A stretch of 64,000 bases of DNA from Sinorhizobium terangae (GTDB taxonomy: Bacteria > Pseudomonadota > Alphaproteobacteria > Rhizobiales > Rhizobiaceae), in assembly GCF_029714365.1 (NCBI RefSeq), contig NZ_CP121659.1, positions 3,371,001-3,435,000 on the forward strand. Reading direction: 5' to 3'. The position numbers were made by a program, and so were the translations under genes. The notes beneath the pieces were generated by a model that was not told the origin of the DNA, ran no database searches, and was given only the letters and a program-made list of their open reading frames with translations. This document shows, piece after piece, positions 1 to 64,000 of this stretch (position 1 is the stretch's first letter; each line of letters starts with the position of its first letter).

Positions 1-1
1 C

Positions 2-403
2 TTCAATTACGAAGCCCCCTCGCCGATGCGGGTGATCGCCGACGGCAAGTCGGTCGTCATCGGCAATATGAAGCTGAAGACTTGGGACATCTACCCGCTT
101 TCGAAGACGCCGCTCAATCTGCTGCTGAGCGAGAGGATCGACCTGACCGGCAGGATGGTGCGCGCCGTCCGGGAGGAGTCCGATCTCATCACCATCGTGC
201 TCGGAGACCGCTCGGTCTTCGGCGATTCGACCATCACGATGATGTTCGACCCGAAGACTTACGATCTCAGGCAGTGGACGATCACCGACCCGCAAAAGAA
301 GGATACCTCGGTGATGATCTTCAACGTTCGCACCGGAATGGAGCTGGACGACAAGGTCTTCCGCATCCCCTATGACGAAGTGCGCAACAGAAGAGGCGGC
401 TGA
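2..403 (+). CDS. LolA-family outer-membrane lipoprotein carrier protein (3' part only)
   Basis: The reading frame is open from the left edge of the window, so the N-terminus, including any signal peptide, is missing. The 133 visible residues match the second half of the periplasmic LolA/DUF-type beta-barrel fold: alternating beta strands with the motif TITMMFDPKTYDLRQWTITD and a C-terminal TSVMIFNVRTG strand. LolA proteins escort lipoproteins from the LolCDE complex to the outer membrane. The family assignment is by pattern recognition. The protein could be a LolA-related paralogue rather than the main carrier. A RIME-like repeat and xthA follow on the same strand about 200-310 bases downstream. 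Confidence 0.7.
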   Translation, partial: FNYEAPSPMRVIADGKSVVIGNMKLKTWDIYPLSKTPLNLLLSERIDLTGRMVRAVREESDLITIVLGDRSVFGDSTITMMFDPKTYDLRQWTITDPQKKDTSVMIFNVRTGMELDDKVFRIPYDEVRNRRGG

Positions 404-597
404 AGCGCGACGCCGGCTGCGGCGAACGAAACCGATCAAGGATAATCACAGAATTCAACGTGCTCGAGCGACCGCTGCGCGTCTGAATAGACACGCGCCG
501 CAGGCGTTTTCATGCCTTGTCGTTTGCCGTTTGACCTCTTAGAAACGCGAACGGACTGCCGGGGCTTCCTGCCCAATTGCCGGCGCACTCATCCTTT
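404..597. other. Intergenic gap upstream of the xthA repeat, no gene seen
   Basis: Together with the following repeat this forms a 311-base gap between the LolA-like gene and xthA. No open frame with a plausible ribosome binding site was found. The xthA promoter must lie in this stretch or inside the repeat, because only 13 bases separate the repeat from the xthA start. Confidence 0.5.
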
Positions 598-701
598 CTA
601 CAGCGCCGCGCGTCCGATCGGACGCGCTAAGGTCGCTGTAGCACTTTGAAATGATGCATGATTTTGTCCTTAAATCGATCCCGATTTAAGGAATCATGCA
701 G
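598..701 (-). repeat. RIME-like palindromic repeat, full copy
   Basis: Two inverted repeats are joined by an AT-richer spacer: a GCGCGTCC...GGACGCGC hairpin (about 608-627) and a CCTTAAATC...GATTTAAGG hairpin flanked by TGCATGATT/AATCATGCA (about 654-700). The same two-hairpin order recurs at 3611, 20299, 23507, 57422 and elsewhere in this window. The layout resembles the Rhizobium-specific intergenic mosaic elements (RIME) described in Sinorhizobium; the name is by recall, not by alignment. It ends 13 bases before the xthA start. Confidence 0.8.
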
Positions 702-714
702 TAGGGAACGCGGA

Positions 715-1521
715 ATGACCCTTTCCATCGCCACATGGAACATCAACTCCATTCGCCTGCGGATGCCGCTGGTCGAGCACTTTCTGAAGACATGGCAGCC
801 CGACATCCTGTGCCTGCAGGAAACCAAATGCCCGAACGACCAGTTTCCGTCGTCGCCGCTGAAAAGCCTCGGCTACAAATACATCGAGATGCACGGCCAG
901 AAGGGCTACCACGGCGTGGCGACCGTTTCGCGCCTGCCGCTGCATGAGCTTTCCGACCGCCGCGACTATTGCGGCGTCGGCGACGCCCGCCATCTCTCTG
1001 TCGTCTTTAAGGCCGGGGACAACACGATACGCCTGCACAATTTCTATGTGCCGGCCGGTGGCGACGAGCCGGACCGGACGATCAATCCGAAGTTCGGCCA
1101 CAAGCTCGACTTTGTCGATGAAATGAAGCTCCTGCACGCCGAAGCCGAGGCCGGCGTCTCGTCCATCCTGGTCGGCGACCTCAACATCGCGCCGCTCGAG
1201 CACGACGTCTGGTCGCACAAGCAGCTGTTGAAGATCGTCAGCCACACCCCGATCGAGACCGAGGGCCTGATATCGGTGATGACCGGGGGTGCCTGGGTCG
1301 ACCTGATGCGCCAGCACGTGCCCCCGCCCGAAAAGCTCTACACCTGGTGGAGCTATCGCGCGAAGGATTGGGAGCTGGCCGACCGCGGCCGCCGCCTCGA
1401 TCACATCTGGTCCTCGGCCGATATCGCGCCGAAACTGAGCCGCGTCGACATCATCCGCGAGGCCCGCGGCTGGGATCGCCCTTCCGACCACGTGCCGGTG
1501 ATCGCGCATTTCGAGCTCTGA
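715..1521 (+). CDS. xthA: Exodeoxyribonuclease III (AP endonuclease)
   Basis: A 268-residue member of the endonuclease/exonuclease/phosphatase superfamily, near the usual ExoIII length (about 265). Motifs in order are WNINSIR at the N-terminus, LQETKCP (metal-binding Glu), FYVPAGG, GDLNIAP (catalytic Asp-Asn), RLDHIW and the C-terminal SDHVPV (Asp-His pair). It cleaves DNA 5' of abasic sites and removes 3' blocking groups in base excision repair in the cytoplasm. The ATG at 715 is chosen because homology starts at MTLSIATWN; the open frame extends upstream only into the RIME-like repeat. It is monocistronic, and the following region is a repeat. Confidence 0.93.
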   Translation: MTLSIATWNINSIRLRMPLVEHFLKTWQPDILCLQETKCPNDQFPSSPLKSLGYKYIEMHGQKGYHGVATVSRLPLHELSDRRDYCGVGDARHLSVVFKAGDNTIRLHNFYVPAGGDEPDRTINPKFGHKLDFVDEMKLLHAEAEAGVSSILVGDLNIAPLEHDVWSHKQLLKIVSHTPIETEGLISVMTGGAWVDLMRQHVPPPEKLYTWWSYRAKDWELADRGRRLDHIWSSADIAPKLSRVDIIREARGWDRPSDHVPVIAHFEL

Positions 1522-1530
1522 TTCGCGGTT

Positions 1531-1671
1531 ATCCCTCCCCACAAGGGGGAGGGGCTACGCACCCGCGTCCGAGAGCGTGCTAAATTCTAACATTTTCGCG
1601 CTCATTGAACCGTAATGACATGAATTGAGCGGTGCGGCATCGGAGCCCCTCCCACCTGTGGGGAGGGGTCT
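1531..1671. repeat. MITE-like repeat with CCCTCCCC/GGGGAGGG inverted ends
   Basis: About 140 bases between xthA and the cyclic-nucleotide-binding gene. The left end reads CCCTCCCCACAAGGGGGAGG and the right end carries the inverse CCTGTGGGGAGGGGTC. The interior contains GCGGCATCGGAGCCC, which also occurs in the copies at 6032 and 48365. Each arm is itself a small palindrome. No coding capacity is evident. Confidence 0.65.
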
Positions 1672-1699
1672 TTTAAGTGGTAGGACCTCAATGATCCCG

Positions 1700-2155
1700 T
1701 CAGGCAAACCGCCCCGCAAGCGCCTCGGCGCGCCGGATCATCGCCAGCAGATTCTCGCGGATGCGGGCTTCGACAAGCGCCGTCACCTCCGGGTACTCTT
1801 CCAACATCCGGCGAAAAAGCGGGCGATTGATGCGGATGACTTCGCTGTCTTCGTCGGCGGTCGCCGTGAATTTGCGCTCGACCATCGAGATCAATGCCAG
1901 TTCAGAAAGGAGCGCGCCATGCTCGACGGTGGCCACATGCTGCTGTCGGCCCTCGCCGTCCGCCTTCGAAAGCGTGAAACTGCCGGCAGCAACGGCAAAG
2001 GCACAGTCGGCCGGCGCCCCTTCGCGAAAAAGCTCCTGGCCCTTCAAGACGCGGCGGCGTTCGGCGCCGAAGGCGATCAGCCTCAGCTTGTCCTCGCTGA
2101 TATCGGCAAAGAGCGCCACATTGGACAAAAGCGCGATGTCGTCGTTGAGTGCCAA
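1700..2155 (-). CDS. Stand-alone cyclic-nucleotide-binding (Crp-like sensor) protein without HTH
   Basis: A cNMP-binding (CAP_ED) domain fills almost the whole protein: LLSNVALFADISEDKL, an FREGAPADCAFAVAAGSF beta-roll hairpin, and an HGALLSELALI segment in the phosphate-binding-cassette position. A C-terminal helix follows, ending at GRFA. There is no helix-turn-helix, so it is not a complete Crp/Fnr regulator; at about 151 residues it looks like a sensor module. The TTG at 2155 is preferred for its AGGGAG site about nine bases upstream. A GTG at 2212 would add 19 unconserved-looking residues. It lies directly downstream of the response regulator on the same strand, so co-transcription is likely. 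Ligand and target are unknown. Confidence 0.75.
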   Translation of the reverse strand: MALNDDIALLSNVALFADISEDKLRLIAFGAERRRVLKGQELFREGAPADCAFAVAAGSFTLSKADGEGRQQHVATVEHGALLSELALISMVERKFTATADEDSEVIRINRPLFRRMLEEYPEVTALVEARIRENLLAMIRRAEALAGRFA

Positions 2156-2230
2156 GGCGGCATTCTCCCTGTTCGCTTTGGGGGCGGAATGCGGAACGGA
2201 AGGCCGCTTCACACCTTTCCGCGATCCCGC

Positions 2231-2914
2231 TCAAGGAACAATCTTGTAGCCGCCGTTCTCTGTCACCAAAATCTCCGCATTGGAAGGGTCGCGCTCGATT
2301 TTCTGGCGGAGCCGGTAGACATGCGTCTCCAGCGTATGCGTGGTGACGCCGGAATTGTAGCCCCAGACCTCCTCGAGCAGGACATCGCGCGTGACCACTT
2401 TCTGATCGGCGCGATAGAGATAGCGGATGATCGCCGCTTCCTTCTCGGTCAGGCGGATCTTCTGGCCATTCTCCATTGTCAGCAGTTTCTGGCTCGGCTT
2501 GAACGTGTAGGGACCGACGCTGAAGGTGGCGTCCTCGCTCTGCTCGTGCTGGCGAAGCTGGGCGCGGATGCGCGCGAGCAGCACGGCAAAGCGGAAGGGC
2601 TTGGTGACGTAGTCGTTGGCGCCCGCTTCGAGCCCGAGGATGGTGTCCGAATCGGTGTCGTGCCCGGTCAGCATGACGATCGGCGCCTTGAAGCCGCCCT
2701 TGCGCAGGATCTTGACCGCTTCGCGACCATCCATGTCGGGTAGGCCGACATCCATGATCAGAAGGTCGACCTGATGTGCACGGGCCGCCTGGATCCCCTT
2801 GCCGGCGGTTGCCTCTTGCAGGAGATCGAACTCTTCATAGAGAGAAAGCTGCTCTACCAGTGTTTCGCGCAGGTCATTGTCGTCATCGACAAGGAGAATG
2901 GTACGTGTCGCCAT
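2231..2914 (-). CDS. cenR: OmpR/PhoB-family response regulator, CenR-like
   Basis: A 227-residue two-domain regulator. The receiver domain (1-120) has the acidic pocket VDDDND, phospho-acceptor Asp55 in LIMDVGLPD, Thr in MLTGHD and Lys105 in YVTKPF. The winged-helix domain (about 130-227) has LTEKEAAIIRYLYR, RDVLLEEVWGYN and the recognition helix THTLETHVYRLRQKI. The sequence strongly resembles CenR, the cell-envelope regulator of Caulobacter and other Alphaproteobacteria; this is from memory and was not aligned. No histidine kinase is adjacent, as expected if CenK is encoded elsewhere. The next gene on the strand encodes a cNMP-binding protein. Confidence 0.8.
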   Translation of the reverse strand: MATRTILLVDDDNDLRETLVEQLSLYEEFDLLQEATAGKGIQAARAHQVDLLIMDVGLPDMDGREAVKILRKGGFKAPIVMLTGHDTDSDTILGLEAGANDYVTKPFRFAVLLARIRAQLRQHEQSEDATFSVGPYTFKPSQKLLTMENGQKIRLTEKEAAIIRYLYRADQKVVTRDVLLEEVWGYNSGVTTHTLETHVYRLRQKIERDPSNAEILVTENGGYKIVP

Positions 2915-3058
2915 AGGGACAATTCCTGTTTGCTTCCTGAATCAAAACTAGCTCAAATGCCGCTCTTGGCAAGCCGGCCGCCGTTGAACACCGTCATAAA
3001 TGCAACCATGCCTATGGTCGTCACCTACTCGCGGACAAGGCAAAATTTTGTGAGAATA

Positions 3059-3607
3059 ATGCGCAAGAAAACGTCGGGAGTAAGATCGCCAAAATCAACG
3101 ATCGTCGTCAGAATGGCGCCGCGCGACCGCCGGCGCGCGCTTGTCAGCTTCGCCGGCAGAACGGAACAGGCGGCGATCGGCCGCAGCGGCATAACGGTAA
3201 TCAAGCGCGAGGGTGACGGCGCGACGCCGCGGGCATCGATGAAGCTGATCGGCGGCTACACGCGCCGTGACCGCATCTCGTTGCCGCCGACGCGGCTGCC
3301 CATGCGTGCCACCCGCCGCGACATGCTGTGGTGCGACGATCCCGGCCACGCCTCATACAATCGCCCGGCCAAGCCCCCGCTTGCGGCAAGCCACGAGACG
3401 ATGATGCGCGACGACGGCCTCTATGACGTATGCCTCGTCATGGATTGGAACATTTTCTGCAGACGGCGCAATGCCGGCTCCGCGATCTTCTTCCATCTGA
3501 TTCGCCCCGGCTACGAGCCGACGCAGGGCTGCGTCGCCGTCAGCCTGCCGGCAATGAAGCGGCTGATCCGGCATATGCGCCAGGGAACGATCGTGAAGGT
3601 GGTGTAG
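3059..3607 (+). CDS. L,D-transpeptidase family protein (YkuD domain)
   Basis: A 182-residue YkuD/ErfK-type protein. IVVRMAPRDRRRALVSF opens the domain, IKREGDGATP is the conserved N-terminal loop, and the catalytic motif is HLIRPGYEPTQGCVAVS (His146, Cys158). Family members form 3-3 peptidoglycan cross-links or attach lipoproteins to peptidoglycan. The start at 3059 (MRKKTSGVR) gives no recognisable signal peptide; the frame is open further upstream but also without a clear export signal. This is the usual form of this small rhizobial subgroup, and its location is uncertain. It is divergent from the CenR-like gene. A RIME-like repeat begins three bases after the stop. Confidence 0.8.
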   Translation: MRKKTSGVRSPKSTIVVRMAPRDRRRALVSFAGRTEQAAIGRSGITVIKREGDGATPRASMKLIGGYTRRDRISLPPTRLPMRATRRDMLWCDDPGHASYNRPAKPPLAASHETMMRDDGLYDVCLVMDWNIFCRRRNAGSAIFFHLIRPGYEPTQGCVAVSLPAMKRLIRHMRQGTIVKVV

Positions 3608-3610
3608 GAA

Positions 3611-3705
3611 CTACAGCGCCGGGCAACCAGACGGACGCGCTCGGTGTTGCATCTTGAATTGCTGCATGATTCCTTAAATCCGTCCCGATGTAAGGAATCA
3701 TGCAG
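3611..3705 (-). repeat. RIME-like palindromic repeat
   Basis: It starts CTACAGCGCC and ends AATCATGCAG, and has the same two-hairpin layout as the copy at 598, though the GC-rich hairpin is degenerate. It fills the space between the convergent L,D-transpeptidase and sixA genes, where it could act as a bidirectional transcript end. Confidence 0.75.
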
Positions 3706-3716
3706 AGGCGATTTCC

Positions 3717-4262
3717 TCACCCTCCGCCGTCCAGCATGCGGGGCGTCACGAACCGAACGAGCCGGCCCTTCCCGGGCGCAATCTCCGACCATTGCTCGAT
3801 GGTAAAATCCATGACGGCGAGAGCGGCCGTCGGGAACTTGTCGCGCAGGCGCGCCAACGCCACCTCGTCACCACCGCCGACGAGCAGAAGTGCAAGCTCC
3901 ACCATGCCTGGATTGTGCCCGACGAGCATCAACTTCTCGACCGACGGCTCCACCTCGCGGATCACATCTATCATGGCCTTGGCTGTCACCTCGTAGATGG
4001 CGACGGCGTCGCGGGTTTCGACCTTCTGTGGCAGTTCGTTGGCGACAAGCTCCCAGGTCTCCTGCGCGCGCCGGGCGGTCGAAACGAGCGCGAGGTCCGG
4101 GATCAACTCCTGCCGTGCCATGAAAGCGCCGATTGCCGGCGCCGCTTTCCGGCCGCGGCCGGCGAGCGGACGGCGATGGTCGGCGACCCCCTCGGGCCAG
4201 GCGGATTTGCCGTGGCGCAGCAACAGGAGGCGGCGTGTCGGGGGGCTGGCGTCGTCAGGCAT
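3717..4262 (-). CDS. sixA: SixA-type histidine phosphatase
   Basis: A 181-residue histidine-phosphatase-superfamily protein. RLLLLRHGKSAW holds the catalytic His in the RHG motif, DHRRPLAGRGRKAA follows, STARRAQETWEL supplies the second Arg, and MLVGHNPGM supplies the second His. SixA dephosphorylates phosphohistidine on HPt/phosphotransfer proteins; here the substrate is not known. The ATG at 4262 is chosen because GAGGAG lies seven bases upstream; longer starts at 4277 and 4316 lack a site. It lies downstream of leuC but beyond the leuC terminator, so it probably has its own promoter near 4300. Confidence 0.85.
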   Translation of the reverse strand: MPDDASPPTRRLLLLRHGKSAWPEGVADHRRPLAGRGRKAAPAIGAFMARQELIPDLALVSTARRAQETWELVANELPQKVETRDAVAIYEVTAKAMIDVIREVEPSVEKLMLVGHNPGMVELALLLVGGGDEVALARLRDKFPTAALAVMDFTIEQWSEIAPGKGRLVRFVTPRMLDGGG

Positions 4263-4313
4263 GGGGGCGCTCCTCATCTGTCGGCGGTTGTTCCATTCTC
4301 GCACCGTCGTGCG

Positions 4314-4344
4314 CAATAAAAAAGGCCGCCCCGAAGGGCGGCCT
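4314..4344 (-). terminator. Intrinsic terminator of leuC
   Basis: On the minus strand, AGGCCGCCC-TTC-GGGGCGGCCT is followed by TTTTTTATT: a long GC stem with a U tract, 27 bases after the leuC stop. Confidence 0.9.
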
Positions 4345-4370
4345 GAGATGCCGGAAAAGCTCGAACCGGC

Positions 4371-5780
4371 TTATTTCCACTCGCGGATATCGACGAAGTG
4401 CCCCGAAACCGCCGCAGCGGCGGCCATCGCCGGCGAAACCAGATGCGTGCGCCCCTTGAAGCCCTGACGGCCTTCGAAGTTGCGGTTCGACGTCGAGGCG
4501 CAGCGTTCGCCCGGCTTCAGCCGGTCGTCGTTCATCGCCAGGCACATGGAGCAGCCGGGCTCGCGCCAGTCGAAACCTGCTTCCTTGAAGACCTTGTCGA
4601 GTCCTTCCGCTTCCGCCTGTTCCTTGACGAGGCCGGAGCCCGGCACGATCATCGCCGAAACGGTCGCGGCAACCTTGCGGCCCTCAACGACCTTGGCGAC
4701 GGCGCGCAGGTCCTCGATGCGGCCATTGGTGCAGGAACCGATGAAGACCCGGTCGATGGCGATGTCGGTGATCTTCGTGCCCGGCTTCAGGCCCATATAG
4801 TCGAGCGCACGCCATTTCGAGGCGCGCTTGGTCTCGTCCTGGATTTCATCCGGGTTCGGAACGATGCCCTGCACCGAGACCACGTCCTCCGGCGAGGAGC
4901 CCCAGGACACGATCGGCGGCAGGTTGGCGGCGTCGAGCACGACGACGCGGTCATAATGGGCGCCCTCGTCCGTGTGCAATGTCTTCCAGTATTCGAGCGC
5001 CATGTCCCAGGCCTTGCCCTTGGGCGCGCGCGGCCGGTCCTTGATATAGGCGAAGGTCGTCTCGTCCGGCGCGATCAGGCCGGCGCGGGCGCCGCCTTCG
5101 ATCGTCATGTTGCAGATCGTCATGCGGCCTTCCATCGAGAGCGAACGGATGGCTTCGCCGGCAAACTCGATGACATGACCGGTGCCGCCGGCCGTGCCGA
5201 TCTCGCCGATGATCGCGAGGATGATATCCTTGGCAGTGACGCCCGGCGGCAATTGGCCGTCGACGCGCACCAGCATGTTCTTCGCCTTCTTTTGGATAAG
5301 CGTCTGCGTCGCCAGAACATGTTCCACTTCCGAAGTGCCGATGCCATGCGCGAGCGCGCCGAAGGCACCGTGGGTGGAGGTGTGGCTGTCGCCGCAGACG
5401 ATCGTCATGCCGGGCAGCGTGAAGCCCTGTTCGGGACCGACGATGTGGACGATGCCTTGGCGCTTGTCGTTCTCGGAATAGTATTCGACGCCGAAGTCGG
5501 CAGCATTCCTGGCGAGCGCCTCAACCTGGATGCGACTCTCCTCGTTCTTGATGCCAAGATGGCGATCGGGTGAGGTCGGGACGTTATGGTCGACGACGGC
5601 GAGCGTCTTTTCCGGCGCGCGGACCTTGCGGCCGGCCATGCGCAGGCCCTCGAAGGCTTGCGGGCTCGTCACCTCGTGAACGAGGTGACGATCGATGTAG
5701 AGAAGACAGGTGCCGTCGTCCTGGCTGTTGACCAGATGATCGTCCCAGATCTTGTCATAGAGGGTACGCGGTGCGCTCAT
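4371..5780 (-). CDS. leuC: 3-isopropylmalate dehydratase large subunit
   Basis: A 469-residue LeuC, the full length of the family. It begins [16 protein letters not shown]. The catalytic [13 protein letters not shown], the 4Fe-4S cysteines in [13 protein letters not shown] and [11 protein letters not shown], and the C-terminal [12 protein letters not shown] are all visible. With LeuD it isomerises 2-isopropylmalate to 3-isopropylmalate in leucine synthesis. leuD and leuB are not in the window, the usual split arrangement in Rhizobiaceae. Translation begins at MSAPRTL. No leucine-rich leader peptide was seen upstream, so attenuation of the enteric type is not supported. Confidence 0.96.
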
Positions 5781-6031
5781 GGCGATATGTCCATTCGATT
5801 TTCAGAATATGGGGAAATGCCGGCTGCAGACGGCCGGAAAACTGATCGAACGATCAGGATAGGCGGCTGGTGAGCGCGCCGGAAACCCGCGCGAAAAAGC
5901 GTGCCGGCAGACGCTTGTGGTCTTGCAGCACGACGATTTTCTGTTCGCGACATCCGAATTTGGATTCCATGGCCGGTGCTCATATCAATTTTTCGACGGT
6001 TCGGCAATCGAAGAGATGGGACGCAGACGAT
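5781..6031. other. leuC upstream region, no gene seen
   Basis: The 425-base gap between leuC and the ABC permease consists of this segment plus a MITE-like repeat. The short frames here have no homology that I recognise and no ribosome binding site. The leuC promoter is expected here; I could not assign boxes. Confidence 0.4.
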
Positions 6032-6190
6032 CAAGACCCCTCCCCACCTCCCCACAAGGGGGAGGGGTTACGATGCCGCGCCATCCCATTCCTGTCTTAG
6101 CGGCCCCGTGAACTCGGATGTCGGAATTTGGCACCCCGCCGGACGTGGGCACCGGAAGCCCTCCCCCTTGTGGGGAGGGGTTGGGTCTTG
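6032..6190. repeat. MITE-like repeat with CCCCTCCCC/GGGGAGGGG inverted ends
   Basis: It begins CAAGACCCCTCCCCACC and ends GTGGGGAGGGGTTGGGTCTTG, so the outer ends are inverse copies (CAAGACCC / GGGTCTTG). The interior contains GATGCCGCGCC. The copies at 1531 and 48365 share the same ends and interior words. It lies just past the end of the ABC permease gene. Confidence 0.7.
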
Positions 6191-6205
6191 CCAAGAACGC
6201 AATGC

Positions 6206-7027
6206 CTACCGCGTCTCCGCCCGTCTCAACCGCCGCTCGAGCGCCCGGAGCGCCAACGAGAGGCCAATCGTCAGGATGAGATAGACATAGGCGACGATGG
6301 AATAGGTTTCGAAGAAGCGGAACGAGCCCGAGGCGTAGATCTTGCCCATCTGGGTGATGTCGGCGACGCCGAGCACCGAGACCAGCGAGGAATCCTTGAC
6401 CATCGCCACGAAGTCGTTGCCGAGCGGCGGCAGGATGACGCGGATCGCCTGCGGGAAGACGACGAGGCGAAAGCGCTGATAGCGCGAAAGCCCGAGCGCC
6501 TTGGCCGCCTCCACCTGCCCCTTGTCGACCGACTGGATGCCGGCGCGAAAGACCTCGGCGATGAAGGCCGAATAGCCGATCATCAGGGCGATGATCGCCC
6601 GCCACATCAGCGAGATATCGCGAACGACGAGCGGCTCCATCCAGCCTGCAGAAATGAACGGCGCAGCCGCGAAATTCGCCACGACCACCAGCGCCGGCGC
6701 CCCGACGAAGGCGATGTAGAAAAGCAGCACGAGGATCGGCACGCCACGGATCACCTCCGTATAGAAGCGCGCGGTCTGGCGCAGCGCGACATGCTCGGAA
6801 AGCGCCATCAACGCCACGCCGAGGCCGAGCACCGTCGCCAGCGCAAAACCCACCAGCGTCACGAAAATGGTGACGCCAATGCCCTTGAGGACAACGCCGA
6901 AGACCTGGGAAAAGATGTCGTTGGTTGCAATGACCGCGGCGAGCAACACGGCGATCAGGAGAAGGGCGACCAGCCACCAGGGATAGTCGCCCTTTTCGGA
7001 AGTGTCGGATTTAACTGGCGCCATCAT
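6206..7027 (-). CDS. Polar amino-acid ABC transporter permease (HisM/GlnP type)
   Basis: An integral membrane protein of about 273 residues. Hydrophobic segments occur near the N-terminus (WWLVALLLIAVLLAAVIA), followed by the His/Glu/Gln/Arg-type permease domain with FTEVIRGVPILVLLFY-like sequence and the EAA loop KGQVEAAKALGLSRYQRF. It forms the channel for periplasmic-binding-protein-dependent amino-acid uptake. The ATG at 7027 gives MMAPVKSD; a longer frame to 7078 runs into the preceding gene's spacer. It lies 64 bases downstream of the binding protein gene. No ATPase gene adjoins, so the ATP-binding subunit must be shared or encoded elsewhere. Confidence 0.88.
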   Translation of the reverse strand: MMAPVKSDTSEKGDYPWWLVALLLIAVLLAAVIATNDIFSQVFGVVLKGIGVTIFVTLVGFALATVLGLGVALMALSEHVALRQTARFYTEVIRGVPILVLLFYIAFVGAPALVVVANFAAAPFISAGWMEPLVVRDISLMWRAIIALMIGYSAFIAEVFRAGIQSVDKGQVEAAKALGLSRYQRFRLVVFPQAIRVILPPLGNDFVAMVKDSSLVSVLGVADITQMGKIYASGSFRFFETYSIVAYVYLILTIGLSLALRALERRLRRAETR

Positions 7028-7091
7028 GATTCCGATAAGTTGGGGCGGGATGCCGGCGGAAAGCCGCACACTCCTCATCCCGCTCCGGCGA

Positions 7092-7901
7092 TCAGCCGCC
7101 CATCTTGTAGTCGAGGAACCATTTCTTGTTCAGCACATCGAAGGTGCCGTCCTCCTTCAGCGCCTTGATGGCGGCATTGATCGGGGCGACGAGATCGGAG
7201 CCCTTCGGGAAAATGAAGCCAAAATCCTCGGTGCCGAGCGGCTCGCCGACGACCTTGAGCTTGCCTTCGGACGAATCGACATAGCCCTTCGCCGCCACGC
7301 TGTCGGTCAGCACGAGGTCGACGTCGCCGGCCTTGAGCGCCTGCACGGTCGCACCGAAGGTCTCGAACAGCTTGATGCGCGGGTTCTGCTCGTTGCCGTC
7401 GAGGATTTCATAGACGGCCGTGTAGAAGGGAGAGGTGCCGGGCTGGGCACCGATCAACGCATCCTCGACGGAAGCGAAGCTCTTGGCGTCGTTGAAGCGG
7501 GCTTCGTCGCCACGCACCAGCATGAACTGCTGCGAGCGCATATAGGGATCGGAGAAGTCGACCTTTTCCTTCCGGTCGTCCTTGATGGTAATTCCGGTCA
7601 TGCCGATCTGGTATTGGCCGTCGGAGACCGCCTGGATCATCGCATCCCAGCTCGTGTTCTGGTACTCGACCTTGAAGTTCAGCCGCTTGGCAATCTCGTT
7701 CATCGCATCATATTCCCAGCCGACCGCCTGGCCGGTCTTGGGGTCGACGAACTGCAGCGGCGGGTAGGCATTCTCGGTCACGACGACGACCGTCTTGCCG
7801 CCGAGGTCCGGCAGATCGCTCGCGTGAGCGGGCGCGGAGAATGCGAATGGAATGGCGAGGGCTGCGGCTATACCCGCAAGCACATGGCGACGGCATGTCA
7901 T
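7092..7901 (-). CDS. Amino-acid ABC transporter periplasmic binding protein
   Basis: A 269-residue SBP_bac_3 family protein. A Sec signal peptide (MTCRRHVLAGIAAALAIPFA, cleaved after AHA) is followed by PPLQFVDPKTGQAVGWEYDAMNEIAKRL-type sequence. The signature MTGITIKDDRKEKVDFSDPY is the standard amino-acid-binding motif, and QPGTSPFYT lies in the second lobe. It delivers an amino acid to the permease encoded next. Specificity cannot be read from the sequence. The first gene of a two-gene unit; its own upstream region contains a degenerate repeat, then rplS on the same strand. Confidence 0.9.
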   Translation of the reverse strand: MTCRRHVLAGIAAALAIPFAFSAPAHASDLPDLGGKTVVVVTENAYPPLQFVDPKTGQAVGWEYDAMNEIAKRLNFKVEYQNTSWDAMIQAVSDGQYQIGMTGITIKDDRKEKVDFSDPYMRSQQFMLVRGDEARFNDAKSFASVEDALIGAQPGTSPFYTAVYEILDGNEQNPRIKLFETFGATVQALKAGDVDLVLTDSVAAKGYVDSSEGKLKVVGEPLGTEDFGFIFPKGSDLVAPINAAIKALKEDGTFDVLNKKWFLDYKMGG

Positions 7902-7976
7902 TGGAGAAGCTCCCGAAAATTGTGGCGACAGAAAATGTCACAAATTCTACCGGGAAGACAAGAAGATAGATCGCTA

Positions 7977-8064
7977 GATCTTGGGTCGATGCGAAATCCG
8001 ATTCCCTTGAGGGCCTAGCGGGACGCGGGCGTAAAACTGCTTCACACTTTTCCTGATTCCGCTA
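7977..8064. repeat. Degenerate palindromic repeat of the AGCGGGATG family
   Basis: It contains TAGCGGGACGCGGGCG, AAAACTGCTTCACACTTTTCC and TGATTCCGCTA, the same blocks in the same order as the better copy at 51092-51164 (AGAGCGGGATGCGGGCGG, AAAACCGC, CACTTTTCCTCATCCCGCT). It sits between the rplS terminator and the amino-acid binding protein gene. Confidence 0.55.
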
Positions 8065-8068
8065 CGGC

Positions 8069-8100
8069 AAAAAGAAAGGCGGCCCCGAGGCCGCCTTCCT
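8069..8100 (-). terminator. Intrinsic terminator of rplS
   Basis: On the minus strand, AAGGCGGCCTCGGGGCCGCC is followed by TTTCTTTTTGCC, about 25 bases past the rplS stop. It is a strong GC stem with a T-rich tail. Confidence 0.88.
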
Positions 8101-8123
8101 GACAATTCCGAGGAATTGAAATC

Positions 8124-8657
8124 TTATTCGGCTGCGTTCTCCGCTGCCTTTGCTTCTTCTGCTGCCTTTGCCTCAGCGGCTTCCGCTGCAGCCTTCTCGG
8201 CGGCCAGAGCCTGGGCGGCTGCAACCTTTTCAGCCTCGATGCGTGCCTTCTCGTCGGCAACGGCCTGACGCTCGGCTTCGTTCAGCTTGCGGGCGCGCGT
8301 GCCGGTGTTTTCCACGATACGGGCCGACTTGCCGCGACGATCGCGCAGATAGTAGAGCTTGGCGCGACGAACCTTACCGCGGCGAACCACTTCGACGCTC
8401 TCGACGAGCGGAGAGTAAACCGGGAATACGCGCTCGACGCCTTCGCCGTAGGAGATCTTGCGAACGGTGAAGCTTTCGTTGAGGCCGCCGCCGGAACGGG
8501 CGATGCAGACGCCTTCATAGGCCTGGACACGGGTACGGTTGCCTTCGACAACGCGGACGTTGACGCGGACGGTGTCGCCGGCGGAGAAATCGGGAAGGGT
8601 GCGCTTTGCGGCGATCTTGGCGGCCTGTTCGGCTTCCAGCTGTTGGATGATGTTCAT
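8124..8657 (-). CDS. rplS: 50S ribosomal protein L19
   Basis: A 177-residue L19. The conserved core (about 1-125) begins [11 protein letters not shown] and contains the family motifs [38 protein letters not shown] and the basic [15 protein letters not shown]. The C-terminus carries an Ala/Glu/Lys-rich tail of some 50 residues absent from E. coli L19 (115 residues) but usual in rhizobia. L19 sits at the 30S-50S interface. It is separated from trmD by a convergently placed TauE gene, so it has its own promoter in 8658-8982. Confidence 0.96.
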
Positions 8658-8982
8658 CGGTCTAACCTTTGCGTTCTTCTGAAACAGCCAGAGCGCTCTC
8701 GATCAGCCTGTTGGATTTCCCTTCAAGCCTTGCCGTATCCATGGCAGGAGCGGATTCGCCATTCTTTGTTGATGGTCGACGGGCAAAGAACCCGAACCGG
8801 GGCGGCACATACACCAAACAATCCGCCTTGTCATCCCCGAAAGCCGATTTTCCGGGCACTTGCCGCCTCAGAAACGGCATTTTATCAGAATTGCCTGAAA
8901 TTCCAGGCTTTGGAGACAGTTTCGGCTACGGGCTTGCGGTCGATATCGCCAGCGGCTATCCCGGTGTCCACGCGGTACGGGG
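8658..8982. other. Divergent promoter region of rplS and the TauE/SafE gene
   Basis: 325 bases with no credible gene. A 72-codon minus-strand frame (8662-8880) ends just before the rplS start, but it has no recognisable homology and its codon use is poor. Promoters for both flanking genes must be here. I could not assign -35/-10 boxes with confidence. Confidence 0.45.
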
Positions 8983-9735
8983 ATGGCCATGACGATTGTT
9001 CAAGCTTTTCTGCTTTTTGTTTCGGGATTCCTCTCCGGTGTCGTCAACGCCATCGCCGGCGGCGGCACCTTTCTGACCTTCGGCGCCATGACGCTTGGCG
9101 GCCTGCCGCCGATCGTTGCCAACGCCACCTCGTCGATCATCCAGTTTCCGGGTTACATCACCTCGGCGCTTGCCTATGCAAAGGAAATCCGCGCCGACCG
9201 GCGGAACGCGATCCTGCTCGGCGTCATTTCGGCAGTCGGCGGACTGGCCGGTGCGCTGCTTCTGCTCTCGCTCTCCAATCCGTCCTTCCGTGCGATGGTA
9301 CCATGGCTGCTGATCGCCGCGACCGCGATCTTCGCGGCCGGTCCGCTGCTGAAGCCCAAGGCACGCAGCGACGAACACCGAATCGGCCCGCTCGGGGTCG
9401 CCAGCCAGATGGCGACCTCCGTCTATGGCGGCTTCTTCGGCGCCGGCATGGGCATCATGATGCTGGCCGTTCTCGGCCTTGCGACCGGTGGCGGCTACCA
9501 TCGGCTGAATGCGCTGAAGAACTTCATCTCGATCGTGATCGCCGCAATCGCCATCGCGGTCTTTGCCGCAGGCGGCGTCGTTTCCTGGCTGCATGCCGCC
9601 ATCATGGTTCCGGGAGCGGCACTTGGCGGCTTTTCGGGCGTCTGGGCGGCGCGGCGCGTTCCGCAGGCGATCATTCGCGCACTCGTCGTCGCGGTCGGTC
9701 TGCTGCTTGCCGCCTATTATTTCTTCACCGGCTGA
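8983..9735 (+). CDS. TauE/SafE family membrane permease
   Basis: A 250-residue integral membrane protein with eight predicted hydrophobic segments. The family signature GFLSGVVNAIAGGGTFLTF lies near the N-terminus, and its repeat VYGGFFGAGMGIMMLAVLG marks the second half. TauE/SafE proteins are proposed exporters of sulfite, sulfonates or other small anions in the inner membrane. The substrate is unknown. An ATG at 8989 with GGGGA seven bases upstream is an equally good start. It is placed on the opposite strand between trmD and rplS, interrupting an otherwise classical ribosomal operon order. Confidence 0.87.
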   Translation: MAMTIVQAFLLFVSGFLSGVVNAIAGGGTFLTFGAMTLGGLPPIVANATSSIIQFPGYITSALAYAKEIRADRRNAILLGVISAVGGLAGALLLLSLSNPSFRAMVPWLLIAATAIFAAGPLLKPKARSDEHRIGPLGVASQMATSVYGGFFGAGMGIMMLAVLGLATGGGYHRLNALKNFISIVIAAIAIAVFAAGGVVSWLHAAIMVPGAALGGFSGVWAARRVPQAIIRALVVAVGLLLAAYYFFTG

Positions 9736-9765
9736 CCGGCCGCACGGCAAGTTTTGATCCGCGCG

Positions 9766-9812
9766 TGATTATTCCGAAAACCGGTTCCCACATTTCGGAT
9801 CACGCGCCAGCA
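9766..9812. repeat. Palindromic repeat overlapping the 3' end of trmD
   Basis: CGCGTGATTATTCCGAAAA and TTTCGGATCACGCG form an inverted pair around ACCGGTTCCCACA. The element includes the trmD stop codon and its last 13 or so codons. The same words (CGGAATAATCACGC, CCGAAA.GTGGGAACCGG) are common intergenic repeats in Rhizobiaceae; this is recalled, not searched. Confidence 0.6.
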
Positions 9813-10479
9813 GATCCGGCCGGCGCTCCGCCGTCAATTTTCGGGCCTCGGCCTCGCGCCATTTGGCGATGGCGCCATGGTTTCCGGAAGTCAGCACCGC
9901 CGGGATTTCCTGGCCTTCGAAGACCTGCGGCCGGGTGTAGTGCGGATGCTCCAGCAGGCCGCCCTCGAAACTTTCGTGCACGCCGGACAGTTCGTTGCCC
10001 ATCACGCCCGGCAGGATGCGCACGACGGCATCGAGCAGCACGAGTGCCGCCGGCTCGCCGCCGGAAAGAATATAGTCGCCGATCGACACTTCCTCGAGAT
10101 TGCGCGTATCGATGACCCGCTGGTCGACACCCTCGAAGCGGCCGCAGACGATGACGACGCCGGGGCCGGCAGCCATTTCCCGCACGCGCTCCTGCGTCAA
10201 GGGCCGGCCGCGCGGGCTCATCAGCAGCCGCGGACGTTCATCGTCGGCCGCGACTCTATCGATTGCGCGCGCCAGCACGTCGGGCTTCAGCACCATGCCG
10301 GCGCCGCCGCCGGCCGGCGTATCGTCGACGGTCCGGTGCTTGTCCTCGGCGAAATCGCGGATCTGCACGGCCTCGATCGACCACTCACCGCGTTCCAGCG
10401 CCTTGCCGGCAAGCGAGACGCCGAGGTGTCCGGGAAACATCTCCGGATAGAGCGTCAGGACCGTGGCACGAAAAGACAT
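9769..10479 (-). CDS. trmD: tRNA (guanine37-N1)-methyltransferase
   Basis: A 236-residue SPOUT methyltransferase. It begins [17 protein letters not shown], then [31 protein letters not shown], and the trefoil-knot SAM site [14 protein letters not shown] / [17 protein letters not shown]. It methylates G37 of tRNAs reading CNN codons and prevents frameshifting. An alternative GTG at 10494 would overlap the rimM stop as GTGA and add five residues; translational coupling to rimM is likely either way. The last 13 residues ([13 protein letters not shown]) are encoded by a palindromic repeat and are not conserved TrmD sequence. Confidence 0.95.
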
Positions 10480-10490
10480 CGCCGAACCGC

Positions 10491-11054
10491 TCACTTGCTC
10501 TTTTTCGAGAACGGATTCCCGGTGCCTTCGTCCTTGTCGTCAACAAGGCCCGCCGCGATCGGGTCGACCAGTAGCTTTCCCGCCTCGAGATCGATTTCGA
10601 GCACCGACCATTCGGTGAAGGGGATCAGCACGGGCCGCCTGCCCGGTCCTTTCAGTTCCAGGAGATCGCCGGCACCGAAATCGAAGACGCCGGTCACCGA
10701 GCCATAGCTCTTGCCGGTGCCGTCCACCGCCTCCAGCCCCTCGAGATCGGCGTAGAAAAACTCGTCCTCGTCGAGATCATCGTCGGGAAGATTGTCGCGC
10801 TCGATGAAGAGCTCCAGCCCGTTCAAGGCTTCGGCCGCATTGCGGTCGTTGACACCGCGAAAGCGCACCACGACCACGTTCTTCGCCTCGCGGATTTCGA
10901 GCACCTCGAAGACGCGCCCGTCGGCGCTGTGCAAGTTGCCGTAGTCGCCGAGCGCCGTCGGATCATCCGTAAAGGATTTCACCCGCACCTCGCCGCGCAG
11001 GCCCTGGGCCGCGCCGATGGTCGCCATCAGGACTGGGTTTTCAAGCTTGCTCAT
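10491..11054 (-). CDS. rimM: 16S rRNA processing protein RimM
   Basis: A 187-residue protein beginning [21 protein letters not shown]. The RimM N-domain has the [15 protein letters not shown] motif, and the PRC-barrel C-domain has [15 protein letters not shown] and [18 protein letters not shown]. It assists maturation of the 30S head and binds S19. The start at 11054 matches family alignment; the open frame upstream to 11228 overlaps rpsP and is not used. It is third in the rpsP-rimM-trmD order typical of bacteria, separated from rpsP by a hairpin with a T-rich tail. Confidence 0.94.
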
Positions 11055-11096
11055 GGTCTCGATCCATTTCCGGCGCGATCCGAATTCCGTGTGCAC

Positions 11097-11131
11097 ATAA
11101 AACAAAACGGGCGGCATGGAAATGCCACCCG
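11097..11131 (-). terminator. Hairpin with T tract between rpsP and rimM (attenuator or terminator)
   Basis: On the minus strand, CGGGTGGCAT-TTCC-ATGCCGCCCG (one G-U pair) is followed by TTTTGTTTTATG. It lies after the rpsP stop and about 43 bases before the rimM start, so it may reduce read-through from the ribosomal protein gene to rimM-trmD. Confidence 0.7.
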
Positions 11132-11160
11132 TATGCCACACCGTTTTGACGGCGATATTA

Positions 11161-11535
11161 TTATTCGGCGGCTGCTTCGGCAGCGGCGGCCGCAGCTTCT
11201 TCAGCGCGCTGCTTGGCTTCGGCGGCACGTTCCTGTGCCTTCTTGCCGGGCTGTGCCTTGTTCGGGTTGTTGCGGGCCGGGCGCTTGGCGAGACCAGCCT
11301 GATCGAGGAAACGCAGGACGCGGTCCGTCGGCTGTGCGCCCTGGGCGATCCAGTGGCTCACGCGCTCCGCGTTGAGCTCGACGCGCTTTTCGTCGTCCTT
11401 GGCGAGCATCGGGTTCCAGGAGCCGAGCTTTTCGAGGAAGCGGCCGTCACGCGGGCTGCGCGCATCGGCAACGACGATCTGGTAATACGGGCGCTTCTTG
11501 GAGCCGCCACGGGCGAGACGAATTTTCAGTGCCAT
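11161..11535 (-). CDS. rpsP: 30S ribosomal protein S16
   Basis: A 124-residue S16. The core begins [20 protein letters not shown] and continues [21 protein letters not shown] and [19 protein letters not shown]. Residues 83-124 form an Ala/Glu/Lys-rich extension ending in repeated Ala-Ala-Glu; E. coli S16 stops at 82 residues, and the longer form is common in rhizobia. S16 is a primary 30S body protein. The ATG at 11535 matches the family start; longer upstream frames overlap the chorismate mutase gene. It lies 37 bases downstream of that gene. Confidence 0.96.
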
Positions 11536-11572
11536 TTCAGTTACTCCTTGCAGGCTTTCTTGACCGCTTCGT

Positions 11573-11908
11573 TCAAGCGGAATGGGTGGCGCCGGCGTTG
11601 CCCGCGGGCTGCGAGCGATCGGCGGCGATGGCTTCATGATGCCGGATGACTTCCTTGATGATGAAGTTCAGGAACTTCTCGGCGAAATCCGGGTCCAGAT
11701 TGGCATCCTTCGCCAGACGGCGAAGGCGTTCGATCTGGTATTCCTCGCGCGCCGGATCGGCCGGCGGCAATTGATGCTTGGCCTTAAGAACGCCGACCGC
11801 CTTGGTGCAGCGGAAACGTTCGGCCAGCATGTGGACGAGCGCGGCATCGATATTGTCGATCGACTGCCGGTAGCCCGCCAATTCCTCTCTGATCTCGGGA
11901 TCAACCAT
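11573..11908 (-). CDS. Chorismate mutase, AroQ type
   Basis: A 111-residue all-helical AroQ domain. [25 protein letters not shown] helix 1 carries the catalytic Arg and the ID.ID pattern, [19 protein letters not shown] supplies the second Arg and Lys, and [22 protein letters not shown] completes the site. It converts chorismate to prephenate, the first step toward phenylalanine and tyrosine. It is free-standing, with no prephenate dehydratase or DAHP synthase domain. It lies 12 bases after the ffh stop and just before rpsP, so it belongs to a translation/secretion operon, a placement typical of rhizobia. Confidence 0.9.
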
Positions 11909-11920
11909 TCTCTGCGATCC

Positions 11921-13489
11921 TCACTTCTTCTTCGGCAGGCCGGGTAGACCCGGGAAACCGCCACCAAGACCCGGAAGCTTGGTGCCGCCCAAGCCTGGCA
12001 ATCCACCGCCGCCAAGACCGGACAGGCCGCCGCCGGGCTTTCCGAGACCGGCGGCCTCGGCCTGCTTCTGCAGCGCCTCGAGCTGTTTCGGGTCCATCTT
12101 CGACAGATCCGGCATGCCGCCGCCCAATCCACCAAGACCCATCTTGTTGGCAAGGCCGCCCATCACTTGCTTCATCATGCCGCCTTTGCCCTTGCCGCCC
12201 ATCATCTTCATCATGTCCGCCATCTGGCGGTGCATCTTCAGAAGCTTGTTGATGTCGGCAGCATCGGTGCCGGAGCCGCTAGCGATGCGCTTCTTGCGCG
12301 AATGCTTGAGGATGTCCGGATTGGCGCGCTCGGCCTTGGTCATCGAGGAGATAATGGCGAGCTGGCGCTTGAAGAGTGAATCGTCGAGACCGGCAGCGGC
12401 CATCTTGTCCTTGATGCCGGCCATGCCCGGCATCAGCCCCATGATGCCGCCCATGCCGCCCATCTTCTGCATCTGCCTGAGCTGGTCGGCGAGATCGTTC
12501 AGGTCGAACTTGCCTTTGGCCATCTTGGCGGCCATGGCCGCCGCCTTCTCGGCATCGATGTTTTCCGCCGCCTTTTCGACCAGCGAAACGATGTCGCCCA
12601 TGCCAAGGATGCGGTCGGCAACGCGGCGCGGATGGAACTCCTCGAGCTCGCCCATCTTCTCGCCAACGCCGATCAGCTTGATCGGCTTGCCAGTGACGGC
12701 GCGCATCGACAGGGCAGCACCGCCGCGGCCGTCGCCGTCCATGCGGGTCAGCACCAGACCGGTGATGCCCACGCGGTCGTCGAAATTGCGTGCGAGATTG
12801 ACCGCGTCCTGACCAGTCAGGGCATCGGCCACGAGCAGGATCTCATGCGGATTGGACTTCCGCTTGATTTCCGCCATCTCGATCATCAGCGGCTCGTCGA
12901 TATGGGTGCGGCCGGCGGTATCGAGGATGACGACATCATGGCCGCCGAGCTTGGCTGCCTGGACGGCGCGCGCGGCGATGTCGGTCGGCGACTGGCCGGC
13001 GATGATCGGCAGCGTATCGACGCCGGTCTGGACGCCGAGCTGACGCAACTGCTCCTGCGCGGCCGGACGGCGCGTGTCGAGCGAGGCCATCAGGACCTTC
13101 TTCTTGTCCCGCGCGGTCAGCCGCTTGGCGATCTTGCCGGTGGTCGTCGTCTTGCCCGAGCCCTGAAGGCCGACCATCATGATGACAACCGGGGCCGGCG
13201 CGTTGAGATCGATCGGCACGCCCTCCGAGCCGAGCATCGCGACGAGCTCGTCGTGGACGATCTTGACGACCATCTGGCCGGGCTTGATCGATTTCAGGAT
13301 TTCGGCGCCGACCGCCTTCTCGCGAACCTTTTCCGTGAAGGACCGCACCACATCGAGCGCGACGTCGGCTTCGAGCAGCGCACGGCGAACCTCCCGAAGC
13401 GCCGCGGAAACATCAGCTTCCGACAGTGCGCCGCGGCCGGTCAGTCCATTCAATATGGAACCAAGGCGGTCCTGCAGGCTCTCGAACAT
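11921..13489 (-). CDS. ffh: Signal recognition particle protein Ffh
   Basis: A 522-residue SRP54 GTPase. The N domain covers about 1-90, and the G domain has the P-loop GLQGSGKTTTTGKIA, DTAGRTHID, and TRMDGDGRGGAALS with the GQ motif LTGQD. The methionine-rich M domain (about 300-440) has GGMGGIMGLMPGM and MHRQMADMMKMMGG, which bind the signal sequence and 4.5S RNA. The C-terminal 60 residues are a Gly/Leu/Pro-rich tail longer than in E. coli Ffh (453 residues). It targets nascent membrane proteins to FtsY, whose gene lies 5 kb away. It is the first gene of the operon running to trmD. Confidence 0.97.
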   Translation of the reverse strand: MFESLQDRLGSILNGLTGRGALSEADVSAALREVRRALLEADVALDVVRSFTEKVREKAVGAEILKSIKPGQMVVKIVHDELVAMLGSEGVPIDLNAPAPVVIMMVGLQGSGKTTTTGKIAKRLTARDKKKVLMASLDTRRPAAQEQLRQLGVQTGVDTLPIIAGQSPTDIAARAVQAAKLGGHDVVILDTAGRTHIDEPLMIEMAEIKRKSNPHEILLVADALTGQDAVNLARNFDDRVGITGLVLTRMDGDGRGGAALSMRAVTGKPIKLIGVGEKMGELEEFHPRRVADRILGMGDIVSLVEKAAENIDAEKAAAMAAKMAKGKFDLNDLADQLRQMQKMGGMGGIMGLMPGMAGIKDKMAAAGLDDSLFKRQLAIISSMTKAERANPDILKHSRKKRIASGSGTDAADINKLLKMHRQMADMMKMMGGKGKGGMMKQVMGGLANKMGLGGLGGGMPDLSKMDPKQLEALQKQAEAAGLGKPGGGLSGLGGGGLPGLGGTKLPGLGGGFPGLPGLPKKK

Positions 13490-13747
13490 ACTCTCATCCT
13501 TCTGGTTTCCGGTTTACCAATTGCTCAGCCGGAAACGTGGGTTCCCTCGCGCGGAAAACAAGGCGCAAAGCCAAAAACCACCCGAGGGCGCAACGCGCTG
13601 TCGGATGTTGACCTCCGGGCTCTCTTTATACCTTTGCGGGGCCCGGTCGGCGGCTTCGAAGTCATCACTTGCGAAGGAATTAGCCGCGATAAACAGGAAA
13701 GCGGGTGAAAAGTCAAGGATTGGCGGCAAATGAGCTTGGAAGCCACT

Positions 13748-14395
13748 TCAGGTGAGCACGGCGCCCCGCCCTTCAAGCGCCTCGGCATGCTTGCGCCATC
13801 CGGCTTTGTCGCGGCTCAATACGGCGTTTTCGAGGATTTCGACCCGATAGCCGCGGTTGAGCGCACCGTTGGCGGTGTTCTGGACGCAATGGCAACCGTC
13901 GAGCCCCGTCAGCAGCAAGGTACCGATCCTGTTTGCAGCCAGATAGCCTTCGAGCTCCGGTGAGGAGAAGCCATCGCTCAGCGATTTCACGATATCGAAA
14001 TCCGGCGACAGCGGCAACGCGAGACCGAGCCCTTTCGATCCCGGGATTCCCCGCCCCTCGCCAAAAAACCAGATCATCAGCCTGATGAGCGGCGCGCGAT
14101 AGACATGGCGGATGGCAATCACCGGTATCTCGGCTTGGCTCGCCTTGACGGCAGCCGTGCTGATCATGGCAAGTCGCTTCTTCAGATAGGCCTCGTCCCA
14201 TCCGTATTTTCCGCCGATCGAGGTGAAGTCCTTCTGTATGTCGATGACGAGCAGCGCCAGGTTCGGCCGCATGGAAATGTCGATGCGCTCGCCGGTGGTC
14301 GGCGTATTCGCCCTCCGCAATTCATACTTCAGGCGGATGACGAAGAGGGCGCCGACAACGACGACTGCCGCCACCGCCGCGAGAACCGTAGTCAT
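13748..14395 (-). CDS. Isochorismatase-like cysteine hydrolase with N-terminal membrane anchor
   Basis: A 215-residue protein. Residues 3-22 form one hydrophobic helix followed by RLKYELRR, a likely membrane anchor with the enzyme on the cytoplasmic side. The isochorismatase domain follows: ALLVIDIQKDF (Asp52), the KSLSDGF region (Lys137), and GLDGCHCVQNTA, with the nucleophilic cysteine probably Cys170. Relatives hydrolyse isochorismate, nicotinamide, ureidoacrylate or N-carbamoyl compounds; the substrate here is unknown. An anchored form is unusual. Its start overlaps the end of the MarR gene by four bases (ATGA), so the two are one transcription unit. Confidence 0.8.
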   Translation of the reverse strand: MTTVLAAVAAVVVVGALFVIRLKYELRRANTPTTGERIDISMRPNLALLVIDIQKDFTSIGGKYGWDEAYLKKRLAMISTAAVKASQAEIPVIAIRHVYRAPLIRLMIWFFGEGRGIPGSKGLGLALPLSPDFDIVKSLSDGFSSPELEGYLAANRIGTLLLTGLDGCHCVQNTANGALNRGYRVEILENAVLSRDKAGWRKHAEALEGRGAVLT

Positions 14396-14865
14396 CCGCT
14401 TTCCTCCGCGCCCAACTGATGTGCCAGTTCCTCGAAAGCCGAGTCGATTCGCGCCATCACCCGGAGAGCCACCACCACCTCGGTCTGGTTGATATCGCCG
14501 AGAGCCGCATGCAGCAGTTCCAGTTCGCGCTGGTGAACGGCGTTGAACAACTCACGGCCGGCGGCGCTCGGGACACAGAAATAGGCCTTGCGATGCTCCG
14601 GATTGGGTTTTTTCTCGATCAGGGCCTTTGCAAACAGCCCCGCCGTGATGCGCTGGACAAATTGCCGCTTCATCGACAGGCGCCTTGCCGCCTCCGGCAC
14701 CGTCAGCGGCTCGTTGCAAAGCACTTCGAGGATAGCCCGCTCGGCAACCGTGATCCCCGCCCCGTCGAGCATCTTCTCCACCGTCCTGTTGACGTTGAGC
14801 TGGATGGGGCGGACAAGTTTGATGGCCTTGTAGAGGCGTTCCTGTTTGTCGAATCGGACGAGCAT
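14392..14865 (-). CDS. MarR-family transcriptional regulator
   Basis: A 157-residue winged-helix protein. RTVEKMLDGAGITVAERAILEVL leads into the HTH, with recognition helix RRLSMKRQFVQRITAGLFAKALIEKKPN and wing HRKAYFCVPSAAGRELF. MarR proteins bind palindromic promoters as dimers and are usually released by small phenolic or lipid ligands. It lies upstream of and overlaps the isochorismatase-like gene and is divergent, across 121 bases, from the metallo-hydrolase gene, so it probably controls both. The effector is unknown. Confidence 0.85.
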   Translation of the reverse strand: MLVRFDKQERLYKAIKLVRPIQLNVNRTVEKMLDGAGITVAERAILEVLCNEPLTVPEAARRLSMKRQFVQRITAGLFAKALIEKKPNPEHRKAYFCVPSAAGRELFNAVHQRELELLHAALGDINQTEVVVALRVMARIDSAFEELAHQLGAEESG

Positions 14866-14986
14866 CGGCCGATGATAGCAATCGAGTTGTCATCTTCAAG
14901 AATTTGTTAAAGACTATTGCCTGAACCCTGTGATGGGACCTCCGGTGCGCCTATCTTGTTTCATCGCAACGGCACCGAGGACGGCA

Positions 14987-16003
14987 ATGAGGAAAGGTGT
15001 CAATCCCTATTACGCCGGCCCCGTTTCGGATCATTTCGACGGCGTTCGCTTCTTCAATCCCGGCGGCACCGCACCGCGCGGCTTCGGCGCTCTCCTGCGT
15101 TGGCAGCTTGGCGGCGGCCGGGTGCGGTGGCCTCAGCACCATGCCAGTCCGTTCCTTCAGGCGAAACCCGATCTCAACGTCGACGGTGACGGTCTCCGGG
15201 TGACTATGGTCGGACACGCGACGCTCCTGATCCAGGTCGGCGGCCTGAACATCCTGACGGATCCGGTCTGGTCGCACCGCGCGAGCCCCTTTACCTTCGC
15301 CGGTCCGCACAGGCGCAATGCACCCGGCATTCTCATGGACGACCTGCCGCCGATCGACGTCGTCCTTGTCACGCACAATCACTATGACCACCTCGATCTC
15401 GCCACGCTCATGGCATTGAACGAGGAGCACGCACCGCGCGTCGTGACACCGCTCGGCAACGACACCATCATCCGGCGTTCGGTCCCGAGCGCCGAAATAT
15501 CCGTTGTCGATTGGGGTGACCGGGTCGAGGTGGAAGATGGGATCACCATCCATGCCGAGCCCTGCCACCACTGGGCGGCCCGTCGTTCCGGCGACCGGCG
15601 CATGGCGCTATGGGCCGCCTTCGTCATCGAGGCGCCGGCGGGCAAGATCTATCATGTAGGCGACACCGGCTTTCACGACGGCATCAATTACCGCGCCGCC
15701 CGCGCCAAACACGGCCCGTTCCGCCTCGCCAACCTGCCGTTCGGCTCCTACGAGCCGCGCTGGTTCATGGCGTCCCAGCACCAGAATCCGGAAGAAGCGG
15801 TCATGGGCATGATCGCCTGCGGCGCCGAACACGTCGCCGGGCACCATTGGGGCACGTTCCGATTGACCAATGAAGGGATCGAAGAGCCGCTGCGAGCCCT
15901 GGAGGCGGCACTCGACAGCGCCGGCATCGAGCGGGCGCGTTTCAGGGCGATGCGTCCCGGCGAGATCTTCGACGTTCCCGCGACCGCATCGAAGGCCGAA
16001 TGA
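14987..16003 (+). CDS. Metallo-beta-lactamase-fold hydrolase (UlaG / NAPE-PLD-like)
   Basis: A 338-residue MBL-fold enzyme. The metal site is visible as THNHYDHLDL (HxHxDH), PCHHWAARR, YHVGDTGFHDG (bridging Asp) and a C-terminal GHHWGTF histidine. The NPGG.APRGFGALLRW-like N-terminus and the overall order match the family that includes NAPE-phospholipase D and RomA-like proteins. It likely acts on a phosphoester or lactone; the substrate is unknown. The ATG at 14987 is used because GAGG lies eight bases upstream and homology begins at NPYYAG; a longer frame starts at 14930. It is divergent from the MarR gene. Confidence 0.82.
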   Translation: MRKGVNPYYAGPVSDHFDGVRFFNPGGTAPRGFGALLRWQLGGGRVRWPQHHASPFLQAKPDLNVDGDGLRVTMVGHATLLIQVGGLNILTDPVWSHRASPFTFAGPHRRNAPGILMDDLPPIDVVLVTHNHYDHLDLATLMALNEEHAPRVVTPLGNDTIIRRSVPSAEISVVDWGDRVEVEDGITIHAEPCHHWAARRSGDRRMALWAAFVIEAPAGKIYHVGDTGFHDGINYRAARAKHGPFRLANLPFGSYEPRWFMASQHQNPEEAVMGMIACGAEHVAGHHWGTFRLTNEGIEEPLRALEAALDSAGIERARFRAMRPGEIFDVPATASKAE

Positions 16004-16096
16004 AGCCGGCACTGGTAATTTCCGGGCTTTTCCGCCATATACAGCGCAAATGAAGGACGCCTCCCCGAAGTGGAGGCGAGTTTGGATAATCGCGAC

Positions 16097-17002
16097 ATGG
16101 CCGACAGCGTGCAATTTGCCAGGATGAACGGGCTTGGGAACAAGATCCTGGTTGTCGACATGCGCGGCCGGAAGGATCGCGTCACGCCTCATGCTGCGGT
16201 CGCGCTCAATGCCGATCCGGCGACCGAGTTCGACCAGATCATGGCGATCCACGATCCGAAGGCCGCCGGCACCGATGCCTGGATCGACATCATCAACTCG
16301 GACGGATCGATGGCGCAGGCCTGCGGCAATGGCACCCGTTGCGTCGTGCAGGCGCTCGCCGCCGAAACCGGCAAGAAGGCCTTCCTCTTCCATACCGTTG
16401 CGGGCCTGCTCGAAGCGAAGGAGCATGAGGACGGGGCGATCTCGGTCGACATGGGACGCCCACGCTTCGGCTGGGACGAGATTCCGCTCGCCGAGGAATT
16501 TCATGACACGCGTCGGATCGAATTGCAGATCGGGCCGATCGACGCTCCGGTCCTGCACTCACCTTCCGTCGCCTCGATGGGCAATCCGCATGCGATCTTC
16601 TGGGTCGAGAACGACGTCTCGTCCTACGAGCTCGATCGCTTCGGGCCGCTCCTTGAAAATCATCCGATCTTCCCGGAGCGCGCCAATATCTCGATCGCCC
16701 GCGTCCGTTCGCGCGACGAGATGGATCTCAGGACCTGGGAGCGTGGCGCAGGGCTGACGCTTGCCTGCGGCTCGGCAGCTTGTGCCGCCGCCGTCAGCGG
16801 CGCAAGAACTGGCCGCACGGAGCGGACGGTAACCGTGAACGTTCCTGGCGGGCCCCTCCTCATCGAATGGCGCGAGAAGGACGACCACGTGATCATGACG
16901 GGGCCGGCCGAGTGGGAATGGTCGGGCACGCTTGATCCCGCCACCGGCGCCTTTCAGCGCGATCGTGCAGCGGCTGGCGAAAGCGGAGCGCGGGCGCTTT
17001 GA
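16097..17002 (+). CDS. dapF: Diaminopimelate epimerase
   Basis: A 301-residue PLP-independent epimerase. It starts [15 protein letters not shown], with substrate-binding [11 protein letters not shown] and the two catalytic cysteines in [10 protein letters not shown] and [24 protein letters not shown] and [21 protein letters not shown] are family blocks. It interconverts LL- and meso-diaminopimelate for lysine and peptidoglycan synthesis. The ATG at 16097 is preferred over a GTG at 16070 by family length. Its TGA overlaps the TTG start of mtaB, so the two genes are translationally coupled; ftsY follows. Confidence 0.95.
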
Positions 17003-18273
17003 GCGGCGTCGAGGTCATAACCTTCGGCTGCCGCCTCAATACCTATGAATCGGAAGTGATGCGGGCCGAGGCCGAGAAGGCGGGACTGAACAACGCCATA
17101 CTCGTCAACACCTGCGCGGTCACCGCCGAGGCCGTGCGCCAGGCACGCCAGGCGATCCGCCGTGCCCGCCGCGACAACCCGCACGCCCGCATCATCGTCA
17201 CCGGCTGCGCCGCCCAGACCGAGAAGGAAACCTTTGCCGAAATGGCCGAGGTGGATGCGGTCCTCGGCAACGAAGAGAAGCTCAAGAGCACGTCCTATCG
17301 CTCGCTGCCGGATTTCGGCGTTTCGGCAGAGGAGAAGCTGCGCGTCAACGATATCATGAGCGTGCGCGCCACCGCGCCGCAGATGGTCAAACACATCGAC
17401 GGCCACGTCCGGGCCTTCATCCAGGTGCAGAACGGCTGCGACCACCGCTGCACCTTCTGCATCATCCCCTATGGCCGCGGCAATTCCCGCTCCGTGCCGA
17501 TGGGCGCCGTCGTCGATCAGGCCCGCCGGCTCGTCGAAAGCGGATATCGCGAGATTGTGCTGACCGGCGTCGATGCGACGAGCTATGGCGCCGATCTCCC
17601 CGGAACGCCGACACTCGGTCTGCTTGCCAAGACGCTGTTGAAGCAGGTGCCGGAAATCCTGCGCCTGCGCCTCTCGTCAATCGACAGCATCGAGGCGGAC
17701 CGGCATCTCCTTGACCTCATCGCCGACGAGCCGCGCTTCATGCCGCATCTGCATCTTTCGCTCCAGCACGGCGACGACATGATCCTGAAGCGGATGAAGC
17801 GGCGCCATTCGAGCGCCGACGCCCGCGCCTTCTGCAACGAGGTACGCGGTTTGAGGCCCGAGATCAGCTTCGGCGCCGACATGATCGCCGGCTTTCCGAC
17901 CGAAACCGATGCGATGTTCGCAAATGCCGCGCGCCTTGCGGAGGACTGCGGCATCGCCCATCTCCACGTCTTTCCCTATAGCCCGCGCCCCGGCACGGCG
18001 GCCGCGCGCATGCCGCAGCTCGACCGTGCGCTCGTCAAGGAGCGCGCCGCCCGCCTGCGCGCCAAAGGGGCGGAACTCCACGCCGCCCATCTCGATCGCA
18101 TGATCGGCAGCAAGCAGACAATTCTGGTCGAGATGAACGGGCTGGCGCACACCGAAAACTTCACACTCGTCGATGCGGCCGGCCTCGAGCCGCGGTCGCT
18201 CGTTGCTGTCACAATTACCGGCCACAATGGCAAGCATCTGACGATGCAACAAAAACAGATGGCTGCGGCCTGA
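16999..18273 (+). CDS. mtaB: tRNA t6A37 methylthiotransferase MtaB
   Basis: A 424-residue radical-SAM methylthiotransferase. The UPF0004 domain has cysteines in [20 protein letters not shown] and TGCAAQ, holding one 4Fe-4S cluster. The radical-SAM domain has [17 protein letters not shown], and a TRAM domain lies at the C-terminus. It adds the 2-methylthio group to N6-threonylcarbamoyladenosine at position 37 of ANN-decoding tRNAs. The start is TTG at 16999 inside the dapF stop (TTGA); no ATG fits, because the first cluster cysteine lies only about 10 residues in. It is fifteen bases upstream of ftsY. Confidence 0.93.
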
Positions 18274-18288
18274 AATCCGAGAATTCTC

Positions 18289-20175
18289 ATGGCGATTGGT
18301 TTCATCAAAAAGATCTTCTCCTTTGGCAAAGGCGCCGTAGAGGAGAAACCCGCGCCGCCGCAGGAGGCGCCGGAAGCGGCACCGGACGCGGTCTCCAGCG
18401 GGGCTGCGACGACCCCCTCTGTCCCTTCGGGACATCTTCCCCACGAGGGGGGAGAGGGGGTGGAGCCCAAGGCGACCGCCGAGAAGCAGGCCCGCGCTGG
18501 AGAGGCCGCAGGTGGTGTGGACGATATTGCCGCATCGCCCGACACAAGCGCCGATGACGCCAATACGAAAGGCGGGAATGCCGACGCAAGCCTCGATATA
18601 GCCGCGTATGAAGACATTGCCGTGCACGAAACTGTCCCGGTGGAGGACGAGAGCGCGCCTCCCCCAATCTCCCCGCTTGTGGGGGAGATGCCCGGCAGGG
18701 CAGAGGGGGGTGCGTCCCCATCTGATCACGCCGAGACGCGCGAAGGTGAAAGGGCCAAGGCCGCCACACCCCCCTCTGTCCCTTCGGGACATCTCCCCCA
18801 CAAGAGGGGAGATCAGGCGGAGACCGAGGTAACCGCAGAGGACGAACAGACCCGCGCTGCGGAGAAAGCGGCCGGTGTGAACGATATCGCCGCTTCGCCC
18901 GACACAAGCGCAGAAGACACCGATACGAGAGGCGAGAACGCCGAGGCAAGCCCCGACTTCGCCGCCCATGAAGACGCAGCCGCGGACGAAACCGTTCCGG
19001 TGAAAGACGAGCGCGCGCCTCCTCCAATCTCCCCGCCTGTGGGGGAGATGCCCGGCAGGGCAGAGGGGGGTGAGGCCGCTTCCGGATACGCCGAGAAGCA
19101 AGAGGAAGAGGCTCGAGCGGCGACACCTCCCTCTGTCCCTTCGGGGCATCTCCCCCACAAGCGGGAAGATCAAATCGCAACGGCATCAAGCCTCCCCAAA
19201 GGCTTTGCCACCGCCGACAAGCGTCCGAAGGAAGCAGCGCCCGCCCCTCAGCCGAAGCTTCCCTGGTACCAGCGCCTGCGCCGCGGTCTTGCGCGCTCCT
19301 CGTCCCACCTGAAGGGCCAGATCACCAGCCTCTTCACCAAGAGGAAGCTCGACGAGGCGACGCTGCAGGATCTCGAAGACCTGCTGATCCAGGCCGATCT
19401 CGGCGTCGAGACGGCAATGCGCATCACCGATACGCTCGCCTCCGAGCGCTATGGCAAGGACGTCTCCGGCGAGGACGTGTCGCGCATCATGGCCGGCGAG
19501 ATCACGAAGGTGCTGGCACCGGTGGCCAAGCCGCTCGAACTCGATCTCAGCCACAAGCCGCATGTGATCCTCGTCGTCGGAGTCAACGGCACCGGCAAGA
19601 CCACGACGATCGGCAAGCTTGCCGCCAAGCTTTCCGGCGCGGGCCTGAAAGTGATGCTTGCGGCCGGCGACACGTTCCGCGCCGCAGCGATCGAGCAATT
19701 GAAGATCTGGGCCGATCGGACGAAATCCGACATCGTGTCCTCGAAGCTCGGCGCCGACGCAGCCGGCCTAGCCTATGAGGCGTTCCAGCTCGCGCGCGAG
19801 AAGAAGTCGGACGTGCTGATCATCGACACGGCCGGGCGGCTGCAGAACAAGGCCGAGCTGATGGCGGAGCTCGAAAAGATCGTCCGCGTCCTCGGCAAGC
19901 TCGACCCGGACGCGCCGCATACGGTCCTGCAGACGCTGGACGCGACGACCGGGCAGAATGCCCTCCAGCAGGTCGAGATCTTCCGCAACGTCGCGGGCGT
20001 CAGCGGCCTGATCATGACCAAGCTCGACGGCACGGCGCGCGGCGGCATTCTCGTCGCGATCTCCGCCAAGCATAAGCTGCCGGTCTATTTCATCGGTGTC
20101 GGCGAGGGCGTCGACGATCTCGAACCCTTCGAGGCAAAGGATTTCGCCGATGCGATCGCCGGCGTTGCCGCCTGA
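18289..20175 (+). CDS. ftsY: SRP receptor GTPase FtsY with repeat-expanded acidic domain
   Basis: 628 residues, about 100-130 longer than the usual rhizobial FtsY. The C-terminal NG domain (about 323-628) is intact: P-loop VNGTGKTTT (432-440), DTFRAAA, DTAGRLQN (513-520), TKLDGTARGG (577-586) and VGEGVDDL. The acidic A domain (about 15-320) holds a tandem duplication of about 119-120 residues. PSVPSGHLPH occurs at 43, 162 and 281, and VGEMPGRAEGG at 131 and 251. These peptides are translations of an intergenic-type palindrome in both orientations. FtsY receives ribosome-nascent-chain-SRP complexes at the membrane. It is the third gene after dapF-mtaB. Confidence 0.95.
   Translation: MAIGFIKKIFSFGKGAVEEKPAPPQEAPEAAPDAVSSGAATTPSVPSGHLPHEGGEGVEPKATAEKQARAGEAAGGVDDIAASPDTSADDANTKGGNADASLDIAAYEDIAVHETVPVEDESAPPPISPLVGEMPGRAEGGASPSDHAETREGERAKAATPPSVPSGHLPHKRGDQAETEVTAEDEQTRAAEKAAGVNDIAASPDTSAEDTDTRGENAEASPDFAAHEDAAADETVPVKDERAPPPISPPVGEMPGRAEGGEAASGYAEKQEEEARAATPPSVPSGHLPHKREDQIATASSLPKGFATADKRPKEAAPAPQPKLPWYQRLRRGLARSSSHLKGQITSLFTKRKLDEATLQDLEDLLIQADLGVETAMRITDTLASERYGKDVSGEDVSRIMAGEITKVLAPVAKPLELDLSHKPHVILVVGVNGTGKTTTIGKLAAKLSGAGLKVMLAAGDTFRAAAIEQLKIWADRTKSDIVSSKLGADAAGLAYEAFQLAREKKSDVLIIDTAGRLQNKAELMAELEKIVRVLGKLDPDAPHTVLQTLDATTGQNALQQVEIFRNVAGVSGLIMTKLDGTARGGILVAISAKHKLPVYFIGVGEGVDDLEPFEAKDFADAIAGVAA
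18412..19175. repeat. Palindromic repeat arms in frame inside ftsY, tandemly duplicated
   Basis: Five arms are visible: about 18412-18460, 18660-18712, 18767-18815, 19018-19072 and 19125-19173. Arms 1, 3 and 5 read CCCTCTGTCCCTTCGGGACA; arms 2 and 4 are the inverse orientation, ending GGCAGGGCAGAGGGGGG. Spacing between like arms is about 357-360 bases. The arms resemble the Rhizobiaceae CCCCTCTG...CCCCACAAG intergenic palindromes. All are in frame with ftsY and contain no stop. Confidence 0.9.
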
Positions 20176-20298
20176 TGGCGACAGCAGACAATGGTTCGAA
20201 GGACGTTTGGACACCGCCCGCCTCGTTGATATGGTTTTGCCGCAATGCTGGTGTTATGAGCAGCCGGATGGGGCGAGGAAGTGTTTCCACCCGCTCCG

Positions 20299-20395
20299 GT
20301 GCATTCTCCTTGAATCGAGCCCGATTTAAGGAGAATGCAGCAACTCAAATGCTACAGCGGCCTTTGCGCGTCCCGTAAGACGCGTGGCGCGGTAG
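20299..20395 (+). repeat. RIME-like palindromic repeat
   Basis: The TGCATTCTCCTTGAATC / GATTTAAGGAGAATGCA hairpin is followed by CAACTCAAATGCTACAGCGG and a GCGCGTCC-type hairpin, in plus orientation. It ends ten bases before the yciB start. Confidence 0.78.
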
Positions 20396-20405
20396 AAGGC
20401 GCGAT

Positions 20406-21059
20406 ATGCAAGAACAGGATCCGCATATGTCGACAATCGAAGCCGCCAAGGCGCGGACAGAGGTGAGCCCACTCCTTAAGCTCGTGCTGGAGCTCGGGCC
20501 GCTCATGGTCTTCTTCTTCGCCAATTCCCGCGGCGACTGGCTGGCGGGCCGCTTTCCCATGCTTGCCGAACTCGGTGGACCGATCTTCATCGCCACCGGG
20601 CTCTTCATGGCGGCAACGGCGATTGCGCTTGTCGCTTCCTGGATGCTGACCCGAACGCTGCCGATGATGCCGCTCGTTTCCGGAATCGTCGTCTTCGTCT
20701 TCGGCGCGCTGACGCTCTGGCTGCAGAATGACACGTTCATCAAGATGAAGCCGACGATCGTCAACACGCTCTTCGGCGCGATCCTGCTCGGCGGCCTCCT
20801 GTTCGGCAAATCCCTGCTCGGCTACGTCTTCCATTCCGCCTTCAGGCTGGACGAGGATGGCTGGCGGAAGCTCACCATCCGCTGGGGTCTGTTCTTCCTG
20901 TTCCTCGCGGTGCTGAACGAGATTGTCTGGCGAACCTTCTCGACGGATTTCTGGGTGGCCTTCAAGGTCTGGGGAACGATGCCGATCACCATTGTCTTCA
21001 CCCTTGCCCAGATGCCGCTGATCATGAAACATTCGCTCGAACAGGAAAGCGCCGAGTGA
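20406..21059 (+). CDS. yciB: Inner-membrane septation protein A family (YciB)
   Basis: A 217-residue YciB/IspA-family membrane protein with five or six hydrophobic helices. Landmarks are [54 protein letters not shown] and [21 protein letters not shown]. In enterics it is linked to cell division and envelope synthesis. The ATG at 20406 is used; another ATG at 20427 is possible. Its TGA overlaps the next gene's GTG (GTGA), so the pair is coupled. A RIME-like repeat lies immediately upstream, so the message leader includes it or the promoter is inside it. Confidence 0.92.
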
Positions 21060-21649
21060 CGATCGCGGCCGGGACCGACGACAACAGACAGCGCTGGGCC
21101 TGGTTCTGGCTGATCGCCTGCCTTGGTGTGCTTGCGATTCAGATACTGACACAGCATCTCATGGGCCGGCTGTGGATCTGCGAATGCGGCTACGTCAAGC
21201 TGTGGGAAGGCGTGGTCAAGTCCAGCGGCAACTCGCAGCACCTCAGCGACTGGTACACGCCGTCCCATATCATTCACGGCTTCCTCTTTTACGGTCTCGG
21301 TCACCTATTCCTGCGCGGAAAGCCGCTGAGCGCGCGCCTCCTGTTTGCGACCGTAATCGAATCCGCTTGGGAAATTGCCGAAAACACGCCGATGGTGATC
21401 AACCGCTACCGTTCGGCAACGATCTCGCTCGACTATTTCGGCGACAGCATCCTGAACTCCACCATGGATACACTCGCCATGGCGACTGGCTTCCTGCTCG
21501 CATCGCGGCTACCGGTCGCTGTGACCGTCGCAATCGCAATCGTGCTGGAGCTCTTCACCGCCTGGACGGTGCGCGACAACCTGACCTTGAACGTGCTGAT
21601 GCTCGTCTGGCCGCTCGATGCGGTGAAGGCATGGCAGGCGGGGCTTTAA
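21056..21649 (+). CDS. DUF2585 (UPF0314) membrane protein
   Basis: A 197-residue protein with four or five hydrophobic helices. Conserved features are [56 protein letters not shown] and [16 protein letters not shown], which mark the DUF2585/UPF0314 family of Alphaproteobacteria. No function is established. The start is GTG at 21056, overlapping the yciB stop, and no ATG is available near the N-terminus. The constant link with yciB suggests a shared role in the inner membrane. Confidence 0.88.
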
Positions 21650-21660
21650 TTCGTCCGCAT

Positions 21661-21892
21661 TCGCCCCTCATCCGGCCTGCCGGCCACCTTCTCCCCGCAC
21701 GCGGGGCGAAGGAGACTCGCGGCGCCCACCTAAATCCCATCGCTACACGTACGGGGGGAGAACTGGAAATTCGCTACCTTCTCTTCTTCCCAAGCCATGA
21801 CCGCCTTCGGTGAGGAGGGGCGGGCGAGTGCCGCAAGTCCCTTCGCCCCGCGTGCGGGGAGAAGGTCGCGGCAGCGGGATGAGGGGCAAATT
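21661..21892. repeat. MITE-like repeat with GCCCCTCATCC inverted ends
   Basis: The left arm GCCCCTCATCCGGCCTGCCG plus a CTTCTCCCCGC palindrome is mirrored at the right by GGGGAGAAGG and GGGATGAGGGGC, with about 100 bases between arms. The same arm words occur at 29588, 38622-39792 and 41271. It fills the space between DUF2585 and the convergent cycY. Confidence 0.7.
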
Positions 21893-21918
21893 GTGGGACG
21901 AAAGAGCCGCTGGGCCCG

Positions 21919-22527
21919 TCACGAACCCGCGAGCGCCTTTTCGATCGCCGGCATCAGCCCTTCCTTGAGGCTGCGTTCGTCGAACGGGCCGACGCGCTTG
22001 TAAAGGATCGTGCCGTCGGCGCCGACGAGATAGGACTCCGGGATGCCGTAGACGCCCCAGTCGATCGCGGCCTTGCCGCGCGGATCGACACCGATCGCCG
22101 AGAACGGATTGCCGAGCTCACCCAGGAAACGCAACGCGTTTTCGTTCTGGTCCTTGTAATTGATGCCGACGACCAGAAGCCGCGGATCCTTGGAGAGCTC
22201 GAGGATGATCGGGTGCTCCTGCCGGCAGGGCACGCACCAGGAGGCCCAGACATTGACGAGCGTCAGCCTGCCCTTGATTGCCGCATCGTTGAGTGCCGGC
22301 ATCGGCTGGCCCGCAAGCGCCGCGCCTTCAAGCGGCGGCAGGTCGAGCTTAGGCGCCTTGGTGCCGATCAGTGCCGAGGGGATTTCGCTGATATCCCTGC
22401 CGGAATTCAGCTGGCTCCAGAAGATCAGCGCTAATGCCGCGAAGATGACGAGCGGCAGCGCCGCGAACACGAAACGCAATGCGCCGGGCTTACGCTCGTC
22501 CGGCTGGGGTGCGTGGGTGCTGCTCAT
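21919..22527 (-). CDS. cycY: Thiol:disulfide interchange protein CycY (CcmG/DsbE)
   Basis: A 202-residue membrane-anchored thioredoxin. One N-terminal helix (ALPLVIFAALALIFW) is followed by a periplasmic thioredoxin fold with active site NVWASWCVPCRQEHP (WCVPC), the YKDQNENALRFL insert and GVYGIPESYLVGADG (cis-Pro). It keeps apocytochrome c cysteines reduced for haem attachment. Its ATG overlaps the ccmD stop (ATGA). It is last of the ccmC-ccmD-cycY run. Confidence 0.93.
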   Translation of the reverse strand: MSSTHAPQPDERKPGALRFVFAALPLVIFAALALIFWSQLNSGRDISEIPSALIGTKAPKLDLPPLEGAALAGQPMPALNDAAIKGRLTLVNVWASWCVPCRQEHPIILELSKDPRLLVVGINYKDQNENALRFLGELGNPFSAIGVDPRGKAAIDWGVYGIPESYLVGADGTILYKRVGPFDERSLKEGLMPAIEKALAGS

Positions 22528-22700
22528 CGGCCGGCTCCGCTAGAAGCCTCCGCCGAGCGGCGTCGGATGCCTGCCGCCTCGAGCTCCTTCAGCTCACGCT
22601 GACGGGCGCGGCCATCGCCGATGACCCAGAACACGAGTCCCGCCACCGTAACGGCGGCGACGGCGTAGCTCGCAAAGACATAGGCGGCGTGGCTCATCAT
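22524..22700 (-). CDS. ccmD: Haem exporter small subunit CcmD
   Basis: A small protein of 57-58 residues starting MMSHAAYVFASYAVAAVTVA. One membrane helix is followed by a basic cytoplasmic tail with RARQRELKELEAAGIRRRS, the typical CcmD pattern. CcmD stabilises the CcmABC-CcmE complex that releases holo-CcmE. The ATG at 22700 overlaps the ccmC stop (ATGA), and its own stop overlaps the cycY start (ATGA), so all three genes are coupled. The first codon could be either of two consecutive ATGs. Confidence 0.9.
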   Translation of the reverse strand: MMSHAAYVFASYAVAAVTVAGLVFWVIGDGRARQRELKELEAAGIRRRSAEASSGAGR

Positions 22701-23467
22701 AGTGTCTGTGCCTCCCGGCCGGCGTTGCGAACAGCCTGACGGCGGAGCGACGTGACCCGGCGACGCCAGATCTCGTTGCGCATCGCCGCAATGTGCAGCG
22801 TGAAGAACAGCAGCGTGAAAGCGACCGCCATAATGAGAAGCGGCCGCAAAAACTCGGGATCGATCGTCGGCCCACCGAAACGCAGAACGCTCGCCGGCTG
22901 ATGCAGCGTGTTCCACCATTCGACCGAGAACTTGATGATCGGAATGTTGACGAAGCCGACCAGCACGAGAACGGCGGAGACGCGGGCAGAACGGGCCGGA
23001 TCGTCCATGGCGCGGTTGAGCGCAATCAGCCCGAGATACATGAGGAAGAGCACGAAGACCGAGGTGAGCCGCGCATCCCAGACCCACCAGGCTCCCCACA
23101 TCGGCTTGCCCCAGAGCGAACCGGTGACCAGCGCGAGAAAGGTGAAGCAGGCGCCGATCGGCGCGGCCGCCTTGGCGGAAACATCGGCGAGCGGGTGGCG
23201 CCAGACGAGCGTGCCGAGCGCCGAGATCGCCATCACCGTGTAGCACATCATCGACAGCCAGGCGGCCGGCACATGCAGATACATGATGCGCACCGTCTCG
23301 CCCTGCTGGTAGTCACCTTCGGTCGTGAATGAAAGCCAGAGACCGGCGGCGAAGAACAGGGCGGTGGCGGCGGCAAACCAGGGCAGGACACGGTCAGCCA
23401 GCGCCAGAAACCGGGTCGGGTTGGCGAGATCGCTGAATTTGCGGATAGCCAGGCTGTTTTCGCTCAT
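22697..23467 (-). CDS. ccmC: Haem transporter / cytochrome c biogenesis protein CcmC
   Basis: A 256-residue protein with six membrane helices. The tryptophan-rich periplasmic motif WGKPMWGAWWVWDARLTS is present, flanked by conserved histidines in YLHVPAAWLSM and WWNTLHQPAS. It transfers haem to the chaperone CcmE. The start MSENSLAIRKFSDLANPTRFL fits the family. It is separated from ccmB by 180 bases containing a RIME-like repeat, unusual inside this operon. Confidence 0.95.
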   Translation of the reverse strand: MSENSLAIRKFSDLANPTRFLALADRVLPWFAAATALFFAAGLWLSFTTEGDYQQGETVRIMYLHVPAAWLSMMCYTVMAISALGTLVWRHPLADVSAKAAAPIGACFTFLALVTGSLWGKPMWGAWWVWDARLTSVFVLFLMYLGLIALNRAMDDPARSARVSAVLVLVGFVNIPIIKFSVEWWNTLHQPASVLRFGGPTIDPEFLRPLLIMAVAFTLLFFTLHIAAMRNEIWRRRVTSLRRQAVRNAGREAQTL

Positions 23468-23506
23468 GACGGCTCTTTAACGCGGAAGCATCCCTTCCGC
23501 AATTGA

Positions 23507-23611
23507 CCTGCAGCGCCGCGCGTCCTTTAGACGCGCAACGGTCGCTGCAGCACCCTGAATGACTGCATGATTTTAGCCTCAGAACGATTTCGATCTAAGG
23601 AATTACGCCGT
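23507..23611 (-). repeat. RIME-like palindromic repeat between ccmB and ccmC
   Basis: CTGCAGCGCCGCGCGTCC...GACGCGC and then GACTGCATGATTTTAGCC...GATCTAAGGAATTACGCC, the same order as the copy at 598. The second hairpin is partly decayed. It lies within the ccm gene run, downstream of ccmB and upstream of ccmC. Confidence 0.75.
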
Positions 23612-23647
23612 GATCAATCACGATTGCGTTAGCGCATATCGCACGCC

Positions 23648-24307
23648 TCAATCAGCCGAATGCCTGAGCGCCGCGGCTGCCGCGACGGGACCGATCACTG
23701 CGAAGAACAGGGTTATCGCCATCAATATCATGAAAGGCGGCAGAAACGGGGCGGGGTCCTCGATCGCCGCATAGACCGCACTGACACCGAAGATCAGCAC
23801 GGGGATGGCAAGCGGCAGGACGAGGATCGAGACGAGCAGCCCGCCCCGCGGCAAGGCGACCGCGACCGCGGCACCGACCGCGCCGATGAAGGTGATCGCG
23901 GGCGTTCCGGCAAGGAGCGTGAGCATGGTCGCACCGATCGCCAACTCGTTCATATTCATGAAAAGGCCGAGCAGCGGCGAGGCGATGACAAGCGGCAGGC
24001 CGGTCGCGGCCCAATGAGCCGCGCACTTGACGAATACGGTCATGAGCAACGGTGTTTCCTGCATCAGCAGGAGATCGAGCGACCCATCCTCGCGCTCCGC
24101 CTGGAAAAGACGGTCGAGGCCGAGCAGTGACGCGAGCAGCGCGCCGATCCAAAGCATCGCCGGACCGATACGCGACAGGAGATTGAGATCCGGCCCGACC
24201 CCGAAGGGGACGACCGCAACGACGGTCATGAAGAACAGCACGCCGATCATCGCGCCGCCACCGGCGCGCACGGAAAGCTTGAGGTCGCGGAAGAAGAGGG
24301 CGATCAA
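23648..24307 (-). CDS. ccmB: Haem exporter permease CcmB
   Basis: A 219-residue integral membrane protein with six hydrophobic segments, beginning MIALFFRDLKLSVRAGGGAM. Conserved CcmB features are RIGPAMLWIGALLASLLGLD and FQAEREDGSLDLLLMQETPL. It is the membrane partner of the CcmA ATPase, which powers release of haem-loaded CcmE. The ATG overlaps the ccmA stop (ATGA). ccmC follows after a gap containing a repeat. Confidence 0.93.
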   Translation of the reverse strand: MIALFFRDLKLSVRAGGGAMIGVLFFMTVVAVVPFGVGPDLNLLSRIGPAMLWIGALLASLLGLDRLFQAEREDGSLDLLLMQETPLLMTVFVKCAAHWAATGLPLVIASPLLGLFMNMNELAIGATMLTLLAGTPAITFIGAVGAAVAVALPRGGLLVSILVLPLAIPVLIFGVSAVYAAIEDPAPFLPPFMILMAITLFFAVIGPVAAAAALRHSAD

Positions 24308-24927
24308 TGCGTGAACCCCTTCATCTGCAAGCTCTGCGCCGACCCGAACCCAAGAGGCTGATGCGTCGCGGCAATGAGGATACCGCCGCCTTCGAGATGC
24401 GCCTTCACAAGTCCGGCGAACAACCGGTCCGCCCCCGCATCGAGCGCGGCGGTCGGCTCGTCGAGCAACCAGATCGGCCGGTAGGCGACGAGGAGCTTGG
24501 CCATGGCCATGCGCCGTTGCTGGCCTGCAGAGAGATAGCCGAAGGGCAGGTGCGTGATGCCGGCAAGCCCGACGGCTTCGGCGGCCGCCGCGATGTCGAC
24601 CCCGGACCCTCCTGGCGAATCACCCATGAACCGCTGCCAGAAGGAAAGATTTTCCCGGACGGTCAGTTCCCGCTTCATTGCGTTGCGATGCCCGAGATAA
24701 TGGCTGAGCTCATGGGGATGCGCGAATTCCGCCGGTCCCCCCTCGATTCTGAACGTGCCCGATTCGGCCCGCAAAAGACCTGCGAGCACCCTAAGCAAGG
24801 TCGACTTGCCGGAGCCGTTCGGCCCCGTGATCACAAGGGCCTCTCCCTCTCCGAGAGCAAAGGAAATATCGTTAAAAATCAGGTCCTCGCCGCGCCTCGC
24901 ACTCAAACCTTCAGCCAGCAGGCGCAT
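24304..24927 (-). CDS. ccmA: Haem exporter ATP-binding protein CcmA
   Basis: A 207-residue ABC ATPase. Walker A is GPNGSGKST, the signature YLSAGQQRRMAMAKLL, Walker B IWLLDEPTAALD, and the switch His is in AATHQPLG. It drives the CcmABCD complex that frees holo-CcmE during cytochrome c maturation. It is first gene of the run and divergent from acnA across a 270-base region that holds an unexplained palindrome. No ccmE, ccmF or ccmH gene is present here. Confidence 0.94.
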   Translation of the reverse strand: MRLLAEGLSARRGEDLIFNDISFALGEGEALVITGPNGSGKSTLLRVLAGLLRAESGTFRIEGGPAEFAHPHELSHYLGHRNAMKRELTVRENLSFWQRFMGDSPGGSGVDIAAAAEAVGLAGITHLPFGYLSAGQQRRMAMAKLLVAYRPIWLLDEPTAALDAGADRLFAGLVKAHLEGGGILIAATHQPLGFGSAQSLQMKGFTH

Positions 24928-25071
24928 GTATTTTCAGCTTCCCTTGACGCTCGTTGCCGCACAGCAAAAAAAGTTCCGATTGAACCTTGGTTGGTCTGGC
25001 ACCATCTGGAGAAATTATCTATAACGCGGCCAACACGCCAGCGGTCGGCGTGAATATCATCCAAGCGCCGA

Positions 25072-25092
25072 ACATGGAATGACATTCCACGT
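25072..25092. promoter_or_regulatory. Palindrome in the ccmA-acnA divergent region (possible operator)
   Basis: TGGAATG-A-CATTCCA is a perfect 7-base inverted repeat around one base, extended outward by AC/GT after one mismatch. It lies about 110 bases before the acnA start and about 150 from ccmA. It does not match the Irr or RirA sites I know. The binding protein is unknown. Confidence 0.4.
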
Positions 25093-25197
25093 ACGGACAG
25101 CGGAAATGGCCGCACCCGCATCCCATTTCGCGCTTCACAGGCGCTCGGGCGTTCGTACGTCAGCTTTTGGCGATCAGACGGAACGGGGTATTATCCA

Positions 25198-27888
<2,691 letters not shown>

Positions 27889-27913
27889 GCCTGCTGACGT
27901 TTTCACGGCTTGA

Positions 27914-27947
27914 GAGCCGGGGCATCGAATGGTGCCCCGGCTTTTTC
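27914..27947 (+). terminator. Intrinsic terminator of acnA
   Basis: AGCCGGGGCATC-GAAT-GGTGCCCCGGCT followed by TTTTC, 26 bases after the acnA stop. Confidence 0.92.
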
Positions 27948-28062
27948 ACGTCCCCGTATCGATAAGCGGTGAAATGCTCACTCCAACGTGACTTTCCGTT
28001 GAAGAATGGCCGTCGTATGTATGAACTCCAGCATTCGAGCCTGCCTATAAAAAAGTGACGCC

Positions 28063-28836
28063 ATGACATTCGCCTATAACACAACCATCCGGCGTCTCGC
28101 CCTGACGATAGGCTTTCTGGGGGCAGGCTGCGGAGCGGTTGCGGCGGATGACGGAAAAACAGTCAAGGGCGTGGTCGAACTCTTCACCAGCCAGGGCTGC
28201 TCCTCCTGCCCGCCGGCGGACGCGGCGCTCAAGAAGCTGGTCGACGAGGGCGACGTCGTCGCGCTCGCCTATCACGTCGACTACTGGAACTATCTCGGCT
28301 GGGCGGACACGCTCGCTTCCAAGGAAAATACCGAACGGCAATATGCCTATGCGCGCATGCTCGGCCGCAACGGCGTCTATACGCCGCAAGCGGTCCTCAA
28401 CGGGCGCGATCATCTCAACGGCGCCAACCTGCAGGCGATCAGGAGTCGGCTCGACGCAATGAACACGGAGGGCCGGGGACTGGCCGTTCCGGTGCAGGCG
28501 GCGATTGGCGACGGTGGAATCTCGATCAAGGTCGGGGCCGGCGAAGGCAAGGCAAATGTCGTCGTCGTCTATTTCGAGCGGGCCAAGGTGGTCGATGTCG
28601 AGAAGGGCGAAAACAGCGGCAAGCAGATCGCCTATTGGCATGCCGTGCGCGACATCCAGACGATCGGCATGTGGGATGGCAAGCCGGCCGAATTCACCTT
28701 GCCCGCCTCCGTCCTGATCGAGGGAAAGGGCAACAGTGGCTGCGCCGTCCTGCTGCAATCGATGAAGGACGCGGAAACGCCGGGGGCCATTGTCGGAGCG
28801 GCAGCTGTTCTTGCCGGCCCGCAGGGCAAGCTTTGA
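28063..28836 (+). CDS. DUF1223 secreted thioredoxin-like protein
   Basis: A 257-residue protein. An N-terminal signal sequence (RRLALTIGFLGAGCGAVAA) is followed by the DUF1223 domain with VELFTSQGCSSCPPADA (CSSC pair), ALAYHVDYWNYLGWAD, TPQAVLNGRDHLNGA and a C-terminal beta-rich part. The fold is thioredoxin-like, and the proteins are predicted periplasmic with unknown substrate. The cysteine in GAGCGAV could alternatively be a lipobox, making it a lipoprotein. It is a single gene after the acnA terminator. Confidence 0.85.
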   Translation: MTFAYNTTIRRLALTIGFLGAGCGAVAADDGKTVKGVVELFTSQGCSSCPPADAALKKLVDEGDVVALAYHVDYWNYLGWADTLASKENTERQYAYARMLGRNGVYTPQAVLNGRDHLNGANLQAIRSRLDAMNTEGRGLAVPVQAAIGDGGISIKVGAGEGKANVVVVYFERAKVVDVEKGENSGKQIAYWHAVRDIQTIGMWDGKPAEFTLPASVLIEGKGNSGCAVLLQSMKDAETPGAIVGAAAVLAGPQGKL

Positions 28837-29168
28837 ACCCGGTGATTTCCGACACAGGGGATTTTCTGAGAAGGGGGTGGTTCGGCCCGGCAGCATCGAG
28901 GGGCTGGGGCTGAGGGTTCGAAGTTACCGGACCGAACCGGTCATGTCTGCGTTCGTAATCTCCCGCAGCATGACGACCTGTCCGGACATACGGTGGCAAC
29001 GACTCTGTCCGGCAGCGGTGGAAGTCTTGCCGTGAATTGGGGCGCCGATTTGACTGAATTGCGGCAAGGACAAGAATTGCCGGCATTGTTCACCGGCTTC
29101 CGACTTGCTTTTCCGCTCGTGTCAGGCACACTGTCGTAGTCCTGTCACATCAGAAGGCCGAAATACTG
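28837..29168. other. Intergenic region, nothing recognised
   Basis: 332 bases between DUF1223 and DUF2794 genes. The small frames present have no ribosome binding site or recognisable homology. No palindromic repeat of the families seen elsewhere was found. Confidence 0.5.
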
Positions 29169-29570
29169 ATGACTGATCAACCGGATTTACCGGAAGGCGA
29201 GACGCGTCGCCAGGGCCAGGCCACGTCGCAAGTGGTCGACTTTCACGAATACAAGAGCGCCAGGAATCCCCCACCCGTTACATTTCATCGCCGCGAGCTG
29301 GACCAGATTTTGCGGGTCTATGGCCGTATGGTCGGCGAGGGCGAATGGCGCGACTATGCGATCGACCACACGAAGGATCGAGCCGTTTTCTCCGTGTTCA
29401 AGCGATCGGGGGAGACACCGCTCTACCGGATCGAGAAAAACCCGAAGCTTGCGGCAAAGCAGGGCGCCTACAGCGTGCTCAATGCCCATGGCACGATCCT
29501 GAAGCGCGGCCATGAGCTTGCCCTGGTGCTCAAGGTGTTCGACAAGGTCCTGAAACTCGTCGAGACCTGA
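29169..29570 (+). CDS. DUF2794 family protein
   Basis: A 133-residue protein of a family confined to Alphaproteobacteria. The N-terminus is polar; the core VTFHRRELDQILRVYGRMV, GEWRDYAIDHTKDRAVFSVF, YRIEKNPKLAAKQGAYSV and the C-terminal HELALVLKVFDKVLKL are the conserved parts. There is no signal peptide or membrane helix. Function is unknown. It is monocistronic, with a repeat downstream. Confidence 0.88.
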   Translation: MTDQPDLPEGETRRQGQATSQVVDFHEYKSARNPPPVTFHRRELDQILRVYGRMVGEGEWRDYAIDHTKDRAVFSVFKRSGETPLYRIEKNPKLAAKQGAYSVLNAHGTILKRGHELALVLKVFDKVLKLVET

Positions 29571-29587
29571 CGCGATATCTCCTGTGG

Positions 29588-29640
29588 AATTGCCCCTCAT
29601 CCGCCTGCCGGCGCCTTCCCCCGCAGGCGGGTCGAAGGCC
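29588..29640. repeat. Half of a GCCCCTCATCC-type palindromic repeat
   Basis: GCCCCTCATCCGCCTGCCGG followed by CCTTCCCCCGCAGGCGGG, one arm of the element seen complete at 21661 and 41271. Confidence 0.55.
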
Positions 29641-29786
29641 TTTGTGCGCCTCAAGTTCGCTCTTCTTGCGAACGGGAAGAGGTGCAAGCCCGCCACCCAA
29701 AGCCGACCTGACTTAACGCATGTCATCCAAAAGTGTGCAGCGGTTTTGGGACAACGACATGCATAGGAGCGATGACCCGACGCGAC

Positions 29787-29880
29787 TTACAGCGCCGTGC
29801 ATCCTTTAGGACGCACAAAGGACGCTGTAACTCTTTGATTCCACGCATCGTGCCTTCCGAAAATCGGGTCCGATGCGCTA
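29787..29880 (-). repeat. RIME-like repeat, diverged, touching the acetyltransferase stop
   Basis: TTACAGCGCCGTGCATCC / GGACGCAC is followed by CACGCATCGTGCC...GATGCG. The second hairpin is of a different sequence from other copies, suggesting a mosaic. Its end coincides with the TAG of the acetyltransferase gene. Confidence 0.6.
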
Positions 29881-30438
29881 GGTCCGGTAGAGCGTATCGG
29901 GGTAGGCGCCCTCGTCCGGGTCCGAAGCCGCTCCGTCTCCGAGCGCGAGCTGCATGATCGCCGTGTCGAGCCAGCGCCCGTGCTTGAAACCGGTCGCCTT
30001 CATGAACCCCTGATGCTCGAAGCCGAGAGCGCGATGCAATGCAATCGATGACGGATGCGCGCCGCCGATCACCGCGACCATCTGGCGGAAGCCAAGCGCG
30101 GTGCACCGTTTGACCAGCTCCGCCAGCAACGCCCTGCCCACGCCTTTGCCCCGGGCCTCCGGCGCAAGATAGATGGAATCCTCCACCAGGAAGCGATAGG
30201 CCGTCCGCGTGCGGAATGCGGAAGCGTAGGCGTAACCGATGATCGCTCTGCCGTAGTCCTCCTGTGCCACGATGTAGGGATAGCCGTTGCCGGTTATCGT
30301 CGAAAAGCGCAGCGCCATCTCCGCCTCGGAGGGCGGTGTTATCTCGTAGGTCGCCACGCCGTTCAGAACGGACTCGCGGTAGATTTCGGTAATTGCGGGA
30401 AGATCGGCAGCGACGGCGTCGCGGAGAGTGACAGACAT
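29878..30438 (-). CDS. GNAT N-acetyltransferase, phosphinothricin-acetyltransferase-like
   Basis: A 186-residue GNAT protein. LRDAVAADLPAITEIYRESVLNGVAT is the N-terminal block of the Pat/YncA subgroup; GYAYASAFRTRTAYRFLVEDSIYL and the acetyl-CoA loop PEARGKGVGRALLAELV follow, then MVAVIGGAHPSSIALHRALGF. Relatives acetylate phosphinothricin, methionine sulfoximine or sulfone; the natural substrate is unknown. The ATG at 30438 fits homology; the frame extends to 30477. A RIME-like repeat overlaps the stop. Confidence 0.85.
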   Translation of the reverse strand: MSVTLRDAVAADLPAITEIYRESVLNGVATYEITPPSEAEMALRFSTITGNGYPYIVAQEDYGRAIIGYAYASAFRTRTAYRFLVEDSIYLAPEARGKGVGRALLAELVKRCTALGFRQMVAVIGGAHPSSIALHRALGFEHQGFMKATGFKHGRWLDTAIMQLALGDGAASDPDEGAYPDTLYRT

Positions 30439-30504
30439 GGGACTTCGTGATGTTGGCTGATCCCGATCAAATCGCATGGATCGGACGGCGCGATCAAGGC
30501 CGCT

Positions 30505-30541
30505 CTACTTTACGGCGCCGCGCATCCAATCGGACGCACGA
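30505..30541 (-). repeat. Partial RIME-like repeat (GC hairpin only)
   Basis: TTTACGGCGCCGCGCATCCAATCGGACGC matches the GC-rich half of the element; the AT-rich hairpin is absent. It lies upstream of the acetyltransferase. Confidence 0.45.
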
Positions 30542-30550
30542 CGACGCGAC

Positions 30551-30581
30551 AACAAAAAAGGCGGCCGAAGCCGCCTTTTCT
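30551..30581 (-). terminator. Intrinsic terminator of the Bax-inhibitor-1 family gene
   Basis: On the minus strand, AAAAGGCGGC-TTCG-GCCGCC is followed by TTTTTTGTTG, 17 bases after the stop. The stem also has a T run on the other side, so it may work in both directions. Confidence 0.9.
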
Positions 30582-30597
30582 GTAAATGCGCGTCTGA

Positions 30598-31335
30598 CTA
30601 CTCGTTCCTGTTGCCCAGGAACTGCAGCAGGAACATGAACAGGTTGATGAAATCGAGATAGAGCGTCAGCGCGCCCATGATGGCCTTGCGGCCAGCAACC
30701 GCGACGTCATCGGCCTCGTAGTACATTTCCTTGATCTTCTGCGTGTCGTAGGCGGTCAGGCCGGCGAAGACCAGCACACCGATGACCGAGATCGCGAATG
30801 CGAGCGCCGAAGACGCCAGGAAGATGTTCACGATCGACGCAATGATCAGGCCGAAGAGGCCCATGATCAGGAACGTGCCGAAGCCCGACAGATCTTTCTT
30901 CGTCGTGTAGCCGTAAAGCGACAGGGCGCCGAAGGAGGCGGCCGTGACGAAGAACGTCTGCACGATGCTCTGGCCGGTGAAGACCAGGAAGATCGAGGAC
31001 AGCGAAACCCCCATCAAGGCGGCGTAGATCCAGAACGTCGTCTGCGCTGCGGAGACGCTCATCGAATTGATGCGGAAGCTCATGAAGAAGACCAGCGCCA
31101 GCGGCGCCAGCATTACGACCCACTTCAAGGGCGAAGCGTAGATGAGCTGGGCGAATGCCGGATTGGAGACGGCAAGCGCATAGGTTCCGTAAGCTGCTAC
31201 ACCTGTGATCGCCAGCCCGAGAGCCATCAGGTTGTAGACCTTCAGCATGTAAGCGCGAAGGCCTTCGTCGATCACGGCACCCGCCTGAGCGCCGGCGGGC
31301 GACATTCGGGTTTGGTAGTTTCTCAGATCAGCCAT
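30598..31335 (-). CDS. Bax inhibitor-1 / YccA family membrane protein
   Basis: A 245-residue TMBIM protein with seven hydrophobic helices. It begins MADLRNYQTRMSPAGA, then YMLKVYNLMALGLAITGVAAY and SAAQTTFWIYAALMGVSLS. The C-terminal YDTQKIKEMYYEADDVA and LTLYLDFINLFMFLLQFLG hold the conserved Asp residues that form the pH-sensing pair in BsYetJ. Family members are calcium-leak channels or modulators of membrane proteases. ATG 31335 has GAGG seven bases upstream; the longer frame to 31440 has none. Confidence 0.92.
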   Translation of the reverse strand: MADLRNYQTRMSPAGAQAGAVIDEGLRAYMLKVYNLMALGLAITGVAAYGTYALAVSNPAFAQLIYASPLKWVVMLAPLALVFFMSFRINSMSVSAAQTTFWIYAALMGVSLSSIFLVFTGQSIVQTFFVTAASFGALSLYGYTTKKDLSGFGTFLIMGLFGLIIASIVNIFLASSALAFAISVIGVLVFAGLTAYDTQKIKEMYYEADDVAVAGRKAIMGALTLYLDFINLFMFLLQFLGNRNE

Positions 31336-31545
31336 TGTTTCCTCATTTAAGCCCCGGTTGGAGTGACGGTGTCGGGCGGTAAGTGCTTGTCCTTCAAGCG
31401 CCCAGGCGCCGCTGCGGGGCTCCAGCATGCCTGTGGACAAATATGATGTTGAAACGGATCACGCACAAGACCCGCAAGAGCCGGAATCGCGCAAAGCCGG
31501 GGCCTGAGCCATCAAACAAGGGTGATTTACGGTTAATTTCGGCGC

Positions 31546-34101
31546 TCACAATTCACGCAGCACCGGAGCGGCCTTCTGGCCGAGAATGCGCCAGGTTCCG
31601 GCAAGACCGATGCCGACGGTCATGACAAGCGCGATCACGATTGTGGCGACCGCGACATCCGGGAGGAAATCGGACGGCAGCGTCATCACGCGGCTGACGA
31701 CGAACCAGGCGGAAACGCCCCCGGCAAACAGCGCGAACACGGCGGTTGCGAAGCCGAGAATGATGTATTCGTAGCTGAAGGCGCGGATCAGCGTGCCGCG
31801 CGTGGCGCCCAGCGTCTTCAACACCACCGCATCGTGAATGCGCGCCCGATTGCCGGCGGCGAGCGCCCCCGCAAGAACGAGAACCGATGCGATAAGGGCG
31901 ACGGCGGCGGCGGCGCGGATGGCCGTGGCAAGCTGTGCGAGAAGCGTGTTGACGATATCGAGAGCATCCTTGACGCGCACACTGGTGATCGTGGGATAGG
32001 TATTGGTGACCGACTTCAAGACCGCCGCTTCCTCCTTGGCCGTGGCATCCGGATCGATGACGGTTGCGAGCCAGGCGTGCGGCGCACCGGCAAAGGTGTT
32101 GGGCGAAAAGACCATGACGAAGTTGATCGACAAGGATTCCCATTCGACATTGCGGAAATTGGCGATCTTCGCGGTGATGTTGCGGCCGAGCACGTTGACG
32201 GTCACCGCGTCGCCGAGTTTCAGGCCGAGTTCGCGGGCCTCCTCCGCCGAGAAAGAGACCAGCGGCTCCCCCTGGTAGTCCTCGGGCCACCAGGTACCTT
32301 CGGTCAGCGTCGAGTTCTCCGGCCGATTTTTGGCATAGGTGATGCCACGGTCCCCGCGCAGCACCCATTGCCCGCCGGGCGGTACGTTGCGGCTGTTCAC
32401 GTCCTCGCCGTTGAACGCCACGATGCGCCCGCGCAGCATCGGCACCTCGACGACCTTGCCCTCCGGCATCGCCTGCGCAAGCAGCGACCGGAACCCCTCG
32501 ATCTCGCTGCCCTGGATGTCGACGAAGAAGAAGTTGGGCGCGCGCTCGGCCATGTCGCCGGTGAGTTCGCGCCGGAGATTGCCGTCGATCAGCGCCAGCG
32601 TCACCAGCAGGGCGAGACCGAGACCCAGCGACAGCACCACCGACGGGGTCAGGGCGCCGGGGCGATGGATATTGCCGATCGCCAATCTCAGCGCCGGCGA
32701 ATTCACCCGCGGGCTGCGCCGCGCCAGCCAGGAAATGAGCCACGACACGCCCCTGAGCAGGATGAAGGCAAAGGCGATTGCGCCGAGGAAGATCAGCGAA
32801 ATGCTGCGATCATAGGCCGTCCAGACGGCAAGTCCGGCGAGCGCGGCAAGACAGGCGAGAGCCCCTGCGAGATAGGGCCAGGCCGGAAAGCCGGTCGGTT
32901 CGAAACCCTGTTGCCGGAAGAGCGCCGTTGGCGGCACCCGGCGCGCGCGGCCGAGCGGCAGGATGGCGAAGGCGAGCGCCGTCAGCAGGCCGAAAAGCGC
33001 CGCGAGGCCGAGCGCCGACGGGTAGAGCTGGAACGACGTCGGAACGGGCAGCACATCGGCAAGGAACTGGGCCGCGATGAAGGGGATCAGCGCGCCGAAA
33101 ACGAGGCCGATGCCAATACCGATCAGCGCAATCATCAGGATCTGCGCAAGGTAGACCATGGCGACCAGTGACGCCGGGGCGCCGAGGCATTTGAAGGTCG
33201 CGATGACGCTGCGCTTTCCATCGAGATAGGCGCGCACGGCATTGGCGACGCCCACGCCCCCGACGATCAGCGCCGTCAGGCCGACGAGGGTCAGGAACTG
33301 CGAGAAACGCGTGATATTGGCGTTGAGCGACGGGGTGGCATTGCCGCTCGTCCGGATCGACCAGCCGGCCGACGGGAATCGCTTCTCGGCCTCGGCGCGA
33401 ACGGACGCGACGCGCTGAGGATCGGCAAGCTTCACCTTGTAGCCGTGCTCGACGAGGCTGCCGGTCTGTACGAGCCCCGAGGCAGAAAGCGCGTCGGCCG
33501 AGACCATCAGCCGCGGCGCGAAACCGAACCCGTCGGAAAGCGCGTCCGGTTCCCGCACGATCGTTGCGCTGATCCGAACGCGGGCATTGCCGATCAGGAT
33601 TTCATCGCCGAGGCTGATGCCCAGACGCTCGAGCAGCAGCGGCGCGGCGATCGCGCCGAACACCTCTCCCTGTTTGGACAGGAGTTCGGCGAGCGGCCTT
33701 GCCGGTTCACTCTCAAGAGTGCCGTAGAGCGGGTAAGCACCGTCGACGGCCTTCAGTTCGACCAGCGCCTGGTTGGATCCATCGGGGAGGCGCGCCATGG
33801 AACGCAGACCCGAGGAAGCGGAAACGCTGCCGAGACTGTCGAGAAAGGCCTGCTCCTCGGCTGTCGCCACACGATTGTTGAGTTCGAAGCGAATATCGCC
33901 GGCAAGGAGCTCTTGGCCCTGCGACGCGATCGTCGCGCTGATCGACTGTGAAAGCGAATTGACGCCGGCGATCGCCGCGGTGCCGAGCGCGATGCAGGCA
34001 AGGAAGATGTAGAAGCCCTTGAGGCCGCCGCGCATTTCGCGCAGCGCCAGTCTGAGGGCGAGAAACGGGCGAAAGCGGTTGATGGCGCCCGTCTCGCTCA
34101 T
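31546..34101 (-). CDS. ABC transporter permease, YbbP/FtsX type
   Basis: An 851-residue permease. An N-terminal helix (FYIFLACIALGTAAIAGVNS) and large periplasmic domain are followed by FtsX core helices (LVGLTALIVGGVGVANAVRAY), a second periplasmic domain and a final FtsX domain with ALAAGNRARIHDAVVLKTLGATRG. The doubled architecture matches YbbP. Such permeases with YbbA-like ATPases are thought to extrude or move lipids or lipoproteins at the inner membrane; the substrate is not established. The ATG at 34101 overlaps the ATPase stop (ATGA). Confidence 0.9.
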   Translation of the reverse strand: MSETGAINRFRPFLALRLALREMRGGLKGFYIFLACIALGTAAIAGVNSLSQSISATIASQGQELLAGDIRFELNNRVATAEEQAFLDSLGSVSASSGLRSMARLPDGSNQALVELKAVDGAYPLYGTLESEPARPLAELLSKQGEVFGAIAAPLLLERLGISLGDEILIGNARVRISATIVREPDALSDGFGFAPRLMVSADALSASGLVQTGSLVEHGYKVKLADPQRVASVRAEAEKRFPSAGWSIRTSGNATPSLNANITRFSQFLTLVGLTALIVGGVGVANAVRAYLDGKRSVIATFKCLGAPASLVAMVYLAQILMIALIGIGIGLVFGALIPFIAAQFLADVLPVPTSFQLYPSALGLAALFGLLTALAFAILPLGRARRVPPTALFRQQGFEPTGFPAWPYLAGALACLAALAGLAVWTAYDRSISLIFLGAIAFAFILLRGVSWLISWLARRSPRVNSPALRLAIGNIHRPGALTPSVVLSLGLGLALLVTLALIDGNLRRELTGDMAERAPNFFFVDIQGSEIEGFRSLLAQAMPEGKVVEVPMLRGRIVAFNGEDVNSRNVPPGGQWVLRGDRGITYAKNRPENSTLTEGTWWPEDYQGEPLVSFSAEEARELGLKLGDAVTVNVLGRNITAKIANFRNVEWESLSINFVMVFSPNTFAGAPHAWLATVIDPDATAKEEAAVLKSVTNTYPTITSVRVKDALDIVNTLLAQLATAIRAAAAVALIASVLVLAGALAAGNRARIHDAVVLKTLGATRGTLIRAFSYEYIILGFATAVFALFAGGVSAWFVVSRVMTLPSDFLPDVAVATIVIALVMTVGIGLAGTWRILGQKAAPVLREL

Positions 34102-34823
34102 GCCGATGCCGCCTCCTGGCGAACCGCGGCGGCCGTCGATTCGGCATGCCCGCCGGAAACGATCTCGCCGGAGCGCACTTGCACCTGCCGCCCGCAACGC
34201 CCGGCAAGTGCTGCATCATGCGTAACAAGAACCAGCGTCATGCCGCGTTCGCGCTGTTCCGCAAAGAGAAGATCGGCGATCTGCCGGCCGGTCTCGGCGT
34301 CGAGATTGCCGGTCGGTTCGTCGGCGATCAGCAGCTTCGGTGACGGCGCCAGCGCACGGGCGATCGCGACGCGCTGCTGCTCGCCACCCGAAAGCTGCCC
34401 CGGATAATGCGTCAGCCGGTCACCGAGGCCGACTGCGACGAGTTCCTGGCGCGCGACGTCGAAGGCGTTGCGGACATTCGCAAGCTCAAGCGGCACCGCG
34501 ACGTTTTCAAGTGCGGTCATGTTGGGAATGAGGTGAAAGGACTGGAAGACGATCCCGACGTTGCGACCCCGGAAATCCGCAAGCTTGTCCTCGCTCAGGC
34601 CGTGCAAGGGAGTCCCGTCGATGGTGATCTCTCCGCTGTCGAGCCTCTCCAGACCTGCCAGCACCATCAGCAGCGTCGACTTTCCCGATCCGGATGGGCC
34701 GACGATCCCGACGGATTCGCCAGCGTCAACCGTAAGGCTCACAGCCTTCAGGACATGGACTGCGGCCGCCGCCTCGCCCAGCGTCAAGTCGGCATTTTTC
34801 AGCTCGATGATGGTTCTTGCCAC
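34098..34823 (-). CDS. ABC transporter ATPase, YbbA/LolD type
   Basis: A 241-residue ATPase of the MacB/LolD class. Walker A is GPSGSGKST, the Q-loop VFQSFHLIPNMTALENV, the signature LSGGEQQRVAIARAL, Walker B LLIADEPTGNLD, and the H-loop LVTHDAAL. It partners the large FtsX-like permease encoded next in a coupled operon. It is divergent from the esterase gene, the same ybbA-ybbP-tesA arrangement as in enterics. Confidence 0.92.
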   Translation of the reverse strand: MARTIIELKNADLTLGEAAAAVHVLKAVSLTVDAGESVGIVGPSGSGKSTLLMVLAGLERLDSGEITIDGTPLHGLSEDKLADFRGRNVGIVFQSFHLIPNMTALENVAVPLELANVRNAFDVARQELVAVGLGDRLTHYPGQLSGGEQQRVAIARALAPSPKLLIADEPTGNLDAETGRQIADLLFAEQRERGMTLVLVTHDAALAGRCGRQVQVRSGEIVSGGHAESTAAAVRQEAASA

Positions 34824-34894
34824 GCGGAAACAGCCCTATATGAAATTGGATCGGATGACGAAACGGTTGCCCTCGGGGATTTAGGAACGAGCCT

Positions 34895-35536
34895 ATGGCA
34901 TTAAAAGATTTTCTGCGCTTTTTCTTGAGCCTGGCAATGACAATTGCGTTATCGTCAGCGGTGCGCGCCGAGAGTGTAAGCCTCGTCGGCTTCGGCGACA
35001 GCCTGATGGCGGGCTTCCAGCTCCCGCCCGAGGACGCCTTTCCTGCGCGACTCGAAAAGGCATTGAAAAACAAAGGCTTCGACGTCACAATCACCAATGC
35101 CGGCGTTTCCGGAGATACAACCTCCGGCGGCCTTTCCCGCATCGACTGGTCGGTGCCGGATGGAACGAAAGGCGTCATCCTCGAGTTAGGTGCGAACGAC
35201 GCATTGCGGGGTATTCCGCCGGAACAGTCGCGGAAAAATCTCGAGGCGATGATTTCCCGGTTGAAGGAGCGCGGCATCGCGGTGCTTCTTGCCGGCATGA
35301 TGGCACCGCCCAACATGGGTGCCGACTATGCCGCCCGCTTCAACCCCATCTACCCGGAGCTGGCGCAGAAATATGATCTCGAGCTCTATCCGTTCTTCCT
35401 CGACGGCGTTGTGACTGACGGCGCGCTGAAGCTCGAGGATGGCATGCATCCGAACAGCCGGGGCGTCGGCGAGATGGTCGAACGCTTCCTGCCCGCCGCC
35501 GAACGATTTATTGCAGGGCTTGCGAAAGGAGACTGA
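34895..35536 (+). CDS. SGNH-hydrolase arylesterase, TesA-like
   Basis: A 213-residue secreted GDSL esterase. The signal peptide is LKDFLRFFLSLAMTIALSSA, cleaved near VRA. Block I is VGFGDSLMAGFQL (nucleophilic Ser), block II NAGVSGDTTSGG (Gly), block III LELGANDALRG (Asn), and block V EDGMHPNSRG (Asp, His). Enteric TesA is acyl-CoA thioesterase/protease/lysophospholipase I in the periplasm; a similar role is inferred. It is divergent from the YbbA-like gene across only 71 bases, so their promoters overlap. Confidence 0.9.
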   Translation: MALKDFLRFFLSLAMTIALSSAVRAESVSLVGFGDSLMAGFQLPPEDAFPARLEKALKNKGFDVTITNAGVSGDTTSGGLSRIDWSVPDGTKGVILELGANDALRGIPPEQSRKNLEAMISRLKERGIAVLLAGMMAPPNMGADYAARFNPIYPELAQKYDLELYPFFLDGVVTDGALKLEDGMHPNSRGVGEMVERFLPAAERFIAGLAKGD

Positions 35537-35551
35537 TCAATCGGTCCACAG

Positions 35552-35566
35552 TTAAGAGAAAGTTAA
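35552..35566. promoter_or_regulatory. TTAA-N7-TTAA site, candidate CtrA box upstream of thpR
   Basis: TTAAGAGAAAGTTAA matches exactly the full CtrA site TTAA-N7-TTAA known from Caulobacter and Sinorhizobium. It lies about 85 bases upstream of thpR and 15 bases after the esterase stop. Binding is not shown, and 15-mers of this form occur by chance at low rate in GC-rich DNA. Confidence 0.45.
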
Positions 35567-35650
35567 CACTCTGTCGGCCCAAATAACAGTTGCGTGCAGA
35601 CTCGATGCGTGATTCGCTAAGACATCTGCAAGAGATTCGGGGAGCTCGCC

Positions 35651-36241
35651 ATGCCGAGACTGTTTACCGCCCTCGAAATTCCGCGCAATGCAGCAATGAG
35701 CCTTTCCTTGCTGCGCGGAGGTCTTCCCGGAGCTCGATGGATTGATGTGGAGAACTATCACATCACTCTGCGTTTCATCGGCGATGTCGACGGACGTACC
35801 GCCGACGAGATCGTTGAAAGGCTCGACCGGATCGAACGCCCCGAATTCCAGCTGCAACTGACGGGCACCGGTGCCTTCGGCTCAAAAAAGCCGCATTCGG
35901 TCTGGGCCGGTGTCAGCAACGACCCGGAAATGTTTGCGCTCCAGGCGGAAATCGAACGCATCTGCCAGCGCCTCGGCCTGCCGCCGGACCCGCGCAAGTT
36001 CACGCCTCACGTGACGCTCGCGAGGCTGCGTTCCTCGCGCGTCGAGGATGTCGTGAATTATCTTTCCGGGCGCGGCAATTTCCTCACCTCACCTTTTGCG
36101 GTCTCCCGCTTCGTTCTCCTGTCGTCGCGCGATTCGGTCGGCGGCGGTCCGTACCTGACCGAAGAGGTTTTTCCGCTTCACGAGGCGCGAACCTCGAGCC
36201 TTGCCAGCAGGGACAAGCACCCGGCTTCCAGTATCTGGTAG
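35651..36241 (+). CDS. thpR: RNA 2',3'-cyclic phosphodiesterase (2H phosphoesterase)
   Basis: A 196-residue 2H-superfamily protein beginning MPRLFTALEIPRN. The two HxT motifs are NYHITLRFIGDV and TPHVTLARL. It hydrolyses RNA 2',3'-cyclic phosphates and was earlier called 2'-5' RNA ligase. GGGGAGC lies about six bases upstream of the ATG. The last 64 bases overlap the 3' end of the convergent phosphatase gene, and the C-terminal 15 or so residues past PLHEART are probably unconserved. Confidence 0.92.
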   Translation: MPRLFTALEIPRNAAMSLSLLRGGLPGARWIDVENYHITLRFIGDVDGRTADEIVERLDRIERPEFQLQLTGTGAFGSKKPHSVWAGVSNDPEMFALQAEIERICQRLGLPPDPRKFTPHVTLARLRSSRVEDVVNYLSGRGNFLTSPFAVSRFVLLSSRDSVGGGPYLTEEVFPLHEARTSSLASRDKHPASSIW

Positions 36242-36654
36242 AGCGCTTCGAAGACGTCCGCCGCTTCGTAATAGGGATCCGGAACGTCTCCCGCCCGACC
36301 GGTGGCATAACGCATGAATAGATGCACCTTGCCCGCCATTGCGGGCGGCGCGAGCACGCTCAAGTCGCGGACGGTGCTCATGTCCATGCCGAGGATCAGG
36401 TCGAAGGCCGCAAAATCCGCCGCGCTGACCTGGCGCCCGCGCAGGGCCGCAATATCGATGCCGTGCGCCTTCGCCACCGAAATCGACCGCTGATCCGGCG
36501 GAGCGCCGACATGCCATGCGCCGATGCCGGCGGAATCGACCGAAATCGCCTGCCCGTGGCCGGCCTTCTGCGCGAGGTCCCGCATGACGCCCTCGGCGAG
36601 CGGCGAACGGCAAATATTGCCAAGACAAACGAAGAGAATTCTGACCGGCTTCAT
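36178..36654 (-). CDS. Low-molecular-weight protein-tyrosine phosphatase
   Basis: A 158-residue LMW-PTP. The P-loop VCLGNICRSPLAEGVM (CX5RS) is near the N-terminus; DSAGIGAWHVGAPPDQRS and the general-acid Asp in VPDPYYE follow. It dephosphorylates phosphotyrosine or arsenate-like substrates, and in rhizobia such enzymes are often tied to exopolysaccharide control; here no such genes adjoin. The ATG at 36654 starts at MKPVRILFV with GGGGTG upstream. It overlaps thpR tail to tail. Confidence 0.93.
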   Translation of the reverse strand: MKPVRILFVCLGNICRSPLAEGVMRDLAQKAGHGQAISVDSAGIGAWHVGAPPDQRSISVAKAHGIDIAALRGRQVSAADFAAFDLILGMDMSTVRDLSVLAPPAMAGKVHLFMRYATGRAGDVPDPYYEAADVFEALYQILEAGCLSLLARLEVRAS

Positions 36655-36738
36655 GTCACCCCGTTGGCATCGAGAGTTGTGCCGCATGGCATGGGCGGAG
36701 TTTATCCGTGGCGAAAGCGCCCTGTGTCTTTTCAAGTG

Positions 36739-36817
36739 GACAAAGGCCGCTGCAGTACTTCGAATTGCCGCATGTTTTTATCCTTAAATCGGAACCCATT
36801 TAAGGATAAAAGCGTGT
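36739..36817 (-). repeat. RIME-like repeat lacking one GC arm
   Basis: AAAGGCCGCTGCAGTACTTC is followed by GCATGTTTTTATCCTTAAATC...ATTTAAGGATAAAAGCGTG. The second hairpin is long and intact; the GC-rich hairpin is truncated. It lies 43 bases before the pterin dehydratase start. Confidence 0.65.
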
Positions 36818-36860
36818 TCTAGGCCGTTGTTAAGCACCAAAGATCACAGGGAGAAACAGC

Positions 36861-37178
36861 ATGAGGCCGGAAAAACTGGACGCCGAGGCTGTCGCCGAGC
36901 ATTTGCACAAGATGGAAGGTTGGGTTCTGGCCGAGGATGGCGCATCGATCTGGAAGGCGTTTCGCTTCAAGAATTTTGCCGAGGCGTTCAGCTTCATGAC
37001 TCAATGCGCGCTTGCGGCGGAAAAGCTCGACCACCACCCTGAATGGTTCAACGTCTACAACAGGGTCGACGTCACGCTTTCGACGCATGATGCGAACGGA
37101 CTGACGGAACTCGATTTCAAGCTGGCGGCAAAGATGGATCGCGCGGCTGCCGGACGAATGCCCGACCATTTGAAATAG
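36861..37178 (+). CDS. phhB: 4a-hydroxytetrahydrobiopterin dehydratase (pterin carbinolamine dehydratase)
   Basis: A 105-residue protein. The catalytic signature is [45 protein letters not shown] is the preceding conserved helix. It recycles the pterin cofactor of phenylalanine hydroxylase, or acts in molybdopterin or folate metabolism where no hydroxylase exists. No phhA is nearby. CAGGGAG lies seven bases upstream of the ATG. A partial repeat follows. Confidence 0.9.
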
Positions 37179-37204
37179 CCGGCACCCTTCCCATATCAGC
37201 TTCC

Positions 37205-37248
37205 TGCATGTTTCTCCGCGCGTCCGGAAAGACGCGCGGCGCTGCAGG
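37205..37248 (+). repeat. Partial RIME-like repeat
   Basis: CTGCATGTTTCTCC runs straight into a CGCGCGTCC/GACGCGCG hairpin and GGCGCTGCAG. The AT-rich hairpin and spacer are deleted. It ends 22 bases before the ykvA start. Confidence 0.6.
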
Positions 37249-37270
37249 GCCCAACTCGGAAACGGACGCG

Positions 37271-37651
37271 ATGGACGATATCAAGATCGGTGAAATTCTT
37301 CTTCCCGGCGAGGAATCCGAACAGGAACGGCGGGAGCGCAAGGTACGCCGCCGGTTCTGGCCGACCTTTCGCCGTGCAGCCCGCCAGATTCCCTTCAGCC
37401 GCGATCTCGTTGCCGCCTTTTATTGCGCGGTGGATCCGAAGACTCCGACGCGTACGCGCGGCATTCTGCTTGCAGCCCTTGCCTATTTCGTCCTGCCGCT
37501 CGATTTCGTGCCGGACATGCTGGCCGTCGTCGGCTTTTCCGACGACATCGCCGTGTTGACGGCTGCCTTCGCCGCGATCAGCGGCCAGATCAAGGAAACG
37601 CATTACGACAAGGCCGACGAAGCCCTGCGCGACAGGCCGGATGAGGAATGA
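37271..37651 (+). CDS. YkvA family (DUF1232) membrane-associated protein
   Basis: A 126-residue protein. An acidic then basic N-terminus (MDDIKIGEILLPGEESEQE) leads to the DUF1232 core: VAAFYCAVDPKTPTRTRGIL, then ALAYFVLPLDFVPDMLAVVG with the diagnostic LP.D..PD..P-like motif, and GFSDDIAVLTAAF. It has one or two hydrophobic segments and unknown function. The ATG at 37271 is used, as the frame upstream is RIME-like repeat sequence. Confidence 0.85.
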   Translation: MDDIKIGEILLPGEESEQERRERKVRRRFWPTFRRAARQIPFSRDLVAAFYCAVDPKTPTRTRGILLAALAYFVLPLDFVPDMLAVVGFSDDIAVLTAAFAAISGQIKETHYDKADEALRDRPDEE

Positions 37652-38052
37652 TTATCAGAATGCGGGACCGCCGCATTTCTGCCGGAAAGACAAACTCTTG
37701 CCTGATTCTTTGTGACATAGATTCCGCAGACGCAGCGGCTGTGGGCGAATAGGCTTGAGGACAGTGCGTTGCGCGAGATTTGAGACAGGGGACTCCTACC
37801 GGCCACGGCCCTCCGGAATTGACGATCGACCGAACCGGCAAATCCGCAGACACGAAGAGATGGCCCGCCGGATGAGCGCGCTAACTCCGACTGCCGGGCG
37901 TGTCTCCGGCCTGTTTTGGGGCGGAAACGAGCGGATTGCGGTGATCGTTGACGGTTTAGTAACCTGAATTAAGTCAAAATAAATCAAATCATGACTATGC
38001 GATGCCCGTCCCACCTTCGGGCGATCGCAAGCAAGACAAGCGGCAGGACCTC
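37652..38052. other. Intergenic region upstream of the ialB-like gene, no gene seen
   Basis: 401 bases. A 70-codon plus-strand frame (37755-37967) lacks a convincing start and has no recognisable homology. The AT-rich stretch 37955-37995 (TAAGTCAAAATAAATCAAAT) just before the IalB gene is the best place for its promoter. No repeat of the families seen elsewhere was found. Confidence 0.45.
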
Positions 38053-38556
38053 ATGTTTGTAAGAAAGATCGCAACTGCAATCGCACTCGTAGTGGCAGCA
38101 GCCGGCGTTGCTTCCGCTCAATCTCCGACACGGATCCAGCAATTCAATGCCTGGGGCGCCTATTCCTACCAGGCCGGCGCCGGCAAGGTCTGCTACGTCC
38201 TGTCCGTTCCGAAGGAGAAGAGCCCTGCCGGTGTCGACCATGGCGATATCTTCTTCCTCGTCTCGCAGCGCCCGGGGCAGAACATCAGCTACGAGCCTCA
38301 GGCGATGATGGGCTACCCGCTGCAGGACAATTCCAAGGTCAATGTGGTCATCGACGGCAAGACTTTCGTGATGTTTACCAAGGGTAATTCCGCCTGGGTC
38401 GAAAACGCTGCGGAAGAACCGGCGCTGGTGGCGGCGATGAAGTCGGGCAAGGACATGTCGGTCAACGCGAAGTCCCGCAAGGGAACCGCGACTTCCTATT
38501 CCTATTCCCTCTCCGGCATTTCCGCCGCGTTGAAGCAGATCGAAGCCTGCAAGTAA
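38053..38556 (+). CDS. Invasion-associated locus B (IalB) family periplasmic protein
   Basis: A 167-residue secreted protein. The signal peptide is MFVRKIATAIALVVAAAGVA, cleaved after ASA. The IalB domain follows: FNAWGAYSY, KVCYVLSVPKEKSPAGVDHG, FLVSQRPGQNISYEPQ, GKTFVMFTKGNSAWVENAAEE and a C-terminal YSLSGISAALKQIEACK, with two cysteines likely disulfide-bonded. Homologues occur widely in Rhizobiales; the Bartonella member promotes erythrocyte invasion, but the role in free-living relatives is unknown. The ATG at 38053 gives the complete signal peptide. Confidence 0.88.
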   Translation: MFVRKIATAIALVVAAAGVASAQSPTRIQQFNAWGAYSYQAGAGKVCYVLSVPKEKSPAGVDHGDIFFLVSQRPGQNISYEPQAMMGYPLQDNSKVNVVIDGKTFVMFTKGNSAWVENAAEEPALVAAMKSGKDMSVNAKSRKGTATSYSYSLSGISAALKQIEACK

Positions 38557-38582
38557 CCCGCTGGTGCTTGAGCTATATCGCG

Positions 38583-38613
38583 AAGGCCGGCCCTCTGGAC
38601 CGGCCTTTTTGCA
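38583..38613 (+). terminator. Intrinsic terminator of the ialB-like gene
   Basis: AAGGCCGGCC-CTCT-GGACCGGCC followed by TTTTTGC, 27 bases after the stop. Confidence 0.9.
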
Positions 38614-38649
38614 TTGGGCAATTGCCCCTCACCCTAGAGTCTGTCAGAC

Positions 38650-39309
38650 CTACGTTGAAACGTATCCTGCATGCCTGAAATAGGCGGCGCATTCGTGCGG
38701 GCTGAACGCCTTGAGAACTTCGCCGACGCGCCGCCATGTCGCCTCGACGCTACGCTCGTCGGCCTTGCGCAGCAGGGTCTTGAGTTTGGCGAACATCATC
38801 TCGATCGGATTGAGGTCGGGGCTGTAGGGCGGCAGGAAGAACAGATGGGCGCCGGCGTCGCGGATGGCGCTGCGCGCCGGCTTGCCCTTGTGGCTGCCGA
38901 GATTGTCGAGGATGACGATATCCCCGGGGTTGAGGGTTGGCGCCAGGCATTGCTCGACCCAGGCGGTGAAGGCAATGCCGTTGATCGGGCCGTCGAGCAC
39001 GAAGGGTGCGACGATGCGGTCGTGACGCAGCCCGGCGAGGAAGGTCAGCGTCTTCCAATGGCCATGCGGTATTCTGGCGATCAGCGGCTGGCCGCGCTGA
39101 CACCAGCCGCGGCTGCGCGTCATGTTGGTTTTGACCCAGGTTTCGTCAACGAACACCAGGCGGCGCGGATCAAGTCGATGTTGATGGGTCTTCCAGCGGC
39201 TTCGGAAGCGCGCCACCTTCGGCCTGTCCTGCTCGCTGGCGATCAGCGTTTTTTTTAAATGTCTTGCCTTCGCGGCGCAGGAACCGCCAAACGGTGTCAT
39301 GCGAGACAT
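38650..39309 (-). CDS. IS630-family transposase, catalytic frame (orfB)
   Basis: The frame encodes the DDE domain: RRLVFVDETWVKTNMTR (first Asp), PGDIVILDNLGSHKG (second Asp), and LPPYSPDLNPIEMMFAKLK (Glu). HAGYVST ends the protein. The first 18 or so residues before HLKKT come from the overlap and are not conserved, so this frame is most likely expressed only as a fusion with orfA through slippage at 39249-39256. Together they make a transposase of about 340 residues, normal for IS630. Confidence 0.9.
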   Translation of the reverse strand: MSRMTPFGGSCAAKARHLKKTLIASEQDRPKVARFRSRWKTHQHRLDPRRLVFVDETWVKTNMTRSRGWCQRGQPLIARIPHGHWKTLTFLAGLRHDRIVAPFVLDGPINGIAFTAWVEQCLAPTLNPGDIVILDNLGSHKGKPARSAIRDAGAHLFFLPPYSPDLNPIEMMFAKLKTLLRKADERSVEATWRRVGEVLKAFSPHECAAYFRHAGYVST

Positions 39310-39595
39310 CGATCCCGGCCGCCTTCAGATCGGCGGCAAGCGCCCGCACCGTCCAATCGGTTTTGGCCGCCAGTCGGCGGTGAACCTCATCGGCCGCCGC
39401 GCCCCGCAGCATGGGTTTGACATGGCCCCCCATCTTGGCCGGCGCCAAACCGCGGCCGGACCGGTCGAGCTGGCCGATCCGCACCGCCGTCGCCGCCGAT
39501 ATCCCAAAGCGCAAGGCGGCCGCCCGCACGGTCATGCCTCCGGCCAAAGCGGCGGCGACGCGCTGGCGTAAATCAAAAGAAAGAGGTCGCGCCAT
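39170..39595 (-). CDS. IS630-family transposase, N-terminal frame (orfA)
   Basis: A 141-residue frame. It starts MARPLSFDLRQRVAAALAGG with a paired-like HTH (MTVRAAALRFGISAATAVRI), then VRALAADLKAAGIDVSHDTV WRFLRREGKTF, the second DNA-binding HTH. It binds the inverted repeats. The frame leaves the conserved path after GKTFKK at an A8 run (39249-39256); continuation needs a +1 (or -2) shift into orfB. Upstream ATGs at 39598 and 39619 are alternatives. Confidence 0.88.
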   Translation of the reverse strand: MARPLSFDLRQRVAAALAGGMTVRAAALRFGISAATAVRIGQLDRSGRGLAPAKMGGHVKPMLRGAAADEVHRRLAAKTDWTVRALAADLKAAGIDVSHDTVWRFLRREGKTFKKNADRQRAGQAEGGALPKPLEDPSTST

Positions 39596-39795
39596 CATTG
39601 CTGGCCTCCTCACCAGCAATGATCTTGAATCACAATCCCAACAAAAAGGGAATCCTGTTTCGATTCAGCTTAACGCTGACCGACTCTAGCCCTCTCCCCC
39701 AAGCGGGGCGAGGGGACTTGGGCGGGTGCGGGGAGTCCGCTTCGCCCCGCTTGCGGGGAGAAGGTGGCCGGCAGGCCGGATGAGGGGCAACTCCG

Positions 39796-39993
39796 CACGA
39801 AGACCGACACTTTTCTCCATCGCAAGCCCGCTCATGTCGACTCACGGCGAAAAGAATGCTAAAGCGCCGCCAAATTCAGAGCCCCGCGCCCCGTTGCCGC
39901 GCCCGAAGGCTCGCCAGTTTCAATTCGAGCATCGGAACATGATCCGGAACCTTCTCCGGACGGACCTTCGCTGTATGACAGGACATCGCAAGC
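39796..39993. other. rlmN upstream region, no gene seen
   Basis: Roughly 200 bases between the split repeat and rlmN. No open frame with supporting signals was found. It should hold the rlmN promoter. Confidence 0.4.
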
Positions 39994-41229
39994 ATGGCAG
40001 CCACTGAGATCTTGAACAGGGCGGACATCGTCAAGGCGCCGCAAGTGCGCCGGATGCCTGAGGCCGAGAAGCCATCGCTGATCGGCCTTGTGCGCGAAGA
40101 CATGGCCAAGCTGCTTGTCGAACGAGGCGTGCCCGAGCGCCAGGTCAAGATGCGCGTGAGCCAGCTCTGGCATTGGCTCTATGTCCGCGGCGTTTCCGAT
40201 TTCGATCAGATGTCGAACGTCTCCAAGGACATGCGCGAGATGCTCAAGCAGCATTTCACCATCGCCCGGCCGGAGATCGTCGAGGAGCAGATTTCCAACG
40301 ACGGCACGCGCAAGTGGCTCTTGCGCTTCCCGCCGCGTGGTGCCGGCCGGCCGGTCGAGATCGAGACCGTCTATATCCCCGAGGAAGGCCGCGGCACGCT
40401 CTGCATCTCGAGCCAGGTCGGCTGCACGCTCACCTGTTCCTTCTGTCACACCGGCACCCAGAAGCTGGTGCGCAACCTGACGGCAGAAGAAATCCTCGCC
40501 CAGCTGCTGCTCGCCCGCGACCGCCTCGGCGACTTCCCCGAACGCGATACGCCGCAAGGCGCCATCGTGCCTGCCGAAGGCCGCAAGATCACCAATATCG
40601 TAATGATGGGCATGGGCGAGCCGCTCTACAATTTCGAGAACGTCAAGACCGCGCTCCTGATCGCGTCCGACGGCGACGGTCTTTCGCTCTCGAAGCGCCG
40701 CATCACGCTCTCGACCTCCGGCATCGTGCCCGAGATCTACCGCACCGGCGAGGAGATCGGCGTCATGCTGGCAATCTCGCTGCATGCCGTGCGCGACGAC
40801 CTACGCGACATGCTTGTGCCGATCAACAAGAAGTATCCGCTGAAGGAGCTGATGGAAGCCTGCCGCGCCTATCCGGGCCTGTCGAACGCGCGCCGCATTA
40901 CCTTCGAATACGTGATGCTGAAGGATGTCAACGACAGCCTCGAGGACGCCAAGGAACTGGTGAAGCTGTTGAAGGGCATTCCGGCCAAGATCAACCTCAT
41001 CCCCTTCAATCCCTGGCCGGGAACCAACTACCAGTGCTCGGACTGGGAGCAGATTGAGGCTTTTGCCGATTTCATCAACCAGGCCGGCTACGCTTCGCCG
41101 ATCCGCACCCCGCGCGGCCGCGACATTCTCGCCGCCTGCGGTCAGCTCAAGTCGGAATCGGAACGCATGCGCAAGGTCGACCGCCTTGCCTTCGAGGCAA
41201 TGATGATCGCCAATCACGGCGAGGACTGA
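39994..41229 (+). CDS. rlmN: Dual-specificity 23S rRNA A2503 / tRNA A37 methyltransferase
   Basis: A 411-residue radical-SAM enzyme. The N-terminal HhH-like domain has [20 protein letters not shown]; the radical-SAM cluster motif is [16 protein letters not shown] (CxxxCxxC); [14 protein letters not shown] and [11 protein letters not shown] follow. The mono-methylated catalytic cysteine is in [12 protein letters not shown]. It makes m2A at 23S position 2503 and in some tRNAs. The start at 39994 ([16 protein letters not shown]) fits rhizobial RlmN. It is monocistronic. Confidence 0.95.
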
Positions 41230-41270
41230 GGCCGGGCAAGGAGATGCGCGGGGCGGGTTGCGCTCAGGTT

Positions 41271-41392
41271 CGCCCCTCATCCGGCCTGCCGGCCACCTTC
41301 TCCCCGCAGGCGGGGAGAAGGGAGGATGCCGCGCCGTTCCAGTCCCCTCTCCCCGCGAGCGGGGAGAGGGTTAGGGTGAGGGGCAGAACCGA
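41271..41392. repeat. MITE-like repeat with GCCCCTCATCC / GATGAGGGGC-type ends
   Basis: About 120 bases: GCCCCTCATCCGGCCTGCCG plus CTTCTCCCCGC palindrome, a short middle, then CCCTCTCCCCGC palindrome and GGGTTAGGGTGAGGGGC. It is the best intact copy of the family. It lies between rlmN and the ABC binding-protein gene. Confidence 0.72.
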
Positions 41393-41498
41393 AGCGCGAT
41401 GCGCAATCTCGATCGATGAAGAAGTTTGATGGATGAAGCTCTTTCCATCGATTGATTTCACCGCTTCGCTTTCCTAAGAAGGCGGCGAATTCATCTGG

Positions 41499-41553
41499 AG
41501 CGGGATGAGAAACATGCGAAGCGGTTCAGCCGCCGGCATCCCGTTCGCCAAAC
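41499..41553. repeat. Short palindromic repeat of the AGCGGGATG family
   Basis: GGAGCGGGATGAGAAACATG ... AAGCGGTTCAGCCGCC ... GCATCCCG is the inverse-orientation counterpart of the element at 51092-51164. It lies 12 bases upstream of the binding-protein start. Confidence 0.5.
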
Positions 41554-41564
41554 GGAGGACATCC

Positions 41565-42518
41565 ATGCGCTCACTTCTCATCGCTCTTGCCGCCACCGTG
41601 GCGCTCTCGCTCCCGGCGCGCGCCGACGAGGTTACGGTTGCCGTGACGGCAATCGTCGAACATCCCGCCCTCGATGCCGCCCGCGACGGCGTCAAGGACG
41701 CGCTCGCTGCTGCCGGCTACAAGGAAGGCGAGAACCTCAAGTTCATCTACGAGTCGGCCCAGGGCAACCCGGCGACCGCCGCACAGATCGCCCGCCAGTT
41801 CGCCGGTGAAGCGCCGAGCGTCATCGTGCCGATCTCCACGCCCTCGGCCCAGGCCGTGGTTTCCTCGACGCGCGACATTCCGGTGGTCTTCACCGCTGTC
41901 TCCGATCCGCTCGGCGCCCAACTCGTCAAGGACATGGAGAAGCCCGGCGGCAACGTAACCGGCCTTTCCGACATGTCGCCGGTTGCCGAGCATGTGAAGC
42001 TGATCAAGGAGATCCTGCCGAACGTGAAGTCGATTGGCTACCTCTACAATTCCGGTGAAGCGAACTCCGTTTCGCTCCTCGCAGCACTCAAGGCCGAAGC
42101 CGAAAAGGCTGGTCTGACCGTAGTCGAGTCCGCCGCGACGAAATCGGCCGAAGTCCAGGGTGCCGCCCGCGCGCTCGTCGGCCGTGCCGACGCAATCTAC
42201 ATCCCGACCGACAACACGATCATCTCGGCGCTCGAAGGCGCCGTTGCCGTCGCCGAGGAAAGCAAGCTGCCGCTCTTCACCGCCGATACGGACTCCGTTT
42301 CGCGCGGCGCGATCGCCGCACTCGGCTTCAACTACTACGATGTCGGCAAGCAGACGGGCGAAGTGGTCGTTCGTGTTCTCAAGGGCGAAAACCCCGGCGA
42401 CATCGCCGTCAAAGTCGCTGCCGGCACCGACCTCGTCATCAACAAGGGGGCCGCAACCAGGATGGGCGTCACGCTGCCGGAAAGCGTCGTCAGCCGCGCA
42501 ACCCGCACGGTCGAGTAA
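41565..42518 (+). CDS. ABC transporter substrate-binding protein (ABC_sub_bind family)
   Basis: A 317-residue secreted protein. The signal peptide is RSLLIALAATVALSLPARA. The ABC_sub_bind (TrpX/DUF534-like) fold shows VAVTAIVEHPALDAARDGVK, IVPISTPSAQAVVSSTRDIP, VFTAVSDPLGAQLV, YNSGEANSVSLL, IYIPTDNTIISALE and GFNYYDVGKQTGE. Some relatives (TrpX) bind tryptophan, others unknown ligands. The ATG at 41565 gives the full signal peptide. It is the first gene of a three-gene importer. Confidence 0.88.
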   Translation: MRSLLIALAATVALSLPARADEVTVAVTAIVEHPALDAARDGVKDALAAAGYKEGENLKFIYESAQGNPATAAQIARQFAGEAPSVIVPISTPSAQAVVSSTRDIPVVFTAVSDPLGAQLVKDMEKPGGNVTGLSDMSPVAEHVKLIKEILPNVKSIGYLYNSGEANSVSLLAALKAEAEKAGLTVVESAATKSAEVQGAARALVGRADAIYIPTDNTIISALEGAVAVAEESKLPLFTADTDSVSRGAIAALGFNYYDVGKQTGEVVVRVLKGENPGDIAVKVAAGTDLVINKGAATRMGVTLPESVVSRATRTVE

Positions 42519-42555
42519 CAAATCCCGATACGTTCGGACCGGAATTGTTGCCTTT

Positions 42556-42584
42556 TTGCCGCCCTCGTTCCATACGGGGGCGGT
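42556..42584 (+). terminator. Hairpin after the binding-protein gene (processing or attenuation site)
   Basis: CCGCCCTCGTTCCATACGGG GGCGG folds into a stem of about eight pairs, but the following TTCGCTT is a weak T tract. In transporter operons such hairpins usually stabilise the binding-protein message rather than stop transcription fully. Confidence 0.5.
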
Positions 42585-42704
42585 TCGCTTATAGAGCAGG
42601 ACGAGAAAGCCCGCGCGGCGTTCCGTCCCTCGCCCTGACATTGGAACAGCAGTTCGCGCGCGTTGCGGTGAGCCCGCGGACATCGAAGAGAAGGACCAGC
42701 GACG

Positions 42705-43583
42705 TTGAGTCAAATCGCTTTTTGGGGAGCCGTGGAACTGGGGCTCGTCTATGCCTTTGTCGCCGTCGGCGTCTTCCTCGCCTTCCGTGTGCTCGACTTT
42801 CCCGACCTGACGGTCGACGGATCGTTTCCGCTTGGTGCCGCAGTCACCGCGGTCCTGATCATTGCGGGCGTCAACCCGTGGCTCGCCGCAGCCGTCGCGA
42901 TGGTCGCCGGAGCTGCAGCCGGCATCGTCACGGCGCTCCTCAACGTGCGCTTCCGCATCCTCAACCTGCTCGCCTCGATCCTGACGATGATCGCGCTCTT
43001 CTCGGTGAACCTGCGTGTCATGGGCAAGCCGAATGTCGCGCTGATCAATGCCGACACCATGCTGTCGCCATTCTACGGGCTGGGCCTCAGGGACTTCTAC
43101 GTTCGCCCGCTCTTCGTCGGCATTCTCGTGCTGGTCGCCGTCGTCATCGTCTGGCGCTTCCTTGAGAGCGACGCCGGCCTCGCGATGCGGGCGACCGGCG
43201 CCAATGCCCGCATGGCGCGCGCCCAAGGGGTCGATACCAGCCGCCAGATCTATCTCGGCATGGCGATCTCCAACGCGCTCGTTGCCTTCGGCGGCGCGCT
43301 CTTCGCCCAGACCAACGGCTTTGCCGACGTGACCTCCGGCGTCGGCACGATCGTCGTCGGGCTTGCGGCCGTCATCGTTGGTGAAACGCTGTTCGGCGCC
43401 CGCGGCATTCTGATCGCGCTCGCCGGCTGCGTGCTCGGCTCGATCCTCTACCGCATCGCCATTCAGCTCGCGCTTTCGACGGATATGCTCGGTCTGCAGG
43501 CCTCCGACCTCAACTTCGTGACCGCGGCGCTCGTCACCGTGGCGCTCGTCCTTCCTCGCCTGCGTCGCGGAGGTGCCGCATGA
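42705..43583 (+). CDS. ABC transporter permease (TrpY-like, BPD_transp_2)
   Basis: A 292-residue membrane protein with eight or nine hydrophobic segments. YAFVAVGVFLAFRVLDFPDL and VDGSFPLGAAVTAVLI are the conserved N-terminal part of branched-chain-type permeases in this subgroup; ANARMARAQGVDTSRQIYLG is the cytoplasmic loop. The start is TTG at 42705 (SQIAFWGAVELG) with AAGGA upstream. It follows the binding protein by 186 bases and overlaps the ATPase start by four bases. Confidence 0.87.
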   Translation: MSQIAFWGAVELGLVYAFVAVGVFLAFRVLDFPDLTVDGSFPLGAAVTAVLIIAGVNPWLAAAVAMVAGAAAGIVTALLNVRFRILNLLASILTMIALFSVNLRVMGKPNVALINADTMLSPFYGLGLRDFYVRPLFVGILVLVAVVIVWRFLESDAGLAMRATGANARMARAQGVDTSRQIYLGMAISNALVAFGGALFAQTNGFADVTSGVGTIVVGLAAVIVGETLFGARGILIALAGCVLGSILYRIAIQLALSTDMLGLQASDLNFVTAALVTVALVLPRLRRGGAA

Positions 43584-44374
43584 TCAGCGTCAAGAACATC
43601 AAGGTCGTTTTCGGCAAGGGCACCCCCTTGCAGAAGCAGGCGCTGAACGGCGTAAGCCTGACGATCGAGCAGGGCTCGTTCGTCACCGTGATCGGCTCGA
43701 ACGGCGCCGGCAAGTCGACGCTGCTCGGCGTGCTCGCCGGAGACGTCCTGCCGAGCGAGGGCGAGGTGACGATCGGGCACACGGACGTCACCCGCAAGGG
43801 AACGGCTGCGCGCGCGGGCCTCGTTGCGCGCGTGTTCCAGGATCCGCTCGCCGGTAGCTGTGGCGCGCTTTCGATCGAGGAGAACCTGGCGCTTGCCGCC
43901 AGGCGTGGCGAAAGCCGCGGCTTGACGCCGGCGCTTGGCGCGAAACGTCGCGAGCATTTTCGCGAGCGTATTGCCGAGCTCAACCTTGGACTGGAAAACC
44001 GCCTGGGCGACCGCATGGATCTCCTGTCAGGCGGCCAGAGGCAGGCCGTATCGCTGGTGATGGCGACGCTCGCGGGCTCGGAAGTTCTGCTTCTCGACGA
44101 GCACACCGCGGCACTCGATCCGGGCATGGCGGAATTCGTCATGAACCTCACGCAGAAGATCGTCACCGAGCGCAAGCTGACGACGATGATGGTCACCCAT
44201 TCAATGCGGCAGGCACTCGACTATGGCCATCGCACGATCATGCTTCACGGCGGCGAGATCGTGCTCGATGTCGCCGGCGACAGCCGCAAGACCCTGCAGG
44301 TCGAGGACCTCATCGCCATGTTCCGCCGCATCCGCGGCCAGACGCTCGACGACGACGCGCTGCTGATTGGGTGA
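43580..44374 (+). CDS. ABC transporter ATPase (TrpZ-like)
   Basis: A 264-residue ATPase. Walker A is GSNGAGKST, the Q-loop RVFQDPLAGSCGALSIEENL, the signature LSGGQRQAVSLVMATL, Walker B VLLLDEHTAALDPGM, and the H-loop MVTHSMRQAL. The DEHTAAL version of Walker B is characteristic of this transporter type. It is last of the three-gene importer and its ATG overlaps the permease stop (ATGA). LysE follows convergently 11 bases after the stop. Confidence 0.9.
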   Translation: MISVKNIKVVFGKGTPLQKQALNGVSLTIEQGSFVTVIGSNGAGKSTLLGVLAGDVLPSEGEVTIGHTDVTRKGTAARAGLVARVFQDPLAGSCGALSIEENLALAARRGESRGLTPALGAKRREHFRERIAELNLGLENRLGDRMDLLSGGQRQAVSLVMATLAGSEVLLLDEHTAALDPGMAEFVMNLTQKIVTERKLTTMMVTHSMRQALDYGHRTIMLHGGEIVLDVAGDSRKTLQVEDLIAMFRRIRGQTLDDDALLIG

Positions 44375-44385
44375 GCCCGATCGGC

Positions 44386-45027
44386 TCACCTTGCCTGCGT
44401 CACGAAGATCTTGACCGCAAAGACCGAGAAGACGCCGGCGAAGCTGAAGTCAAGCGCACGCATGAAGCGCCTGTTCTTCTGCAGCCAGGCCGCAAGCCAA
44501 TCGGCGGCAAGCACCACCATCGCATTCACCGGCATGCCGATGACGATGAAGAAGAAGCCGAGGAACAGGAGTTTGCCGGTGACCGACGGATCGTGTGCGC
44601 TGACGAACTGCGGCAGGAAGGTCATGAAGAAAATTACGACCTTGGGGTTGAGAATGTTCACCCAGAAGCCGGTCGCAACGTTCGAAAGGACCGTTCCCTT
44701 CGCTCCCTCGATCTTCTTCACCGAGAGCGTCGAGCCGTGGCGGATTGCTTGGACGGCGAGCCAGAAGAGATAGGCAGCACCACCTGTCTTCAGCACCAGA
44801 AAGGCCGTCGGCGACGCGGTGATCAGTGCCGAGATGCCGAAGGCGACGAGCATCGTATGAACGACGATGCCGAGCCCCGTGCCGAGGACGACGAAGAGCG
44901 CCGCCTTTCTTCCCTGCGCCAGGGATCGGCTGATCGAAAGCGTCATGTCCGGTCCGGGCGTTGCCGCAAGAAGCAGGCTGGCGGCGGCAAAGGTGAGCAG
45001 CGTTGGCAGGCTGGGGACGAAGTCCAT
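44386..45027 (-). CDS. LysE family amino-acid/metabolite exporter
   Basis: A 213-residue protein with six hydrophobic segments. The LysE/RhtB signature is ATPGPDMTLSISRSLAQGRK, followed by GLGIVVHTMLVAFGISALI, KTGGAAYLFWLAVQ and FWVNILNPKVVIFFMTFLPQF. It exports amino acids or related compounds. The substrate is unknown. It is convergent with the ABC importer and divergent from argG across 219 bases. No Lrp- or LysG-type regulator gene adjoins. Confidence 0.9.
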   Translation of the reverse strand: MDFVPSLPTLLTFAAASLLLAATPGPDMTLSISRSLAQGRKAALFVVLGTGLGIVVHTMLVAFGISALITASPTAFLVLKTGGAAYLFWLAVQAIRHGSTLSVKKIEGAKGTVLSNVATGFWVNILNPKVVIFFMTFLPQFVSAHDPSVTGKLLFLGFFFIVIGMPVNAMVVLAADWLAAWLQKNRRFMRALDFSFAGVFSVFAVKIFVTQAR

Positions 45028-45246
45028 GGCGAATTCCTCGATGAGCCGATTGCCGGTGATATCGTCGGACAGGCTCTTTTGCCAGCGGTTTTCGTATGTC
45101 CGCTGGCGATACCACCTGCGGCGGCAACTCCCGACGCGTCAAATTTCGACGCGGGGTACTGTAGTGCTTGTATCCCTTCAAGTTCTGGCTAAAGTGCCGC
45201 AGATTTCGATGCGGCATCGCCGCCCCCGAGCAGACGGACAGAAACC

Positions 45247-46464
45247 ATGGCATCGCATAAAGACGTGAAAAAGGTCGTTCTCGCCTATTCCGGCGGTCTC
45301 GACACCTCGATCATCCTCAAGTGGCTGCAGACGGAACTCGGCGCCGAAGTGGTGACCTTCACCGCCGATCTCGGCCAGGGCGAAGAACTGGAGCCGGCGC
45401 GCAAGAAAGCCGAAATGCTCGGCATCAAGGAAATCTACATCGAGGACGTGCGCGAGGAGTTCGTGCGCGACTTCGTCTTCCCGATGTTCCGCGCCAATGC
45501 CGTCTATGAGGGTATCTACCTGCTCGGCACCTCGATCGCCCGCCCCCTGATCTCCAAGCACCTGATCGACATCGCCAAAAAGACCGACGCCGACGCGATC
45601 GCCCATGGCGCGACCGGCAAGGGCAACGACCAGGTCCGCTTCGAGCTCTCGGCCTATGCCTTGAACCCGGACATCAAGATCATCGCTCCCTGGCGCGACT
45701 GGTCGTTCAAGAGCCGCACCGAGCTGCTCGAATTCGCCGAGAAGCACCAGATCCCGGTCGCCAAGGACAAGAAGGGCGAAGCGCCCTTCTCCGTCGACGC
45801 CAATCTCCTGCACTCCTCCTCCGAGGGCAAGGTGCTGGAGGACCCGGCACAGGAAGCCCCGGAATACGTGCATATGCGCACGATCTCGCCGGAAGCCGCG
45901 CCGGACAAGGCCACCGTCATCAAGATCGGCTTCGAGCGCGGCGACGCGGTTTCGATCAACGGCGTGCGCATGTCGCCGGCGACGCTGCTCGCGAAGCTCA
46001 ATGAGTATGGCCGCGACAACGGCATCGGCCGCATCGACCTCGTCGAAAACCGCTTCGTCGGCATGAAGTCGCGCGGCGTCTACGAAACGCCCGGCGGCAC
46101 CATCCTGCTGGCGGCGCATCGCGCGATCGAAAGCATCACGCTCGACCGCGGCGCCGCGCACTTGAAGGACGAGCTGATGCCGCGCTATGCCGAGCTCATC
46201 TATTACGGCTTCTGGTTCTCGCCGGAACGCGAGATGCTGCAGGCGGCGATCGACAAGAGCCAGGAGCATGTCGAGGGCGAAGTGACGCTGAAGCTCTACA
46301 AGGGCAACGTAATGGTCACCGGCCGCGAGAGCGCGAAGTCGCTCTATTCCGACAAGCTCGTCACCTTCGAGGACGACCAGGGCGCCTACGACCAGAAGGA
46401 CGCCGCCGGCTTCATCAAGCTCAACGCCTTGCGCCTGCGCACGCTGGCGGCGCGTAACCGTTAA
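45247..46464 (+). CDS. argG: Argininosuccinate synthase
   Basis: A 405-residue enzyme. The ATP-pyrophosphatase P-loop is [19 protein letters not shown], and [15 protein letters not shown] contributes to the citrulline and aspartate site; [22 protein letters not shown] and [11 protein letters not shown] follow. It condenses citrulline with aspartate in arginine synthesis. The ATG at 45247 fits family starts. It is monocistronic with its own terminator. argH is not in the window. Confidence 0.97.
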
Positions 46465-46485
46465 GAACTGGCATTTCAGACGAAA

Positions 46486-46518
46486 CCCGCGGCGGAGCAA
46501 TCTGCCGCGGCTCTTTCG
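46486..46518 (+). terminator. Intrinsic terminator of argG
   Basis: CCCGCGGC-GGAGCAATCT-GCCGCGG followed by CTCTTTCG. The stem is seven GC pairs; the T tract is short. Confidence 0.75.
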
Positions 46519-46547
46519 TGACTACAACACCGCCGTTTGATCCTGCG

Positions 46548-47786
46548 CTATTCCGCCGCTTTGCGAAACGGCGTCTCCGCGGCCGTCGGCGCGATGAGCG
46601 GCCTCAAACGTACGGTCCTTCGATACCAGAAATAGCTCGCTATCGAGATGAGACCGAAACCCGGAATGATCGTGCCAAGCGCCAGCGCCGGGGCGCCGAC
46701 GAGAGCGGCGAGCGCCCCGCCGATGAGCCCCGAGCTCATCTGGATGAAGCCCATCATGGCCGATGCCGTGCCGGCGATATGCGGGAAGGGTACCATGCAG
46801 GCTGTCATCATATAGGGCATCACAAAAGCAATGCCGAAAGCGTAGATGCCGACCGGCGCCATCACCGAGAGGAAGGTGGGCTGGAGCGCATGCATCGTGA
46901 AGGAGAGGGCAAGGCTGGCCATACCGATGAAGGCGAGGCCAGCGGGCACGAGCGCCTGCGGCGTGAAACGCCGCATCAGCAGCCGCACCGTGACGGTGCC
47001 GGAGAAGAAGAGGCCGGATTGCATGAGCATGCCGACCCCGAATTCGGTCGGTGTCAGGCCCACTTGCCCGATCAGCACGAAGGGCAGCATCGTCGCCCAT
47101 GCGTAAAGCGCGCCGACAGCACCGGCGATCACAAACGTCGAGGACACGAAGCGACTGTCCGTCAGCAGTTCGCCATAAGCCCTGAGGATCGGCCGCAAGC
47201 GCCCCTTGCTGCGGTCCGGCGTCACCGTTTCCACCATGAAGAACTGCACGGTGAAGCAAGCCATCAGGGCGAAGCCCACCATCAGGAAGAAGATCGACTG
47301 CCAGCCGAAGAGGCCGAGCGCGATGCCGCCGAGCGTTGGCGAAACCGCCGGACCGAGCGCCAGCATCATGCCGATCATGTTCATGATGCGGGCAGCGGGG
47401 GTGCCGGTGAACTGGTCGCGCACGATGGCGCGCGCCACCGTCATGCCGACGGAGGCGCCGACCCCCTGCACCAGACGTCCGGCCAGCAAGACGCCGATCG
47501 AGGGAGCGAAGGCGGCCATCAGGCTGCCGGCGAGATAGATCGCCATGAAGATCAGCGTCGACGAGCGGCGGCCGATAACGTCGGAGAGCGTGCCCGAGAC
47601 GAGCTGGGCAAAGGCGAAGCCGCCGAAATAGAGCGATAGCGTCATCTTGATCGCCGCCTCGCTGGTGGCGAAGGCGCGTACGAGCTCCGGCATCGCCGGC
47701 GTGTAGAGCGCCATGGAAACCGGGCCGAGCGCCACCAGGAACGCACCGATGATGCTCGTGCGTCGCTCGCTCATCCTGAGCGTCAT
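46548..47786 (-). CDS. MFS drug-resistance transporter, Bcr/CflA type
   Basis: A 412-residue protein with 12 hydrophobic segments. Motif A-like LVSGTLSDVIGRRSSTLIF follows TM2, RLVQGVGASVGMTVARAIVRDQ is in TM4, and ALGPAVSPTLGGIALGLFGW is motif C of drug/H+ antiporters. It is predicted to export small toxic compounds. Its ATG overlaps the MarR gene stop (ATGA), so it is co-expressed with its regulator. The compound exported is unknown. Confidence 0.9.
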   Translation of the reverse strand: MTLRMSERRTSIIGAFLVALGPVSMALYTPAMPELVRAFATSEAAIKMTLSLYFGGFAFAQLVSGTLSDVIGRRSSTLIFMAIYLAGSLMAAFAPSIGVLLAGRLVQGVGASVGMTVARAIVRDQFTGTPAARIMNMIGMMLALGPAVSPTLGGIALGLFGWQSIFFLMVGFALMACFTVQFFMVETVTPDRSKGRLRPILRAYGELLTDSRFVSSTFVIAGAVGALYAWATMLPFVLIGQVGLTPTEFGVGMLMQSGLFFSGTVTVRLLMRRFTPQALVPAGLAFIGMASLALSFTMHALQPTFLSVMAPVGIYAFGIAFVMPYMMTACMVPFPHIAGTASAMMGFIQMSSGLIGGALAALVGAPALALGTIIPGFGLISIASYFWYRRTVRLRPLIAPTAAETPFRKAAE

Positions 47787-48274
47787 TCGGCCGCCCCTTT
47801 TTCCCGATTGCCTTCCTTGCCGGCAAGGCAGGGATCAAGCCGGCGAAGGTTGTCGCGCAGGATCCGGAGATTGCCGCGCAACAATTCCAGCCCCCCCTCG
47901 CCGAGACCCTCGGTATAGGCGCCCATCATTTCACGCAAACCCGCCATCATCTCGTCGATGAGCGGATCGGCCCGGTCGCTGACGACGACGTTCTTGGCGC
48001 GCCGGTCGGCCGGGTCGGGCACCCGCACGACGAGCCCCAGCGCTTCCAGGCGATCGAGATAGGCCGAGAGCGTCATCGGCTCGATACCCATGCGGGTGGC
48101 GATTTCCGCCTGCTTGATGCCTTCCGTCGTGGCGACCTGGATCAGCGTGCGCGCCTCGCCCGGCGTGATCCCGAGCTGCATCGCATTGACCTTGCGGTCG
48201 AAGGCGGCGCGGAGCAGGCGGGAGACGTCGTTGAGCAGCATCCCGGTCGTTTCGGATTCAAGTTTTCTCGGCAT
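47783..48274 (-). CDS. MarR-family regulator of the adjacent MFS exporter
   Basis: A 163-residue winged-helix protein. FDRKVNAMQLGITPGEARTL, the HTH EIATRMGIEPMTLSAYLDRLEALGL-like region, and wing VRVPDPADRRAKNVVVSD are all present. It is encoded first in a two-gene operon with the MFS pump. A strong inverted repeat lies 14 bases upstream of the ATG and is the likely operator, so autoregulated repression lifted by a pump substrate is the expected mode. Confidence 0.9.
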   Translation of the reverse strand: MPRKLESETTGMLLNDVSRLLRAAFDRKVNAMQLGITPGEARTLIQVATTEGIKQAEIATRMGIEPMTLSAYLDRLEALGLVVRVPDPADRRAKNVVVSDRADPLIDEMMAGLREMMGAYTEGLGEGGLELLRGNLRILRDNLRRLDPCLAGKEGNREKGAAE

Positions 48275-48287
48275 TTCAATCGTTCAT

Positions 48288-48320
48288 AGGGAATAGTAAG
48301 TTTTACTTATCATATTCCCT
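48288..48320. promoter_or_regulatory. Inverted repeat, likely MarR operator
   Basis: AGGGAATA (48288-48295) is mirrored by TATTCCCT (48313-48320), and between them TAAGT-TTT-ACTTA forms a second perfect inverted repeat. The position immediately before the marR-MFS start fits an autoregulatory operator overlapping the promoter or leader. Confidence 0.7.
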
Positions 48321-48364
48321 GGATGCGTTCAACGCAGGGCGATGAAACGTCAGTACCAAAGGCC

Positions 48365-48520
48365 CAAGACCCCTCCCCACAAGGGCGAGGGGCTTGGCGG
48401 CCGCGGCCAGCATAGTTGCCATTCTATCTTCTGAGCTCGCGCAAGCGTTCGGCACGAGAGGGATGTGGGCGCGGCATCGAAAGCCCCTCCCCCTTGTGGG
48501 GAGGGGTTGGGAGGGGTCTT
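48365..48520. repeat. MITE-like repeat with CCCCTCCCC/GGGGAGGGG inverted ends
   Basis: It begins CAAGACCCCTCCCCACAAGG and ends CTTGTGGGGAGGGGTTGGGAGGGGTCTTG-type sequence. The interior contains GGCGCGGCATCGAAAGCCCC, matching the copies at 1531 and 6032. It separates the MarR operator region from the end of uup. Confidence 0.7.
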
Positions 48521-48540
48521 GTCGTAATCTGGAGAACAAC

Positions 48541-50391
48541 TCAGCCCTCGAGCTCTTCGCGCAGCATCTCCAACTCCAGCCATTCCTCTTCCATCCGCGC
48601 GAGCCCTTCCTTGAGCTTTTCCAACTCGGCGGCAATTTTGGCAAAGCCGTTCGGGTCCTTCGAAAACAGATTGGGGTCGGCCATCTTCTCTTCGCGCCTG
48701 GCGATCTCGGCTTCGGCCTTGGCAATCTCCTTCGGCAGATTTTCCAGCGCGAACTTCTGCTTGTAGGAGAGCTTACCCTTGGCCTTCGGCGCTTCGGATG
48801 CAGCCGCCGGAGCATCGTTCGCTTTGGCCTTTTCCGACTTTTCGGCCTTCCGCCTGTCTTCAATCGCGCCCTTGCGCTGCGCCATCATGTCGGAATAACC
48901 GCCGGCATATTCGATCCAGCGGCCGTCCGGCGCCTCCGGATTGGCCGGCGCGATCGTCGACGTCACGGTGCGGTCGAGGAAATCGCGGTCGTGGCTGACG
49001 AGAATGACCGTTCCGGCGAAGCCGGCGACGATCTCCTGCAGGAGGTCGAGCGTTTCGATGTCGAGATCGTTGGTCGGCTCGTCGAGGATCAGCAGATTGG
49101 TGGCGCGCGCTAGAATACGCGCCAGCATAAGCCGCGCCCGCTCGCCGCCCGAAAGCTCACGGATCGGCGTACGGGCCTGCTCCGGCTGGAAGAGAAAGTC
49201 CTTCATGTAGCCGGTGACGTGGCGCTGCTCGCCATTGACGAGGAGGTTGTCGCCACGGCCATCGGTCAGGTAGTGCGCCAGCGTCTCGTCGAGATTCAGG
49301 CCCTCGCGCTTCTGGTCGAGCGTCGCCATCTCAAGATTGGTGCCAAGCTTGACGGTTCCGGAGTCCGGCTCGATCTGGCCGGTCAGCAACTTGAGCAATG
49401 TCGTCTTGCCGGCGCCGTTCGGGCCAACGAGGCCGATCCGGTCGCCGCGGTGTACGCGGATCGAGAACGGCGCGACGATCATGCGATCGCCATAGGCCTT
49501 GGTGATTTTTTCCGCCTCGATGACCAGCTTGCCGGATTCCTTCGCGTCGGCGGCCGTCGCTTGCACCGTGCCCTGCGGCCCCTTGTGGCCGCGATAGCGC
49601 GCCCGCATGTCCTGCAGTTCGCCAAGACGGCGCATGTTGCGCTTGCGCCGGGCAGTAACACCATAGCGCAGCCAGTGCTCCTCGCGCTCGATCGCCTTGC
49701 CGAGCTTGTGCTGCTCCAGTTCCTCGGCCTCAAGCACCTCGTCGCGCCAAGCCTCGAAATGGCCAAAGCCGCGATCGAGCCGGCGCGACTGGCCGCGGTC
49801 GAGCCAGACGGTCGCCGTCGAAACCTTTTCGAGGAAGCGCCGGTCGTGCGAGATGAGCACCAGTGCCGAGCGGCTGCGGACGAGCTCGTCTTCCAGCCAT
49901 TCGATCGTCGGAAGATCGAGATGGTTGGTCGGCTCGTCGAGGAGCAGGATGTCGGGCTCCGGTGCCAGTACGCGCGCAAGCGCTGCGCGCCGCGCCTCGC
50001 CGCCCGAAAGCTGCCGCGGATCCTCTTGCCCCGTCAGCCCCAGATGCTGCAGCAGATAGGCGACGCGGTAGGGATCGTCACTCGGGCCAAGCCCCGCTTC
50101 CGCATAGGCCTGGACCGTGTCGAAGCCCTCGAAGTCTGGCGCCTGGTGCAGGTAGCGCACCGTCGCCGAGGGATGACGAAAGATCTCGCCCGATTGCGGC
50201 TCGACAAGACCGGCGGCCATCTTCATCAGCGTCGACTTGCCGGAACCGTTGCGCCCAACGAGGCAGATGCGGTCGCCGGGCTCGACCTGCAGGTTGGCGC
50301 CCGCGAGAAGCGGTGCACCGCCGAAGGTCAGAAAGATGTCATCAAGCTTCAGAATGGGTGGCGCCAAGGTTTCAGGCTCCGGAAAGATCAT
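48541..50391 (-). CDS. uup: ABC-F family ATPase Uup
   Basis: A 616-residue protein with two ABC domains and no membrane segment. Domain 1 has GRNGSGKST, LSGGEARRAALARVL and LLLDEPTNHLDLP; domain 2 has GPNGAGKTT, LSGGERARLMLARIL and LILDEPTNDLDIE. A C-terminal coiled coil (about 545-616, AKAEAEIARREEKM and onward) is the Uup-type DNA/ribosome-binding tail. ABC-F proteins act on the ribosome; Uup also limits transposon excision in E. coli. The ATG at 50391 overlaps the end of the thiamine pyrophosphokinase gene by 20 bases. Confidence 0.92.
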   Translation of the reverse strand: MIFPEPETLAPPILKLDDIFLTFGGAPLLAGANLQVEPGDRICLVGRNGSGKSTLMKMAAGLVEPQSGEIFRHPSATVRYLHQAPDFEGFDTVQAYAEAGLGPSDDPYRVAYLLQHLGLTGQEDPRQLSGGEARRAALARVLAPEPDILLLDEPTNHLDLPTIEWLEDELVRSRSALVLISHDRRFLEKVSTATVWLDRGQSRRLDRGFGHFEAWRDEVLEAEELEQHKLGKAIEREEHWLRYGVTARRKRNMRRLGELQDMRARYRGHKGPQGTVQATAADAKESGKLVIEAEKITKAYGDRMIVAPFSIRVHRGDRIGLVGPNGAGKTTLLKLLTGQIEPDSGTVKLGTNLEMATLDQKREGLNLDETLAHYLTDGRGDNLLVNGEQRHVTGYMKDFLFQPEQARTPIRELSGGERARLMLARILARATNLLILDEPTNDLDIETLDLLQEIVAGFAGTVILVSHDRDFLDRTVTSTIAPANPEAPDGRWIEYAGGYSDMMAQRKGAIEDRRKAEKSEKAKANDAPAAASEAPKAKGKLSYKQKFALENLPKEIAKAEAEIARREEKMADPNLFSKDPNGFAKIAAELEKLKEGLARMEEEWLELEMLREELEG

Positions 50392-51022
50392 GGGGCCGGG
50401 CAAGAATGACCGCCCGGCCGGATTTCAAGGAAAAGCGGACCGCCCCCTCCGCAACGTTGGAAATGGTCCGTGACGAACCGAAGGGCAGAGCGAAATCGTC
50501 GAGCGGATAACGCGCATTTCCGATGGAGAGGCCGGACAGTGCGCTGAGCCCGAGAATCGAGAAGAGGCTGCCCTTGGGAAGGTCGATCTCCTGAGATCCT
50601 ACCAGCAAGGGATAGGCTTCCTCCTCGCCGGAGGTCATCAGCACCGGCAACCCCTCTTCGGCGATTGCCACGGCGCGCAAAAGATGCAGGAAGGCATGGT
50701 CGCTTCTGGTGCCGCCGAGGGCACCGACGAAGATCAGCGACGTTGCGCCCCGCGCGAGCGCCGCATCGACCCCGATCTCGCCGTCGGTCGCGCTCTTGGC
50801 CGCAGGATAGCGCTCGCGCGGCACCTCCGCATATGCGGCCAGCAACGCGTCGTCGGTCGAATCGAAATCGCCGACCCAGAGCTCGGGAACGATACCAAGC
50901 GTCTTTGCATGACGCATGCCGCCGTCGGCCGCGATGAAGCGACTGCCGGAGAGCTGGCTTGCAAGCCGCTCGGTCCGGGTGAGCGAGCCGCCGAGAAGGA
51001 TGGTGAAGGTCTGTTGGGCCAT
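50372..51022 (-). CDS. Thiamine pyrophosphokinase
   Basis: A 216-residue TPK. ILLGGSLTRTERL opens the catalytic domain; FIAADGGMRHAKTLG, ELWVGDFDSTDD (metal-binding Asp pair), ERYPAAKSATDGEIGVDAAL and GALGGTRSDHAFLHL are the conserved blocks. It transfers pyrophosphate from ATP to thiamine, producing TPP. The ATG at 51022 is the family start; an upstream start at 51046 is weaker. It lies on the opposite strand about 1 kb from thiBPQ, so import and activation genes are neighbours. It has no riboswitch of its own visible. Confidence 0.9.
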   Translation of the reverse strand: MAQQTFTILLGGSLTRTERLASQLSGSRFIAADGGMRHAKTLGIVPELWVGDFDSTDDALLAAYAEVPRERYPAAKSATDGEIGVDAALARGATSLIFVGALGGTRSDHAFLHLLRAVAIAEEGLPVLMTSGEEEAYPLLVGSQEIDLPKGSLFSILGLSALSGLSIGNARYPLDDFALPFGSSRTISNVAEGAVRFSLKSGRAVILARPHDLSGA

Positions 51023-51053
51023 GGCAGAAGCGCATAGCGCAAACAAACGACCA

Positions 51054-51164
51054 GATCACGATGATTTTGGGTCGATTCGACCCAAAATCATCGTGATCGA
51101 TTCCAATGGATTAGAGCGGGATGCGGGCGGAAAACCGCGCGCACTTTTCCTCATCCCGCTCTAA
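51054..51164. repeat. Composite palindromic repeat with a perfect 22-base inverted repeat
   Basis: Bases 51054-51075 (starting GATCACGATGATTTTG) are exactly inverted at 51077-51098 around a single base. Then follows AGAGCGGGATG ... CATCCCGCTCT (51115-51163) enclosing GCGGGCGGAAAACCGC. Related pieces occur at 7977, 41499 and 60398. It begins 31 bases upstream of the thiamine pyrophosphokinase start. Confidence 0.8.
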
Positions 51165-51230
51165 GGAAAAGGCCGAAAACCATTTTGCGGCAGCAAGGGT
51201 CGCGCTTTTCGGCAGCTCGATCGCTCGCGA

Positions 51231-51716
51231 TCAGCCTTCCGACAGCGTTTCGCCGGGAAAAAGCATACCGGCATAAATGCCGGGCGTCGAATCCGCTATC
51301 TCCACCGCGCCGACGGTGCGGACGTAAAAATCCGCAGGCCCGACACCGCCTATGACAGCATAGCCGTAGCCGGCGGCGCGCATCGCCATCAGGCTTTCGA
51401 TAAGCAGCGCCTCGCCGATCCCCTGACCGCGCATCGCCTCGTCGACGCCTGTCGGCCCGAAGAAGCCAAGCGCGGTGACGTCGTGGCAGGCGAAGCCGAC
51501 GATCCGCTCCTCGTGAACGGCGACATGAATCCGCGTCGGAGTCGACGAGAAGGCGGCCTCCGCCTCGCCCGCCCAACCGGCACCGAACCGTTGTTCGATC
51601 CACGTGAGGACGATCCTGCGTTCCGCAGCCATCGCCCGGCGAATGCTGATGCCGGGACCGAGCCGGGAAGCACGCCTTTCCGGCAAGGCGTAGAGACGGA
51701 CGAGCATGTCTGGCAT
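51231..51716 (-). CDS. GNAT-family N-acetyltransferase
   Basis: A 161-residue GNAT protein. ISIRRAMAAERRIVLTWIEQRF starts the fold; HVAVHEERIVGFACHDVTA is the beta4 region, and EAMRGQGIGEALLIESLMAM is the acetyl-CoA pyrophosphate loop (R/Q-x-x-G-x-G). AVIGGVGPADFYVRTVGAVEI closes the domain. The substrate is unknown. It lies between the thiamine kinase and the TPP riboswitch but in its own transcription unit. Confidence 0.82.
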   Translation of the reverse strand: MPDMLVRLYALPERRASRLGPGISIRRAMAAERRIVLTWIEQRFGAGWAGEAEAAFSSTPTRIHVAVHEERIVGFACHDVTALGFFGPTGVDEAMRGQGIGEALLIESLMAMRAAGYGYAVIGGVGPADFYVRTVGAVEIADSTPGIYAGMLFPGETLSEG

Positions 51717-51730
51717 GAGAATACCTCCCC

Positions 51731-51824
51731 GCTACGGCGCAGCGTTCAATCAGACGCGCCTTCGCACTTTGACTTGCGGCATGTGGTTACCCTCAAACCG
51801 GCCAAGACTTGAGGAAACATGCGG
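51731..51824 (-). repeat. Degenerate RIME-like repeat
   Basis: CTACGGCGCAGCG...CAGACGCGCCTTCGCACTTTG is followed by GCGGCATGTGGTTACCCTC...GACTTGAGGAAACATGCGG. The order is as in other copies, but both hairpins are mismatched. Confidence 0.5.
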
Positions 51825-51943
51825 TTGGCGAACAAACGCCGCCGACAATTGTTTGGTCTAATAGCGCAGATGTCTCGGACGGCAAATGTTTCCGCCGAGA
51901 CCCGGCTTGCAAGACCTGCCGCTGAAAGCTAAATCTTTTGCAG

Positions 51944-52045
51944 CTCTAACGGGGTGCCTTCGGTCCGCTTCATGGAACCAAGGCTGAGAGGCTCAAGCCA
52001 ACCCGCGGAACCTGATCCGGCTCATACCGGCGGAGGGATTAGAAG
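51944..52045 (+). ncRNA. TPP riboswitch (THI element)
   Basis: The conserved TPP aptamer is easily read: ACGGGGTGCC, then GGCTGAGAG (51982-51990; CTGAGA is the pyrimidine-sensing loop), ACCCGCGGAACCTGATCCGG, CTCATACCGGCGGAGGGATT. The closing stem pairs CTCTAA with TTAGAAG. It lies 60 bases upstream of thiB. In Proteobacteria such elements usually hide the ribosome binding site when TPP is bound; the GGGAGAGAGG before thiB is the likely target. Confidence 0.95.
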
Positions 52046-52104
52046 CGATCGGACCGATGCGCCCTTTTCCCGCAACATCAACAACAGGGAGAGAGGTGCC
52101 CGTC

Positions 52105-53124
52105 ATGCCCAATTACACCAAGTTGCTTCGCCGGCTGGCGATTACGGCGATGGCCGCGGCTTTGCCGTTCGCCGCTCATGCCGCCGAAAAGACTCTGACG
52201 ATCTATACCTATGAGAGTTTCATCAGTGAATGGGGGCCTGGCGCGAAAGTCGCCGAGGCTTTCGAGAAAACCTGCGGCTGCGACGTCAACTATGTCGGCG
52301 TCGCCGACGGCGTCGAGCTTCTGACACGATTGAAGCTCGAAGGCGAGCAGTCGAAGGCGGACATCGTGCTCGGCCTCGACACCAACCTCGTTGCGGAAGC
52401 CAAGGCGACCGGCTTCTTCGTCCCGCACGGTCTCGACACCGCAGCTTTGAAAGTTCCGGGCGGCTTCTCGGACGACACCTTCGTTCCCTATGACTACGGC
52501 CATTTCGCCGTGATCTACGATACCGAAACCTTGAAGAACCCGCCGAAGAGCTTGAAGGAACTGGTAGAGGGCGATCCTTCGCAAAAGATCGTCATCGAGG
52601 ATCCGCGCACCTCGACACCGGGCCTCGGGCTGCTGCTCTGGGTGAAATCGGTTTACGGCGATGAGGCGGCCGCCGCCTGGGCCAAGCTCAAGGACCGGGT
52701 GCTGACCGTGACCCCCGGCTGGTCGGAAGCCTACGGCCTCTTCACCAAGGGCGAAGCACCGATGGTGCTGTCCTACACCACCTCACCGGCCTACCACATG
52801 GTGGCGGAAAACACTGAACGCTATCAGGCCGCTCCCTTCGCCGAGGGTCACTACATCCAGATCGAAGTGGCCGGCGTGACGAAGAACGCCAAGGAGCCGG
52901 AACTCGCCAAGAAGTTTCTGGCCTACATGACCGGCCCGGAATTCCAGTCGATCATTCCTACGACCAACTGGATGATGCCGGTTGCGGCGACCAAGGAACC
53001 CCTGCCGGACGCCTTCGGCAAGCTCGTCACCCCGCAAAAGACATTCCTGATGTCTTCCGAGGAGGTCGCCGCCAACCGCAAGGCCTGGATCGACGAATGG
53101 CTGGCGGCCATGAGCAAGAACTGA
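52105..53124 (+). CDS. thiB: Thiamine ABC transporter periplasmic binding protein
   Basis: A 339-residue protein. The signal peptide [20 protein letters not shown] ends before [13 protein letters not shown]. ThiB blocks include [56 protein letters not shown] and [12 protein letters not shown]. It binds thiamine, TMP or TPP and delivers it to ThiPQ. The ATG at 52105 has GGGAGAGAGG upstream. It is under the TPP riboswitch and is first of thiBPQ. Confidence 0.96.
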
Positions 53125-53131
53125 GGCCAGC

Positions 53132-54760
53132 TTGTCCGCTGCGGCCGAAAAACGGATGACGATTGCCGCGGGGGCCTTCGGCCTTGGCGGCATTCTGCTC
53201 TTTGTCGCCCTCGCCGTGGTCGCCCTCCTCGCCCAGTCGGGCGGCGGTTATACCGGTGCCCCGTTCGACGCCTATGTCTGGCGCGTCACCCGCTTCACGC
53301 TGCTTCAGGCGAGCCTCTCGACGATTCTCTCCATCCTGTTCGCAGTGCCGGTGGCGCGTGCGCTCGCCCGCCAGGCGCGCTTTCCCGGCCGCATCTGGTT
53401 GCTGCGGCTGATGGCGCTGCCGCTTGGCCTGCCCGCGCTCGTCGCGGCGCTTGGCCTCATTGAGGTTTGGGGCCGGCAGGGCTTTCTCAATAGCGCTCTC
53501 GTCGCGATCGGGCTCAACGGTCCGATCAGCATCTACGGCCTCGTCGGCATTCTTCTCGCCCACGTCTTCTTCAACATGCCGCTTGCCGCGCGGTTGATGC
53601 TTGCCGGAATCGAACGGATTCCGGGGGAATACTGGCGCACTGTCGCCAATCTCGGCATGCCTTCGGCCGCAATCTTCCGCTTCATCGAATGGCCGGCGAT
53701 CCGCGGGCTATTGCCGGGCATCGCCGGTCTTATCTTCATGCTCTGCGCCACCAGTTTCACGCTCGTGCTGACGCTCGGCGGGGGACCTGCCGCAAGCACG
53801 ATCGAAGTGGCGATCTATCAGGCGCTGCGTTTCGATTTCGACCCGCCGCGCGCGATCGCCCTTTCCGGCCTTCAGATCGCGCTCACGGGTGCGCTGCTGC
53901 TCGTTCTGAAGGTCCTAGCGCCGCCACCGCCTGAAAGCGAGACGACCGGCAAGGCAATGCGGCGGTTCGATGGCTTGAGCGGACGGTCACGACTAGCCGA
54001 CGGCCTCTGGCTCGTTCTTGCGCTCGTCTTCGTCGGACTGCCGTTCGCCGCGATCGCCTATTCCGGCCTGCAGGCGGATTTGCCGAGGCTCGCCCGCGAT
54101 GCGGCTGTCCACCGTGCGTTCGCCACCAGCGGTGCGATTGCCCTGCTTTCGGCCGCGATCTCCGTTGGCGCGACCGCCATGATGATTCGCGCGCAGCAGG
54201 TTACCTTGAGGCGACGGCAGGTTGGAGCGGCCGCACGCGGGTTTTCCGGCATGATCGGCGCCAGTACCTCTCTCGTCCTGCTGGTGCCGCCGGTCGTTCT
54301 CGGCGCGGGCTGGTTCCTGCTGTTGCGTCCCTTCGGCGATGTCGCGCGTTTTGCACCGGCCGTCGTGATCGCCATCAATGCGCTGATGGCGCTTCCCTTC
54401 GTCCATCGCGTGCTCGCTCCGGCAATGGCCACTCATGCGGCACGCACGGATCGGCTGGCGGCGAGCCTCGGTATCGCGGGCTTTCATCGTCTGCGATGGA
54501 TCGACTGGCCGCCGTTGCGCAAACCGTTCCTCATGGCCTTTTCCTTCGCCATGGCATTGTCGCTTGGCGATCTTGGAGCGGTGGCGCTCTTCGGATCGCA
54601 GGACATGACGACATTGCCGTGGCTGCTTTACAGCCGCATGGGAAGCTATCGCACCGCCGACGCCGCGGGACTTTCATTGCTGCTCGGGCTCATCTGCCTG
54701 ATCCTCACGGTGCTCGGCACGGCGGGAGAGGACGGCGTGCGCGAAGGAAGAGACGCATGA
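53132..54760 (+). CDS. thiP: Thiamine ABC transporter permease
   Basis: A 542-residue permease with two fused BPD_transp_1 halves and about 12 hydrophobic segments. EAA loops are GIERIPGEYWRTVANLGMPS (first half) and DRLAASLGIAGFHRLRWIDW (second half). A single polypeptide with both halves is typical of ThiP. It starts with TTG at 53132, seven bases after thiB; an ATG at 53156 would drop eight residues. Its TGA overlaps the thiQ ATG. Confidence 0.94.
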   Translation: MSAAAEKRMTIAAGAFGLGGILLFVALAVVALLAQSGGGYTGAPFDAYVWRVTRFTLLQASLSTILSILFAVPVARALARQARFPGRIWLLRLMALPLGLPALVAALGLIEVWGRQGFLNSALVAIGLNGPISIYGLVGILLAHVFFNMPLAARLMLAGIERIPGEYWRTVANLGMPSAAIFRFIEWPAIRGLLPGIAGLIFMLCATSFTLVLTLGGGPAASTIEVAIYQALRFDFDPPRAIALSGLQIALTGALLLVLKVLAPPPPESETTGKAMRRFDGLSGRSRLADGLWLVLALVFVGLPFAAIAYSGLQADLPRLARDAAVHRAFATSGAIALLSAAISVGATAMMIRAQQVTLRRRQVGAAARGFSGMIGASTSLVLLVPPVVLGAGWFLLLRPFGDVARFAPAVVIAINALMALPFVHRVLAPAMATHAARTDRLAASLGIAGFHRLRWIDWPPLRKPFLMAFSFAMALSLGDLGAVALFGSQDMTTLPWLLYSRMGSYRTADAAGLSLLLGLICLILTVLGTAGEDGVREGRDA

Positions 54761-55485
54761 ATTCGCCAGCCTCCGCTTCCGCGGCCGTTTCACTCAAGGA
54801 CGTCGAAGTCCGTTTCAAAACGACGAAGCTCACGTTCGACTGCGTGATTCCGGCCGGGCAGATCGTCGCGGTCGTCGGTGCGTCGGGGTCGGGCAAATCG
54901 ACACTGTTTAACGTCATCGCCGGATTTGAAGAGCCGGAGCAGGGTGCGGTCGATGTTCTCGGAGAGGACATGGCGGGCCGCCTGCCGGCCGAGCGCCCGG
55001 TGTCGGTCATCTTCCAGGAGCACAACCTCTTTGCTCATCTCGACGCCGCAACCAATGTCGGTTTCGGCATCAGCCCGGCCTTGCGCCTGACCGATATCGA
55101 CCGGGCCAAGGTGACCGATGCATTGAAGCGCGTCGGCCTCGATGGCTTCGGCGGACGCCTGCCGCCGACGCTTTCAGGCGGCGAGCGTCAGAGGGTCGCG
55201 CTCGCCCGCGCGCTCGTCCGCCACCGGCCGCTGCTCTTGCTTGACGAACCCTTTGCCGCGCTCGATCCGGGCATGAGAGCGGAAATGCGCGAACTTTTGC
55301 GCGACCTCCACAACGAGGAAGGCAATACGATCCTGATGATCACGCATCACCCCGATGACGTGAGACTGCTCGCCGACAGCGTGCTCTTTCTCGACCGGGG
55401 ACGTATCATCGCTCACGACCCTGTCGATCGGTTTGTCGAACGGCGCGACGTCACGGCGATCAACCGCTTCCTCGGCCGCGAATGA
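54757..55485 (+). CDS. thiQ: Thiamine ABC transporter ATPase
   Basis: A 242-residue ATPase. Walker A is GASGSGKST, the Q-loop VIFQEHNLFAHLDAATNV, the signature LSGGERQRVALARAL, Walker B LLLLDEPFAALDPGM, and the H-loop MITHHPDDV. FQEHNLFAHL is characteristic of ThiQ. It is coupled to thiP by ATGA overlap and is the last gene of the riboswitch-controlled operon. A repeat remnant follows directly. Confidence 0.95.
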   Translation: MNSPASASAAVSLKDVEVRFKTTKLTFDCVIPAGQIVAVVGASGSGKSTLFNVIAGFEEPEQGAVDVLGEDMAGRLPAERPVSVIFQEHNLFAHLDAATNVGFGISPALRLTDIDRAKVTDALKRVGLDGFGGRLPPTLSGGERQRVALARALVRHRPLLLLDEPFAALDPGMRAEMRELLRDLHNEEGNTILMITHHPDDVRLLADSVLFLDRGRIIAHDPVDRFVERRDVTAINRFLGRE

Positions 55486-55497
55486 GGCTTGCCGTCG

Positions 55498-55572
55498 CCG
55501 ATTTGAGGACGAAATCATGCAGCAAGTCAAAGCGCTCCGGCGACCCTGGCGCGTCGGAAGACACGCAAGGCG
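55498..55572 (+). repeat. Partial, degenerate RIME-like repeat
   Basis: GATTTGAGGACGAAATCATGC AGCAAGTCAAAGCGCTCCGG and TGGCGCGTCGGAAGACACGC match the spacer and GC hairpin of other copies; the left half of the AT hairpin is gone. It lies just past the thiQ stop. Confidence 0.6.
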
Positions 55573-55857
55573 TCCGTGGGAATTTTTCGCTAAATTACCG
55601 TTCGCCACAATTTGACCGCCGCGCTGTGCGACGCGCGGAATATCCGACGGTTGGCGCGATGTTCGCGCATCCGTTGCTGTGATACCACGGGGCAACTATT
55701 TCTGCGGGGATCAGTAGGCAGACTGCGCTGAAATCGTTACAGCACGGTCATGGCTGAAACACCCAGGCTGGAACACGGTATCCGGCTGAAAAAGTAGGAT
55801 TTTTCAACGTCGGCGCTTAAGTTGTGGCAGGCGCCGGCGAGGGGAACGGGCTGAGGC
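55573..55857. other. Intergenic region upstream of the M48 lipoprotein gene
   Basis: The whole gap from thiQ is 372 bases. Beyond the repeat remnant nothing is recognised; no EcfG-type GGAAC-N16/17-CGTT pair was found here. Confidence 0.4.
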
Positions 55858-57369
55858 ATGGTTAGGCATACAGTCATCGACGGCCGGAATCCGACGCGAC
55901 GCGGCGGCAAGAATGCACGATTAATGGTTGCATTCCTGGCGACTACGTTGCTGTCGGCCTGCCAGTCGCTGATCGAACAGACCTACGAGCCGACCGTTTC
56001 CCCCTCGTCAAATCCGCAGATCGTCGAGGAAGTGCAGAAGAACGATCCGCGCGCCCAGCTCGGCGCACGCGAACACCCGCGGATCGTTGCGAGCTACGGT
56101 GGCGAATACAAGGACGCCAAGACCGAACGGCTGGTGGCGCGCATCACCGGCGCGCTGACGGCGGTTTCGGAAAATCCGCAGCAGTCCTATCGCATTACCA
56201 TCTTGAATTCCCCTGCGATCAACGCCTTTGCACTCCCGGGCGGCTATCTCTACGTCACGCGCGGTCTTCTGGCGCTCGCGAACGATGCCTCGGAGGTCGC
56301 TGCCGTGCTCTCGCACGAGATGGCGCACGTCACCGCTAACCACGGCATCGAGCGCCAGCAGCGCGAAGAGGCCGAGGTGATCGCGAGCCGGGTCGTCTCC
56401 GAGGTGCTTTCCTCCAATCTGGCCGGAAAACAGGCGCTCGCCCGCGGCAAGCTGCGGCTTGCCGCCTTCTCGCGCAATCAGGAGCTCCAGGCCGACGTGA
56501 TCGGCGTGCGCATGCTCGGCGAGGCGGGATACGACCCCTATGCCGCCGCCCGCTTCCTCGATTCGATGGCGGCCTACGCCCGCTTCACGGCGGTCGACCC
56601 GGAAACCGACCAGAGCCTCGACTTCCTGTCAAGCCACCCCAACGCGCCGCAGCGCGTCGAACTGGCGCGCCGGCACGCGCGTGCCTTCGGCGCCGAAGGC
56701 ACGATCGGCGATCGCGGACGCGACTATTATCTCGCCGGTATCGACGGCATCCTCTATGGCGACAGCCCGCAGGAAGGGTATGTCCGCGGCCAGACATTCC
56801 TGCACGGCCAGCTCGGCATCCGCTTCGACGTGCCGTTCGGCTTCCAGATCGACAACAAGGCCGAGGCGGTGCTCGCGACCGGCCCGGGTGACATCGCGAT
56901 CCGTTTCGATGGCGTCGCCGACACCGGAGGGCGCAGCCTCACGGATTATATCGCCAGCGGCTGGGTCACCGGTCTGCAGCCGGATACCATCCGTCCGATC
57001 TCGGTCAATGGCCTCGAGGCGGCAACGGCACGCGCGTCCGCCGACCGGTGGGACTTCGATGTCACCGTGATCCGCATCGACAACCGCATCTACCGGTTCC
57101 TGACCGCGGTACCCAAGGGATCGCGCGCGCTCGAAGCCACGGCGAGCCAGTTGCGCGGCTCTTTCCGCCGGATGACGCAAGCGGAGGTTCAATCGCTGAA
57201 GCCGCTGCGCATTCGCGTGGTTACGGTGAGATCCGGCGACACCATGGCGACGCTTGCCGCCCGGATGATGGGGACGGACCGCAAGCTCGATCTCTTCCGC
57301 CTGATCAACGCGATGCAGATCACCTCCACCGTCAAACCCGGCGACAAGGTGAAGATCATCGCGGAGTAG
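55858..57369 (+). CDS. M48-family metalloprotease lipoprotein with C-terminal LysM-like domain
   Basis: A 503-residue protein. A membrane-export segment ending LLSACQSL is a good lipobox (Cys38 or so). The M48 domain has GGYLYVTRGLLALANDASE, the zinc motif VLSHEMAHVTANHG (HExxH) and NQELQADVIGVRMLGEAGYDP (third ligand Glu). LSSHPNAPQRVE follows. The C-terminal 60 residues (VVTVRSGDTMATLAARMMGT, TVKPGDKVKII) are LysM-like, suggesting peptidoglycan binding. Relatives (BepA/LoiP) handle outer-membrane protein assembly or turnover. It is convergent with rpoH2, with a RIME-like repeat between them. Confidence 0.88.
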   Translation: MVRHTVIDGRNPTRRGGKNARLMVAFLATTLLSACQSLIEQTYEPTVSPSSNPQIVEEVQKNDPRAQLGAREHPRIVASYGGEYKDAKTERLVARITGALTAVSENPQQSYRITILNSPAINAFALPGGYLYVTRGLLALANDASEVAAVLSHEMAHVTANHGIERQQREEAEVIASRVVSEVLSSNLAGKQALARGKLRLAAFSRNQELQADVIGVRMLGEAGYDPYAAARFLDSMAAYARFTAVDPETDQSLDFLSSHPNAPQRVELARRHARAFGAEGTIGDRGRDYYLAGIDGILYGDSPQEGYVRGQTFLHGQLGIRFDVPFGFQIDNKAEAVLATGPGDIAIRFDGVADTGGRSLTDYIASGWVTGLQPDTIRPISVNGLEAATARASADRWDFDVTVIRIDNRIYRFLTAVPKGSRALEATASQLRGSFRRMTQAEVQSLKPLRIRVVTVRSGDTMATLAARMMGTDRKLDLFRLINAMQITSTVKPGDKVKIIAE

Positions 57370-57421
57370 TCTGCGGTAACCTACCGACGATTCATTGATT
57401 GGTTTGGCCTGAACGGCACTA

Positions 57422-57521
57422 CTGCATGATTCCTTAAATCGGAATCGATTTAAGGAATCATGCAGCAAATCAAAGTACTACAACGATCTTTGCGCGTCCG
57501 ATTGGACGCGCGGCGCTGTAG
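57422..57521 (+). repeat. RIME-like palindromic repeat, best-preserved copy
   Basis: A near-perfect AT-rich hairpin (TGCATGATTCCTTAAATC mirrored, 57423-57465), spacer CAAATCAAAGTACTACAACG, then a perfect GCGCGTCC/GGACGCGC hairpin (57492-57511) and GGCGCTGTAG. About 100 bases. It lies between the convergent M48 and rpoH2 genes and may serve as their shared transcript end. Confidence 0.88.
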
Positions 57522-57540
57522 AGCGCCACGATGGCCGTAG

Positions 57541-58407
57541 TCAGTGCATGCCGGCCGTCAATGCCGGCGCCTTGGCGGCGAGCGCGGCACGCAGCTTTTC
57601 CAGCGCCCGGGTCTCGATCTGCCTGACGCGCTCCTTCGAGATGCCGAGATCGACGCCAAGCTCCTCCAGCGTCGCGCCGTCTTCCGACAATCGCCGGGCG
57701 CGGATGATCTTCATCTCGCGCTCGCTCAACTCTCCAAGGGCGATATGAAGCCAGCGACGCGCGCGTTCGCCGTCGATCATGTCGCTGACCTGTTCATCGG
57801 GCAGCGGCGCTTCGCTCGCAAGAAAGTCGAGACGCTCGCCGCCATCCGAATCTCCGTGGCCAACCGGGGCCTGCAGAGACGCGTCGCTTCCGGACAGGCG
57901 CGCATCCATCGTCTGCACATCGGCGAGGCTGACGCCCAGCGCGGCGGCTATCTCCTCGTGCATCGCCTGCGAGGTCAGCTGCCGGTCGCCTTGGGCAAGA
58001 CGCGCCCGCAGTCTCCTGAGATTGAAGAACAGCGCCTTTTGCGCCGAGCTTGTGCCTCCGCGCACGATCGACCAGTTGCGCAGCACATAGTCCTGCATCG
58101 ACGCGCGGATCCACCAGGTGGCATAGGTGGAGAAGCGAACGTCCCGGCTTGGCTCGAAGCGTGCCGCCGCCTCCAGCAGGCCGACATGCCCCTCCTGGAC
58201 AAGATCGCTCATAGGCAACCCGAAGCTGCGGAATTTCGCCGCCATGGCGATCACCAGGCGCATGTGCGCCATGGCAATCTTGTTGCGCGCCTCCTGATCG
58301 TTGTTGTCCCTCCAGGCCTGCGCCAGGGCATGCTCCTCGTCGCGTTCGAGATAGGGCGCGTCCATGGCAATCTTGATCATGCGCCTGTCTGCTGTAAGGG
58401 TCTTCAT
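57541..58407 (-). CDS. rpoH2: Alternative (heat-shock type) sigma factor RpoH2
   Basis: A 288-residue sigma-32 family protein. Region 2 has MAHMRLVIAMAAKFRSFGLP and DLVQEGHVGLLEAAARFEP, with ATWWIRASMQDYVLRNWS; the RpoH box is AQKALFFNLRRLR; region 4.2 is LEELGVDLGISKERVRQIET. The sequence is closer to the RpoH2 type of rhizobia than to RpoH1, by recall. The ATG at 58407 has GGAG about seven bases upstream. An EcfG-type promoter lies about 220 bases upstream, consistent with control by the general stress sigma factor. Confidence 0.9.
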   Translation of the reverse strand: MKTLTADRRMIKIAMDAPYLERDEEHALAQAWRDNNDQEARNKIAMAHMRLVIAMAAKFRSFGLPMSDLVQEGHVGLLEAAARFEPSRDVRFSTYATWWIRASMQDYVLRNWSIVRGGTSSAQKALFFNLRRLRARLAQGDRQLTSQAMHEEIAAALGVSLADVQTMDARLSGSDASLQAPVGHGDSDGGERLDFLASEAPLPDEQVSDMIDGERARRWLHIALGELSEREMKIIRARRLSEDGATLEELGVDLGISKERVRQIETRALEKLRAALAAKAPALTAGMH

Positions 58408-58627
58408 CGATCGCTCCGTAGCTGGCGCCCGGGCGCCGTTAACGATTGAACACGAAGGGCCAAACGCTTGTCGGAGCATCCGGCGACAGGAAACGGTGAG
58501 CGCCAGGTCGTACTTGAAGAACCGGTGCAGCGCCCTAAATCGAAGATCCGAACCTGACACGGTGAGAGATCACAGAACCAAGATCGTCCGGGCCGCAAAG
58601 GCGAACACCTTCGCACCGGCCTTTCCC

Positions 58628-58652
58628 AACGCGCGCCGGCGCAAAAGGTTCC
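58628..58652 (-). promoter_or_regulatory. EcfG/RpoE2-type promoter of rpoH2
   Basis: On the minus strand, GGAAC (58652-58648), a 16-base spacer, then CGTT (58631-58628). This is the general-stress (RpoE2/EcfG) consensus GGAAC-N16/17-CGTT. It lies downstream of the carD terminator and about 220 bases before the rpoH2 start, with no other gene between. Confidence 0.75.
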
Positions 58653-58700
58653 CTTGCCTGCAATGATTTCGGGATGGGTGTTTCTGCATTGCGGCCAAGG

Positions 58701-58790
58701 CATGCAGCCGCGCGTCCTATCAGACGCGCAAGGGCCGCTGTCGCACGTTTGAAGTTCTGCATGCTTCCATCCTCAATGGAAACATAGAGT
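58701..58790 (-). repeat. RIME-like repeat, partly decayed
   Basis: CATGCAGCCGCGCGTCCTATCAGACGCGC is the GC hairpin; TCTGCATGCTTCCATCCTC...ATGGAAAC is the remnant of the second. It lies between the carD terminator and the rpoH2 promoter. Confidence 0.65.
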
Positions 58791-58801
58791 AGCCATGCGA
58801 G

Positions 58802-58836
58802 CAAAAAAAAGCCCGACGCGAGGGCCGGGCTTCTTG
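58802..58836 (-). terminator. Intrinsic terminator of carD
   Basis: On the minus strand, AAGCCCGGCCCTCGCGTCGGGCTT is followed by TTTTTTGC, about 30 bases after the carD stop. Confidence 0.9.
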
Positions 58837-58865
58837 GTCGTGGCTTCTGTTTCCGAGACTGCGGC

Positions 58866-59435
58866 TTAAGCGGCCTCGTCCTGGGTATCCTCTTCTTCGA
58901 TGGCCTTGCCGCGCTTCGGCCCCTTGTTCAGGTTGGCTTCGACGAGACGTACCGCCTCCGTTTCCGACATCTTGTTGACGGCAGCGATTTCGCGCGCCAT
59001 GCGGTCAAGAGCGGCCTCATAAAGCTGGCGTTCGGAATAGGACTGTTCCGGCTGGTTTTCCGCGCGATAGAGATCGCGCACCACTTCCGCGATGGAGATG
59101 AGATCGCCGGAATTGATCTTGGCATCGTATTCCTGGGCACGACGGGACCACATGGTCCGCTTCACGCGTGCCTTGCCCTGCACGACCTTCAGCGCACGAT
59201 CGACGAAATCGGTTTCGGACAGCTTGCGCATGCCGATGCTGACGGCTTTCGCCACCGGCACCTTGAGACGCATCTTGTCCTTCTCGAAATCGATGACAAA
59301 AAGCTCGAGCTTCATGCCAGCGACTTCCTGCTCCTCAATCGCAACGATCTGGCCAACACCGTGAGCCGGATATACGATCGATTCACCGGTCTTGAAGCCT
59401 TGGCGCGTTGAAGATTTTTTCTGCTGGGTCGTCAT
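58866..59435 (-). CDS. carD: CarD family transcription regulator (CdnL-like)
   Basis: A 189-residue protein. The N-terminal RNA-polymerase-interaction domain (about 12-75) has GFKTGESIVYPAHGVGQIVA and ELFVIDFEKDKMRLKVPV; the C-terminal helical domain has TMWSRRAQEYDAKINSGDL and VVRDLYRAENQPEQSYSERQ, which contact upstream DNA. CarD/CdnL stabilises open complexes at rRNA and other housekeeping promoters. The ATG at 59435 gives MTTQQKKSSTRQ; a longer frame to 59474 is unlikely. It has its own terminator. Confidence 0.93.
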   Translation of the reverse strand: MTTQQKKSSTRQGFKTGESIVYPAHGVGQIVAIEEQEVAGMKLELFVIDFEKDKMRLKVPVAKAVSIGMRKLSETDFVDRALKVVQGKARVKRTMWSRRAQEYDAKINSGDLISIAEVVRDLYRAENQPEQSYSERQLYEAALDRMAREIAAVNKMSETEAVRLVEANLNKGPKRGKAIEEEDTQDEAA

Positions 59436-59847
59436 TCGTTTCAAAAACTCCCTATTGCGCACCCGGCCTCTCAAAGGCCGGGGCCGGGTCGGTCAGGCCC
59501 GGGATAGACGGGGATACCGCCGGGTGGGGTCAATCCTGGTCCGTCCAACGGAACGCAAATGGCCTCATGGAACGCGGTCACAGGCAACGGAACGTTGCTT
59601 ATTTGGGAAAGAGCCGCGCCGTGGAGATCGTTTGCTTTCGTGATGGTTTTCGGGCGCGCAAAAACACCCTCGGTGGATCAGTAACAGGAAGCTATCACAA
59701 AAAAGTGCGCAAATCAATAATTTGCTGCATGGCAGCGATCAAGCCACCACGCACACAATTGTGAGGCTGAGGCCGGATTTCCCCAGATTTCGGCCCTCGC
59801 TTTGTATCCGTTCGTCAGCGCCGGCGAACCAAGCACGGACGATTGCT
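59436..59847. other. carD upstream region, no gene seen
   Basis: 412 bases between carD and fdxA. The short plus-strand frames here are without homology or a ribosome binding site. The AT-rich segment 59690-59730 is a plausible promoter area for carD. No repeat of the known families was found. Confidence 0.45.
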
Positions 59848-60186
59848 TCAGTCACCCTGTCCCGGCTCGGCAGAGAAATACTTGTCGTATTTGCCCTCGA
59901 CGCCGTCCATCTCCTTCGCCTCGGGCAGAGGATCCCGCTTGACCGTGATATTCGGCCACTTCGTCGCAAAATCAGCGTTCAATTTCAACCACATGTCGAG
60001 CCCCGGCTCGGTATCCGGCTTGATCGCATTGGCCGGACATTCCGGCTCACACACCCCGCAATCGATACACTCGTCCGGGTGGATGACGAGGAAATTCTCC
60101 CCTTCATAGAAGCAATCCACCGGGCAGACTTCCACGCAGTCCGTATACTTGCAGCGAATGCAATTGTCGGTCACGACATACGTCAT
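59848..60186 (-). CDS. fdxA: Seven-iron ferredoxin FdxA
   Basis: A 112-residue ferredoxin beginning [20 protein letters not shown]. The first cluster site [17 protein letters not shown] is of the 3Fe-4S type, the second [12 protein letters not shown] binds 4Fe-4S. A C-terminal extension of 40 or so residues ([20 protein letters not shown]) is usual for this group. It is a low-potential electron carrier in the cytoplasm; its partner enzymes are unknown. It lies between the S4 protein and carD genes, a conserved order in Rhizobiales. Confidence 0.95.
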
Positions 60187-60397
60187 GAGGTACTCCAGCC
60201 AAGCTCACATTTGATGGCAGACGGCAACCAATGGTGATGCCCATCGTCCGTGCATGCTAGGAATGTCCGGCGCGCATAGCTGCCGAAGCAGACCCCGAAT
60301 GCCATTCAACGTGGTTTGTCAGGTAACGGCTTTGAGGGCCCTTTGCAAGAATAATCCATGCGCCGTTTGCCGGGAAGCAGGCAGAGTTTTCCAGAGT
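60187..60397. other. fdxA upstream region, no gene seen
   Basis: Part of the 298-base gap before the S4 gene. No frame with support was found; it probably holds the fdxA promoter. Confidence 0.4.
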
Positions 60398-60436
60398 GGA
60401 ATGATTTTCGATCGCTTCGATCCAAAATCGTTGATT
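60398..60436. repeat. Degenerate TGATTTT...AAAATC palindrome
   Basis: GGAATGATTTTCGATCG and CGATCCAAAATCGTTGAT form a mismatched inverted pair, a decayed relative of the perfect palindrome at 51054-51098. Confidence 0.45.
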
Positions 60437-60484
60437 TCGCCGATTTTTCACGGGCCAGGCGGCATGGTGACCGCCGCCCGCGGC

Positions 60485-60895
60485 TCAATCGTCCTCGCCG
60501 AAATCGGGCTTAAGGCGATCCGTATCGCGCCGCTCCCGCTTCGTCGGTCGCCCGGCACCTCGCTCACGCGTCGCCTGCTCAAAAGCCGTGAGCCTCCGGG
60601 ACGAGGCCGGCGGGGTCAGGTCCTCGTAGAGCAGGCGGGCCTCTTCGTAGGGCCCCCGCCGTGTTCCGGGCAAGAGCACGCGAAGAACGAGATCCCGCCG
60701 CTCGAGTGCCAATTCAAGCGTATCTCCGGCCTTTACCTGAGCGGACGATTGCGTCACCCGCGCGCCGTTGATCGCGACATGACCGGCCTCGATCGCCTTT
60801 TGGGCAAGCGAGCGCGATTTGATCAGCCGCGCGAAGAACAGCCACTTGTCGAGCCGCTGACGAGGTGCGGGCGCAGACGCTGGCTGTTTCTCCAT
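60485..60895 (-). CDS. S4-domain RNA-binding protein (Hsp15/HslR-like)
   Basis: A 136-residue protein. The S4 domain is RLDKWLFFARLIKSRSLAQKA, EAGHVAINGARVTQSSAQVK and AGDTLELALERRDLVLRVL. The C-terminal half is basic and probably disordered (RERGAGRPTKRERRDTDRLK). Hsp15 in E. coli rescues peptidyl-tRNA on dissociated 50S subunits. It lies seven bases downstream of the helicase gene, so the two are surely co-transcribed. Confidence 0.9.
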   Translation of the reverse strand: MEKQPASAPAPRQRLDKWLFFARLIKSRSLAQKAIEAGHVAINGARVTQSSAQVKAGDTLELALERRDLVLRVLLPGTRRGPYEEARLLYEDLTPPASSRRLTAFEQATRERGAGRPTKRERRDTDRLKPDFGEDD

Positions 60896-60902
60896 TGCCT
60901 TC

Positions 60903-63884
60903 CTACTTTTTCAGTTGCTCCTTGAGCGCGGCAAGTTTCGCAAAGGGCGAATCCGGATCCAGCGGCTTTTCCTTGCGTGGCGGGCGTCCCTCGAACTTCT
61001 GGCCGCCGGGCTTGGCGCCCCGGTCGTGGCGATCGGGCCGATCCTTGCGCTGGCCGCCGCCCGGTCTGCTCTCCTGTGCCTTGCCGCGCATGGGCGCGCC
61101 GCCCTTGCGGCCACCCTCTCTGCCTTCACCCTGGCCATGCCGCTGGCCACCACGGCGATGGTCACCCTGGTGGCGGCCGCCCTGGCGCTGGTTGTCCTGG
61201 CGCGTGCCGGGACGCCAGAGGAGCACGGGCCTTACTTCGGCAGGCTCTTCCGCCGGGCTTGCTTCCGCCGGCGCGTCGTCGGTTGCTTCGGCCGCGGCCG
61301 CGTCCGTCTGCGCCACACCGGCCGGCTCAATCTCGCCCTTCACATCCGTATCTGCGTTCTCGGTTGCCACAGTTTCGACCGGCGTCTCCGCCGGGGTCGC
61401 ATCGCCGTTCTGGCTTGCGAGGAAAGCGGCCGCCTCTTCGGCGGTCACGCTGTCGGCGCGATAGCCAAGGCCCTTCAGGATTTCCTCCATGTCGTCGGGC
61501 GTTGCACCGAGAATGGACAGCATCGCGGTCGTCGCCATGAAGCGGCGGCCGTCATAGGCGCCATCAGGACGCGGCTCTGCGCCCGGCTTCCACTGCAGGA
61601 GCGGACGGATGAGATCGGCGAGCCGCTCGAGGATATCGATCCGCACGGCGCGTTTGCCGAGGAAGCGGAAGCCCGCGAGCTTGTAGAATGTCCGTTCGAA
61701 AGACGGATCGGTGACGACGGAGGTACGGCCGGCGGCAAGCATCGGAATGAGTTCGCCATAGCCGGGCTTGTCGAGTCCGTCGTTCTTCAGTGCCCAAAGC
61801 AGCGTGATGAGCTCCGCTGGCGCCGGTTTCAGAAGAGCCGGCAGGAAGATGTGATAGGCGCCGAAGCGAACGCCGTATTTGCGGATGGAAGCGCGACCGT
61901 CCTGGTCGAGCGACTTCACCTCCTCGGCGACGTCGCGGCGGAAGAGCACACCGAGATTCTCGACGAGCTGGAAAGCCAGGCCCTTGGCGAGACCTTCGAG
62001 GTCCTCCGCACGGGAGATATCGTCAAGCGGCTTCAATATCGTGCCGATATGGTGGTTCACGAAGCGTTCGATCCGGGCGAGCACATGCTCGCGGGCATTG
62101 GCCTGGAGCTGCTCGTCGGCGAGCAGGATGACGCGCGGACGCATGACGTGATCGCTCGCGGCGAGCCGTGCCACAGGATCGCCGAGCCAGCGTACGAGGC
62201 CATCCGACGAAAGCGCAAGATCACCATTGCCGGCCGCATGCAGGCGTGCGGCGCGCGCCTCGAATTCCAGCGCGAGCGCCTTCTGGGCAGCACCCTGCAC
62301 GGCCTTCGCATCAGACCCTTCACCACCGGCCGCCAAAGTGAACCGGAAACCGGTTAATTGGCCTACGTGGTGCCCCTCGACGAAGACATCACCATTCACA
62401 CTGATTTCAGCTTCCAGCATCGCATTCTCTCTCAGGCGCTTCATGAGCACAGATGTCCTGCGATCAACAAAGCGTTTCGTCAACCTTTCATGTAGCGCGT
62501 CGGACAATCGATCTTCGATTTCCCGCGTCTTTTCTTGCCAGTGTGTCGGATCGGCAAGCCATCCGGGCCGATTAGACACATAGGTCCAAGTCCTGATCTG
62601 CGCAATTCGCGCCGAAAGTGTGTCAATCTCGCCATCTGTGTGATCCGCGCGGCGGACCTGCTCGGCCATGAAGTCTTCGTTGACCGTGCCATCGCGGACG
62701 AGATCGGCGTAGATCGTCGAAATCAGGTCGGCGTGCTGCGCCGGCGTTATGCGCCGATAGTCGGGCAGGGCGCAGGCCTCCCACAGCGTCTCGACCCGCT
62801 CGGACGTGGTGGCGACGTCCACGATTTCGGGATAACGCATCAGATGCTCCAACGCCTGCTGGTCGACGGCCGGAAGGGCACGGGTCAGGCCGGCAACGGC
62901 CGGCGCTGCCTCGAGACTTTTCCTGAGCGCCTTCAACGAAGAATAGTCGACTGCCTTCGAACGCCACTGCAAGACTTTGACCGGATCGAATTCGTGCGAC
63001 TCGACGCGATGCACGAGCTCATTCTCGAACGGATCGACGCGTCCGGTGACGCCGAACGTCCCGTCCCGCACATGCCGGCCCGCCCGTCCTGCCACCTGGG
63101 CAAGCTCTGCCGGATTGAGATTGCGGAACTGGTAACCGTCGAACTTGCGGTCCTGCGCAAACGCGACATGGTCGACGTCGAGATTAAGCCCCATGCCGAT
63201 GGCATCGGTCGCCACAAGGTACTCGACGTCGCCCTCCTGGTAAAGCGCAACCTGCGCGTTGCGGGTGCGAGGCGACAGCGCCCCAAGCACGACGGCGGCA
63301 CCGCCGCGCTGGCGTCGGATGAGCTCGGCGATGGCATAGACCTCGTCGGCCGAGAAAGCGACGATCGCGGAACGGTGCGGAAGCCGGGTAATCTTCTTCG
63401 ATCCGGCATAGAGAAGCTGCGACAAGCGCGGACGCTCGATGAAGGTGATCCCCGGCAGCAACTGCTGGAGAATGGGCCGCATCGTCGCGGCACCGAGCAG
63501 CAGCGTTTCGTCGCGGCCGCGCAGATGCAGCAGCCTGTCGGTAAAGATATGGCCTCGCTCCAGGTCGGCGGCCAGCTGCACCTCGTCGATCGCCACGAAC
63601 GACGCCGTCGTTTCGCGCGGCATGGCTTCGACGGTGCAGACGGAATAGCGCGCCCGATGCGGCGCGATCTTCTCCTCACCCGTGATCAGCGCGACATTGT
63701 GGTGGCCCACCTTCTCGACGAGACGCGTGTAAACCTCGCGCGCAAGCAGCCGCAGCGGCAGGCCGATGACGCCGCTCTCATGGGCTACCATGCGCTCGAT
63801 CGCATAGTGGGTCTTGCCGGTGTTGGTTGGCCCGAGCACCGCGGTCACGCCGCGACCACTCAGGATCATGGATTGAAAGGACAC
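60903..63884 (-). CDS. SUV3-like superfamily II DEAD/DEAH-type helicase
   Basis: A 993-residue protein. Motif I is GPTNTGKTHYAIERM, motif II FVAIDEVQLAADLERG, motif III LLGAATMRP, motif V YLVATDAIGMGLNLD and motif VI QVAGRAGRHVRDG, the order of mitochondrial SUV3/MgpS-type RNA helicases. A SUV3 C-terminal domain and an alphaproteobacterial accessory region (KYGVRFGAYHIFLPALLKP) follow. Residues about 850-993 form a low-complexity tail rich in Arg, Gly, Gln and Lys, probably disordered and RNA-binding. It starts MSFQSMILSGRGVTAVLGPTNTG. It heads the helicase-S4 operon. Confidence 0.92.
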   Translation of the reverse strand: MSFQSMILSGRGVTAVLGPTNTGKTHYAIERMVAHESGVIGLPLRLLAREVYTRLVEKVGHHNVALITGEEKIAPHRARYSVCTVEAMPRETTASFVAIDEVQLAADLERGHIFTDRLLHLRGRDETLLLGAATMRPILQQLLPGITFIERPRLSQLLYAGSKKITRLPHRSAIVAFSADEVYAIAELIRRQRGGAAVVLGALSPRTRNAQVALYQEGDVEYLVATDAIGMGLNLDVDHVAFAQDRKFDGYQFRNLNPAELAQVAGRAGRHVRDGTFGVTGRVDPFENELVHRVESHEFDPVKVLQWRSKAVDYSSLKALRKSLEAAPAVAGLTRALPAVDQQALEHLMRYPEIVDVATTSERVETLWEACALPDYRRITPAQHADLISTIYADLVRDGTVNEDFMAEQVRRADHTDGEIDTLSARIAQIRTWTYVSNRPGWLADPTHWQEKTREIEDRLSDALHERLTKRFVDRRTSVLMKRLRENAMLEAEISVNGDVFVEGHHVGQLTGFRFTLAAGGEGSDAKAVQGAAQKALALEFEARAARLHAAGNGDLALSSDGLVRWLGDPVARLAASDHVMRPRVILLADEQLQANAREHVLARIERFVNHHIGTILKPLDDISRAEDLEGLAKGLAFQLVENLGVLFRRDVAEEVKSLDQDGRASIRKYGVRFGAYHIFLPALLKPAPAELITLLWALKNDGLDKPGYGELIPMLAAGRTSVVTDPSFERTFYKLAGFRFLGKRAVRIDILERLADLIRPLLQWKPGAEPRPDGAYDGRRFMATTAMLSILGATPDDMEEILKGLGYRADSVTAEEAAAFLASQNGDATPAETPVETVATENADTDVKGEIEPAGVAQTDAAAAEATDDAPAEASPAEEPAEVRPVLLWRPGTRQDNQRQGGRHQGDHRRGGQRHGQGEGREGGRKGGAPMRGKAQESRPGGGQRKDRPDRHDRGAKPGGQKFEGRPPRKEKPLDPDSPFAKLAALKEQLKK

Positions 63885-64000
63885 TTCACCGATCCTGGCA
63901 TTCTCAACGAGCCCGCGCGCTTTCGCGTGCCGGCGGGGAACACATGCCCACGCGCAGGGCCAAACGCAAGGGGCGCGGGCAATTAAAACCGTTTGCGGCC
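63885..64000. other. Helicase upstream region to window edge
   Basis: 116 bases. No gene is recognised; it should contain the helicase promoter. Confidence 0.35.

Follow-up and report, generated by a model that had tools for sequence, protein, structure and literature searches.

Palindromic repeat arms read in frame within FtsY and CobN of rhizobia: a repeat family apparently conserved at the nucleotide rather than the protein level

The ftsY gene of Sinorhizobium terangae raises the question of how palindromic repeats became part of the coding sequence of the signal recognition particle receptor, and in what capacity they are kept there. The gene lies at 18289-20175 on the + strand of the window (the whole stretch of 64,000 nucleotides that was analysed, positions 3,371,001 to 3,435,000 of contig NZ_CP121659.1) and encodes a protein of 628 amino acids (open reading frame list; NCBIfam TIGR00064, 315 bits; Pfam SRP54 and SRP54_N). 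The first-pass annotation of this DNA had located the peptide PSVPSGHLPH at residues 43, 162 and 281 and VGEMPGRAEGG at residues 131 and 251, and these positions were exact in the translation. The tandem period of about 119-120 codons given there corresponded to a measured spacing of 357-360 nt. The NG GTPase domain (19312-20157, + strand) was found intact, as had been claimed, by Pfam (SRP54_N at residues 342-401, SRP54 at residues 424-623) and by TIGR00064.

Repeat arms were identified with a covariance model (R1) trained on 15 arms from outside ftsY, three of these from CobN. R1 recovered all five ftsY arms with scores of 45.9-75.2 bits (E-values 7.5e-10 to 3.1e-17), and the next-best match in the window scored 24.7 bits. 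The arms are arranged in the order + - + - +, all five in frame, so the arm does occur in the FtsY linker in both orientations, as first described. The first + arm (18407-18462, + strand, 47.0 bits) encodes the peptide TPSVPSGHLPHEGGEG and contains a 13-nt hairpin of the type GTCCC-TTC-GGGAC, and the first - arm (18661-18715, - strand, 75.2 bits) contains a 12-nt hairpin of the type GCCC-TGCC-GGGC and is read on the coding strand as PISPLVGEMPGRAEGG. They are followed by the second + arm (18764-18819, + strand, peptide PPSVPSGHLPHKRGDQ, 53.5 bits), the second - arm (19021-19075, - strand, peptide PISPPVGEMPGRAEGG, 70.2 bits) and a third + arm (19121-19176, + strand, peptide PPSVPSGHLPHKREDQ, 45.9 bits), which has no - partner. 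A 19-nt core of the arm matched the window five times with up to 3 mismatches, always within ftsY (expected number 0.01), and a chance origin of the arm matches is excluded. Tandem Repeats Finder reported no repeat for the ftsY arms at its default score, and no Rfam family matched the arms at the gathering score.

Because the arm pairs found elsewhere in the genome all run from a + arm to a - arm, the array was interpreted as two whole elements plus a third + arm. The opposite pairing (- arm ... + arm), which had been proposed at first, was discarded since all 21 placed genomic pairs have the order + ... -. Element 1 (18407-18715, + strand, 309 nt) consists of a + arm, an acidic interior and a - arm; the interior of element 2 (18764-19075, + strand, 312 nt) is 77% identical to that of element 1. 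A direct-repeat search defined two copies of a tandem unit (18487-18739 and 18847-19099, + strand), which are 81% identical and spaced by 360 nt. The repeat search also gave direct repeats at 18402, 18759 and 19116, with spacings of 357 and 357 nt, and inverted arms (I1-I4) of 34 nt with a complementarity of 85-91%. In an AlphaFold model built from a 20-row alignment, which is weak evidence, FtsY had a mean pLDDT of 41 and residues 10-325 were without secondary structure.

Genome-wide, R1 gave 66 matches at E<=0.01, of which ftsY accounts for five. Thirteen of the 66, weak own-genome matches, were left out, and 48 matches outside ftsY were placed at 27 loci, which comprise 21 pairs (178-295 nt) and 6 single arms. 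An arm measures about 49 nt. Of its two hairpins, one is short (GCCC-TGCC-GGGC or GTCCC-TTC-GGGAC) and the other is based on ATCTCCCC...GGGGAGAT. A both-sides coding test (same frame, open, well scored) was passed by two of the 27 loci, both in CobN, and failed by the other 25; the test is a heuristic score, and a few failing loci (e.g. C1:310455, C1:1931919) could touch a gene end. By this test the family lies mostly outside genes, in keeping with the initial description of the arm as a mobile-type intergenic repeat. Capture had been said to fail as an explanation if the arms were confined to ftsY orthologues, and the whole-genome search found that they are not confined to ftsY. The interiors of the dispersed elements are partly shared, in mosaic fashion. 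With blastn the interiors of the two ftsY elements matched each other and no intergenic interior. Either of two courses may account for them: a whole element was captured and its interior replaced later, or the two arms were captured separately. The exact arm pattern was found in 25 of the 28 genomes searched. In G186, G187, G190 and G197 the + arm of ftsY has another arm at a distance of about 5.3-5.7 kb, in an apparently conserved place.

The first-hairpin stems covary. Complete pairing of this hairpin was seen in 64 of 85 distinct + arms, where 1000 shuffles gave a mean of 40.5 and at most 49, and in 70 of 96 distinct - arms, where they gave a mean of 44 and at most 54; the relatedness of the sequences inflates these counts. 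At the second pair of the - arm hairpin, C-G was present in 60, T-A in 20 and a mismatch in 2 of 82 rows. Independent-pair, tree-aware covariation tests gave no significance, the number of pairs being too small. The second hairpin had no excess of pairing in + arms (175 of 1000 shuffles reached the observed count) and a small excess in - arms (9 of 1000). Loops were more variable than stems, significantly so only in the - arm (p 0.036; + arm p 0.13). Single-strand folding was modest, with z scores that ranged from -0.36 to -2.80 for the five S. terangae arms and from 0.15 to -1.57 for four linker controls.

The distribution of the arms was examined in FtsY sequences taken from 240 loci in three overlapping sets: 33 genomes of the genus, the best 80 of 491 named-genome loci, and 130 from an even family sample (150 genomes matched, 130 extracted and 20 set aside). 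Arms scoring above 20 bits were present in FtsY of 32 of the 33 genus genomes, 70 of the 80 nearest named loci and 17 of the 130 members of the even sample, with a maximum of 6.4 bits in a reversed-sequence control. Among 218 distinct FtsY sequences 95 had such arms, a proportion that is weighted to near relatives and is not a family frequency. Arm-bearing FtsY is known from Sinorhizobium, Rhizobium and Pararhizobium, and the most frequent layout is + - (45 rows). Two - arms 200-520 nt apart, the spacing of the tandem unit, were found in 29 of 33 Sinorhizobium-clade rows; the exceptions were L030, L043, L046 and L132. L043, L046 and L132 have fewer arms, the arms of L072 are decayed, and of the 10 rows in the sister Ensifer clade, 4 show a + - pair and 6 are without arms. 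These rows with none, fewer or decayed arms mean that the arms are dispensable. On the NG tree, presence and absence required a minimum of 15 changes, a count that includes threshold effects and the misread row L030.

It had been suggested that copy number may vary between strains. The second S. terangae assembly (G032 = L050, strain USDA4894) has the same five arms, its FtsY differs at 1 of 628 residues, and its units are those of the first assembly; between species the number of arms does differ. The change visible between species is mostly decay of arms, with one apparently re-duplicated or converted species, L039 (G025). Its tandem units differ at 16 of 199 linker sites and those of the other clade rows at 22-41%, which looks like recent re-duplication or conversion. 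The reading frames of the FtsY arms are the same across genera apart from several rows in which the + arm is read in an alternative frame (PPSVLPDISPT or PPSALPGISPT), namely L102, L114, L115, L119 and L123, and L154 and L155 of the family sample. This is what would be expected of separate captures. A third form of the + arm (TPSG...HLPL..GGE) occurs in two or three copies in L173, L181, L190 and L218. In L153 and L161 the geometry of capture is different: the ftsY gene contains two longer - arms (PLSPLEGEMSAKPTEGG), one of which is close to where the linker begins.

Open reading frames were read from stop to stop, and the openness of the arms is thus partly built in. In a frame-blind control that covered the DNA upstream of NG, 306 arm matches fell inside the extracted reading frames. 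Another 4 lay upstream: 3 belong to L030, and the one in L090 is part of the same open frame, whose start had been misplaced. In L030 (G008), one of the 33 Sinorhizobium rows, the assembled ftsY frame is broken within the first unit, at the arm region, owing perhaps to a sequencing error, perhaps to a real loss; this row is scored as having none in the arm table despite its arms upstream of the break. The ftsY arms are very probably translated, since their frame is open in all rows read but one. The best evidence for this, among what sequence can offer, is the absence from ftsY of the arm type GTCACnnnGTGAC, which brings a TGA into the ftsY frame. This type has 157 copies in 26 genomes and none in their ftsY, although 22 of these genomes have a + arm there. 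Of the open type, GTCCCnnnGGGAC, 12 of 58 copies in the 26 genomes are within ftsY (Fisher p 6e-8, copies treated as independent).

Nucleotide and amino-acid conservation were compared using the best arm of each row (76 of 218 rows for the + arm and 83 for the - arm, rows below threshold being left out), a choice by similarity to the consensus that lowers all arm differences and leaves the asymmetry between synonymous and amino-acid differences unaffected. In bins of NG distance, the synonymous difference was 0.059-0.075 in the + arm vs 0.287-0.420 in NG, and 0.079-0.092 in the - arm vs 0.286-0.364 in NG, the - arm range omitting one bin of 2 pairs (0.286 vs 0.381). The amino-acid difference in the same bins was 0.188-0.428 in the arms and only 0.028-0.202 in NG. 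The arms thus reverse the usual pattern of coding sequence: the amino acids change and the synonymous sites hardly do. Third codon positions were no more variable than the others (0.059 vs 0.057 in + arms, 0.043 vs 0.082 in - arms). In the 13 rows of the R. tropici clade the synonymous difference was 0.000 in the + arm and 0.047 in the - arm, as against 0.260 in NG; the contrast was weaker in the R. leguminosarum clade (+ arm 0.098 vs 0.171). Codon choice in the arms is unadapted, GGG plus GGA making up 72% of Gly codons (NG 15%) and CCG 7% of Pro codons (NG 75%).

A similar contrast was seen within single genes. Between unit 1 and unit 2 the - arms differed at 130 of 1453 sites (9.0%) and the linker at 1692 of 5523 sites (30.6%). 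The units of one gene share their date of duplication, unless they were converted later. The difference reached p<0.05 singly in 26 of 32 rows, 3 of the rows not being Sinorhizobium. The better preservation of DNA letters than of amino acids suggests that the repeat matters more as DNA or RNA than as peptide. The linker had been called unconstrained; this holds for the peptide and not for the DNA of the arms, where synonymous sites hardly change. There is a caution in this as well: dN/dS and the conservation of peptides can give a false picture of coding DNA that serves at the same time as a nucleic-acid element.

The FtsY array was confirmed, and it is not alone: CobN (1462 amino acids; NCBIfam TIGR02257, 1781 bits) has a complete palindromic element at each of two sites, both of them in frame. 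The cobN gene was located by R1 matches and NCBIfam on the - strand at L270:4441-8829 (G000:C1 about 1772440-1776828). In 30 Sinorhizobium CobN loci, some of them cut short, each of the four arms scored above threshold in 15 or 16; 8 of the 30 had no match above 15 bits, and presence varies over the genus. The CobN arms are read in another frame than the usual FtsY frame. When the four arm sites were aligned, synonymous difference was 0.018-0.084 vs 0.326-0.338, that is, CobN has the same pattern of few synonymous differences in the arms as FtsY.

We consider it likely that the FtsY linker acquired an element in frame, that this element was doubled in Sinorhizobium, and that its arms were thereafter maintained at the nucleotide level. 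The source would be a rhizobial palindromic element in which a variable interior is flanked by two inverted double-hairpin arms, and the site of capture an acidic, probably disordered segment of FtsY. The capture most likely took place in the ancestor of Sinorhizobium, Rhizobium and Pararhizobium, and we infer a single ancestral event for these genera. Element and linker would then have been doubled in tandem early in the Sinorhizobium clade, S. terangae retaining a third + arm; similar captures would have occurred in FtsY of other genera and at the two sites in CobN. The reading frame acts as a filter against the arm type that brings a stop. After capture the arms appear to have been kept as nucleotides, with first-hairpin stems paired and synonymous sites nearly static while the amino acids drifted. 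The capture followed by duplication that the first-pass annotation had put forward thus stands as to the in-frame capture and the duplicated unit; the event is older and more widespread than one at the level of a strain or species.

What keeps the nucleotides is less certain. The arms may be working nucleic-acid sites (a double hairpin in the mRNA, or a DNA-binding or processing site) selected within ftsY and cobN, a proposal that we put forward tentatively; if it is true, the proteins carry the arm peptides for no other reason than that the site in the DNA or RNA is not free to change. A somewhat more doubtful explanation is homogenisation, in which gene conversion or re-insertion from dispersed copies overwrites the arms of ftsY and cobN and no function within the genes is needed. 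It would account for the same signature in two unrelated genes and for the nearly identical units of L039, and in six T-rich genomes the loop letter of the ftsY + arm is the genome-wide majority letter among the copies listed. Yet in G009 and G208 (+ arm) and in G198 (- arm) the loop letter changed only in the ftsY copy, and loop concordance, taken up as evidence of concerted evolution, meets counterexamples in these genomes. Twelve genomes have the exact open type in ftsY; in 7 of them this exact type of the ftsY + arm has no other copy, and in S. terangae the three copies of the ftsY + type (up to 1 mismatch) are all inside ftsY. The + arms of the R. tropici clade, which lack any synonymous difference over 13 rows, argue against homogenisation as well. 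Constraint in place is favoured over conversion, some exchange being possible: from these comparisons of sequence, the arms seem to be held mainly by a nucleic-acid constraint acting where they stand, such as a hairpin or a protein-binding site, and not by re-supply.

The stems could in principle be maintained without any selection. In quasipalindrome correction, intrastrand template switching repairs stems, and on this account the arms would be neutral passengers. Compensatory changes in the stems are predicted by selection and by templated correction alike, but correction alone should leave stems that drift in concert, whereas a single type dominates ftsY, with 50 of 101 + arms identical over the 13 letters, and most positions outside the stems are kept too; we regard this account as improbable. 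Still less probable is selection on the peptide, by which PSVPSGHLPHKGG and PISPLVGEMPGRAEGG would be kept because they help FtsY, for example in contacting the membrane or SecYEG. The position of the segment ahead of NG and the reading frames common to several genera fit such a role. Against it, amino acids are more variable than synonymous sites and third codon positions no more variable than first and second, patterns on which the reading of the arms as peptide motifs under protein selection was rejected; moreover, some FtsYs (PPSVLPDISPT) and CobN use another frame of the same arm, the arm codons are unadapted, and other lineages are missing the arms. That the array is an assembly artefact or the gene model spurious is barely credible. 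Short reads are easily assembled into too few or too many copies of a repeat, and one relative, L030, has a broken frame in this region, but the same five arms are present in two S. terangae assemblies (G000 and G032) and unit-spaced - arm pairs in 29 of 33 clade rows. The assembly error that had been allowed for at the outset is accordingly an unlikely source of the duplication.

Protein-coding palindromes are best known from Rickettsia, obligate intracellular bacteria in which relaxed selection readily offers itself as an explanation. Here the host genes are FtsY and CobN of large-genome rhizobia, and the same linker was hit in several lineages. The presence of arms within rhizobial genes makes the persistence of such repeats in genes testable in tractable bacteria. 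As a kind, protein-coding palindromes are already known: Rickettsia palindromic elements (RPE) and REPs occur inside genes (PMC2229807, PMC3733652). Like RPE as described there, the rhizobial repeat is palindromic and has copies in intergenic DNA as well as copies read in frame as part of conserved proteins. It was found in non-coding places (25 of 27 non-ftsY loci, by a heuristic score with some unclear cases), the host domains are kept (FtsY NG, and the CobN equivalog above cut-offs), and orthologues of both FtsY and CobN differ in presence or absence. The elements of ftsY and cobN differ from RPE as described in these sources in belonging to unrelated organisms and in their arm anatomy, a variable interior being enclosed by two double-hairpin arms that stand apart. 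Set beside that description, the rhizobial arms show conservation of nucleotides, and in much of the genus the segment of the host protein that holds them is doubled. The arms are a rhizobial counterpart of the Rickettsia protein-coding palindromes, apparently conserved at the nucleotide and not the protein level. Rhizobium-specific intergenic mosaic elements (RIME) are by definition rhizobial, intergenic, palindromic and mosaic, traits that the family studied here shares, with inverted arms and partly shared interiors.

RIME are described as rhizobial, intergenic and repeated (PMC2573895). Our family resembles them in these respects and in its shared interiors, and differs in that RIME are named as intergenic whereas the ftsY and cobN arms lie in coding sequence; the arm family is possibly the same as RIME or a sister family. 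REP elements are likewise small palindromes, often in opposite orientation, some of them inside open reading frames, e.g. in DNA repair genes, but are GTAG- or CGTC-tagged, whereas the rhizobial arm starts with CCCCCCTCTG and by eye has no such tag (PMC3733652). The enterobacterial RU-1/ERIC, RU-2 and RU-3 elements are similar in being non-autonomous, with open frames and in-frame gene fusions, and differ in belonging to other bacteria and having other sequences (PMC2759123, PMC2229807). The available parts of these two accounts do not mention nucleotide-level conservation or tandem doubling, and among the titles listed from the open-access literature none described in-gene palindromes of this sort for rhizobia.

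Some further features of the window were observed. Directly 3' of ftsY, at 20300-20339, there is by eye an A+T-richer palindrome, TGCATTCTCCTT...AAGGAGAATGCA, and a similar palindrome was seen, again by eye, inside the interiors of two dispersed elements, L312 and L313. Rfam placed RF01793, named 'ffh sRNA', at 13572-13622 on the - strand, about 4.7 kb from ftsY, a ybhL leader (RF00520) at 31347-31433 on the - strand, and a TPP riboswitch (RF00059) at 51940-52055 on the + strand.
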